The notes below the pieces were generated by a model. It saw only the letters and a program-made list of their open reading frames with translations, made no database searches and had not been told where the DNA came from. The position numbers and the translations under genes are program-made. Below are positions 1 to 35,430 of a stretch of DNA of 35,430 bases, one piece after another (position 1 is the stretch's first letter; each line of letters starts with the position of its first letter). Origin of the DNA: a virus; IMG/VR virus record IMGVR_UViG_3300031806_000016, positions 1 through 35,430 of that record, one strand, 5' to 3'.

Positions 1-2698
1 AATCCCAAGTAATTTTCGGCGTTACTCTCGGCAGGTCTGCATCAACGGCAGCAGCCGCCTTCAGATAAATAGCCTTATTTGCAGGTACGGAATAGCTCAC
101 AGCCCCACTATCGAACTTGCCCGCCACCGTATCAACGGCAGCGATAAGTGTTTCACTGCCGCCCTTTTCCGTGTCCGCATAATACAAATCCCAATTAAAT
201 TCCGTTGTTGGATCAGTCGAACATGTTATCTGTATCCTGGTAATCTTCAATGCTGCACTTGTATTGGGATCAAAGACAGCCATGACATGATTCGGGTCAA
301 GGTCGTAAATCGAGCTAGGATTAAAAATATTGGCTGTCCATTCTTGATTAAGATTAGATAGTCTGGCTTCGGCGGCATTAGGCAAGCCATCATCATCGGT
401 ATCGAAGGTATGCCCCCAGTCATAGACGGCATTTCTATCTGGAGCTACAGCCGAGCCGTTCCATGCGGAGCTATATGCGTTCGGGTCTATCGCCCGTGCG
501 CCTGTTATCCTAAAATCATCGCTGGCAGGTACATTGACATCAACAGATACATTGAGAACAGAATTATTAAGAGTTATTTTATCATTACCATTTACACCTA
601 AATTTAATGGATAATTGGTCTTTGTTAGTAAATGTCCACCATCCCCATCCATATACATCGCCAACTTCTTGTCCCCAGCCGTATCTCCAACTTGGACAAT
701 TCCACTAAGTGTTCCTCTAATATCCAAATAAGTGAAATCTGCCTGAGAATCTGGCGTAAATGCTCCGCTTTTATCGATGCCAATATCACCCCCATAGAAC
801 AATATAGGCAAACCGAATATTCTTAATGGATAGTATTCTACTTCATCCCAATCATAACTACCCAACATTGAATATCCGTCACTATGCGGATATAAAGTTA
901 TTCCCCGTGCTTCAGTCAATGATTCAGTAGCCCTAAACCCGCTCGTAGGCCCACCATCAGCTCCTACTGCATGCTGTCGCTGATCTGGCGACTCTGTTCC
1001 ATACCCAATACTACCATCCCCAAGAGCAACAAATACAGGAATCGTTCCATTGCCGGCATAAATAGCAACAACGTCCTGACCAGGGCCTCTTCCCGTTGCT
1101 GCCGATTGACCATAGAAAATCCCGCCAGGCCCGCCACCACCTCCGGCATTGCCCCCATATTGAAATACCAAGAGAGCATATTCGCCCCACCATATAGACC
1201 AATCGGTATATGTACCAGAACCAGTGCTGCTGGTTATATTCATAACTAATTCCCCAGTCGTCGAATTGTAGCTTGTTATTGTTCCTCTCATGTATTTGGT
1301 ATTGTCGCCTGTAACCTCGATATGGAGCGATTCGCCCGTGTTAAGAGATTTGCCAGTTTCAATAGTCCATGTCTTACTGCCAGTACCGATGGTATTACTG
1401 GTGCTCGATGTATAAGCTAAATCATAGACTGCAATCACAGCATTAGGCCGATTGTGCCGTACAGCATTCCATGTGGCGTTGGATATATTCGAACCCCGAA
1501 CACCCAAATAAACCGCATTGACATCGTTGACATCAAGCCGGCCATCAATTTCTGCTGCATAAGTTTTCACGTTGGCCTGATTTTCGTCCTGATTTTCACG
1601 TAGCCAGTATTCATCGTTGCCATCTATAAGCTCAACCCCCGTTAGATTTAGCGAGCCTTTGACCTGCCCAGCATACCAAGTTGCGCTTGTCTTAATCGCC
1701 GCTGTAGAGGCCGTCATTCCCAGCCAGCAGTTCTCAATAATACAACCTATCCCAGAGCCGCCGCTCAAATCAAAGTTGCATGTAATACTCTGATTTGGAG
1801 ACTCCAAATAACAATCAATAAAACGAAGGCCACGATTATGCGCACCTGTGACACAGACGCCTTTTGTTCCTTCACTCTTAAATGAATACTTGCAATTTAC
1901 ATTATTGGTAACTCGTAACCCATATGAGCTTGCTGAACTTGCAAAAGAAGAAGAAAATACGCAGGATTCAATATCGGTTGTCGTACAGGCGTTGTTCTCA
2001 TCAGCACCATACAGGTAAACTGCATCATTGCCATTAGCTGTGGAATAGACCTTATCAAATTTACTATACGCTATCTCTTCGGCATAAATGCCATACTTGC
2101 GACAATTTGTAACATTAACATTCCGCAAAAGATGATTGTAGGCATATCCGGTCGTAGTATCTTGAATGAGAATCCCTATCCCTTCTGTGTCTGGCGTAGA
2201 GCCATCCCAGTTGCCGTAAATGCACAAATCCTCAAGAGTATTATATTGCTTCATCTGGATAACATCTACGCCCACTCCGGCGGCTGTAGTAAGCCTGATT
2301 ATGGATTTGAGATACTGCGAACCTCGCATCCGCCTAAAGTTCGGCATTATAATTGTGTTGTTTACATACCATGTTCCAGACGGCACGAAAATGTCATAGC
2401 CTGCGGCAAGGGCATTATTGAAAGCAGTAAGATTAGCGGCGGCATAATTAGCATCGTTAGGAATAGCATTATAAGGCGGGTCTTTAACGTTTATTTGAAA
2501 AGCCGTTGCAATAAGGTTGGGGTCATGTGTTCCATCGGCATTATGACCAATGTAAAGCCATGTCCGCAAAAGTTCGGCCCATTTGTACTTTTCAATTTTC
2601 CAGCGGTCTGGCTCTTCGGAGGAAACGGCGGGATATTGAGCACCTAAAGTTATCCCAGTAAGCCACACGATAATCAAAAAAGGTAAAAAGCGCTTCAT
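1..2698 (-). CDS. Beta-helix tail-spike/fibre-like protein with signal peptide, C-terminus cut by window edge
   Basis: The frame stays open for 899 codons from the ATG at 2698 to the left edge, so the C-terminus is missing. Residues 1-20 (MKRFLPFLIIVWLTGITLGA) look like a Sec signal peptide, unusual for a virion protein. Residues of roughly 60-330 have the Asn/Gly-rich short-strand pattern of right-handed parallel beta-helix (pectate-lyase fold) spikes, starting with phrases such as DIFVPSGTWYV. Further on come a Gly-rich stretch, a WNGS..P.NAVYD phrase typical of phage fibres, and an acidic DTDDDGLPNAAEA loop like dockerin or thrombospondin-type calcium sites. The last ~90 residues look like beta-sandwich sequence. 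It is the last gene of the leftward tail block, behind an intrinsic terminator. The inferred role is receptor binding or polysaccharide degradation. A secreted lyase is the alternative; no catalytic residues could be assigned. Confidence 0.75.
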   Translation of the reverse strand, partial: MKRFLPFLIIVWLTGITLGAQYPAVSSEEPDRWKIEKYKWAELLRTWLYIGHNADGTHDPNLIATAFQINVKDPPYNAIPNDANYAAANLTAFNNALAAGYDIFVPSGTWYVNNTIIMPNFRRMRGSQYLKSIIRLTTAAGVGVDVIQMKQYNTLEDLCIYGNWDGSTPDTEGIGILIQDTTTGYAYNHLLRNVNVTNCRKYGIYAEEIAYSKFDKVYSTANGNDAVYLYGADENNACTTTDIESCVFSSSFASSASSYGLRVTNNVNCKYSFKSEGTKGVCVTGAHNRGLRFIDCYLESPNQSITCNFDLSGGSGIGCIIENCWLGMTASTAAIKTSATWYAGQVKGSLNLTGVELIDGNDEYWLRENQDENQANVKTYAAEIDGRLDVNDVNAVYLGVRGSNISNATWNAVRHNRPNAVIAVYDLAYTSSTSNTIGTGSKTWTIETGKSLNTGESLHIEVTGDNTKYMRGTITSYNSTTGELVMNITSSTGSGTYTDWSIWWGEYALLVFQYGGNAGGGGGPGGIFYGQSAATGRGPGQDVVAIYAGNGTIPVFVALGDGSIGYGTESPDQRQHAVGADGGPTSGFRATESLTEARGITLYPHSDGYSMLGSYDWDEVEYYPLRIFGLPILFYGGDIGIDKSGAFTPDSQADFTYLDIRGTLSGIVQVGDTAGDKKLAMYMDGDGGHLLTKTNYPLNLGVNGNDKITLNNSVLNVSVDVNVPASDDFRITGARAIDPNAYSSAWNGSAVAPDRNAVYDWGHTFDTDDDGLPNAAEARLSNLNQEWTANIFNPSSIYDLDPNHVMAVFDPNTSAALKITRIQITCSTDPTTEFNWDLYYADTEKGGSETLIAAVDTVAGKFDSGAVSYSVPANKAIYLKAAAAVDADLPRVTPKITWD

Positions 2699-2719
2699 GT
2701 TACATTGCTCCAAAATAAA

Positions 2720-2750
2720 ACCCCCAAAGACTTTTTTAGCCATTGGGGGT
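2720..2750 (-). terminator. Intrinsic terminator T1
   Basis: Read leftward, an 8-bp stem ACCCCCAA/TTGGGGGT with a 15-nt loop is followed by TTTTATTTT. It lies between the ATP-grasp gene and the spike gene. The ~18 nt before it (GGGACAAGTTGAAATAGA) resemble the sequences preceding two other terminators in the window. Confidence 0.75.
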
Positions 2751-2782
2751 CTATTTCAACTTGTCCCTTATCGTATCTGGGA

Positions 2783-4078
2783 TTAGAAGTAATTATAATC
2801 CCGGAGCATCTTCAGTCGCGGCTTTGCGTTCTCAACAAGGTCAGTGCGATATTGCATATCTGGAATCTGCAAAACACTTATTCTATTATAAATCTGTTTA
2901 CCTAATTTAGTCAAATCTTTTTCTCGGCCACTAACTTCCATTAAAACGCCATCCACCCCGGCACTAAGGAGCTTACCATCCTCAAACTTGGCATCTAAAA
3001 GCCAGTAATGCTCCAAATCGTTGATTCCACGGATCGGTCTATTTGCTGATTTACTGGCGTTTTCTTCGCTTGGATATGGTGGGACCGAGATTCTTACAGC
3101 ACCAAGCCAATCAAAAGAAGGCTTTAGTTCAGGCATTTTACCTTCGGCCAACGTGCTAAAAAATTCACCAAGCTCCATATTAAGGCCTTCAGCTAAGGCA
3201 TACACGGCTGAATACCCGAACCGGCTTGTGCCTTCCAGAAAATATGGTAAATGGTCTTTTGCCGAAACGATGGTATTTACATCAAGTGGACCTGAGTACT
3301 TGAACATCTTCAGGAACGGTTCAAGTTTCTTTAGCGTTAAGCGATAGATTGTCGCCGTTGCCGGCGTCATTCTCTTTGCCCATTTGTTCGGCTGCTTTTC
3401 CGGCCAGAACCAAACTAAGGATGATGCACAACCGATGTTTGGTCCTAAATCATCATTTAGAAATCGCTTCTGCTCTATCGTTGAATTAATGCTATTCGAG
3501 ACAAGTTCGCCATTTACATAGTAAGCCTCACATGAGACCTCACACCCTTCTATCTTTTCCTGTAACAAGAAATCCACATCGCCTTTCCAGGTGCCAGAGA
3601 AATACTCCAGCATCTCGGCCATATCCTCACTGTCGGTTGAAACATAAGTAAAGGCCGGCGATTTATTATTTTGCGGTTTAAATACCCAAGCCCTATCGGA
3701 AGTATTTACAAAGTCTATCGCTTTATCGAACGATTTGAAATTCTCCCATTGAGGCACCTTAAGACCGCTGGCCTTTGCTACTTTCATGGCGAATTGGCGA
3801 TCAAATTCAAGCGTATCATTCAACTTGCCCCCGCCATAAGTCTTAAGACCACTTTTTCTGAGGCTATCTGCAATGCCTCCGAAACCTACCATGTCTATTA
3901 AGACCGTAGTATCTTTGGTTAATCCCGAGCGCCAATCATTTACTCTGGGCAGAATCCCCGCGTAACCGGGTTCGGCCTTCTTGGTTTTTACCCAGAATGA
4001 ACAATCGTGACCTTCCTGCGATAGCCGGTGCAGCAGACCTAACCCGTCTCCGGTCTTCGAAATCAACCTGACTTTCAT
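2783..4078 (-). CDS. PurD-like ATP-grasp ligase
   Basis: A 431-residue protein resembling phosphoribosylamine-glycine ligase (PurD), which joins glycine to phosphoribosylamine in purine synthesis. Visible family marks are the N-terminal GDGLGLLHRL (about 10-19), the ATP-grasp lysine in WVFKP (131-135), EGCEVSCEAYY (177-187, like EGxExS), GPNIGC (212-217, the counterpart of GPNTGG) and YFLEGTSRFG (279-288, the counterpart of the E-x-N-x-R-F-G metal/ATP site). In the last motif the usual Asn is replaced by Thr-Ser, so the substrate may differ. No other purine gene is nearby; the neighbours are tail genes. Auxiliary purine synthesis and amino-acid conjugation to another acceptor are both possible. 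The ATG at 4078 has no clear Shine-Dalgarno sequence. Confidence 0.7.
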   Translation of the reverse strand: MKVRLISKTGDGLGLLHRLSQEGHDCSFWVKTKKAEPGYAGILPRVNDWRSGLTKDTTVLIDMVGFGGIADSLRKSGLKTYGGGKLNDTLEFDRQFAMKVAKASGLKVPQWENFKSFDKAIDFVNTSDRAWVFKPQNNKSPAFTYVSTDSEDMAEMLEYFSGTWKGDVDFLLQEKIEGCEVSCEAYYVNGELVSNSINSTIEQKRFLNDDLGPNIGCASSLVWFWPEKQPNKWAKRMTPATATIYRLTLKKLEPFLKMFKYSGPLDVNTIVSAKDHLPYFLEGTSRFGYSAVYALAEGLNMELGEFFSTLAEGKMPELKPSFDWLGAVRISVPPYPSEENASKSANRPIRGINDLEHYWLLDAKFEDGKLLSAGVDGVLMEVSGREKDLTKLGKQIYNRISVLQIPDMQYRTDLVENAKPRLKMLRDYNYF

Positions 4079-4154
4079 ATTTGCGTATTCAATAAAAAGG
4101 TCTGGTTTTTACTGGACCTGTCCAAATAACTAACTGTCCAACGGAAATTTATCG

Positions 4155-4183
4155 TTGCTGACGCCCTGAAATTTTGGTATAAT
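4155..4183 (+). promoter_or_regulatory. Near-consensus sigma70-type promoter, rightward
   Basis: TTGCTG (4155-4160), a 17-nt spacer and TATAAT (4178-4183), with TGG just before the -10 box giving an extended -10. The predicted start point (about 4190) coincides with the first base of the downstream ATG, so the transcript would be leaderless. Confidence 0.7.
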
Positions 4184-4189
4184 TAAGTC

Positions 4190-4462
4190 ATGCTGAAGAT
4201 AATTTCTGGAATGTTATGTGTGCCTTTATTTGCTCTTAGCATAGTAAACATCATCGACATTTGGACGACGCCTTCTGTGATTGACCCTACTATACCAGAG
4301 CCTATCTCAGTTAGACCGTTACGTTCTTTAACTGATTGGCTATGGTCTCTAATACTTTATTTTGTCACTATTGTGAATGCCTTAATTTTCCGACATTATG
4401 CTAATATTGATTGGGAACCTTCCCAGCATGGCACCCGAGATATTGGCCAAGGCTATTTTTAG
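4190..4462 (+). CDS. Small two-TM membrane protein (moron)
   Basis: A 90-residue protein with two predicted membrane segments, about residues 2-24 and 47-69, joined by a proline-rich loop and ending in a polar tail. It is the only rightward gene in some 34 kb of leftward structural genes and has its own strong promoter ending exactly at the ATG. Its last 4 bases overlap the stop of the convergent giant gene. This layout is typical of phage morons, independently expressed accessory genes often active in lysogens or early infection. Superinfection exclusion or another membrane effect is an inference; a holin is another option because of size and topology. No lysin lies beside it. Confidence 0.6.
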   Translation: MLKIISGMLCVPLFALSIVNIIDIWTTPSVIDPTIPEPISVRPLRSLTDWLWSLILYFVTIVNALIFRHYANIDWEPSQHGTRDIGQGYF

Positions 4463-7400
4463 AATCCCACAATCAATTCCCAAGGCATCTCATGCTCTTG
4501 CATAATCCGTATAAACTCGGCCTCACGTGCAGTTTTGGGTAATTGTTTTATGGCATCTATTAAACGGGCTTTTTGTATTTGTCTGCGCTGTTCGCCAAGA
4601 GTTTGTTTTTCTTTATCTGTTTTAGCCCGTTCAAGTTTTACTGTGTACCAAGCATCCAAGACAGATGGCTCACTAAGACGATTAGTGAATCTCTCGCCTA
4701 ATCTGCCGACCACAAAGATAGCCTGCTTAGTTGTATCTGTTTCAGTCTTTAATGCAGGAATGAAATTCGCCCATAATCGGTAAATCTTAGTCAGTTCTTT
4801 CATGCATGCCGAACTTCTAACAAATTCGGCAGGAATTTGTTCGCTGTCAATAAAACCTCTCTCGATATTGCCGAGATACTTATTTTCTTGATTTCTAATC
4901 CATTCTATCTGTCTGACATTATCCCAAGTGAAGCTCTTAGTTCTTCCATCTTTGGTTTTAAGAACGAGTTCTGTCTTTTTATTTACATCGAAAATGCCAA
5001 GAGCACCCCATCCAGCCCATCTATCGACTAATTTGCGGAATGCTATATCTCTTGGTAAACCCCTTTGATAACTCTGAACAGTCTGTGCCAGAAATGGCGC
5101 AGAGCATTTTATAAAATATAAAAATTCATATTTGCCTTTGTCTAACGGATTTAAGTACTTCGGGTCAGTAGGATATATCGGTGCCTTATCATAAGGGTCG
5201 CGTCTTTGAATCAAGCCTTGAATGCAACGTATCCAGGGTGAAGCTAAATATGCGATTCCTTCAGCTTCTTTTATTCCCCACCGTTTAAGCGCCATCAAGG
5301 CTGCTTGTCTTGGAGACATTTCGCCTGCCGCTACTCTCGCTGAATAATCTACGAGGACAGAGAATATCTTTGTCCCTATTAAGACGTCTTGGGGCAGTTG
5401 TAATGGTAACACTCTTGTAGAGCCATCGAGATTTTCGCCGAGGATTACATGAACTCGATTTCGGACATAATCAGGTAACTCCATTTCTGTCTTAACGCTC
5501 TTTTGGTTTCTGTAATTCCATAAGGCGGCAGCTATCGGAGCAACCAAGAAGGCAAGCAAGAACCGCCAAGGTTTTTTGACGCCCCATTGCCACATAAGAT
5601 TTGAAGCCTTAGAATACCAAGTCCCGAAAGGAGCTAAACCGCCTCTTATTATCCGGTCAAAAGTTTTACTGGCCCAACCGTAATCAACAAGTACATCTCG
5701 GCTGATTTTACCCAAGGCTTCTTGCGTGGATAATCCTTCTGTATCTATCCAATTGTGATATTTAACAAACTGGTCGCCTTGACCTTCTTTTAGGGCTTTC
5801 AATAGAGTCGAGGCATAAGCTACGCGCATAATGGTTTCTCGGAATTCTGAAATTGTTTGTGCCCCACGCAATAATATAACTAATGGATTGCGGGATTTAA
5901 TTATTCGATATAGGTCAGTTCGTGCGAAAAGACCTGTTAAGATAGCATTGTTATTTATGAATTTTTCGAGTTCGGCCAAGTAACCCGCCTTTTCTTTTGT
6001 AGTCAAATAAGATAATGACACCTCAATTTCTTTAAGAAGTTTTAGAGGTTGTGGATGCTGAGATGCAGCCATCCATGTATCGCCGATTAGGTTATTGAGA
6101 TTAAAGGTAGGAAAGTGGGTTAGAATGGCTTGCGTTTTCCACAGCCTTGTTGCCAGATTAAGATAATATAATCCTCGACTTCCGCGCTGCGAGAACTCTC
6201 TAAAGACATTGTAAATTTCCTCTGACAGCAATACGACATGCTTATATTTACCAAGAGCCATCAAGCCACTTTCGGTAGGGAATATCGTGCGGCTAAATGG
6301 CGCATCTGGACTATAAGTTCGATAACGCTTACCTTCAATCTCTACGATTCGGCCTGGTCGAGGAGGATTAACTCGTCCAGCTTTATCTACACCAAATAAA
6401 GCTGCGCGTTGTTCTCTGGAAAGCTCAGGCAATTTATTATATTTGGTAAGTTGCTCAAGAAGAAAATCGTCAATGATATTGTCATATTCCACTTCCATAA
6501 AGTGGTCGAGAATCGCATTTTTATCTTGACGATATTCTTTTGTTGTGCCAACTGCTTTTTTGGCATAACCCCTGAATGGCTTGCGTAAGCGCCGAGGAAT
6601 ACCAAAAACTGGTGCCCACTTTGGAGTATAATCAACTATATAATGACGGGCGTAAAACTCTATATGCTGGTCTGGGCTAAGAACGCCTCTATCAACAAGA
6701 TTCTGCCGATATTGTTCCATTATCTGGTTATATCTGTCGGCGGCGGCCATGGCTTCTGGTAAGGCATCTTTCAAAATTTCCTCTAATATCTTTTGAGCTT
6801 GCTCCAATGAAATTTCTGGATTGCCTTTACTTAAAGCTGTTCGAGAAACTTGGTCTCTTGCCCAGATAATCTCTATTGATTTTTGAATATCTTGCTTACC
6901 TAAATCGCCCCAGATTACAGGTGCAATTTCGTTATGAACGAAGTATAGCGCTTGATCTCTTGCACCTATGAATTTTATCCGTATCGCATTACGCAGTTCC
7001 ATCGGAGCTTTGGGATAAAATCGCAGAGAATCGACAATATCTTTAATTTCCTCAGCGGCTGCTTTTGCTCTTTCTTGAAATGCTTCTGGAATTGGTACTC
7101 GAATAAAGCCAGGTCTCAATTTTGGATTTCTGATGCGGTCTTTGAGGTCTTCAGTTGCTTTGGCCTGCTGTTTTATATAGTCTTCTGCTCTTTCGAGCGC
7201 TTTGTACTTTGCCTCATCATAAGGAATAGTCTGGCGGTATTTGGTTAAGGCATTTTTGTAGATAGCCTTCTGGCCTGGCGAAAGGGCGGCGAAACGCTTA
7301 CCAAAATCTTTTTTGACGATTTCCGGCTTAGCTTCTAATGTTGGCTTTTCTGGAATTTTTGGAGTTGTTACTGGCGGCGCTTCCACCGGCGCTTCTTTAA

Positions 7401-10029
7401 CTAATCGGGTCTCATCTTTTTTAACTGCCGTTATGCCCTTTGGCGTTTGTACCCGCCAAACTGGGATTTTCTTTTCGCCGAGAGCGCCTTCGCCGAAGAT
7501 ACGGCCTTTGATCTTGCCAGTTTTATCGGAAATCAAATCGCCTATGCCGATTTCCTCGGCAGGTTTCTCTGGCGGCAACCATTCTTTGGGAATATAAATT
7601 GGCCCGTGCGGAGTCTGGATTGTCTTGCCAGGAGCGACTATCGGTTTTTCCGACGCCTCAGCGGCTTCAAATCCAGCGATTTCTTCTGCCCCGAACATTC
7701 TTCGGCCTAAGATTTCATCATTCCAGGCAGTGATAACTTCTGGCATCGGATTTTCTGAATTTATAAAAAGCTCTTTTGCTGCCTGTTTGCCCGCTTCGAG
7801 AATCTGCAAATAAAGTTCTTTTGGGTTTTTGGGCGGGTTCCTATCAGATAATGCTTTTGCGGTTATATCGGAAAGTTCTTTTTTGACTGGCACAGCCTGC
7901 ATAATCTCCGGTCTTGTTTCGATTTCCTCGATAGGAAGCTGAATCTGATTACCTGTCATTGCCTCAAAGATAGGTTGACCAAAAATACCTTTTGCCGGAA
8001 CTTCGCCGGTTGGTTTGCGCACTGGCATTGCTGGCTGAACAGGAATAGTTTTACTTAACTGTTCGACAACTGGTTTAGGAATTAGATAATGCTCTGTCAC
8101 CCAGAATTTGCCACGTCTTTTCTTGACTGGCCAAACCTCATCTGTTCGCTTTCGGGCTTCTCGGAGAAATTCTTGGTTGCCTACTGGTACTTCGGCCATT
8201 GCTTGCCGCCATTCAGGGGCAAAAGTTTTTCGCCGTCCACCATCAGTAATGTATTTATTCCTTTCGCTTCTCAGCCCTTTTCGACCCCAGTCGTAAAGCG
8301 TTTCTCCGTACCATTCTTCAGGTGCTGATGTGTAAACCATTTTCTGGATAGGTTTCGCCTCGGCTGGCGGGGCCTCAAGGGCTGCTGGGGCAGGCTCGGC
8401 AGGCTTTATCGCCTCTACGGCCTCCGTAGGCGTTATTTCGGCCATTCTGGCGGCTGGCTTAGGCGCGATAAGTTCCTCTGGTTTGGCCTCGATTCCCTGC
8501 TTGGCAAGCATCTTTAGGCCAATGTCAATTTTGGTTTTTGGGTCAAGAGCGGCATAATCGGGGTTGGCCAAAGTTGTTTTGACGAGGTCTATGGCAACCG
8601 TTCTTTGTTCGGGCGTGATTGTAGGCCTGGCTGTTACTGGCGGTGGTGCTGGTGGCGGAGTAATTATTGGTGCTTTTGATGGCGGTACAGGCTTAGCCTT
8701 TGTAATAGCTGTAAATGGTTCAGTAATATATGGCATTGCCCTTCGGGCAGCATTTTCTGGACGCTCAACTGTCTCCTGGCCGCGTGAAACCACATCAACT
8801 CGTTTTATCCCCCAAAGTTGGTCTGTTATCTTTTCAATGAGCTTTTCTGTCCGGTCTTTTGCTTGCTGCCATTGCTCAGTTGTAACTCCGGTTGGTCTAA
8901 CAGGTGGTGGAGTTTTGGGTCTCAAATCAATACCATATTCCGAATGCAGCGCATTATATATAGTCTCTCTGACATTTTTCGCATATAAAGCCGTGTCAAC
9001 AGTGCCGACCAATTGGAATGCCGCAGCAATTCCACCGAGTGTTGCAGCACTTTTGCTAATATGGCTCAAAAATTCGCCTTTTTCTAAATCTTCAGAGATT
9101 GCTTCAGGTGTAGATGTTATCGCTCCTACGGCTGCCCCTTTAGCAAAAGTTTCTAAAGTCCTTGATGCTATTGTATATGCTTTAGGATATTGGTTGGCGA
9201 TTTTGTCAATACCACCTAAAGATTTTAATGCTGATATTCCTTTTTGAACTTGTGGAATTTTGTTTATTAGAGAACCAGCAGTTCCAACCGCTCTAAAAAG
9301 TTTCGGATAGAGATAACCCCATTGGATGGCAAGTGAGACCGTATCTGCCGTTGGCTTAATCAAAGCCGGGGCAAATCCTGATTCAAGTTCGGCAATATCT
9401 TCATCCAGAGCAGCCCGCAATTCACTTGGCTTTAGACCCATTAAAGGTGCAGTTATACCGCCAAGCGTTAAGACGCGAACACCAATATTTTCCATCGCTT
9501 TTGGTATATCTCGATAAGCTTGTATGGCCTCTTTTTCTGCATAAGGTGTTGTAGGCGCAACCATTTCTCTGATTGACTTTGCAATATCAGAAATGCCTAA
9601 TCTTGAATAGAAATGTTGTAATTTACTTAGTGTACTCGGCTGAAATTCGGAAGGTTTTACAGTGGGTCTTATATCTCTCGGCGTTGTAACAAAGGCTGGT
9701 TTTGGCAATGGAGTTTTGGTTGGTTTTATTGTTATCGGTGCTTGTGCTGTTATTGTAGGAGCTTCCGGCTCTGGCTCTAACCAGGTCTTGGCAACCTCGC
9801 CCAGCCTGCCTTCTTTGGCAGCCGTGTAAATATCCTCAATTTTTGCCCAACGCCTCCCAGCTTCTTGTCTGTAAAATGGCAAAGCTGTGCGTTTTTCGGC
9901 CTGTTGTCTATAAGACTCTGGCAATACTGGTTTTGGAGTGATAACAGGTGCTTTTCGTACCAAATCGGAGAAATCAATCTCTTTTTGGGGTTTTATCAGA
10001 TCAGCAAAATCTAATACTTGATTAGCCAC
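4459..10029 (-). CDS. Giant internal virion/DNA-ejection-type protein
   Basis: An 1856-residue protein, the largest in the window. The N-terminus has a repeated short motif (FADLIKP / FSDLVRK, residues 8-26), followed by hydrophobic helical stretches around 180-340 that could insert in membranes. Long Pro/Ala/Lys linkers run from about 420 to 960. The C-terminal ~850 residues are ordered-looking, Trp/Tyr-rich and helical, with one strong membrane-like segment near residues 1480-1495 (FLLAFLVAPIAAAL). This resembles the large polyvalent or ejection proteins of podoviruses, which leave the capsid with the DNA and build a conduit across the cell envelope. No lytic transglycosylase, protease or RNA polymerase motif was recognised. 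It overlaps the upstream gene by 8 nt, consistent with co-translation of two ejection proteins. Confidence 0.65.
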   Translation of the reverse strand: MANQVLDFADLIKPQKEIDFSDLVRKAPVITPKPVLPESYRQQAEKRTALPFYRQEAGRRWAKIEDIYTAAKEGRLGEVAKTWLEPEPEAPTITAQAPITIKPTKTPLPKPAFVTTPRDIRPTVKPSEFQPSTLSKLQHFYSRLGISDIAKSIREMVAPTTPYAEKEAIQAYRDIPKAMENIGVRVLTLGGITAPLMGLKPSELRAALDEDIAELESGFAPALIKPTADTVSLAIQWGYLYPKLFRAVGTAGSLINKIPQVQKGISALKSLGGIDKIANQYPKAYTIASRTLETFAKGAAVGAITSTPEAISEDLEKGEFLSHISKSAATLGGIAAAFQLVGTVDTALYAKNVRETIYNALHSEYGIDLRPKTPPPVRPTGVTTEQWQQAKDRTEKLIEKITDQLWGIKRVDVVSRGQETVERPENAARRAMPYITEPFTAITKAKPVPPSKAPIITPPPAPPPVTARPTITPEQRTVAIDLVKTTLANPDYAALDPKTKIDIGLKMLAKQGIEAKPEELIAPKPAARMAEITPTEAVEAIKPAEPAPAALEAPPAEAKPIQKMVYTSAPEEWYGETLYDWGRKGLRSERNKYITDGGRRKTFAPEWRQAMAEVPVGNQEFLREARKRTDEVWPVKKRRGKFWVTEHYLIPKPVVEQLSKTIPVQPAMPVRKPTGEVPAKGIFGQPIFEAMTGNQIQLPIEEIETRPEIMQAVPVKKELSDITAKALSDRNPPKNPKELYLQILEAGKQAAKELFINSENPMPEVITAWNDEILGRRMFGAEEIAGFEAAEASEKPIVAPGKTIQTPHGPIYIPKEWLPPEKPAEEIGIGDLISDKTGKIKGRIFGEGALGEKKIPVWRVQTPKGITAVKKDETRLVKEAPVEAPPVTTPKIPEKPTLEAKPEIVKKDFGKRFAALSPGQKAIYKNALTKYRQTIPYDEAKYKALERAEDYIKQQAKATEDLKDRIRNPKLRPGFIRVPIPEAFQERAKAAAEEIKDIVDSLRFYPKAPMELRNAIRIKFIGARDQALYFVHNEIAPVIWGDLGKQDIQKSIEIIWARDQVSRTALSKGNPEISLEQAQKILEEILKDALPEAMAAADRYNQIMEQYRQNLVDRGVLSPDQHIEFYARHYIVDYTPKWAPVFGIPRRLRKPFRGYAKKAVGTTKEYRQDKNAILDHFMEVEYDNIIDDFLLEQLTKYNKLPELSREQRAALFGVDKAGRVNPPRPGRIVEIEGKRYRTYSPDAPFSRTIFPTESGLMALGKYKHVVLLSEEIYNVFREFSQRGSRGLYYLNLATRLWKTQAILTHFPTFNLNNLIGDTWMAASQHPQPLKLLKEIEVSLSYLTTKEKAGYLAELEKFINNNAILTGLFARTDLYRIIKSRNPLVILLRGAQTISEFRETIMRVAYASTLLKALKEGQGDQFVKYHNWIDTEGLSTQEALGKISRDVLVDYGWASKTFDRIIRGGLAPFGTWYSKASNLMWQWGVKKPWRFLLAFLVAPIAAALWNYRNQKSVKTEMELPDYVRNRVHVILGENLDGSTRVLPLQLPQDVLIGTKIFSVLVDYSARVAAGEMSPRQAALMALKRWGIKEAEGIAYLASPWIRCIQGLIQRRDPYDKAPIYPTDPKYLNPLDKGKYEFLYFIKCSAPFLAQTVQSYQRGLPRDIAFRKLVDRWAGWGALGIFDVNKKTELVLKTKDGRTKSFTWDNVRQIEWIRNQENKYLGNIERGFIDSEQIPAEFVRSSACMKELTKIYRLWANFIPALKTETDTTKQAIFVVGRLGERFTNRLSEPSVLDAWYTVKLERAKTDKEKQTLGEQRRQIQKARLIDAIKQLPKTAREAEFIRIMQEHEMPWELIVGF

Positions 10030-11107
10030 TTCTTAGCCTTTTGAGAATCTCAAACGCAGTTTGAGGATCGGCTCTTATGGCCGCTTCAATATCTTTCTTC
10101 TGCTTTTCAGTTAAGCCGTCCCAGTACGGGCCTATCTGCATAACTGCACTTTTTTGCTGCGCACTTAATGAGCGGAAAATATCTTTTAATTCCTGTGGAA
10201 CGTTGTAAGGTTTGGAGGTTTGCCGAGGCGTTGTCGGGATGCGTGGCGTTTCGACAGTAGGTTTCTTTATCATCCTTATCTCATATTGAGGAAGAATCTT
10301 TTCGCCGCCTTTAGCAGGAGTCGGTTTCATAGAGAAAGTAGATGGCATAGCAGGTAACGCAACGCCACCGATGGATGACAATTTCCCATATAAACCTTTA
10401 AGCCAATCCCACCTTCTACGAGCCAATCCTGGAGGTTGTGGAACAGTAGCAGTAGCACTCGGGGCCGCCGGGAGAAAACCTTCTGGGCCTAATGGTTCTT
10501 CTAACCACGCCTCAGCAAATTCTGGCATATTCACAATTCGACCAATACCTGTTTCATCTCCCGTTTTAGCGGAAGGAGGTTTAGTTCGACCAATACCTGT
10601 CGGCGGTGTTTCAGTTAATGGCGCCGTTACTGCTGGTGGCGCTCCTTGTAATATACCCCTTAGGTATTGCGTGAGTATGTCCGATAAAACAGGCGCTTTA
10701 ACAGGTGTCTCTTTCCACTCACCAGTAATTGGGTTTCTTTCAAAGTAAGTTGTTTCACCTCTAAGAGTTTGCGCTCTTGGCTTTGGTCCATAACGATATC
10801 CTTTTGGCCGACCGTAAATATCCGTCTCCACGCCGATAAGTTGCAATCCTTTTTTGGCAAGTTCCTCGTCAGATAATCTGGTTGTCTGAACAGGTTCAAG
10901 GCCGTAACCCTTTTGGAATGCGCTTCGATATGCTTTCGATTCTGTCTGGCCCAATTTATATAAATCTTGCGTAGTTTGTCTGGCCCTTTCCCGGCGCAGT
11001 TCTTGAGTTTGCTGGATTGTTTGGACGATTGAGCCGATACCGCCAATCATCTGAGCTAAAGAGCTTGGTTTATAAGGGTAGCCGCCACCCATTTCAATCA
11101 ATGGCAT
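10022..11107 (-). CDS. Structural protein, probably internal virion protein
   Basis: A 361-residue protein without a recognised family. Residues 15-60 are an amphipathic, Gln/Arg-rich helix (SLAQMIGGIGSIVQTIQQTQ and beyond). The middle is Pro/Thr-rich with phrases such as GIGRTKPP and GIGRIVNM. The final ~50 residues (RSLSAQQKSAVMQIGPYWDG and on) are helical. It lies between the S74-domain protein and the giant ejection-type protein, overlaps the latter by 8 nt, and has a good ribosome site (AAAGGGA) before the ATG at 11107. By position it corresponds to the middle of the three internal virion proteins of podoviruses; that role is inferred from synteny only. Confidence 0.6.
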   Translation of the reverse strand: MPLIEMGGGYPYKPSSLAQMIGGIGSIVQTIQQTQELRRERARQTTQDLYKLGQTESKAYRSAFQKGYGLEPVQTTRLSDEELAKKGLQLIGVETDIYGRPKGYRYGPKPRAQTLRGETTYFERNPITGEWKETPVKAPVLSDILTQYLRGILQGAPPAVTAPLTETPPTGIGRTKPPSAKTGDETGIGRIVNMPEFAEAWLEEPLGPEGFLPAAPSATATVPQPPGLARRRWDWLKGLYGKLSSIGGVALPAMPSTFSMKPTPAKGGEKILPQYEIRMIKKPTVETPRIPTTPRQTSKPYNVPQELKDIFRSLSAQQKSAVMQIGPYWDGLTEKQKKDIEAAIRADPQTAFEILKRLRSG

Positions 11108-11120
11108 TGGATTTTCCCTT

Positions 11121-12326
11121 TCAATTCAGGACTGGCATGATTTCATTTAGTTTTTTGTTTAACTCTTTGACTGCATTAACTAAAAGCCCGATTATTGCAT
11201 CGAGCCTTACAAACTTAAAGCTATTGACCTCAACAACACCTTCAGGCAAAACCTTCTCTAAATCCTGAGCGATAATGCCTGCATGTCGGCCTTCTATTGG
11301 GATGTAGGGCAAATTAGCATTTGATTTATAGCTAAAGGTCTTGCCATCGAGTCGAGTGACTTTGTCGAGAGCATTCTCAATGGACTCTATATTCTCTTTG
11401 GCACGGATGTCAGATAAAGCTGCTAATGCCAAACCGCCTAAGCCCTGCAAAGAACTAACCAAAGGAGCCAAACCTCCCATTGCCATAGCCGCCGACCCCG
11501 GGGTTAAGGCGGATGTTAATGCACCCAAACCTCCTATTCCTCCTATTCCACCCAATAGTGGCCCAAGTGATGATGCGACCTGGCTAAATTCGCTGGGAGC
11601 ATAAGCCTGCGTGTAATATTCCGGCTTATACTTTGCAAGATCTATGGCCGTTTCCAGCGGCAATCCCAGGTCCTGTAGTTGTCTTATCCATTCTTCATAT
11701 TCCGCACTAAGGCCAGTCTGCTCTATTAGTCGCGGAAGTGCTCCAAGCTGCTCGGCAGCCGTAATCCGGGCTATGGGGGCCGTTTCACCAAATCCCAAAA
11801 TACTCTGCGCTAGAGGTACGGCTGTTAGTCTTCTACTTCGTTCGGCTTCGCTAAGACCTGCCATTGTCTGCGCAAGATTGGCAAGAGCAGTTTCTTCGAG
11901 TTGCCTTTCCTCTTGAACTCGACCACCACCATAGTAGAGATCTCTGCCAGAAGTTGAAGCCGCTAATCGGTCTTTGGCTTTTTGCAATTCTCGCAACAGA
12001 TTTGTTCGAAACGCTTGGTAATAATCCGATGTCGCCGGTTCATATCCGCCGGTAAGTGTTTTAGTTAGCTCTTCCTCTGTTGCTTTATAGAGTGGCGACT
12101 CCGTTGGTAACTCTGTGGCTAAATATTTGCCAAGCTCGCCCAGACCTGTTTCTTCATATTCGCTTAATCCAGCAGTAAGTTCCCCTGGGTATGCTTCACC
12201 AGCCCTCTTCAATCTTGCAGTTGCTCCTGGTTCTGCAGATGTGCCAAGTGTTTCTCGAAGTTTTGTCTGCCAAGCCGGTTCAAGCGGACCCTTAATCTTG
12301 ATCTTTGAAGACGAAAACAGTCCCAT
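11121..12326 (-). CDS. Internal virion/tail protein with C-terminal S74 intramolecular chaperone
   Basis: A 401-residue protein. Residues 1-240 are largely helical with many Glu/Ala/Leu and include a tyrosine/glycine patch (YYGGGR, 131-136). Residues 250-304 are a Gly/Ala/Leu-rich hydrophobic stretch. The C-terminus is a Peptidase_S74 (endosialidase-type) chaperone domain: SDIRAKENI (305-313, with the conserved Ser-Asp and a downstream Lys), GIIAQDLEKVLPEGV (350-364), then a helical end LLVNAVKELNKKL. S74 domains trimerise their partner and normally cut themselves off at the conserved Ser. Here the partner is a helical protein rather than a beta-helix fibre. An AGGAGC ribosome site precedes the ATG at 12326. 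The upstream gene ends 12 nt away. Confidence 0.75.
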   Translation of the reverse strand: MGLFSSSKIKIKGPLEPAWQTKLRETLGTSAEPGATARLKRAGEAYPGELTAGLSEYEETGLGELGKYLATELPTESPLYKATEEELTKTLTGGYEPATSDYYQAFRTNLLRELQKAKDRLAASTSGRDLYYGGGRVQEERQLEETALANLAQTMAGLSEAERSRRLTAVPLAQSILGFGETAPIARITAAEQLGALPRLIEQTGLSAEYEEWIRQLQDLGLPLETAIDLAKYKPEYYTQAYAPSEFSQVASSLGPLLGGIGGIGGLGALTSALTPGSAAMAMGGLAPLVSSLQGLGGLALAALSDIRAKENIESIENALDKVTRLDGKTFSYKSNANLPYIPIEGRHAGIIAQDLEKVLPEGVVEVNSFKFVRLDAIIGLLVNAVKELNKKLNEIMPVLN

Positions 12327-12338
12327 TTTATTTAGCTC

Positions 12339-12683
12339 CTAAAATAGATATAGTTCTACGGCGGCATTTGCCGCCGAACACTTCAGGTAAACAGTGGTAT
12401 CCTTCCACGCTGTCGTTGACTTATAGATAATGCCAACCTTGTCTATCTTGGTGACAATGAAACCTTCAGGAATCCTTTGCAGATGGTGTGTAATACTAAA
12501 TTCGGTATCTGCGTTACCAGTATCAGCTACCGATAGTTTCTCAGAACGATTAAAGGAAATCGCAGAAATTTTTTTTAGTGTTTCATCAAGAAAAAATACC
12601 AGTTGTTGAGCCCAAGTGCGCGTTGCATCATCTTTAATTCCGCCTGTTGGTGGGAATAATTGCGTGGATAACAACTTGCTCAC
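12339..12683 (-). CDS. Small virion protein, beta-rich
   Basis: A 114-residue protein that starts with a helical N-terminus (TRTWAQQLVFFLDETLKKI) and ends in a compact beta-rich domain around HHLQRIPEGFIVTKID and TVYLKCSAANAAVELYLF. Short phage proteins of this build often sit beside fibre or nozzle genes and are thought to be part of the tail tip. Its start overlaps the stop of the nozzle gene by 4 nt (ATGA-type junction at 12680-12683), which supports the start and coupled translation. Function is unassigned. Confidence 0.6.
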   Translation of the reverse strand: MSKLLSTQLFPPTGGIKDDATRTWAQQLVFFLDETLKKISAISFNRSEKLSVADTGNADTEFSITHHLQRIPEGFIVTKIDKVGIIYKSTTAWKDTTVYLKCSAANAAVELYLF

Positions 12684-14692
12684 AATCGCGCTCCTGCCGG
12701 TTCTCTGAATATTTCAGCATGACTAAATTCAAAGTGTTCATTCAATTCACTATTACGAAATCTTAGTCTCAGAAATTTGCCATTTACTCTCAAGCGAAGT
12801 TTTTTAGGGGTATCAAGACTGGTACTGGCGGACAAAGTGCCATAAAGATTCCAAGTTGTGCCTCGGTCAATCGAACAATAAACTTTTAAGCTGGGGCCAA
12901 TATAATAAACATCGATCCCCATAAAACGCTGCCTAATAAGACGACCCGTGGCGTCGCGCATGATAAAGTCTTTGGTGTCGAAATAGGCATCGATTGCAAC
13001 ACCATCATCGTTATTCTCAAGAGTGGTATATTCGTAGACATTCCCATCTTTGTCGCCGAAAAGTGTTGTAGGTGCTTGGGCAAGAATACGCCGGTCGCCC
13101 CATCGCCAATTTTGGTCTTTCCATCTGCCTACGAGGTCACACCAGCGAATCTTTTGCTCCAACCAATAATAACCGTATGCTGTCAGGTAATTTGCGAATT
13201 TATGTTTGGTCCATTTATTAAGTTCCCAGTTAAATGCCCAGGCGGTATTCGGATAGGCAACAGCAGCATTTGTTGGAACAACGAAAAGCCAATACTCTTT
13301 TGTTTCCTCAATAACCACCCCAAAGCAACGGTCCAGTTCTTCGGATAGCAATCTACGGAAAAATTCTATGCGAATATTTTCGCTAATCGGCTCGTAATCA
13401 CTGCCATTAAAGACGTAAATGTCGTCCCAGCCCTGGAAGATAAGTTCATCACCCAGAGTGGCGATGGTTCGGCCAGAAGCGCAGCCCACTCCCGTTTGTT
13501 TGGGATCAAAATCAAAAATATTAGTATCAAAGGAAGGAACTCCAATCCAGATACTTCTATCCTTAAAAATAATAAGTGTATTGCCTTTGAAAATGGCACC
13601 GCCTTTAATCCAATCGGCACCTATCAACTGTGTAGATTTAGCATTACCAGTTGACCAGTTTTCCGGGTCAGCCGTATCCGACCATCGGTCATCCTGGTGT
13701 TTTGGAAAACCGCCTTCTGTCGGGTCTAACAGATGTAAATGCGCTTTGTACTGAATGACATATTTTGCTAATGGAGGTGAACCGCCCAAATTCTCAAAAG
13801 TTTCACCATCATATTTCTTGATCGCATCTATATTATTTGTACAAATCCACCACAGGTCATCTTCCGTCTTTTTCTGGATATAATCGTAACTGAAGAAATC
13901 TTTGTCTGTGCCAGTGAAACATTTATAAGTATCTATCTGGTCAATATAGAGAATACACTCACCAAAATCTTCGGAAGCCTTTAGGCCGATGGAAGCGATA
14001 GAAACCAGGTCATCTGTCTTTCCGCTTTCGTCTCGCAGGTCAAGAAGAACCTGCGTCCAGGTATTAGCCGCCAAGGTAGGTAGGTCAATCGTCCGAAGAG
14101 GAGAAGCGCACGCGCTTGTGTCGTCAACCAAGAATTGCAACTGGCCTGCAGTTAAGGTTATTGATGACTTTATCCAGAAACGGACATGGTTGTAGGCGCT
14201 TATATCACCTATCGCCTTATCGTGATACGCGATAAGTCCCGTTTCAAAGGCTGTATCAATAGTGATTTTTACGCTGGCAGTGCCTTCTTTTTTCTCTGTA
14301 GTTTCGCGGGCCACAGCGACATTTTCGCTTGCCGTCCAGGCTACAGGATTATCATCACAGTTATCTGCGCTAGCATGTTCCGTCAATAAATCCCATTCTT
14401 TGTCTGTTGTGTCCCACACATAAATGTCTTTGGTGGTCATTGCCAGAAGAAACTGACTACCGCCAAGCATATAAAACTGGTCGAAGCCCATAAGTGGACC
14501 TGATAATGGCAGATTTGTGCCGAATTTTTTATACCCATAGCGCTTTTTAACAAGCCCAGCCTCAAAGAAGACGTTCTGACAATCCGACATCTCGACAATA
14601 GAAATCAAATCGGCTGGCAAAGAGAAGTTCAATCCGCCTCTCGGGGCAATTAAAATCTCTGTTTGTTGTGTTGGTATGCCTGTTGCAACCAT
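12680..14692 (-). CDS. P22 gp10-like tail hub/nozzle beta-propeller protein with jelly-roll insert
   Basis: A 670-residue protein with the order and phrases of podovirus nozzle or stabilisation proteins: an N-terminal APRGGLNFSLP start, Trp/Asp-rich repeats (DIYVWDTTDKEWDLL, RWSDTADPENWS, DRSIWIGVPSF, DDIYVFNGSDYEPIS) expected of beta-propeller blades, and a C-terminal beta domain. Residues ~110-255 differ: a stretch with KEGTASVKITI, HVRFWIKSS and WTQVLLDLRD looks like a carbohydrate-binding jelly-roll placed between the first blade and the rest. Nozzle proteins close the portal channel and carry the tail needle or fibres. The gene lies 1 nt after the fibre gene's stop. Homology was judged by pattern, not by search. 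Confidence 0.65.
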   Translation of the reverse strand: MVATGIPTQQTEILIAPRGGLNFSLPADLISIVEMSDCQNVFFEAGLVKKRYGYKKFGTNLPLSGPLMGFDQFYMLGGSQFLLAMTTKDIYVWDTTDKEWDLLTEHASADNCDDNPVAWTASENVAVARETTEKKEGTASVKITIDTAFETGLIAYHDKAIGDISAYNHVRFWIKSSITLTAGQLQFLVDDTSACASPLRTIDLPTLAANTWTQVLLDLRDESGKTDDLVSIASIGLKASEDFGECILYIDQIDTYKCFTGTDKDFFSYDYIQKKTEDDLWWICTNNIDAIKKYDGETFENLGGSPPLAKYVIQYKAHLHLLDPTEGGFPKHQDDRWSDTADPENWSTGNAKSTQLIGADWIKGGAIFKGNTLIIFKDRSIWIGVPSFDTNIFDFDPKQTGVGCASGRTIATLGDELIFQGWDDIYVFNGSDYEPISENIRIEFFRRLLSEELDRCFGVVIEETKEYWLFVVPTNAAVAYPNTAWAFNWELNKWTKHKFANYLTAYGYYWLEQKIRWCDLVGRWKDQNWRWGDRRILAQAPTTLFGDKDGNVYEYTTLENNDDGVAIDAYFDTKDFIMRDATGRLIRQRFMGIDVYYIGPSLKVYCSIDRGTTWNLYGTLSASTSLDTPKKLRLRVNGKFLRLRFRNSELNEHFEFSHAEIFREPAGARL

Positions 14693-14693
14693 C

Positions 14694-15551
14694 TCAATAT
14701 CCTATGGCCATCCAGTAATAACCATCGAAACCAGGACCGCCTTTGATTGTAAATCCGCTTGTTGAAACACTTGTGACTACAACATTTATTGTCGTCACTG
14801 CGCTTCTTTTGGGCGTTACAACAACTGAAACAATGCCGTTTGGAAAGGCCGCAGCAAAAGTGACGGGTGTGCTTGCATCAGATTCGGCTATATATCCCGT
14901 TTTTATAATCAATCCATTCGGAAAAGTGATTGATTCTTCGCCACCGTAGGTAAATATATTGCTGCTTAATGGAGATGGTGTACCATTGCCAGAATAGTAT
15001 TTCCTCTGGTCATCCACATATTTCTTATTTGCTATTTGAGCATCAGCAGTAGGTGCTGCCGAAGTAGCCAATTGTGCCGCATCTGGCAATTGCACCTTGT
15101 CGCTCGAATTAGCTTTAATCAAATCTACATTGCCATTCCCGGCCGCGTTACGGCCTTGAATGTACGTATTATTTGCCACAATGCCTTTCGTAAAACTTTG
15201 ATTCTCAGCGAATGTATTTGCCGCTCCAAGTAATGCTAAACTTATTGCTGTCCAAGCCGTACCATTCCAGTAATAAGGTTTATTGGCTTCGTCCGTAGCT
15301 ATTGCTATACAGCCAGGTGTTGTAGTAGAAGGCGTTGGAAAATTAGCCTTCGTCCCCACAAAACTAACGGTGCATTCGCCTGGCGTGTGTTCCCATACGT
15401 CCGAATGACCATTTTCATCGGCGTATGCCTGATGCTGAACAGCGGCCCGTTCCCGCACCCCATAACGTGTATCCCGAATGCGGTCGTCACCTGAAGATGC
15501 ATCTTCTAAATCATCTGGTTCGTCTTCTTCCCAATTTACATCAAATGCCAT
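14694..15551 (-). CDS. Tail fibre/collar protein with gp53-like C-terminal domain
   Basis: A 285-residue protein. The first ~40 residues are acidic (EEDEPDDLEDASSGDD), followed by a domain with PGCIAIATDEANKPYYWNGT, a phrase common in phage fibre necks. Residues ~140-180 hold a repeat-like ANKKYVDDQ spacer typical of fibre trimerisation. The last ~75 residues (FPNGLIIKTGYI, TPVTFAAAFPNGIVSVVVTP, GYYWMAIGY) match the pattern of the gp53-like C-terminal domain found at the tips of phage fibres. It is thus likely a short fibre or head fibre. It is one base downstream of the adaptor gene stop and directly upstream of the nozzle gene, so all three are probably one translational unit. Confidence 0.75.
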   Translation of the reverse strand: MAFDVNWEEDEPDDLEDASSGDDRIRDTRYGVRERAAVQHQAYADENGHSDVWEHTPGECTVSFVGTKANFPTPSTTTPGCIAIATDEANKPYYWNGTAWTAISLALLGAANTFAENQSFTKGIVANNTYIQGRNAAGNGNVDLIKANSSDKVQLPDAAQLATSAAPTADAQIANKKYVDDQRKYYSGNGTPSPLSSNIFTYGGEESITFPNGLIIKTGYIAESDASTPVTFAAAFPNGIVSVVVTPKRSAVTTINVVVTSVSTSGFTIKGGPGFDGYYWMAIGY

Positions 15552-15552
15552 T

Positions 15553-16272
15553 TTAGTGTACTCCTATACATTGTCCGCGATCTGGACGCATACCGCGTTC
15601 TTCGCCTGTACTTCTGGCGATATCGTCCATTATCAGTTCATAAAGAGCCTGCTCAGCTTTCTGATTAAAATAAGAGGCAAGCGCATCTTTCTGCCATTCC
15701 AGACCGAGGGCTGTGGCCTTCCATTCAACAACTTCAGGTTCATTGGTAATTAGCCAGTTTGTGTCACCATCATCGGATAAGTCAGTCAGCCAGCCGTAAT
15801 AATCAAGATTTATGATGAAAGCAGTATCGTTATTGACACTATGGTCTGGCAGGGGGAAAAGCCAGATATCATTCTGCTCGATGCAATAATGGCTCGGCGT
15901 TCCTTTGTCTTTTGTATCTTGAAATTTCTTGCGGTCCTCAATCTCTTTTTTGTCGAGTCTGACGAGCGGTTTGCGATAGTTGTTGTAGTCAATAAGCTCA
16001 ATATTTATTTCCTTTTTGAAAGCCAATATTCCTCCGGTTGCGTTTGGTAGGTCATATCGTCTTTGGCCGTCAACGGTATCTGCCTCAAGTTCTGCCTCAA
16101 GGAAAGTAAAGTCGTGCTGAATCTTTTCCGCCGTGGGAAGAAACAGCACTCCTTTACAGACCCATCGTTGAGAGCGGTTAATCCAACGGTTCAGTTTTGC
16201 TGAATCAATATCAGCATAATCAGCAGCCTCAAGATTATCGCTTACATTCGTTCTTACATTAGCCAGAGTCAT
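15553..16272 (-). CDS. Head-tail adaptor protein (SU10/P22 gp4-like)
   Basis: A 239-residue protein with the layout of podovirus adaptor proteins: N-terminal helix, LNRWINRSQRWVCKG (residues ~30-44, the wiN-x-a pattern), GQRRYDLPNATGGILAFKKE (Y-x-LP motif), GTPSHYCIEQNDIWLFPLPD (G-x-P-x-x-Y then PxP), a LDYYGWLTDLSDDGD strand and a long C-terminal helix. Adaptors bind below the portal and receive the nozzle protein. The open frame extends to an ATG at 16302, but those bases form terminator T2, so the ATG at 16272 (MTLANVRTNV) is chosen. Confidence 0.75.
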   Translation of the reverse strand: MTLANVRTNVSDNLEAADYADIDSAKLNRWINRSQRWVCKGVLFLPTAEKIQHDFTFLEAELEADTVDGQRRYDLPNATGGILAFKKEINIELIDYNNYRKPLVRLDKKEIEDRKKFQDTKDKGTPSHYCIEQNDIWLFPLPDHSVNNDTAFIINLDYYGWLTDLSDDGDTNWLITNEPEVVEWKATALGLEWQKDALASYFNQKAEQALYELIMDDIARSTGEERGMRPDRGQCIGVH

Positions 16273-16293
16273 ATTTACCCCAAAAAATAAAAA

Positions 16294-16315
16294 GCCCCGC
16301 AAAAATCTGCGGGGC
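16294..16315 (-). terminator. Intrinsic terminator T2
   Basis: Read leftward, a GCCCCGC/GCGGGGC 7-bp stem with an 8-nt loop precedes TTTTTATTTTTT. It closes the glycan cassette and lies 21 nt before the adaptor ATG at 16272. The sequence just before it (GGGACAACCTGAAAGACC) resembles that before T1 and T3. Confidence 0.85.
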
Positions 16316-16357
16316 CGGTCTTTCAGGTTGTCCCTGTCTTTGATTTACAGCAAATTG

Positions 16358-16528
16358 TTACACGATTGGCTCTACCCAGACGCAGGTTGTTTCATCCTCT
16401 GGCTCTACCCACATTCCGCCGTAATAACCTGCACCGAATCCCCCTGCGCCAAAACCCGGGACGCCAAATTCGGTCTCTGGATAGTCCCAATCAGCATCAC
16501 TTTCAGCTTCAGGTATTTGCCAGGTCAT
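16358..16528 (-). CDS. Small acidic Gly/Trp-rich protein
   Basis: A 56-residue frame starting MTWQIPEAESDADWDY. It has an acidic first third, a Gly/aromatic centre (FGVPGFGAGGFGAGYYGG, residues ~22-39) and a WVEP-x-WVEP ending. It is not a recognised family. The start codon overlaps the stop of the preceding gene as ATGA, and terminator T2 follows 43 nt after the stop, both of which favour a real gene. It is the last member of the glycan cassette; the low-complexity Gly core could be a structural surface peptide, but this is a guess. Confidence 0.5.
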   Translation of the reverse strand: MTWQIPEAESDADWDYPETEFGVPGFGAGGFGAGYYGGMWVEPEDETTCVWVEPIV

Positions 16529-16854
16529 TCGATTTTACCTTTCGCCAGTTCCGTTGGATGATCCTTTTGCAAATGATGTTTCATTCTTGTCATTGCAGAC
16601 TTTTCAGTAGCTTTAGTAGTTCCAATATTAAAAATCTTGCCACATATCTTGCATTTAAGGACTTCATCGTTTTTTGGCAGGTCCATAGTCGGGACATCGG
16701 GAATTTCCACTGCTTGCGGCGCTATCGTTGGAGGCGGTGAACCCTCGGCTAATACAGGAACTTTAGGGTCAAACTCTTTACCCACTTCCACTTGATATGC
16801 GCAAGGCCCATCAAAAAAGATTCCAACTTCTTTCGGATTATCGGAATTTGGCAT
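16525..16854 (-). CDS. Zinc-finger-like small protein
   Basis: A 109-residue protein. Residues 1-65 are Pro/acid-rich and probably unstructured. Residues ~67-100 contain CKICGKIFN followed by HHLQKDH, a Cys-x2-Cys ... His ... His arrangement like a C2H2/BED zinc finger. It overlaps the upstream methyltransferase-GT9 gene by 17 nt and the downstream peptide by 4 nt, so it is translated as part of the cassette. A GGAAGGAT ribosome site precedes the ATG. A role in nucleic acid or protein binding is possible; nothing in the sequence ties it to sugars. Confidence 0.6.
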   Translation of the reverse strand: MPNSDNPKEVGIFFDGPCAYQVEVGKEFDPKVPVLAEGSPPPTIAPQAVEIPDVPTMDLPKNDEVLKCKICGKIFNIGTTKATEKSAMTRMKHHLQKDHPTELAKGKIE

Positions 16855-18478
16855 TTCTTTTATCCTTCCAATTTCGGTAATATTTCAAAAATGCGTCATA
16901 AACCCGCTCTGGCGAAATATTGTGGACGCACCTGACAACTTTCATGTCCATAAGCATACCCGTTTCTGGATCTGGCAATTTCATAATCTCTTTTGGGCAC
17001 GGATTGCTATAGATGAGTCGGTGGCACGGGTAGCAAGAACAACTATGCGGCGTTAGGTTGGTGCAGTTATGCCAATATTTCGTGAGGTTCTCCACAGACG
17101 AGTGCGATAAAAGGATAATCTTCGGAGTCTCGAAGCAAGATGCTGCGTTTAATATACCTGTTTCCGGACCTATAACAAGATTCACATATTTGGTCATTAT
17201 CATAGAGTCTCGAATATTCCAGACGCCAGATTTATTGACTGTTCGCGGATGCGGCCATTCAATTTTTTTACAAAGCTCGTCACCGACAGTAAATATAATG
17301 ACATCATCATGTTTTTCGAGCATATAACTGGCGGCATAAGCAGACCAGGGATAAGTCTTGTGAATAGATGAACCAGATAAAGACCATAAAATCGTAAATT
17401 TATCTTTGTAATATGACATAAATATCTTGGCAAGCTCCTCTTCAAGATCGGTAAAGTACAATTCTGGCAACATGCTTTTGGCTTTCGGAAAGCCAGCAAG
17501 CTCCATTGTTCTATCCATGTAATTGACATTGCACTCGCGATGGCGCTTGCCATGAGGCCAGTTAAATTCAGGCGTTCCTTCGATTTTTAGAAGAGAGCCT
17601 TCCACTGATCCGCTTAAGTGGATTGTTTTATCGAAGCTCTTGCCTATTTCGGACAAGTAATCTTTAACATCATCATCGGGAATGACGCCTTTGCCCTGAA
17701 CAAGAAATTGGTCAATATGGGGATTTTGTCGCAAGACTTGGGCGGAATATTCAGTGCAGTTATAAACGATGTACCACCCTTCTCTTTTAAGAAGTCGCAA
17801 TGCAGGAGTACTCCAAAGGACATCGCCGTAAGCTCCATAGCGAACGAACAGACAACTTTTATTTATCTCGGGGTCTCGTTTAAGAGGAAAGGCGAGTTTG
17901 TCATCACCATTTCGCCGCAGAAAATCATTTATTGACCAATTGAAAATAAAAGGCCGATCAAGGAAATCAAATCTTTTCTGGACAATCAGCAACCAACTAT
18001 ACTCGTTTGACTCGTTGTGCCGGCTGGCATGAATAAGTTTAGCATTACCAAAGTTTTTAATGATGTTCCATACCTGCTGCCAGTATAGGTCATGCTCGTG
18101 TTCGACATTTGCTCCTGCCGTTCCAATTCTCGGATAAAAATTTGGGTCCGGCCCGTAGAGAATGAGGTAACCGCTGGGCTTAACTAAACGCCACCACTCT
18201 TTTATTGTGCCTGCAGTAGCCACAAAATCTTCGAGGCAATGAGAGCTAAAAACGTAATCCATACTACAATCGGAAAAGATACTCAAAGCGTCGCTTGCGC
18301 TAAGGTCGAGGCAAATATCAACAGCGGGAGTTTTTACGATATCAATACCGATGGCCGTTTCGCAGATTTTCTCAGTGCCGCAACCCAAGTCAAGCCCATG
18401 CCCCGTCAGGAAACTTACCACGCGGTGCCTGCATTTGCGAACTTCTAAACTCCGTGATAATTCAGGACTCCAAACCAT
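16838..18478 (-). CDS. Fusion of SAM methyltransferase and GT9-like glycosyltransferase
   Basis: A 546-residue two-domain protein. Residues ~25-140 are a class I methyltransferase: GLDLGCGT (28-35, SAM loop), GIDIV (44-48), DYVFSSHCLED (74-84) and WWRLVKPSGYLILYGPD. Residues ~205-500 resemble glycosyltransferase family 9 (ADP-heptose:LPS heptosyltransferase type): FVRYGAYGDVLWSTPAL (211-227) and VIGPETGILNAA (435-446), the nucleotide-sugar loop. A cysteine/histidine cluster follows (HSCSCYPCHR, 478-487), possibly a metal site. The predicted job is transfer of a heptose-like sugar with methylation of the sugar or its acceptor. The start ATG shares one base with the TGA of the upstream GT4 gene. 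Confidence 0.8.
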   Translation of the reverse strand: MVWSPELSRSLEVRKCRHRVVSFLTGHGLDLGCGTEKICETAIGIDIVKTPAVDICLDLSASDALSIFSDCSMDYVFSSHCLEDFVATAGTIKEWWRLVKPSGYLILYGPDPNFYPRIGTAGANVEHEHDLYWQQVWNIIKNFGNAKLIHASRHNESNEYSWLLIVQKRFDFLDRPFIFNWSINDFLRRNGDDKLAFPLKRDPEINKSCLFVRYGAYGDVLWSTPALRLLKREGWYIVYNCTEYSAQVLRQNPHIDQFLVQGKGVIPDDDVKDYLSEIGKSFDKTIHLSGSVEGSLLKIEGTPEFNWPHGKRHRECNVNYMDRTMELAGFPKAKSMLPELYFTDLEEELAKIFMSYYKDKFTILWSLSGSSIHKTYPWSAYAASYMLEKHDDVIIFTVGDELCKKIEWPHPRTVNKSGVWNIRDSMIMTKYVNLVIGPETGILNAASCFETPKIILLSHSSVENLTKYWHNCTNLTPHSCSCYPCHRLIYSNPCPKEIMKLPDPETGMLMDMKVVRCVHNISPERVYDAFLKYYRNWKDKRNAKFR

Positions 18479-19428
18479 CAGAATAAGTTCTCAATTTGTG
18501 GATAAATTCGTTCCATATCGTAATTCTCTTCGATAAAAGTTCTATAATTCGAAGAGTTATATTCGTCTTCCAGTATAGCGATTGCTTCGTCTATTGTATT
18601 CCAAATAAATTCTTTCGGAAATAAATCTTTTGAACCCGGGAAATTGTGAATCACAGGTTTAATTCCGACACTCATGGCTTCGATGATGCAGTTGGGATGT
18701 CCCTCAACAAGACTTGTTAATAAAATATAAGATTTATCCTCCAGAAATTTTGATATATCCTTTTCATAATGATAGTACGCAACATCGTTTTTTATCCCGA
18801 ACTCTTCAAGGCAATGGATGAAATAGGTATATGTTCTCAAGTCGCCAATGTCACCTACAGGGTAAATATGATAACCATTATTCTTTGCCGACAATGCACT
18901 GGTAACTTGCAACAGAAGTTGGACGCCTTTTTTGTAGTTCATTCCCCCTACCCATGCTATTTTGCCATTAGGTTGTCGATCTCTATAAGGCCACTTCGTC
19001 AAATCCACTGCGTTGGGAATGAAATGAGTCGGTGTCGCAAAATGTTTTTGTGTATTATTTTCAACGTTTTTGAGAAAAATATTGCGGATTTCCTCATTCA
19101 CAAAAATCAGGTGGTCCACATTGTCCCAATCAACTACCCAGGGACAAGTGGTATTGAAAAGTTCGTATGATCGGCAAAACGCTATGTATTTCTTATCCTT
19201 CTTAGGCTGCTTTGACCAGTATTCCAGAAATGGGTCTGTCCAGTTGAAAAGAATAATATCAGCCCATTCAATCAGTTTGTGTTCCTCAACCATAGCAGAA
19301 ACATCGGACCTACGAACGAATCCGAAATCGTTGTGGTAAACCCGAATGTCGTATCTGCTGGCGAAGAACTTCTCGTAGTAACCGAGCCACTTATTGTTCC
19401 AGGGTGAACATAGAAGCAGATTTTTCAT
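18478..19428 (-). CDS. GT4-family glycosyltransferase
   Basis: A 316-residue protein from the ATG at 19428, chosen because it overlaps the FkbM stop as ATGA; an in-frame ATG at 19440 would add four residues. It has the two-domain GT-B pattern: an N-terminal domain that lacks a clear motif, the linker VGGMNYKKG (about 160-168) that opens the nucleotide-sugar domain, and EGHPNCIIEAMSVGIKPV (from about 242), the E-x7-E donor-binding signature of family GT4. It likely adds a hexose-type sugar from a nucleotide donor. Donor and acceptor are unknown. Confidence 0.8.
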   Translation of the reverse strand: MKNLLLCSPWNNKWLGYYEKFFASRYDIRVYHNDFGFVRRSDVSAMVEEHKLIEWADIILFNWTDPFLEYWSKQPKKDKKYIAFCRSYELFNTTCPWVVDWDNVDHLIFVNEEIRNIFLKNVENNTQKHFATPTHFIPNAVDLTKWPYRDRQPNGKIAWVGGMNYKKGVQLLLQVTSALSAKNNGYHIYPVGDIGDLRTYTYFIHCLEEFGIKNDVAYYHYEKDISKFLEDKSYILLTSLVEGHPNCIIEAMSVGIKPVIHNFPGSKDLFPKEFIWNTIDEAIAILEDEYNSSNYRTFIEENYDMERIYPQIENLF

Positions 19429-20045
19429 TTCCTGTACCATAGTTCAAATATCGTATCGTAGATATACTCAGCTTCATGCGTTGTCTGTAATGCGTTTCTT
19501 ACGGCTGACCTCTGGTCGTAGTGACCAATATCACCAATCTCCACATGCTCGTGCAGTGCCAGTAGTATTGACTTGAACCGTTCCATCATGCCCATAGAAA
19601 CCATAGAATCAATCAGTTCATACTCCGCGCCTTCTATGTCTATGGCAATAAGGTCAACGGTGTCAATGTCCAAATCATTCATTACATCTTTTATTGACTT
19701 AACCCTGACCAGTTCTATCCGCCCATTCGGATGATGGCCGACTAAAGTCGAAGAGACACTATTGACGGAAATAAGGCTCTGGCGATTTGAGCCGCCCAAC
19801 CCATAGTTAAATACCCTTACTTTCGGGTATCTCTTTAGACTCTCTACGGCCTGCTCGAAGAATTCCTTTACCGGCTCAAAACCATAGATAAATGGGTCAT
19901 ATCTTTGAACTATGTTCTGCGACCATCCGCCTTTGTGCAAACCGACATCGAAAACGATACTATCGGCGCTGATATTGCTGAAGGCATGCTGCATTGTTAG
20001 GCCGCCATCATTTAGCCAACGCTGTTTTTCCTGTTCATTTTTCAT
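19425..20045 (-). CDS. FkbM-family methyltransferase
   Basis: A 206-residue protein. FDVGLHKGGWS (32-42) and GFEPV (55-59) form the SAM-binding half; IDIEGAEYEL (135-144) is the FkbM signature region. FkbM enzymes O-methylate sugars or polyketides, and many sit in surface-polysaccharide clusters. The frame is open up to 20204, but those 53 codons lie inside the PIG-L gene, so the ATG at 20045, overlapping the PIG-L stop by 11 nt, is taken as the start. Confidence 0.8.
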   Translation of the reverse strand: MKNEQEKQRWLNDGGLTMQHAFSNISADSIVFDVGLHKGGWSQNIVQRYDPFIYGFEPVKEFFEQAVESLKRYPKVRVFNYGLGGSNRQSLISVNSVSSTLVGHHPNGRIELVRVKSIKDVMNDLDIDTVDLIAIDIEGAEYELIDSMVSMGMMERFKSILLALHEHVEIGDIGHYDQRSAVRNALQTTHEAEYIYDTIFELWYRK

Positions 20046-20622
20046 TCTTAACAGTCTCGTATATATTTGCTTGCTTTGGATAATGTGGCCTATCCAGATA
20101 AGGATTCTGCGTCCAGTTTCCCGCCCGCCTGAATATCTGCGACTGCTGAGCGTAAAACGTGTCATCGGGCGTAACAGTAGATCGGAGTGGCCCTCGAACC
20201 GCATTGTATATCTGCGGTGAAGGAAGAGACCAGGAGAAACTTCTGACGAGAATGTCAGTTACCAAAAGAGGGACCAAAAAACTGTAAGCAATCTCAAAAA
20301 GCATCCTGTGGTCAAAATGACCATACTCGCCCCACGGGTTATGGCTAAATAAGAAATCGGGTCTCATTTCTTTAATCGCGTTCTGTAATGCGAAAAATAT
20401 TTGCTCTGCACAATGGTGGGGAGGGACTTGCCGATAGAATCCATTTGGAAGACCTAATGTATCAATTAAGTTTATTTCTGCATCGTGACAACTTATTTGT
20501 AAAACACCATCTCCATCGTTGGTGCAAACAATAAGGTGCTTTTCGACCTTTTCATCTTGCATCAAAGGCCACCCGAAGCAGATGTGGTCGTCAATATGGG
20601 CAAATATTGCCAGAATCTTCAT
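20035..20622 (-). CDS. PIG-L/LmbE-family N-acetylsugar deacetylase
   Basis: A 195-residue protein. AHIDDH (8-13) is the counterpart of the AHPDDE zinc motif, with Ile for Pro and His for the last Glu. HNPWGEYGHFDHR (94-106) supplies the other metal ligands and the GHxDHR box. The family removes acetyl groups from N-acetylglucosamine units in GPI anchors, mycothiol or polysaccharides. Here it may deacetylate a glycan sugar so that another group can be attached. The start overlaps the stop of the preceding methyltransferase as ATGA. The altered AHxDD motif keeps the two aspartates, so activity is plausible. Confidence 0.8.
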   Translation of the reverse strand: MKILAIFAHIDDHICFGWPLMQDEKVEKHLIVCTNDGDGVLQISCHDAEINLIDTLGLPNGFYRQVPPHHCAEQIFFALQNAIKEMRPDFLFSHNPWGEYGHFDHRMLFEIAYSFLVPLLVTDILVRSFSWSLPSPQIYNAVRGPLRSTVTPDDTFYAQQSQIFRRAGNWTQNPYLDRPHYPKQANIYETVKNEK

Positions 20623-21164
20623 TTTATAAACACCATGAAATTGTATATCTCGCGGTCAGAAATCTTGTACCTGTCGAGCTTTTCCAAGCGCAGACCCTTA
20701 TCTTCGCAGCCAATCAAAATCTGCCGTACCGAAAGTAAGTTGCTGAGTGGTTGAGTCAAATCTCTGCCTTCTGGCAAGTTCAGAATAAAGAGGCCGTACT
20801 GATAAATGCACTTTATGATTGTGACAAAAGTCTGGTCAAAAACGTTTTGCCGCAGGTGCTCAAGAACATCAAAGGCTGTCACTATATTAAACTTGTCGTT
20901 TTCGGGAAATTCGTTTACAAACTTGACTGTGGGCCAACGTTTCTTCTGAATTTCGACATCTAAGTCAAAACCAGTAACATCGCCGAAAAGACTCATAGCC
21001 GCCGTGATATAACCATCTCCACAGCCGACATCGAGAATCTTCGGGCCATGCTGCAGGTAAGGCATTAGATGATAGATAACGGCCAACTTCCTCGCGCTTA
21101 TAGACAAATTGTAATTGTGTTTCTTATAAAAATTCTTAATCTTTTCTTCCATCAATGCTGACAT
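20619..21164 (-). CDS. Class I SAM-dependent methyltransferase
   Basis: A 181-residue methyltransferase of the UbiE/type 11 kind: ILDVGCGDGY (43-52, motif I), GFDLD (65-69, acidic end of strand 2), AFDVLEHL (97-104, motif with the DVLEH box) and GLFILNLPEG. Small-molecule or sugar methylation is the usual role of such proteins in glycan clusters; its exact acceptor is unknown. It starts 29 nt inside the acetyltransferase gene (ATG at 21164; an alternative at 21152), and its stop overlaps the PIG-L start by 4 nt. Confidence 0.75.
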   Translation of the reverse strand: MSALMEEKIKNFYKKHNYNLSISARKLAVIYHLMPYLQHGPKILDVGCGDGYITAAMSLFGDVTGFDLDVEIQKKRWPTVKFVNEFPENDKFNIVTAFDVLEHLRQNVFDQTFVTIIKCIYQYGLFILNLPEGRDLTQPLSNLLSVRQILIGCEDKGLRLEKLDRYKISDREIYNFMVFIK

Positions 21165-21624
21165 GGCCGACTTCCTTTGCTGGATTGCCTATTACTAATA
21201 CATGATCTGATACACTTTTGGTTACGACCGCCCCGGCTCCGACAAAACAATAACTGCCCAATTCTATTCCACAAAGAATAGTCGCATTCGCACCGATAGT
21301 TGCGCCTTTGCGGACGATAGTTTTCCCGTAAGAATCTCTTTTGAATTTGGAACGAGGATATTTGACATTCGTAAGGACACAACTCGGGCCGAGAAATACA
21401 TCATCCTCAATAGTTACGCCTGAATATACCGAGACGTTATTTTGTATCTTTACGTTATCACCTATAATTACCCCTTCGCCGACAAAAACATTCTGACCTA
21501 AAATACAATTTTTGCCGATGCGGGCATTTTTCATAATATGACAGTAATGCCATATCTTCGTCCCTTCCCCTATCTGGCAAGGTTCATCTATGACAGCAGT
21601 TTCGTGTGCAAACCAATTAGACAC
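21136..21624 (-). CDS. wbpD: WbpD/WlbB-like UDP-amino-sugar N-acetyltransferase
   Basis: A 162-residue left-handed beta-helix protein built of hexapeptide repeats. Family marks are GTKIWHYCHI (21-30), LGQNV (42-46), KIQNNVSVYSGV (59-70), VFLGPS (76-81) and TNVKYPRS (85-92), very close to the pattern of WbpD/WlbB. That enzyme acetylates the 3-amino group of UDP-2-acetamido-3-amino-2,3-dideoxy-glucuronic acid from acetyl-CoA. It overlaps the dehydrogenase gene by 8 nt, and the two catalyse separated steps of the same known pathway. The 3-aminotransferase (WbpE) and the UDP-GlcNAc 6-dehydrogenase (WbpA) are not in this window and would have to come from the host or elsewhere in the genome. Confidence 0.8.
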   Translation of the reverse strand: MSNWFAHETAVIDEPCQIGEGTKIWHYCHIMKNARIGKNCILGQNVFVGEGVIIGDNVKIQNNVSVYSGVTIEDDVFLGPSCVLTNVKYPRSKFKRDSYGKTIVRKGATIGANATILCGIELGSYCFVGAGAVVTKSVSDHVLVIGNPAKEVGHVSIDGRKD

Positions 21625-22513
21625 TGCGAATCCTATAGGCTAACTCAATAGCTCCTCTGGCATCCTCTATTCCAAATCCGCCACCATCGAATATCAACGC
21701 ATAATTTTGTGTATGCAGATCGTTAATGCCTTCGGAGAAATCAATTACTTGGTCATCTATCTTCAATATTCTTTTCGGCTTCATATCTGGGGCATCCTGG
21801 CTATCTATAGACAAAAACCACGAGACATCAGCATCCCTCAATTTTAGCATTCCTGAGCGGCGAGTATTTTGCCAATTCTCAACTACATCAATATCAATTC
21901 CATCACAAGGTCCAAAAAGCCACAAAAGTATATCAAAGAGATGAATCCCGATATTAAAAACAAGCCCGCCCGACTTATTTATATCAGCCTTCCAAGAATA
22001 GTTATACCATTTCCCGCGAGGTGTCACATATCTCAGTTCTACATTATGTTTTTTGTCGCTGGGATTCGCGGCAAGCATTTTTAGCATTTTTTTGAGATGT
22101 ATCAAGGATGGGTGACAACGAAGTTGAAGTATTGTATATACTTTTCGGCCCGTTTGTTCTTCGAATTTTTCAAGCGCATCAAGATTCCAGGGGTTCAAAA
22201 CCAAAGGTTTCTCGCAAATGGCATCCGCTCCGACTCTTAAAGCGAACCGAATATGAGCATCGTGCAGATAGTTCGGAGAGCAAATGGACACATAATCCAC
22301 TTTTGTTTCCTCGTTCTGTCTTAACTTTTCAATGTGCCTGTCGAATCGTTCGAACTCGGTAAAGAAATCTGCATCAGGAAAGTATGAATCCAAAACTCCC
22401 ACCGAATCACTTTTATCAACAGCAGCCACGACCTTATTGAGGCTCAACTTAATGGCCTTCATGTGGCGAGGGGCAATGTATCCTGCTGCTCCGATTAAGG
22501 CAAATCGTTTCAT
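21617..22513 (-). CDS. wlbA: WlbA/WbpB-like UDP-GlcNAcA 3-dehydrogenase (Gfo/Idh/MocA)
   Basis: A 298-residue Gfo/Idh/MocA oxidoreductase. GAAGYIAPRHMKAI (8-21) is the dinucleotide loop in the form specific to WlbA/WbpB, EKP (101-103) carries the usual catalytic lysine, and YVTPRGKWY (162-170) and SGGLVFNIGIHLFD (181-194) are further family marks with the catalytic His. The known reaction oxidises UDP-N-acetylglucosaminuronic acid at C3 with NAD+. It slightly undershoots the usual ~310-320 residues. It is followed by the acetyltransferase of the same pathway and preceded by a GT4 gene whose stop overlaps its ATG by 4 nt. Confidence 0.85.
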   Translation of the reverse strand: MKRFALIGAAGYIAPRHMKAIKLSLNKVVAAVDKSDSVGVLDSYFPDADFFTEFERFDRHIEKLRQNEETKVDYVSICSPNYLHDAHIRFALRVGADAICEKPLVLNPWNLDALEKFEEQTGRKVYTILQLRCHPSLIHLKKMLKMLAANPSDKKHNVELRYVTPRGKWYNYSWKADINKSGGLVFNIGIHLFDILLWLFGPCDGIDIDVVENWQNTRRSGMLKLRDADVSWFLSIDSQDAPDMKPKRILKIDDQVIDFSEGINDLHTQNYALIFDGGGFGIEDARGAIELAYRIRSV

Positions 22514-23502
22514 TTTAATTTGTTATAGAAATCTTCCAGAATATGAATATGCTTTTCCATAGTAAAGCCAAGGCGTTTCAAAAAGACATTCTTCTGGCAC
22601 CTTTGTCTTTCATCCCATCGTTCCACTATTTCGTTGACGCTACTTACGGCAATCCCGACCCCATGCTTAACGACAAAACTGGCAACCTCGCCGCAGTTTA
22701 AGGCGATAATCGGAATCCCCGCTGCCATGTACTCAAAGAGCTTATTGGGCATGGCCAAGTCCCATTCTCTATATTTTTTGATGTTTCCGCAGAGGCCCCA
22801 GTCGTGACAGCCAAGAACGCTCAATAAAGTCTCGTAAGGCAAAGGTTTTCGAAATTGGCAAATTGGCCCGTAACATTCTTCTACTCCAGCATCTTGAGAC
22901 TTCGGTGTATAAATATAAAATGGAATCTGGCGTTTTTTCAAATCCTCACACAATTCCACATAGTTGCAATAGTGCATAAATTCCTTTTGGGCAGGCGTAT
23001 CAACTCTGCCCTCGTATGCCAAACCTCCGATCCATTGCCAAGAATTAAATTGATAAAAAGACTCATTTACATAAGAAGGCAGAACACAACTAGGTTGCCG
23101 AGGATTTATGACTTCCTGACACTTTTCCCCGACAAAAACCAAACCATCAGCCATATCAAAAGAGATTCGTTCTTCCGCAGATTTGTATTTATCTTCTTCG
23201 CTTCTAAATATCATCGCATCGTGAACATCCAGAACTACCGGTATATTCGGCAAAACTTCTTTGGCTACCATTACCATCCAAGAAGGTTCATTGTGGACAT
23301 GGATAATGTCAGCGTCTTTATGAAATATAAGAGCATCACGTAGTTGATTAATGGTTGAAAAAATAGAAACCGTAGCAAAGTGCTGCACCGCCGCTGGTAT
23401 CTGATTACCGATAACGTGGACCTGGTGTCCTTTATCAATAAGGGCCAAAGCCTCTTTTACCAGTCGCACACAGCAGTGATGGCCAATTTTGAGAATTTTC
23501 AT
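22510..23502 (-). CDS. GT4-like glycosyltransferase, first gene of the glycan cassette
   Basis: A 330-residue GT-B protein: IIHVHNEPSW (66-75) and LDVHDAM (91-97) in the acceptor domain and MPNKLFEYMAAGIPIIAL (251-268) in the donor domain, where the Glu of the FEYMAAG box binds the nucleotide sugar. It opens the run of overlapping cassette genes. Its ATG lies only about 15 nt after hairpin T4, and no Shine-Dalgarno sequence is visible, so its expression probably depends on readthrough of T4 or on a structure there. Confidence 0.75.
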   Translation of the reverse strand: MKILKIGHHCCVRLVKEALALIDKGHQVHVIGNQIPAAVQHFATVSIFSTINQLRDALIFHKDADIIHVHNEPSWMVMVAKEVLPNIPVVLDVHDAMIFRSEEDKYKSAEERISFDMADGLVFVGEKCQEVINPRQPSCVLPSYVNESFYQFNSWQWIGGLAYEGRVDTPAQKEFMHYCNYVELCEDLKKRQIPFYIYTPKSQDAGVEECYGPICQFRKPLPYETLLSVLGCHDWGLCGNIKKYREWDLAMPNKLFEYMAAGIPIIALNCGEVASFVVKHGVGIAVSSVNEIVERWDERQRCQKNVFLKRLGFTMEKHIHILEDFYNKLK

Positions 23503-23517
23503 ATTTTAGAGAGAAAG

Positions 23518-23543
23518 GGGGCGAGTAAAGTTGAACTCGCCCC
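23518..23543 (-). terminator. Hairpin/terminator T4 ahead of the glycan cassette
   Basis: Read leftward, GGGGCGAGT/ACTCGCCCC is a perfect 9-bp stem with an 8-nt loop, followed by CTTTCTCTCT. The tail is only partly U-rich, so it may be a leaky terminator. It separates the capsid genes from the glycan cassette. Confidence 0.55.
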
Positions 23544-23569
23544 TTAACTTCTTTCTTTATGGAAATGGT

Positions 23570-24007
23570 TTAGGATGGATTGTATGTCTCTTCATAGTCC
23601 ATAAAGAATATCACAGAACCCCCACTACCTGTCAGTTCGGCAACAACTGGCTGAACGAGCTTCTTCGCAGGTATCGTAGTAGCCGTAGTCGGCGTTTTAC
23701 CAGTTGCAACCCGTTTCGTCAAAGTCGTTTTGCCAGGTGTCCATGTGAATATCGCAGTACCAGCCTGAGTCAGTAAAGCGAAACTCGTTGTCGTACTGCA
23801 AATAACACTCGTTCCTGAACATGGTATTACTCCGAACTTTTTCAGTTTGGCCTTAAAAGGCATTCTGAAAAGATTGGAGTGAGAGGCTGCGCCACCAATG
23901 CCCGCGCCACCCGCTGTGGTGTCAACAACTGTTGGGAACTGCCATGTATGTGGAACGTGATATCTGGGTTCCGTGTAAACATGTCCAACTGAAGGTCCCT
24001 GAGCCAT
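23570..24007 (-). CDS. Probable capsid decoration/cement protein
   Basis: A 145-residue Thr/Gly-rich, beta-predicted protein with the phrases YHVPHTWQFPTVVDTT, FRMPFKAKLKKFGVIP and AELTGSGGSVIFFMDYEE. It follows the major capsid gene after 79 nt, with a strong AAAAGGAG ribosome site, and ends before hairpin T4. Size, composition and place fit a head decoration protein; no family was recognised with certainty. Between it and the capsid gene lies a 7-bp inverted repeat (TTGAAAC/GTTTCAA). Confidence 0.55.
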   Translation of the reverse strand: MAQGPSVGHVYTEPRYHVPHTWQFPTVVDTTAGGAGIGGAASHSNLFRMPFKAKLKKFGVIPCSGTSVICSTTTSFALLTQAGTAIFTWTPGKTTLTKRVATGKTPTTATTIPAKKLVQPVVAELTGSGGSVIFFMDYEETYNPS

Positions 24008-24086
24008 AGTATTCTCCTTTTATTTGAAACCGATTATGTTTTTACGTTACTTTGTTTCAAGATGTTACTGGTTGCGTAGGGTTCAA

Positions 24087-24779
24087 TTACGAACTGGTTG
24101 CATGGATAATATGCGGCACCCAGCCTTTAGTGGTATCCACACTATCTCCTGTACCAGAACTTCCGCACCAGATAATCTTGAATACCAGATATGCCAGCCA
24201 CATAAGCCATTTCTGCCGGCCACCTTCTTCCTCGTAGGACCGCATTTCAGGCAAGAGGCTATCGATCTCCATCACTGCATCGTCCCCGAAAAACACGGAT
24301 TCCCCATAGGCGGAACCATTACCCAAAGAGTTAGAAAGAACGTTGACATCCTCGACAAACCTACAGTTGTAAATCTTGCCAGCCTCTGCTGTAAGTCTTT
24401 GTTCGGTCTGAGTGTATCTATACACATCTACCCAATTTGTGTCGTCCTTAAGGCCGCGCAAAGCATTTACTGACCCGATACAAACGTAATTGCCCTGGTT
24501 ATCGTAAGCTGGAACTTTCCATTTCTTGAGTTGGTCGATGCAGTTCTTGACATGATACTCATTCAAGTTGGCGGTCGCAGTACCCCCGGCAGTGCCGTTA
24601 GTCGTGAGAGTTCCACTTGTAGTTGTCAAACAAACATATTTAGCAAGACTGTCTTGGAACTGCGCGGCCGCGGCCCTATCGAGTGTATCGGCTTGATGGT
24701 CTCGCAGAGTCTTGTGGAGCATGTCATCGAGGTTATACTCTGAGACGTGTTCAAGCTTACCAGTATAGGGGATTTTAAG
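24087..24779 (-). CDS. Major capsid protein, exon 2 (C-terminal part)
   Basis: 230 codons plus stop that continue exon 1 after intron removal. It opens LKIPYTGKLEHVSEYNLDDM and includes HQADTLDRAAAAQFQDSL, the strand/helix region typical of N4-gp56-type HK97-fold capsid proteins, and ends in a hydrophobic WLAYLVFKIIWCG segment. The frame continues upstream to 24863, but those bases are intron core (P7-P9), so the apparent N-terminus there is not real. Joined to 25416-25691 it gives a 322-residue protein, a normal capsid size. The splice phase keeps the frame (…IAEYG/LKIPYTG…). Confidence 0.8.
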   Translation of the reverse strand, partial: LKIPYTGKLEHVSEYNLDDMLHKTLRDHQADTLDRAAAAQFQDSLAKYVCLTTTSGTLTTNGTAGGTATANLNEYHVKNCIDQLKKWKVPAYDNQGNYVCIGSVNALRGLKDDTNWVDVYRYTQTEQRLTAEAGKIYNCRFVEDVNVLSNSLGNGSAYGESVFFGDDAVMEIDSLLPEMRSYEEEGGRQKWLMWLAYLVFKIIWCGSSGTGDSVDTTKGWVPHIIHATSS

Positions 24780-25314
24780 CAGTTTTGTTAATCTGCATGT
24801 TTCCATGCAGCTCGGACTGTCTCTTATCGGATTGCTCCGATGCCTGCGTACAGTCTCTGACACCTTTCTTGTTCAGGTCCTTAATTTCCACAATTGAGGC
24901 AAGTTCATATTCATCGTATTTTTTGCCTTTTGGATGTGTTACAGTTCTTGATTCTATGAACTTTTTCGCAACCTGAATCTGCCCTCGCTTGGCTATGGAA
25001 TAAGGCTCAATCAACTGAATTAACTTATAAACTCTTAGTAAACCAATTACACAGAGTCTATATAATTCTTTGTTCTTCCAATTTTGATGGCGGAACATTT
25101 TGATATAGTTACCAACTTGGTATTGATTGAGAATATCTTGGCATCGAGAGATAAGTTCCGGATTTGTGTTTACTATCACAATAGAAGGTAAAAAACCCCT
25201 CTGGCCTGTAGATTTACGCCTATTCCCAGTTCTTTCGATAGTAACACAACCCTCTCCATCAATGATGCCAGCTAAATAAGCAAGGTCAGTATTGTTGGTA
25301 TGCTGATTATCCAT
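24775..25314 (-). CDS. Intron-encoded LAGLIDADG homing endonuclease
   Basis: A 179-residue protein with a single LAYLAGIIDGEGCVTI motif (11-26), as in homodimeric LAGLIDADG endonucleases that cut the intronless allele and spread the intron. Residues ~35-140 are the usual mixed alpha/beta DNA-binding body. The last ~30 residues are encoded by the ribozyme's P7-P9 region, and the TAA lies 5 nt inside exon 2. The start region overlaps the Q strand of P4. The only ribosome site (AGGAG, 25328-25332) is 13 nt from the ATG and overlaps the 3' strand of helix P5, so translation may compete with ribozyme folding. Confidence 0.85.
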   Translation of the reverse strand: MDNQHTNNTDLAYLAGIIDGEGCVTIERTGNRRKSTGQRGFLPSIVIVNTNPELISRCQDILNQYQVGNYIKMFRHQNWKNKELYRLCVIGLLRVYKLIQLIEPYSIAKRGQIQVAKKFIESRTVTHPKGKKYDEYELASIVEIKDLNKKGVRDCTQASEQSDKRQSELHGNMQINKTA

Positions 25315-25415
25315 GCGTTATATCTTACTCCTTTTCACATAGTTAGTCGAGTAAGCTTTAGGATTTTCCAGCAACAGCAGGCTTTTCATACGGCCTATGC
25401 CGCCTTTCTAAGTTG
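24780..25415 (-). mobile_element. Group I intron in the major capsid gene
   Basis: A 636-nt intron between exon codons ending GGU and starting CUU. P1: exon AUACGGU pairs with the internal guide GCCGUAU (25388-25394), leaving the canonical U.G pair at the 5' splice site. P element TTGCTGGAAA (25365-25374) and Q AATCAGCA (25301-25308) give P4. P5: CTTACTC/GAGTAAG (25349-25355/25324-25330). P3: GCCTGC (25377-25382) with GCAGGC (24842-24847). P7: GACTGT (24850-24855) with ACAGTC (24815-24820). P8: ATCGGA-GCAA-TCCGAT (24826-24841). P9: CTGCATG-GAAA-CATGCAG (24793-24810). The intron ends in G (24780). Splicing restores one capsid frame. Confidence 0.9.
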
Positions 25416-25691
25416 ACCGTATTCGGCAATGGTTGCCGTTCCCTGCGCATAGACAATATTGCCGATACTGAGCGTTGAAGTCTCAAGCTGTGTCCCATGT
25501 GTGCCAGGAATCCGGCTATACTTAGGGAACACAATTTGGTATCCCCGGTGTGCGCCCCAATTCTCTTTGTGATTGACGAATTGTCGGAATCTATAAAGTG
25601 GCCTGCACGCTTCCCATATCTGCGCCGTTAGGCGCGGAAGCGTACTATAGCCACCGAGAGTATTTGTGGCTAATAATTGTTCACCTGCCAT
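25416..25691 (-). CDS. Major capsid protein, exon 1 (N-terminal part)
   Basis: 92 codons from the ATG at 25691 to the GGU before the intron. The sequence (MAGEQLLATNTLGGYSTLPR…, then GYQIVFPKYSRIP and NIVYAQGTATIAEYG) fits the N-arm and beta-hairpin of N4-gp56-type capsid proteins, in which an ATV-x-EYG phrase precedes the IPYTGKL-like part now found in exon 2. Without splicing the frame runs 6 codons into the intron and stops at 25395-25397. A ribosome site (AAGGAG) precedes the start. The upstream neighbour is the scaffold gene, as usual for podoviruses. Confidence 0.85.
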
Positions 25692-25712
25692 GTTAGTTGC
25701 TCCTTAATTAAA

Positions 25713-26519
25713 TCAAACACCAATTTGTTTAGTTTTAATTTGGTCCGTTCTCATTTGCTGCAGATGTTGTTCTTGCGTCGGCACCGCAGGAGGTGCTTGA
25801 GGAGCGCTAACGCCAGACGAACTTAGACCGCTGGCTGCAATACCTGCCGCCTGCTTTTCTTTAGCTTGCTGGTCTTTTTTTTGCTGGTCAGTCTTGGCTT
25901 TGCTTTCGCCTGTTTGCTCTATGCTTCTTAACCAGTTGCGGGTATCCTGGGCAGCTTCATCTAGAGCTCTTGCTACAGCATCTTGGACGCGCCTCTGGGC
26001 AGGATTAAGGGCGTTTATTCTTTTGCGGGCAAACCCTTGAAAGGCGTCTTCTTTGGGGCCTTTATCTGCCAAGTCGGGATATTGTTGTCGTAGATGTTGC
26101 TCCAGAAGTGTGCCTCGAACAGTGCTAAGCAACTCAGTCCGCAATTCCTGGATCGCCTTTTTATGGTCTGCTCTTGAAATGAATGTCGATTCATCATCAG
26201 TAGTCATTCCTAAATCTTGTTCTGGCGGTTCCTGGCTTTGCTCTTGCTGGGCACCAAACCCACGTTCTACAAAAGGCGCCAAAGTCTGCATCAAGGTTTC
26301 AGTGCTTGCTGCTCGTTGCGAAACTTTGGCAAGTTCGGCTTCAAGGGTTTTAATTTTCTCATTTACATCCTGCTGTTGACCAGCTTGACCTTGGCCTTGG
26401 CCTGAAACTTCGGCAGAAACTTGGGATTCACCTTCGCCAGAAGCAGAACCCGTTTCTGCCTTGTTTTCAGATTGGTCTATTTGCTGATTAGTTGTCTGTT
26501 GGTCTTTTTCGTCTGCCAT
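25713..26519 (-). CDS. Probable capsid scaffolding protein
   Basis: A 268-residue, highly charged, Gln/Glu/Lys-rich protein predicted to be almost all helix. Residues 1-50 are disordered, ~52-95 a coiled coil (KIKTLEAELAKVSQRAASTE), ~115-215 helices, and the end (QEQHLQQMRTDQIKTKQIGV) is basic, as in scaffolds whose C-terminal helix touches the capsid protein. It lies directly upstream of the major capsid gene, the standard place. A strong AAAAAGGAG ribosome site sits 8-12 nt before the ATG and could pair with the anti-SD-like hairpin in the leader. Confidence 0.75.
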   Translation of the reverse strand: MADEKDQQTTNQQIDQSENKAETGSASGEGESQVSAEVSGQGQGQAGQQQDVNEKIKTLEAELAKVSQRAASTETLMQTLAPFVERGFGAQQEQSQEPPEQDLGMTTDDESTFISRADHKKAIQELRTELLSTVRGTLLEQHLRQQYPDLADKGPKEDAFQGFARKRINALNPAQRRVQDAVARALDEAAQDTRNWLRSIEQTGESKAKTDQQKKDQQAKEKQAAGIAASGLSSSGVSAPQAPPAVPTQEQHLQQMRTDQIKTKQIGV

Positions 26520-26543
26520 TTTAGTTCTCCTTTTTCGATTGGC

Positions 26544-26573
26544 GTTTGACTCTCCGTAAGGAGGTACTCAAAC
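26544..26573 (-). promoter_or_regulatory. Leader hairpin with anti-Shine-Dalgarno copy
   Basis: Read leftward, GTTTGA/TCAAAC forms an outer stem and CTCC/GGAG an inner stem with a TTAC loop. The 5' side holds ACCTCCTTA (26557-26565), identical to the last nine bases of typical bacterial 16S rRNA. Its CTCCTT can alternatively pair with the AAGGAG of the scaffold gene some 30 nt downstream. Role as a translational switch is inferred. Confidence 0.45.
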
Positions 26574-26607
26574 TTGGCCTTTCTTTTGTGACGCGCAAAT
26601 AAAAAAA

Positions 26608-26647
26608 CCCTGGCAGCCGCTTGGCTTACGCCTTGCAACTACCAGGG
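26608..26647 (-). terminator. Intrinsic terminator T3
   Basis: Read leftward, a CCCTGG/CCAGGG outer stem with an inner GGC-GTAA-GCC hairpin is followed by TTTTTTTATTT. It lies between the 226-residue protein gene and the scaffold/capsid unit and is preceded by AAGTTGAAAGAGA, related to the sequences before T1 and T2. The surrounding 239-nt gap has no other gene. Confidence 0.8.
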
Positions 26648-26758
26648 TCTCTTTCAACTTATCTGGTTAATTCATTGTTAAATGAATTTAGTGACTTATA
26701 TAAACAATTCTGTTCTCCTGTTTAATAGAGCCAATTAGGTATTTAGACTGTTTGCTTA

Positions 26759-27439
26759 TCAAGCCTTATATCCATTCATTATTTGTTCAAAAGATATATC
26801 ATCTGACCACTCCGCTATCAAAAAGAAATCTTTGCAACCTTCGATCGAAGCTAAAAGGAGCGGGTCTTTTACCTTTTCAACCCAGAGGACATGAAACTGG
26901 TCAAATATCTGTCTATCCTTTGCCTTTTCCAGTTCATCCAAGACTTCTTCGGGCATGATTCTGTCCTTGCTCTCATCTTGAGCTACTGTCCCGCAATACT
27001 GCTCAAGCAAGTCAATATGTACGATCATGGTATACGAATTGATAATCTTGTGGTTGTAGTGCTGTATTGCATCATAAGGCAAGACTTTATAATTCCATTC
27101 CTGAACCCGTTGTAGTTTGACACGAACTTTCAGTTCCAGTTCGAGAATCTGGGCCTGTTTCTCAACACCTAATGTTCTGAGGCGGGTTATCTTGGCCCCA
27201 ATTCTTGTTTGTGCCTCTTCGCTAACAGCTTCGGCCTTGATTTGCCTTATGGACTTTTTAATCAAGGCAAATGTCTCGCCGTTAGGAGTAACTGGGCTTG
27301 GAGGTAGTGACCAAACAACGGGCCTTCTTACCTGTTCTAATCCTTGGGGGTATATCCTCTCTTGTTGTTGGGCGGCTGCAAATTCAGTGGCAGTTGGCAA
27401 ATCCAGTCCACCATATTCGTACCACAAACTTTCGTACAT
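26759..27439 (-). CDS. Hypothetical protein of the head gene block
   Basis: A 226-residue protein that I do not recognise. Residues 1-60 include WYEYGGLDLPTATEF and a Pro-rich stretch. Residues ~60-125 are a long charged helix (IKKSIRQIKAEAVSEEAQTR…, LELELKVRVKLQRVQEWNYK), perhaps a coiled coil. The last half is mixed helix, acid-rich and ends EQIMNGYKA. It lies after three small genes of the portal-to-scaffold interval and is followed by terminator T3, so it closes the terminase-portal transcription unit. Its place is where podoviruses often keep head maturation or portal-associated proteins; that is position only. Confidence 0.55.
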   Translation of the reverse strand: MYESLWYEYGGLDLPTATEFAAAQQQERIYPQGLEQVRRPVVWSLPPSPVTPNGETFALIKKSIRQIKAEAVSEEAQTRIGAKITRLRTLGVEKQAQILELELKVRVKLQRVQEWNYKVLPYDAIQHYNHKIINSYTMIVHIDLLEQYCGTVAQDESKDRIMPEEVLDELEKAKDRQIFDQFHVLWVEKVKDPLLLASIEGCKDFFLIAEWSDDISFEQIMNGYKA

Positions 27440-27451
27440 TTTAGTTTCCTT

Positions 27452-27652
27452 TCATAGCTTTGTTCTTTCCCATTTCTCAATGTCTTTGGCTCGTCCGGCG
27501 AAAAAATTCACTGTTACACTGCCTGTGAAACAAGGCGTAAATTCGCAAAGGTCCCGTAGAAAAACAATAACTTCTTCAAGGGCTTGTTGCTTCTCTTCGG
27601 CCCTTATGCCATGTACTATAGATTTATCTATTGTAGGTTTTTGCGTTGGCAT
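27452..27652 (-). CDS. Hypothetical small protein
   Basis: A 66-residue protein (MPTQKPTIDKSIVHGIRAEE…). It has a central helix (EEKQQALEEVIVFLRDLCEF) and a beta-like end (GSVTVNFFAGRAKDIEKWER). No family is recognised. It sits 13 nt after the neighbouring gene's stop, with the same strand and spacing as the surrounding small head genes, which is the main reason to accept it. Confidence 0.5.
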   Translation of the reverse strand: MPTQKPTIDKSIVHGIRAEEKQQALEEVIVFLRDLCEFTPCFTGSVTVNFFAGRAKDIEKWERTKL

Positions 27653-27665
27653 TTGTCAATAATAA

Positions 27666-27998
27666 TTAAAGTTTCAACAATTCAGTCTCTGGTATCTCAA
27701 TCGAACCAACCTGCGGATTGAGTTGCTCAAGAGCCTCTTCGCCTTTAACCAATATGTCTTTCAAAAACGCCAGAAATTCATCAATAACTATAACAGAAAG
27801 CTGAAAGCGGATAATAGTTCTCTGGTCATCGGCGGTTGTGCCAAACTGCGTTTGCAGCATTTGGTCAATATTAGTCTGCCGGCGGGCTTGAAGCGCCGGT
27901 TTGACATCCAGAGTCCAAGCTGGCATATTAAGCCATGCCTGAACTCTTTGGGCACGGTCAAGATTATCTTGCAGTTCCTCTTTCGATATCTCAGGCAT
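27666..27998 (-). CDS. Hypothetical helical protein
   Basis: A 110-residue, mainly helical protein (MPEISKEELQDNLDRAQRVQ…). It has a hydrophobic helix near residues 64-88 (IIRFQLSVIVIDEFLAFLKD) and a Glu-rich end. It resembles no family I can name. It is a regular member of the block of small genes between portal and scaffold, with 11-13 nt spacers on both sides. Confidence 0.5.
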   Translation of the reverse strand: MPEISKEELQDNLDRAQRVQAWLNMPAWTLDVKPALQARRQTNIDQMLQTQFGTTADDQRTIIRFQLSVIVIDEFLAFLKDILVKGEEALEQLNPQVGSIEIPETELLKL

Positions 27999-28009
27999 AT
28001 TTGTAGCAC

Positions 28010-28324
28010 CTAATAGTTTTGTGTTTTTGATTTGCGGCTTTGGTTTTCTTTGATAGATTGCTGTTGTTTGCTCAAGTCATCAGGCATGTGCAGTTTATGA
28101 ACTTCGAAAGTATAATCGAATTTCTTACCCTCGCCAGAGTTACTTGACCTTATACCCACAAGTTGCAGGTCGGCTTGAACTGTTATTTTTTTTCGTATAT
28201 CGCTATCGTCAAAAGACGAAACGCCGCCAACGCCTTTATCGCTATAGTATATTGTTGGATAATACTTCTTTGATGGTTTCTTAGAGACCTCTACTGTTTT
28301 CTCTGCTAAGTCGATGGTTTTCAT
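28010..28324 (-). CDS. Small beta-rich protein, possibly capsid-staple-like
   Basis: A 104-residue protein starting MKTIDLAEKTVEV and containing YYPTIYYSDKGVGGV and a beta stretch ITVQADLQLVGIRSSNSGEG…FDYTFEVHKL. The order (short MKTIDL start, a YPT-x-Y-x-S strand, a long beta-hairpin with a Gly/Lys turn) recalls small phage proteins annotated as capsid staple or decoration proteins, but this is from memory of the pattern and uncertain. The C-terminal 25 residues are Lys/Gln-rich and likely disordered. Confidence 0.45.
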   Translation of the reverse strand: MKTIDLAEKTVEVSKKPSKKYYPTIYYSDKGVGGVSSFDDSDIRKKITVQADLQLVGIRSSNSGEGKKFDYTFEVHKLHMPDDLSKQQQSIKENQSRKSKTQNY

Positions 28325-28335
28325 CGCAATTTTCC

Positions 28336-28533
28336 TTACTTACAACTTTTAGTCTTTCTTTGGCGATTGCGCTGCTGTTTAATGTACTTTGAACCTGGAT
28401 TTGGATTTGATGGTGGTGTCCAACCATGCTTAACGGCTTGGGCGACTTTCTCAAATCTATTACGTGCAGCTTGAGAGCGAAAAGTCCTTATCTCACCAGA
28501 GCTCATCTTGAGTTTTCGTTTACCAATTTTCAT
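28336..28533 (-). CDS. Small basic protein
   Basis: A 65-residue protein with a very high content of Lys and Arg (MKIGKRKLKMSSGEIRTFRS…, ending QQRNRQRKTKSCK). It has one helix with Arg/Phe heptads (FRSQAARNRFEKVAQAVKHG) and a Pro/Asn turn. Nucleic-acid binding is plausible by charge. Its ATG overlaps the stop of a 26-codon frame upstream as ATGA. Confidence 0.5.
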   Translation of the reverse strand: MKIGKRKLKMSSGEIRTFRSQAARNRFEKVAQAVKHGWTPPSNPNPGSKYIKQQRNRQRKTKSCK

Positions 28534-28610
28534 TTATGCTTTCTTTTTTGTGGTGCGTTTTTTATCTTCCAAGGCTTTTTACCACCATCATAGTAAATTG
28601 TGTATGGCAT
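28530..28610 (-). CDS. Tiny basic ORF (26 aa)
   Basis: A 26-codon frame, MPYTIYYDGGKKPWKIKNAP and six more residues. It fills the gap between two accepted genes, its stop overlaps the next ATG as ATGA, and its sequence (aromatic strand, Gly turn, basic tail) looks like a protein rather than random sequence. The ribosome site is weak. It may be a translated coupler. Confidence 0.35.
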   Translation of the reverse strand: MPYTIYYDGGKKPWKIKNAPQKRKHK

Positions 28611-28622
28611 GGTTAATTCTCG

Positions 28623-28943
28623 CTAATCAAGTTCATCTTCTTCGATAATGTCGCAACTCATATTACCGCAATTTGCGCAGTCAAAGTCTAAACCTAATTT
28701 TATCGCTTCGCTGGGTGTTATAGCAATCTGCTTATGACTGCAAATCCTGCATTGAAGCACACATAAGCACCAATCATTGATTTTGTCTTCCTGTTCAACT
28801 TCAGTCATTTCGGAAGCAAGGTCAGGGTGCAATCTGTCCGAATCTTTTAAGGCTTTGAGTGTTTGTGCTTTAGTACCAGTATGCCACAAAGCTAAAGCCA
28901 CTTTATTTACCCTTTCGCTTTTTGCTTTTCTTTTTTCGCCCAA
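28623..28943 (-). CDS. Small zinc-binding-type protein
   Basis: A 106-residue protein whose C-terminal half has CxCxxxCxxC-like spacing (CLCVLQCRICSHKQ, residues ~59-72) and FDCANCGNMSC (86-96), a likely zinc ribbon, then an acidic tail EEDELD. The first 14 residues overlap the upstream basic-protein gene by 41 nt; a GTG at about 28901 (VALALWHTG) would remove the overlap and cannot be ruled out. Function is unknown. Confidence 0.5.
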   Translation of the reverse strand: MGEKRKAKSERVNKVALALWHTGTKAQTLKALKDSDRLHPDLASEMTEVEQEDKINDWCLCVLQCRICSHKQIAITPSEAIKLGLDFDCANCGNMSCDIIEEDELD

Positions 28944-29181
28944 CGTATGGATGAGCCGGACTCAAAAGACCTTTCTTCTTGGCTTGGCCTTTTAGAAAGC
29001 CAGCCAACAAGGCAGGATTGGTTATATCGTCTTGATGGCGTTCTAAGGCTTCTTTGGTTGCTCTAAATCCTTTTTTGCCTGTCGCCTTAATCGCAGCAGG
29101 AAGTAGTGTTTTAGTCGCCTGTTGTGCACGCCGCTCTCGCTCCATTTGCGACAACTGCGGCGCCTTTCGCGTCTTGGCCAT
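28903..29181 (-). CDS. Small Lys-rich basic protein
   Basis: A 92-residue protein with basic ends: MAKTRKAPQLSQMERERRAQ at the start, a helical middle with a TGKKGFRATKEALERHQDD stretch, and a GRKKKSKKRKGK tail. The charge suggests binding of nucleic acid or of the acidic scaffold. It overlaps the zinc-ribbon gene upstream (71 nt) and the next gene downstream (41 nt), unusually long overlaps even for phage. AAGGAG lies before the ATG. Confidence 0.55.
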   Translation of the reverse strand: MAKTRKAPQLSQMERERRAQQATKTLLPAAIKATGKKGFRATKEALERHQDDITNPALLAGFLKGQAKKKGLLSPAHPYVGRKKKSKKRKGK

Positions 29182-29317
29182 ATAATATCTCCTTATGAAC
29201 GTTTATTTGTCTAACAAAACTTAATGTGCCATTACAAAATCTGCATTTAAGATTTTTGCTTTTCTCACCTAAAATATTCAATAGACGGCAACATCCACAC
29301 TTGTAATGATAAATCAT
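29111..29317 (-). CDS. Small zinc-ribbon protein
   Basis: A 68-residue protein with CGCC (7-10) and CRFC (25-28), two CxxC knuckles 14 residues apart, followed by a strand and a tail that is read through the neighbour's 5' end in another frame. Its ATG overlaps the portal stop (ATGA, 29314-29317), arguing for coupled translation. Com-like zinc-ribbon proteins of phages bind RNA or DNA, but this relation is not shown here. Confidence 0.5.
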   Translation of the reverse strand: MIYHYKCGCCRLLNILGEKSKNLKCRFCNGTLSFVRQINVHKEILYGQDAKGAAVVANGARAACTTGD

Positions 29318-31395
29318 GCTGCTCTACTTGGCGTAAACCTTAAAATTTCTTGAGGGTTCATTTGAGCTACGACCTTGTGAGCTTGTTCGGCCGCTTGCTG
29401 CTGTATTTGCTCTCCGGTGGTGGGCATTGTTGCTGCCATTTGGCTTGACTGGGGCTGCTGTTCAATTAGCTCGTCTTCGGTCATAAACAAGTCCCCAAAA
29501 TCCCAAAGGTCGAGCAATCTTTTCCAAGCATCAGTAATTCGCGTATGCTTGCCTAATGTTGGGTTCTTCATCGCAATAGTAAGGGATTGTATCAATTTTT
29601 CCTGTTGGTCTTTTTGGAGCAACAAAACGCTTAAACCTCCGACATTAAATCCATATTTACCGAAGAAATCATCCCTGAACTGGCACAGCATATCGTAGGT
29701 ATCCGCCAGAAGTAACGTAAGACAATTTACCTCGCAGTCGCGGACGATCACATCGAAATACCCTTGCGATTCTGTAGTCTTAATCTCAATCTCGCCTAAA
29801 GTCTTGGCTGTTTTGCCAGGCATTCCCTGCAAAAACTCTGTCATCGCTGTGCCCTCTTGCAATTCACTCTTTAGAAGTTCTATCATCTTAAATACATCGC
29901 CACTGATCGGCTTGACTGGAACCTCTCGTAGCACGTTGCGCCCAGAAATCTTTGTAGATATCTTTTTGGCAGGGTAAAGCCGTAGCATATCGCGGGGGTT
30001 GTTTAGTTCAAGCGGATTGTATTCGAACATTTTATTAACTACCCAATTCTGATTGTCTAGTACAAGATTGAGAAGATTATTCAAGGTGTACTGGGTTTTG
30101 GCCTCGGCCCCTACCAGCGAATTACCGGCAACACCGCGATGTGGATAAATAAGAGGCACCCAAAAATTGTAAGTGGGACGGGCGTTTGAAAAAGGATTAT
30201 CTTGTATGCGAATCAGATGCTTTTCATTGGCGAGAGCCATTAGTTGATTTGGCTTGCTTTTCTTGCCATCTTTAGAAATGACCTTGCCCCAGAAAAGTAA
30301 TAAATTTACCTCTTTGGTGATTCGCTTATAATTCGTTAAACCTCGCCGAGCAGTCTCTTTGTCGTCTGTCTTGCTTTCTTCTGGCTGTATACTATTTATT
30401 TCATCTATGTCAAAAGGCGGTTTGTTGAAACGGGCAAGAAATTGTCTTTTCCAGTCCGAGTCCTCCTGAACCTCGACTTCTTTCCGTAGCCTATCATACT
30501 CATCATTAGTTGTCTGAGCTAATTCATATAAATCACAAAGCGGTATCCGCATAAATTCAATTAGATAACGAGGGGGCTTGCGCTGAAAAGGTTGAAAATC
30601 CGGTGCGATATAAAGGTTAAAGAGGTCTACATTCTCAAACTCTACAATCCGCTCTACTGGGTTCCAAACCCGCTTAATACATCCAAAACCCAGTAACACT
30701 GCACATTTTATCATCTCACAGAATGCGGCCACAAAATTGCTTTTTGTGGGTTTTAGGTGGCTCTTGAATTTGTTTTCGTTCTCCTCCATTATATCGTTCT
30801 GTTCATCCAAAGCCCTTTCGGCGGCAGTCAATATCGCGTGTAAAGCAAGAGCTTTGCTTTTGGTTGCGGCGACTTTTTCACTATCCGCTCCGATGGACAT
30901 CATTTCCTCATGTTCGACCAAAGCCAGCTTTAGCTGCTTGCGGGCGTGCTTGATGATTTTCTTCAAAGGCGCAATTGACTCCGGGTCCTGCTGCATAGAA
31001 AACAATTTATCTACCTGCAAAATCGCTCGTTTGATGAGCAAACTGGCTCTTTCCACCACCATAAATAACTTCGGTAGCACTAACTGCGACTGCCAGGATT
31101 CTTTGCCTTTAAAGTCTTGCTTGTTTTGATAGATGTTCCAAAGCTCGCGCCGATCCGTCCATATATCCGATGTCGCTTCTTCCGCCTCCTGTTTGCAGTT
31201 TAAGATGTAGTCTTTGAGATACTGCTTGTCGTTCAGACTATCATCTTCTGCTTCTGCTGGGCTGCGCTGGGCTTCGCCCCAGCGAGCGGTAGTGGTTTTG
31301 CCCTTCCTTCGCGTTTGCTTTTCTGTCTGTGCTGTCTCTTCATCGCGCTCTTTTTCCTGCTCGGCAGGACTTAGGTTTTTTCTGCGCTTTGCCAT
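29314..31395 (-). CDS. Portal protein
   Basis: A 693-residue podovirus-type portal. Residues 1-50 are charged and disordered; ~75-130 contain DIWTDRRELWNIYQNKQ and WQSQLVLPKLFMVVERA, the wing start seen in P22-like portals. In the middle are FAD-free mixed strands with VDLFNLYIAPDFQ and IYPHRGVAGNSLVGAEAKTQ. The stem/crown region carries TLGEIEIKTTESQG. The end is Gln-rich. Portals form the dodecameric DNA gate at one capsid vertex. It starts 4 nt downstream of the large terminase stop and overlaps the zinc-ribbon gene by 4 nt. Residues ~140-210 contain an extra helical insertion that may be specific to this group. Confidence 0.85.
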   Translation of the reverse strand: MAKRRKNLSPAEQEKERDEETAQTEKQTRRKGKTTTARWGEAQRSPAEAEDDSLNDKQYLKDYILNCKQEAEEATSDIWTDRRELWNIYQNKQDFKGKESWQSQLVLPKLFMVVERASLLIKRAILQVDKLFSMQQDPESIAPLKKIIKHARKQLKLALVEHEEMMSIGADSEKVAATKSKALALHAILTAAERALDEQNDIMEENENKFKSHLKPTKSNFVAAFCEMIKCAVLLGFGCIKRVWNPVERIVEFENVDLFNLYIAPDFQPFQRKPPRYLIEFMRIPLCDLYELAQTTNDEYDRLRKEVEVQEDSDWKRQFLARFNKPPFDIDEINSIQPEESKTDDKETARRGLTNYKRITKEVNLLLFWGKVISKDGKKSKPNQLMALANEKHLIRIQDNPFSNARPTYNFWVPLIYPHRGVAGNSLVGAEAKTQYTLNNLLNLVLDNQNWVVNKMFEYNPLELNNPRDMLRLYPAKKISTKISGRNVLREVPVKPISGDVFKMIELLKSELQEGTAMTEFLQGMPGKTAKTLGEIEIKTTESQGYFDVIVRDCEVNCLTLLLADTYDMLCQFRDDFFGKYGFNVGGLSVLLLQKDQQEKLIQSLTIAMKNPTLGKHTRITDAWKRLLDLWDFGDLFMTEDELIEQQPQSSQMAATMPTTGEQIQQQAAEQAHKVVAQMNPQEILRFTPSRAA

Positions 31396-31399
31396 TGTG

Positions 31400-32860
31400 C
31401 TACAATCTCGTCCTCATTGCATAACTCATCACTAGAGAATCGTCACCGCCTATCTCTTGGGTAAGATAGGCTATATTTTCATCGGTTTCTGATCTTACGA
31501 ATTGAAGGCCGTATATGCCCATTACAAAAGTATCCGAATCATCCGGACTATGGCCGAGGATGGCCTTTATTTCATCTTTCGGGATTATAATTAGCTTGCC
31601 GCTTCTATTGGCCGTATAACGGCTGGCAACTGGCAATTCGATAATGAGGTTACTTTCTGAACTGGTTGTGCTTATCGCTTCTACTTCCAAGGCCTTAATA
31701 CGTTCTGCCGTATAGTAGTACGCCTCAGCTCGGCAATTGGCAAACATAACCCCGTCAAGATGGTCTTGTGATGGTGATTCGGCTGAATTAAACGGTATCA
31801 CATTGTAGCCGGCTGCATCACTTGCCAAACTATCATAAACACCTTTGCCCCAACCTATAGTGTCAACGATAAAATTCTTAGTTGCTATCTCGGCAGCTAC
31901 CTTTTTGCCTTCCAGAACAATATCAGGCGTTCGGTTCGTATGAAATTTGCGATGCGTTCCCGAGACAATGCGGTTATTCTCAATTCCCATGATTGTGCAG
32001 AAATCCCCTGTAAATCCCGGATCAATTGAAACGATCCGCTTTATGCGACTAAATACTCGCCGAGCATACTCCCAATTTATACCCGTTAAGTCACTAAGCA
32101 TCATCGAGGTTATGAGCGTTCGCTGCTCCTCTGTTAGACGGGCACATTCGTATTCCTGAAGATAAAGTGATTCAGGGATGTCCTTGCGGGCCTTGGCGAG
32201 TTCTTCTTTTGTCAATATTCCTGATTGGCTCGCCACAATCCTGATGGCAAACCATTCATCTTTCATCTTCTCGGCAGGACCGTTAGTCGGCAATATCCCA
32301 CCAGTACCTATCATGGCGGCTTCGTCAAACAACCTAAAGGCATGAACAGCTTGCGGTTGAGGAGTATAAGCAAATATTGCCCAGCGTTTAATGTCTTGAG
32401 TTAAAATCGGTCGGAATATAGCTGTATAAGTAGCCTCCTTCATCAATGAGTATTCGTCAAAGCCTACACCTTGCGCATCTAATCCTCGTAAGCTATCTGG
32501 TTTATCAGCTCCTAATATCAGAATTAGTGAGCCATTTTCAAAACGGATGTAAAGCTCCGACTCGTTCTTTTCCCAGCCAAAGTCTCTTTTATCAGGTAGG
32601 TAGGTAAAAAGCATGTTGGGGTCAAGCCAAACATCCTTTTTGGCCTGCGTATAAGTAGGTCCGACGTATGGATAAACTGATTTGGGCCGCCGGCATGCTT
32701 CTCTAATAAACATATTCAGGATAAGGCTTGTCTTTCGGCTTCTGCGATGGCATTCGGCTACGAAAAATCGCTTATATGGCTCTTTGGCATCAAACGCCTC
32801 AAAAACCTGTTTTTGCCAAGGTAAGATTACATTGGCGAATTTATTTACTGGTACTGCCAT
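31400..32860 (-). CDS. terL: Large terminase subunit
   Basis: A 486-residue packaging motor. Its Walker A region is AECHRRSRKTS (35-45), in which the usual Gly before Lys-Thr is Arg. Walker B is GVGFDE (131-136) with the catalytic Glu. FAYTPQ is the coupling motif, and IVSIDPGFTGD begins the RNase H-like nuclease domain with its first metal-binding Asp; IVDTIGWGKG and DDSDTFVMG follow. It pumps DNA into the procapsid through the portal and cuts the concatemer. The start overlaps the small-terminase candidate by 20 nt. The length is normal for the family. Confidence 0.9.
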   Translation of the reverse strand: MAVPVNKFANVILPWQKQVFEAFDAKEPYKRFFVAECHRRSRKTSLILNMFIREACRRPKSVYPYVGPTYTQAKKDVWLDPNMLFTYLPDKRDFGWEKNESELYIRFENGSLILILGADKPDSLRGLDAQGVGFDEYSLMKEATYTAIFRPILTQDIKRWAIFAYTPQPQAVHAFRLFDEAAMIGTGGILPTNGPAEKMKDEWFAIRIVASQSGILTKEELAKARKDIPESLYLQEYECARLTEEQRTLITSMMLSDLTGINWEYARRVFSRIKRIVSIDPGFTGDFCTIMGIENNRIVSGTHRKFHTNRTPDIVLEGKKVAAEIATKNFIVDTIGWGKGVYDSLASDAAGYNVIPFNSAESPSQDHLDGVMFANCRAEAYYYTAERIKALEVEAISTTSSESNLIIELPVASRYTANRSGKLIIIPKDEIKAILGHSPDDSDTFVMGIYGLQFVRSETDENIAYLTQEIGGDDSLVMSYAMRTRL

Positions 32861-33182
32861 CGCCGCTGAACACTATAACTCTTAAAGGTTTATCATTTGG
32901 AAAATTTATATCAGTTTCCTGCTTAACCTTGCCGTAGCCACGTTCCAAGACTAACTCAGCAGCCTTTGTATCGCCTTTTTTGGCCTTTTCCACTTGTTTA
33001 AGCAGAATTGCCTTTAACTCTGTCGGAGTTACAACCTCATCGTAAATCTTCTCAAATAATTCACGGCGCGAAGCCTTCGGATTCTTGTGGTTTTTGGCAA
33101 TGTTATTACCTTTTACGAAATGTCCTTTGCTATCGCGCCCGTTCGTTTCCGTTTTGTTACCGTTCATTTTTGTCCGACTCAT
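32841..33182 (-). CDS. Probable small terminase subunit (DUF5681-like)
   Basis: A 113-residue protein: GRDSKGHFVKGNNIAKNHKNPK matches the N-terminal pattern GRdxxGrFxxGN of DUF5681 proteins, often next to large terminases. It is followed by helices (ELFEKIYDEVVTPTELKAIL, AAELVLERGYGK). It would recognise DNA and hand it to the motor. ATG 33182 was preferred over an in-frame TTG at 33185; a further ATG 15 bases downstream is also preceded by GGA. It overlaps terL by 20 nt. Confidence 0.65.
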   Translation of the reverse strand: MSRTKMNGNKTETNGRDSKGHFVKGNNIAKNHKNPKASRRELFEKIYDEVVTPTELKAILLKQVEKAKKGDTKAAELVLERGYGKVKQETDINFPNDKPLRVIVFSGDGSTSK

Positions 33183-33198
33183 CAAATGTCCAAACGCT

Positions 33199-33393
33199 TC
33201 AATATGAACTAATTAAAGGTCTTTTTCCTGTTAAAATAAAACCTTTTCCTTTTCTACGTCTATCAACTTTGATTGAACCATCAGGCTGTACTATAATTGG
33301 TCTTTCAGTGAGGTCTTCTAAAATTTTTTCTAATTCTTTGATTGTTGGTTTTTTCTTATCCATTATCATCTGTGTATCGGTTTTTTCGGCCAT
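33199..33393 (-). CDS. Hypothetical small protein
   Basis: A 64-residue charged protein (MAEKTDTQMIMDKKKPTIKE…, ending GFILTGKRPLISSY) with one helix (IKELEKILEDLTERP) and a basic hairpin. No family is recognised. It precedes the small-terminase candidate on the same strand. Upstream, 33425-33447 hold a 7-bp inverted repeat (TGACGAT/ATCGTCA, 9-nt loop) in its leader. Confidence 0.5.
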   Translation of the reverse strand: MAEKTDTQMIMDKKKPTIKELEKILEDLTERPIIVQPDGSIKVDRRRKGKGFILTGKRPLISSY

Positions 33394-33481
33394 AATTACC
33401 CTTAATCCAAGCCAGAGGCCTTGCTGACGATTTTATAGTTATCGTCATCCTTAAGGATATAGAGAAATATTATCAAAAATA

Positions 33482-33703
33482 CTATTCCTCAAAGGGATAA
33501 ACCGTCAAGCCTAACGGTATCATTTCAGTATCAAGCGGTATCATTTCGGTATCACGCAGACCATTTATTTGCAGTCTGTGAACATATGACAATTGTGAAT
33601 TGTCTATTGTTTGGCTTATTGTATCTGGTGGATACAAACCCATCGCCTTGAGAGTCTTCTCATAAACAGCAATACAATTCTGTATATACTCAACTATATT
33701 CAT
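33482..33703 (-). CDS. Hypothetical small protein with internal duplication
   Basis: A 73-residue protein (MNIVEYIQNCIAVYEKTLKA…). The heptapeptide DTEMIPL occurs twice in a row near the end, from a tandem 21-bp DNA duplication (33512-33553, two differences). No family is recognised. The helical first half and short length fit an early phage protein. Confidence 0.5.
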   Translation of the reverse strand: MNIVEYIQNCIAVYEKTLKAMGLYPPDTISQTIDNSQLSYVHRLQINGLRDTEMIPLDTEMIPLGLTVYPFEE

Positions 33704-33749
33704 TAGAAGCTAAATCCACATACGTATTTGACAGCTAAGCCATTAGGTT

Positions 33750-33824
33750 TTACTCATCATGGTGAAGTGGTGTCTCTGACCAAATATGGAATCCGCCGTG
33801 ACTTTTGTGCAGTACTATCTTCAT
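33750..33824 (-). CDS. Tiny ORF, possibly a truncated gene
   Basis: A 24-codon frame, MKIVLHKSHGGFHIWSETPL plus four residues. The MKIVxHKxxGGF start resembles the N-terminus of a common phage hypothetical protein that is normally longer, so this may be a decayed copy. GGA lies 6 nt before the ATG. It is the only candidate in the 178-nt gap, and an overlapping frame of similar length exists. Confidence 0.25.
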   Translation of the reverse strand: MKIVLHKSHGGFHIWSETPLHHDE

Positions 33825-33835
33825 AAAATTCCATT

Positions 33836-33859
33836 GCTAATCACAACAACATGATTAGC
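33836..33859. repeat. Inverted repeat, 8 bp arms
   Basis: GCTAATCA and TGATTAGC, perfect arms with an 8-nt centre, in the gap between two small leftward genes. It may be an operator or an mRNA hairpin; there is no U-run for termination on either strand. Confidence 0.5.
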
Positions 33860-33881
33860 CTCAATCGGCTTCTTTTTCTAT

Positions 33882-34091
33882 CTACAACGAAAAGCCGCAG
33901 TCACACTTAACTGTTATTCCTTGCGGCATATCTAGGTCGCCAGGAAACTCGGCATAATCCATAAATCCAATTCGCTGTGGATTACATCCCTTTCTCCACT
34001 TATCTGGCGTTGCACCGCATCGAGGACACACCTTATCGAGCTTGACTTGGCATACTATTGCAGGCTGGCCCCACGTTATCTTTGCTCTCAT
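33882..34091 (-). CDS. Small cysteine-rich (zinc-binding-type) protein
   Basis: A 69-residue protein with CPRC (22-25), Cys36 and CDC (63-65), enough for a zinc site, and the phrases MDYAEFPGDLDMPQG and ITVKCDCGFSL. No family is recognised. It is the second gene of the leftward unit, following the HTH gene by 21 nt. Confidence 0.5.
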   Translation of the reverse strand: MRAKITWGQPAIVCQVKLDKVCPRCGATPDKWRKGCNPQRIGFMDYAEFPGDLDMPQGITVKCDCGFSL

Positions 34092-34112
34092 TTATACACT
34101 GCATAAAAACCG

Positions 34113-34370
34113 TCAAAATATTTCGCGGATGTCGTAATCCATTGATTCATCGTACTTTAGGAATTTTCTTTTGCGCTCGCGAAATTTTTGAAGATTGCCC
34201 AATTCTGGATTTTTAAGCCCTCGTCGGAGTAATCCGGCAAAAGTAGTTCTGCTTATGTGCCTGAGATGTGCCGCTTGTGTTATTGACAGTGATTTTCCCT
34301 CTACCAGACGCAAGGCTGTGAACTGGCGCTCCGTGGCTAAAATGTGCCGGTATGTAAGTTTGTTATGCAC
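34113..34370 (-). CDS. Helix-turn-helix regulator
   Basis: An 85-residue protein starting with GTG (34368-34370). Residues ~28-50, LSITQAAHLRHISRTTFAGLLRRG, are a clear helix-turn-helix of the sigma-region-4/DUF134 type (turn after A34, recognition helix SRTTFAGLLRRG). The C-terminus is basic then acidic. It is the first gene leftward of the divergent control region, and a promoter ends 8 nt before its start codon with an inverted repeat between the -35 and -10 boxes, so self-regulation is likely. It may control the divergent genes. Confidence 0.65.
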   Translation of the reverse strand: MHNKLTYRHILATERQFTALRLVEGKSLSITQAAHLRHISRTTFAGLLRRGLKNPELGNLQKFRERKRKFLKYDESMDYDIREIF

Positions 34371-34378
34371 AAAACATA

Positions 34379-34407
34379 ATTATAAAGTTTGTTTATAAAC
34401 TTAACAA
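34379..34407 (-). promoter_or_regulatory. Leftward promoter with internal operator-like repeat
   Basis: TTGTTA (34402-34407), 17-nt spacer, TATAAT (34379-34384), reading leftward. The spacer contains the palindrome GTTTATAAAC and a wider AAGTTT/AAACTT inverted repeat. The expected start is about 2 nt before the GTG of the HTH gene, giving a nearly leaderless message. Confidence 0.65.
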
Positions 34408-34439
34408 ATAAAAAAATTTCATCTCGGCAACGCCCTTGT

Positions 34440-34453
34440 TTTTTAGCTAAAAA
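34440..34453. promoter_or_regulatory. Palindromic operator-like site 1
   Basis: TTTTTAGCTAAAAA, a perfect 14-bp palindrome in the divergent intergenic region, with a near-copy 38 bp to the right. A likely repressor site; the binder could be the HTH protein. Confidence 0.4.
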
Positions 34454-34490
34454 TAATGGTTTTGTATCATTCGCTAAATGTCCAATCTGC

Positions 34491-34507
34491 GTTTTTGAGC
34501 TAAAAAC
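34491..34507. promoter_or_regulatory. Palindromic operator-like site 2
   Basis: GTTTTTGAGCTAAAAAC, the same palindrome as site 1 but with one extra G in the left arm. A TTGACT hexamer of a possible rightward promoter begins 11 nt further on, although no good -10 box is seen at the right distance. Confidence 0.35.
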
Positions 34508-34564
34508 AAACACGCACTTGACTTTACCTTATACATGGGAAGGCAACTATGTTCTTTGACAACT

Positions 34565-34578
34565 TAATAGCGGTGAAC
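34565..34578 (+). repeat. Left arm of 14-bp inverted repeat
   Basis: TAATAGCGGTGAAC, the exact reverse complement of 35137-35150 on the far side of the metalloprotease gene. Nine of its bases (GCGGTGAAC) recur at 34585-34593, just before the ATG. Confidence 0.75.
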
Positions 34579-34594
34579 AGAAAGGCGGTGAACT

Positions 34595-35134
34595 ATGAAG
34601 CTACTCAATAAAACCCTTTATGATGGTCACTACTTGCGGCGGTTATTTCTCGAATGTGAAAAGCATATCTTTGCTGTATATCTTAAACATGCTGAGGAAC
34701 CTGGGCGCCAAATTGTAGTTGAATACCACAAAGGTAAAAATAATCATGGCGTAAGAGGTCATGCCTGGTATCACAGTAGAACAATTCATATACAATTGCC
34801 TCGGCCTCGTAAGGAATTTGGATCAACTGGCTTGAAAGTTTCTGCCCGCGATGTAGCAACTACTTATCTGCATGAAGTTGGTCATAACATGGGGCTGCGT
34901 CATAAACAGATGGGCAAATGGTGGAATATAGATACGTCATGGTGGCCAGATGAAATTACGCCTTTGAAAGCTATCAAACAGAAACCGAAACAAAACATCA
35001 TTGAATTTAGGGCCGCAAAAGCGCAGCGCAAACTTGACGAATGGAAAAGCAAAGTTAAACGCGCAAACAAACTTGTCAAAAAATATAGCGATAAAGTGCG
35101 CTATTACGAAAAGAAAATGTCAGCATTTAACTAA
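34595..35134 (+). CDS. Metzincin-type zinc metalloprotease
   Basis: A 179-residue protein. HEVGHNMGLRH (93-103) is a full HExxHxxGxxH metzincin zinc site with three His ligands, the catalytic Glu and the Gly turn. Upstream, HSRTIHIQLPRPRKEFGS and VSARDVATTYLHE give the strand and active-site helix. KQMGKW after the site supplies a candidate Met-turn, though very close. The last ~45 residues are a basic coiled coil (RKLDEWKSKVKRANKLVKKY). No signal peptide is seen, so it acts in the cytoplasm or in the virion. It is the first gene of the rightward unit, has AAAGG before the ATG, and ends in tandem TAA TAG. Host-protein cleavage or head maturation is possible. Confidence 0.75.
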   Translation: MKLLNKTLYDGHYLRRLFLECEKHIFAVYLKHAEEPGRQIVVEYHKGKNNHGVRGHAWYHSRTIHIQLPRPRKEFGSTGLKVSARDVATTYLHEVGHNMGLRHKQMGKWWNIDTSWWPDEITPLKAIKQKPKQNIIEFRAAKAQRKLDEWKSKVKRANKLVKKYSDKVRYYEKKMSAFN

Positions 35135-35136
35135 TA

Positions 35137-35150
35137 GTTCACCGCTATTA
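35137..35150 (+). repeat. Right arm of 14-bp inverted repeat
   Basis: GTTCACCGCTATTA, complementary to 34565-34578 and, over nine bases, to 34585-34593 beside the start codon. In mRNA it can pair with the region holding the ribosome site of the metalloprotease gene. Confidence 0.75.
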
Positions 35151-35155
35151 GGAAT

Positions 35156-35194
35156 CCCCGCTCGGCTTGGCCGTAGCTGCAAAAGCAAGCGGGG
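35156..35194 (+). ncRNA. Three-way-junction-like hairpin
   Basis: CCCCGCT/AGCGGGG (35156-35162/35188-35194) closes two small hairpins, CGGC-TTG-GCCG (35163-35173) and TGC-AAAA-GCA (35178-35187). The parts abut almost without spare bases. Folding was read by eye. Confidence 0.45.
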
Positions 35195-35200
35195 AATTAT

Positions 35201-35302
35201 GAACACGGCAAGAATCTCAACCAAGAAATAAGACAAAGCCTGGTGGTGTTTCTGCGCAGCCGACTTGCCGTGTTCGCGTGGATCCCGCCGGGCTTTGTTT
35301 TT
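35201..35302 (+). ncRNA. Two interleaved long stems: pseudoknot or attenuator candidate
   Basis: Stem A: GAACACGGCAAG (35201-35212) with CTTGCCGTGTTC (35264-35275), 12 perfect pairs. Stem B: ACAAAGCCTGG (35233-35243) with CCGGGCTTTGT (35288-35298), 11 pairs with one G.U. The order is A-B-A'-B', so the stems form a pseudoknot or exclude each other. Stem B is followed by TTTT, making it terminator-like for rightward transcription. No gene fits the 181-nt gap. Confidence 0.5.
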
Positions 35303-35315
35303 GAAAGGTCGAAAG

Positions 35316-35430
35316 ATGAAGAGTGATGCTAAACCATCTTTACAAGAAAGGTGCAAAACAGTTGCACCGCGATTATATGCCGTGCTTGACTGGAAAGGAA
35401 CTGAAAATGAGGTATGGGGCGATGGGTGGT
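35316..35430 (+). CDS. Rightward gene, C-terminus cut by window edge
   Basis: 38 codons are visible: MKSDAKPSLQERCKTVAPRL, then YAVLDWKGTENEVWGDGW. AAAGG lies 7 nt before the ATG. No family can be assigned from this fragment. It follows the structured segment, so its expression may depend on readthrough of stem B. Confidence 0.55.
   Translation, partial: MKSDAKPSLQERCKTVAPRLYAVLDWKGTENEVWGDGW

Follow-up and report, generated by a model that had tools for sequence, protein, structure and literature searches.

Attenuators of the trp and erm type consist of a short leader ORF, alternative stems and a U-tailed hairpin upstream of a gene. The element described here is located at the right end of a stretch of virus DNA of 35,430 nucleotides, which comprises an entire virus record (IMG/VR IMGVR_UViG_3300031806_000016) and is referred to as the window. 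In E. coli, an intrinsic terminator such as tR2 is repressed when a ribosome translates close to it (PMC4824070). With attenuators of this type, the element shares a short ORF, alternative stems and a U-tailed hairpin in front of a gene. In contrast to the trp/erm type, the two stems (S1 and S2) interleave and have no arms in common, the region of the start codon is paired via S1 with the loop of S2, the stem resembling a terminator, and several copies with unrelated stem sequences occur per phage in front of different genes.

A pseudoknot in a phage leader upstream of a ribosome-binding site is known from the gene 32 mRNA of T4/T2, and according to a review of 2010 the T4 knot may be the sole known viral pseudoknot in translation autoregulation (PMC3014915). 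That knot is small, and 67 nt separate it from the start codon downstream (PMC3014915), whereas here the stems comprise 9–21 bp, S2 lies 13–30 nt from the start codon in most cases, and a U-run and a leader ORF are present. A gene for an ssDNA-binding protein was not found directly behind the element in any of the relatives' cases checked. The type III toxin-antitoxin RNAs ToxI and CptI resemble the element in the order of promoter, pseudoknotted RNA, terminator and gene (PMC5086642), but the stems are much longer here and the terminator-like stem is itself part of the knot. Tandem repeats of the type III kind are absent at 34900–35430 beyond the inverted arms, and the element is single. The genes behind the element in the relatives belong to families other than ToxN/TenpN/CptN or are unknowns; the window gene is cut at 38 aa. 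The put RNA of phage HK022 is likewise a structured RNA (~70 nt) of an early phage transcript which affects the continuation of transcription, but it acts by suppressing terminators at a distance and is built from two stem-loops, with no pseudoknot (PMC9378689). Here, the stems are interleaved (A-B-A'-B') and possess their own U-run, and the two adjacent stem-loops of put were not found.

None of the 4227 families of Rfam 15 matched at or above the gathering threshold, and no description of such an element was found in the open-access full-text literature. The element has the appearance of an on/off gate of phage genes, of a type that has not been described. Although it would work like an attenuator, membership in that class is not claimed, because the translational control of termination is a defining step which we infer.

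Structure of the element in the window

The preliminary description had reported interleaved stems of 12 and 11 bp, and a stem search found both at that place; all features given here lie on the plus strand. S1 (GAACACGGCAAG/CTTGCCGTGTTC, 35201–35212/35264–35275) is a perfect stem of 12 bp and the longest Watson-Crick stem of the 35-kb window among pairs with a span of up to 110 nt; T35200 provides an additional G-U pair. The S2 core of 11 bp contains one G-U pair, and the full stem extends to 17 bp with three G-U pairs (AAGACAAAGCCTGGTGG, 35230–35246; CCGCCGGGCTTTGTTTT, 35285–35301). As had been reported, this last stem ends in a U-run, since its 3' arm merges with a U-rich, terminator-like tail (TTGTTTTT, 35295–35302). 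The loops comprise 17 nt (L1, AATCTCAACCAAGAAAT, 35213–35229), 17 nt (L2) and 8–9 nt (L3), and L1 is rich in A and C, as it is in the relatives.

The tail is separated by 14 nt from the next ATG at 35316. In between, the SD-like AAAGG of the downstream gene is located (35304–35308), where TTGAAAGG is common to the window and an element of a related phage (L299:10334). The downstream gene (starting with MKSDAKPSLQERCKTVAPRLYAVLDWKGTENEVWGDGW, 35316–35430) is cut by the end of the record ~115 bases past its ATG, and a PHROG search with the remaining fragment of 38 aa gave no match at that length. The stretch, regarded as free of genes before, indeed harbors no sizeable gene, but it contains an ORF of 10 codons (MNTARISTKK, 35199–35231), whose start codon is located at the 5' end of S1 and whose stop codon TAA (35229–35231) lies exactly at the 5' edge of S2.

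Upstream of S1, the hairpin P1 with 8 bp (TCCCCGCT/AGCGGGGA, 35155–35195, arms 35155–35162 and 35188–35195) is real in the sequence but does not belong to the conserved parts of the element. The three-way junction formerly proposed, with stems of 4 and 3 bp inside P1, could not be confirmed: RNAfold chooses another inner fold, and the junction is not conserved. GGGGA in the 3' arm of P1 could be the ribosome site of the leader ORF.

The region from 35149 to 35305 folds better than shuffled sequences (RNAfold, z -3.25), as does the region from 35197 to 35305 (z -3.4). RNAfold, which cannot represent knots, prefers the S2 hairpin and forms P1 separately. A GC stem followed by a U-run, as in terminators, is present with S2 and its tail in the window and in most members of the clade; a simple terminator scan omitted S2 because its loop exceeds 8 nt. 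The RNA is read rightward, since on the minus strand the three G-U pairs of S2 would turn into A-C mismatches. The stretch of ~150 bases is a real structured RNA with two long interlocking stems.

The rightward gene upstream of the element (34595–35134) encodes a metzincin-type zinc motif (HEVGHNMGLRH) with a weak match to Pfam M66/reprolysin. No relatives of this gene were found in the collections and loci searched, and it was therefore unusable as an anchor for comparisons. At 34550–34562, 45 nt upstream of its ATG, TGTTCTTTGACAA resembles a boxA antitermination site as in rrn leaders. This site was rejected as a part of the system, because it was absent from the first 86 loci checked. Furthermore, the 5' UTR of the gene contains two copies of GCGGTGAAC (34570–34593), and an inverted one is located past the stop codon (35132–35152). 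The inverted copy is part of a hairpin (CTAATAG-TTCACCG-CTATTAG), and the loop of this hairpin is complementary to both other copies; four matches to GCGGTGAAC were counted in the window, with 0.13 expected.

Occurrence in related phages

BLAST and protein searches with the right end of the window against known phages gave no match, and neither did a search of viral contigs with an exact pattern built on P1. An ordinary sequence search is blind to the element, because mainly the topology is kept. The nearest relatives were gathered by terminase and portal alignments, and near-complete records were fetched. Among them, the layout S1-L1-S2-L2-S1'-L3-S2' was found at 17 further sites, with up to three per genome. 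The elements obtained by way of the terminase are located at L113:350–453, L105:1456–1540 and L169:19759–19854 (plus strand) and at L172:1270–1190, L181:7021–6927, L166:10636–10563 and L010:736–649 (minus strand). Those of the portal relatives are located at L299:10334–10432 and 12597–12676 (plus), L303:6968–7052 (plus), 18941–18855 and 14088–13985 (both minus), L301:12230–12146 (minus), 1101–1187 and 6131–6233 (both plus), L279:396–312 (minus) and L283:3186–3105 (minus); a weaker one lies at L294:6485–6583 (plus).

Two genomes (G053 with L301 and G059 with L303) contain three elements each, which are homologous between both genomes, and a third (G060 with L299) contains two; within one genome, the stem sequences differ among the copies. 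The likeliest homologue of the window element appears to be the one at L299:10334, judged by ATGAAC at S1 and TTGAAAGG past S2, though its alignment with the window is weak. The preliminary description had named homologues which keep neither stem as an argument against the RNA; most close relatives do carry the element, and more distant ones are without it. It is not present in every genome of the wider group, and in the Manatee Spring phages and Rhodoferax phage P26218, whose terminases are distant, no element was found, barring probable chance matches in coding sequence. In the alignable trio L303/L301/L279, S1 is nearly invariant and all variable S2 pairs are kept, with two double-sided changes and three via G-U; with three sequences, a shuffle control of this trio is powerless.

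Some interleaved matches within coding sequence (e.g. L055, L096 and L029) were discounted as coincidences due to coding or a high GC content. At L098:2523–2578, repeated GGCGCCAGTGTCG units in noncoding sequence were scored as interleaved stems, but their appearance is different, and they are possibly an operator array. A search of genome contigs with the terminase profile led to two contigs with terminase relatives (L273 and L274) which had been assigned to Planctomycetota (Planctomycetota and Brocadiaceae MAGs). They contain no convincing element but hint at the hosts which the lineage may infect.

A sigma70-like promoter is often located upstream of the element in the relatives. In L113 (TTGACA-16-TATAAT) and L105 (TTGACA-17-TAAAGT) it ends 7–8 nt upstream of S1, and TTGACT/TTGATT-16..18-TATAAT/GATAAT was found 7–29 nt upstream of S1 in L301 (two sites), L299b and L283. 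In the window, no clear promoter was detected at S1, and the same holds for L181 and L010. The same genomes also carry promoter-like sites without a knot, and the knot is therefore not a general companion of promoters. Past S2', most relatives possess a T-run; a clear one is absent in L010, L299b, L169 and L294. The distance from the end of S2 to the gene start is 13–30 nt in most sites, and the downstream genes are mixed (MmcB-like, GP88, DUF1376 and unknowns).

Comparison with shuffled sequences

The summed helix energy of every interleaved stem pair was used as a score for rarity. In 12 loci including the window (193 kb, both strands), S1 and S2 of the window reached -56 kcal/mol, beyond the best value of -41.3 in an equal amount of dinucleotide-shuffled sequence, which supports the earlier statement that such stems are unlikely by chance; this comparison is biased, since the loci were partly chosen because a first scan had found elements there. 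The top sites of these loci were L113 (-58), the window, L023 (-55), L035 and L040 (-52) and L105 (-47), and one pair on the minus strand of L040 (-46.9) was also in the top range. In 87 kb of noncoding sequence of the terminase relatives, five segments scored -45 or better, compared with an average of 0.025 in 40 shuffles. The portal relatives yielded eight sites at -50 kcal/mol or better, compared with 0.125 in shuffles, and are a fair test because they were fetched after the search rule had been fixed. Chance matches begin at -40 or weaker, and the weaker members L169 (-36), L166 (-31) and L294 (-42) therefore rest on other features.

Leader ORF

An ATG is present between -15 and +20 of the first base of S1, most commonly at -1, at 17 of 18 sites, and the element is flanked by this start codon on one side and by the next gene on the other. 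Read from the nearest ATG, the sequence stays open through the end of S2 in 15 of the 17, compared with 6.8 expected from shuffles; each of the two remaining frames is open at seven sites. This comparison was conceived after the sequences had been seen, and some sites are mutually homologous, reducing the effective number to about 14; the excess persists. The stop codon follows within ~30 nt past S2, near or overlapping the next start codon, in L299a, L303 (both), L279, L301:6131 and L166. The window is one of the two exceptions, as its ORF stops at the S2 edge. In the other, L113, a second ATG within S1 behind AGGAG opens a frame throughout. Since the window ORF comprises only 10 codons and is followed by sequence that is nearly open in all three frames, the argument from the frame rests on the relatives. 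A leader ORF overlapping alternative stems, as in leader-peptide attenuators, is found for the clade, with the window contributing its ORF of 10 codons.

The element at L301:6131–6233 (identical to L282:515–617) possesses an S1 of 21 bp which encloses the start of the leader ORF, and this ORF ends with ATGA, overlapping the next start codon. In its relative in L303, a difference of one base shifts the leader stop.

Covariation in leaders of DUF1376 genes

A similar interleaved leader precedes DUF1376 genes and is alignable. These leaders were found via a conserved downstream hairpin and a two-gap pattern; the hairpin (GTCCGCTACATGGCGGAC) is perfectly conserved at L023:5916–5933 and in 38 other stretches, just upstream of DUF1376 genes and behind the knotted leader. 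In a set of nine distinct sequences, both partners changed in 16 of the 26 base pairs which make up S1 and S2. Altogether, 90.6% of the cells pair, none of 500 shuffles matched this value, and a shift of the partner by one base abolishes the signal; the arms were placed by complementarity before the alignment, which leans towards structure. The S1 arms are anchored by an invariant GAGCG/CGCTC and required no choice of placement. The basal S1 pairs are invariant, and a second CGCTC, located in L1, offers an additional complementary partner, which gives the impression of a competition among three strands; this short competing hairpin GAGCG/CGCTC occurs only in the DUF1376 family.

The family has weak T-runs, and no conserved leader frame was found in it. 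It shares the topology of the window element, whereas a common ancestry is not demonstrable from the sequences. Matches to the family pattern at L244:9133–9189 and L263:13015–13071 were rejected as chance matches; both sites, on viral contigs, resemble an integron attC-type site (GCCTAAC...GTTAGA).

Proposed mechanism and alternative explanations

We give nearly an even chance to the explanation that the element is a cis-acting knotted attenuator which is gated by translation of the leader ORF. RNA polymerase moving to the right would produce a short leader ORF which begins at the 5' arm of S1. A ribosome that starts on this ORF in time would hold S1 open and cover the 5' arm of S2 (in the window, the putative leader stop codon lies exactly at this arm). 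The U-tailed S2 hairpin would then be blocked, and the polymerase would proceed into the gene at 35316. If no ribosome arrived before the 3' arm of S1 emerged, S1 would shut over the start region and S2 would form behind it, which would cut off transcription or keep ribosomes from loading at the next gene. Leader translation and the S1/S2 fold would be mutually exclusive, and S2 with its U-run would decide on gene entry. Both stems may coexist as a pseudoknot or exchange with each other, termination would occur at S2, and the signal read by such regulation may be the loading of the ribosome.

Of the three readings offered in the preliminary description, an attenuator or leader is the best supported, by the interleaved architecture ahead of gene starts, the T-run, the promoters and the leader ORF in the relatives, whereas no feature specific to exonuclease-resistant RNA was found. 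The remaining one, a non-coding RNA, is a serious rival, although we consider it unlikely. A stand-alone small RNA of ~75–110 nt would reach from about S1 to the U-run of S2, with its ends buried in helices and L1 and L2 exposed to act in trans on RNA or proteins of host or phage, and the gene behind it would be expressed via read-through only. This would agree with promoters directly upstream of S1 in several members, the T-run past S2, the mutually unrelated downstream genes and the presence of up to three copies per genome. Against it speak the near-constant short distance between S2 and the gene start and the frame open through the element; moreover, no loop sequence is conserved throughout the clade, and the window has no promoter at S1. 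The other serious rival, to which we assign a small chance, is a constitutive 5' leader which stabilizes the mRNA or binds a phage protein, as in T4 gene 32, the U-rich stretch being a ribosome-loading site and not a terminator. In most sites, S2 does end 13–21 nt upstream of the start codon, with the U-rich stretch directly 5' of the SD sequence, and in members with a clear promoter S1 starts 7–8 nt past the -10 box, where the 5' end is expected. However, S2 has the perfect A-tract/GC/U-tract form of a terminator in the window and several relatives, and the structure of such a passive leader would be unfolded again and again if a leader ORF running through the element were translated.

The open frame in 15 of 17 sites, which in L181 and L301 coincides with the frame of the next gene, might also mean that a small protein is the relevant product, either by itself or as additional N-terminal residues of the next gene product, with the stems tuning its expression. 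This is improbable, as the peptides have no sequence similarity to each other, the window encodes only 10 codons, the nearest-ATG frame of L303 differs from that of L301 and L279, and the substitutions in this trio are not concentrated at third codon positions. Finally, interleaved inverted repeats are present on both DNA strands, and weak matches of -40 or poorer arise by chance, so that a DNA-level element (e.g. a binding or origin site) or a coincidence of repeats without any role of an RNA could be considered. The G-U pairs on one strand, the polarity of promoter, SD sequence and T-run, the covariation via G-U and the shuffle statistics make this highly improbable.

It is possible, though rather doubtful, that this lineage of uncultured phages employs a recurring RNA device as the entry gate to several transcription units, namely a terminator with a loop that forms a knot with the start codon of a leader ORF. 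Each gate would open only if a ribosome loads while the polymerase crosses ~60 nt. The stem sequences differ from copy to copy, and it is the topology that is kept. The search rule used here is simple and applicable to any set of phages. If the element is a translation-gated terminator, it would represent a compact phage switch which senses the availability of ribosomes at the start of a transcript.
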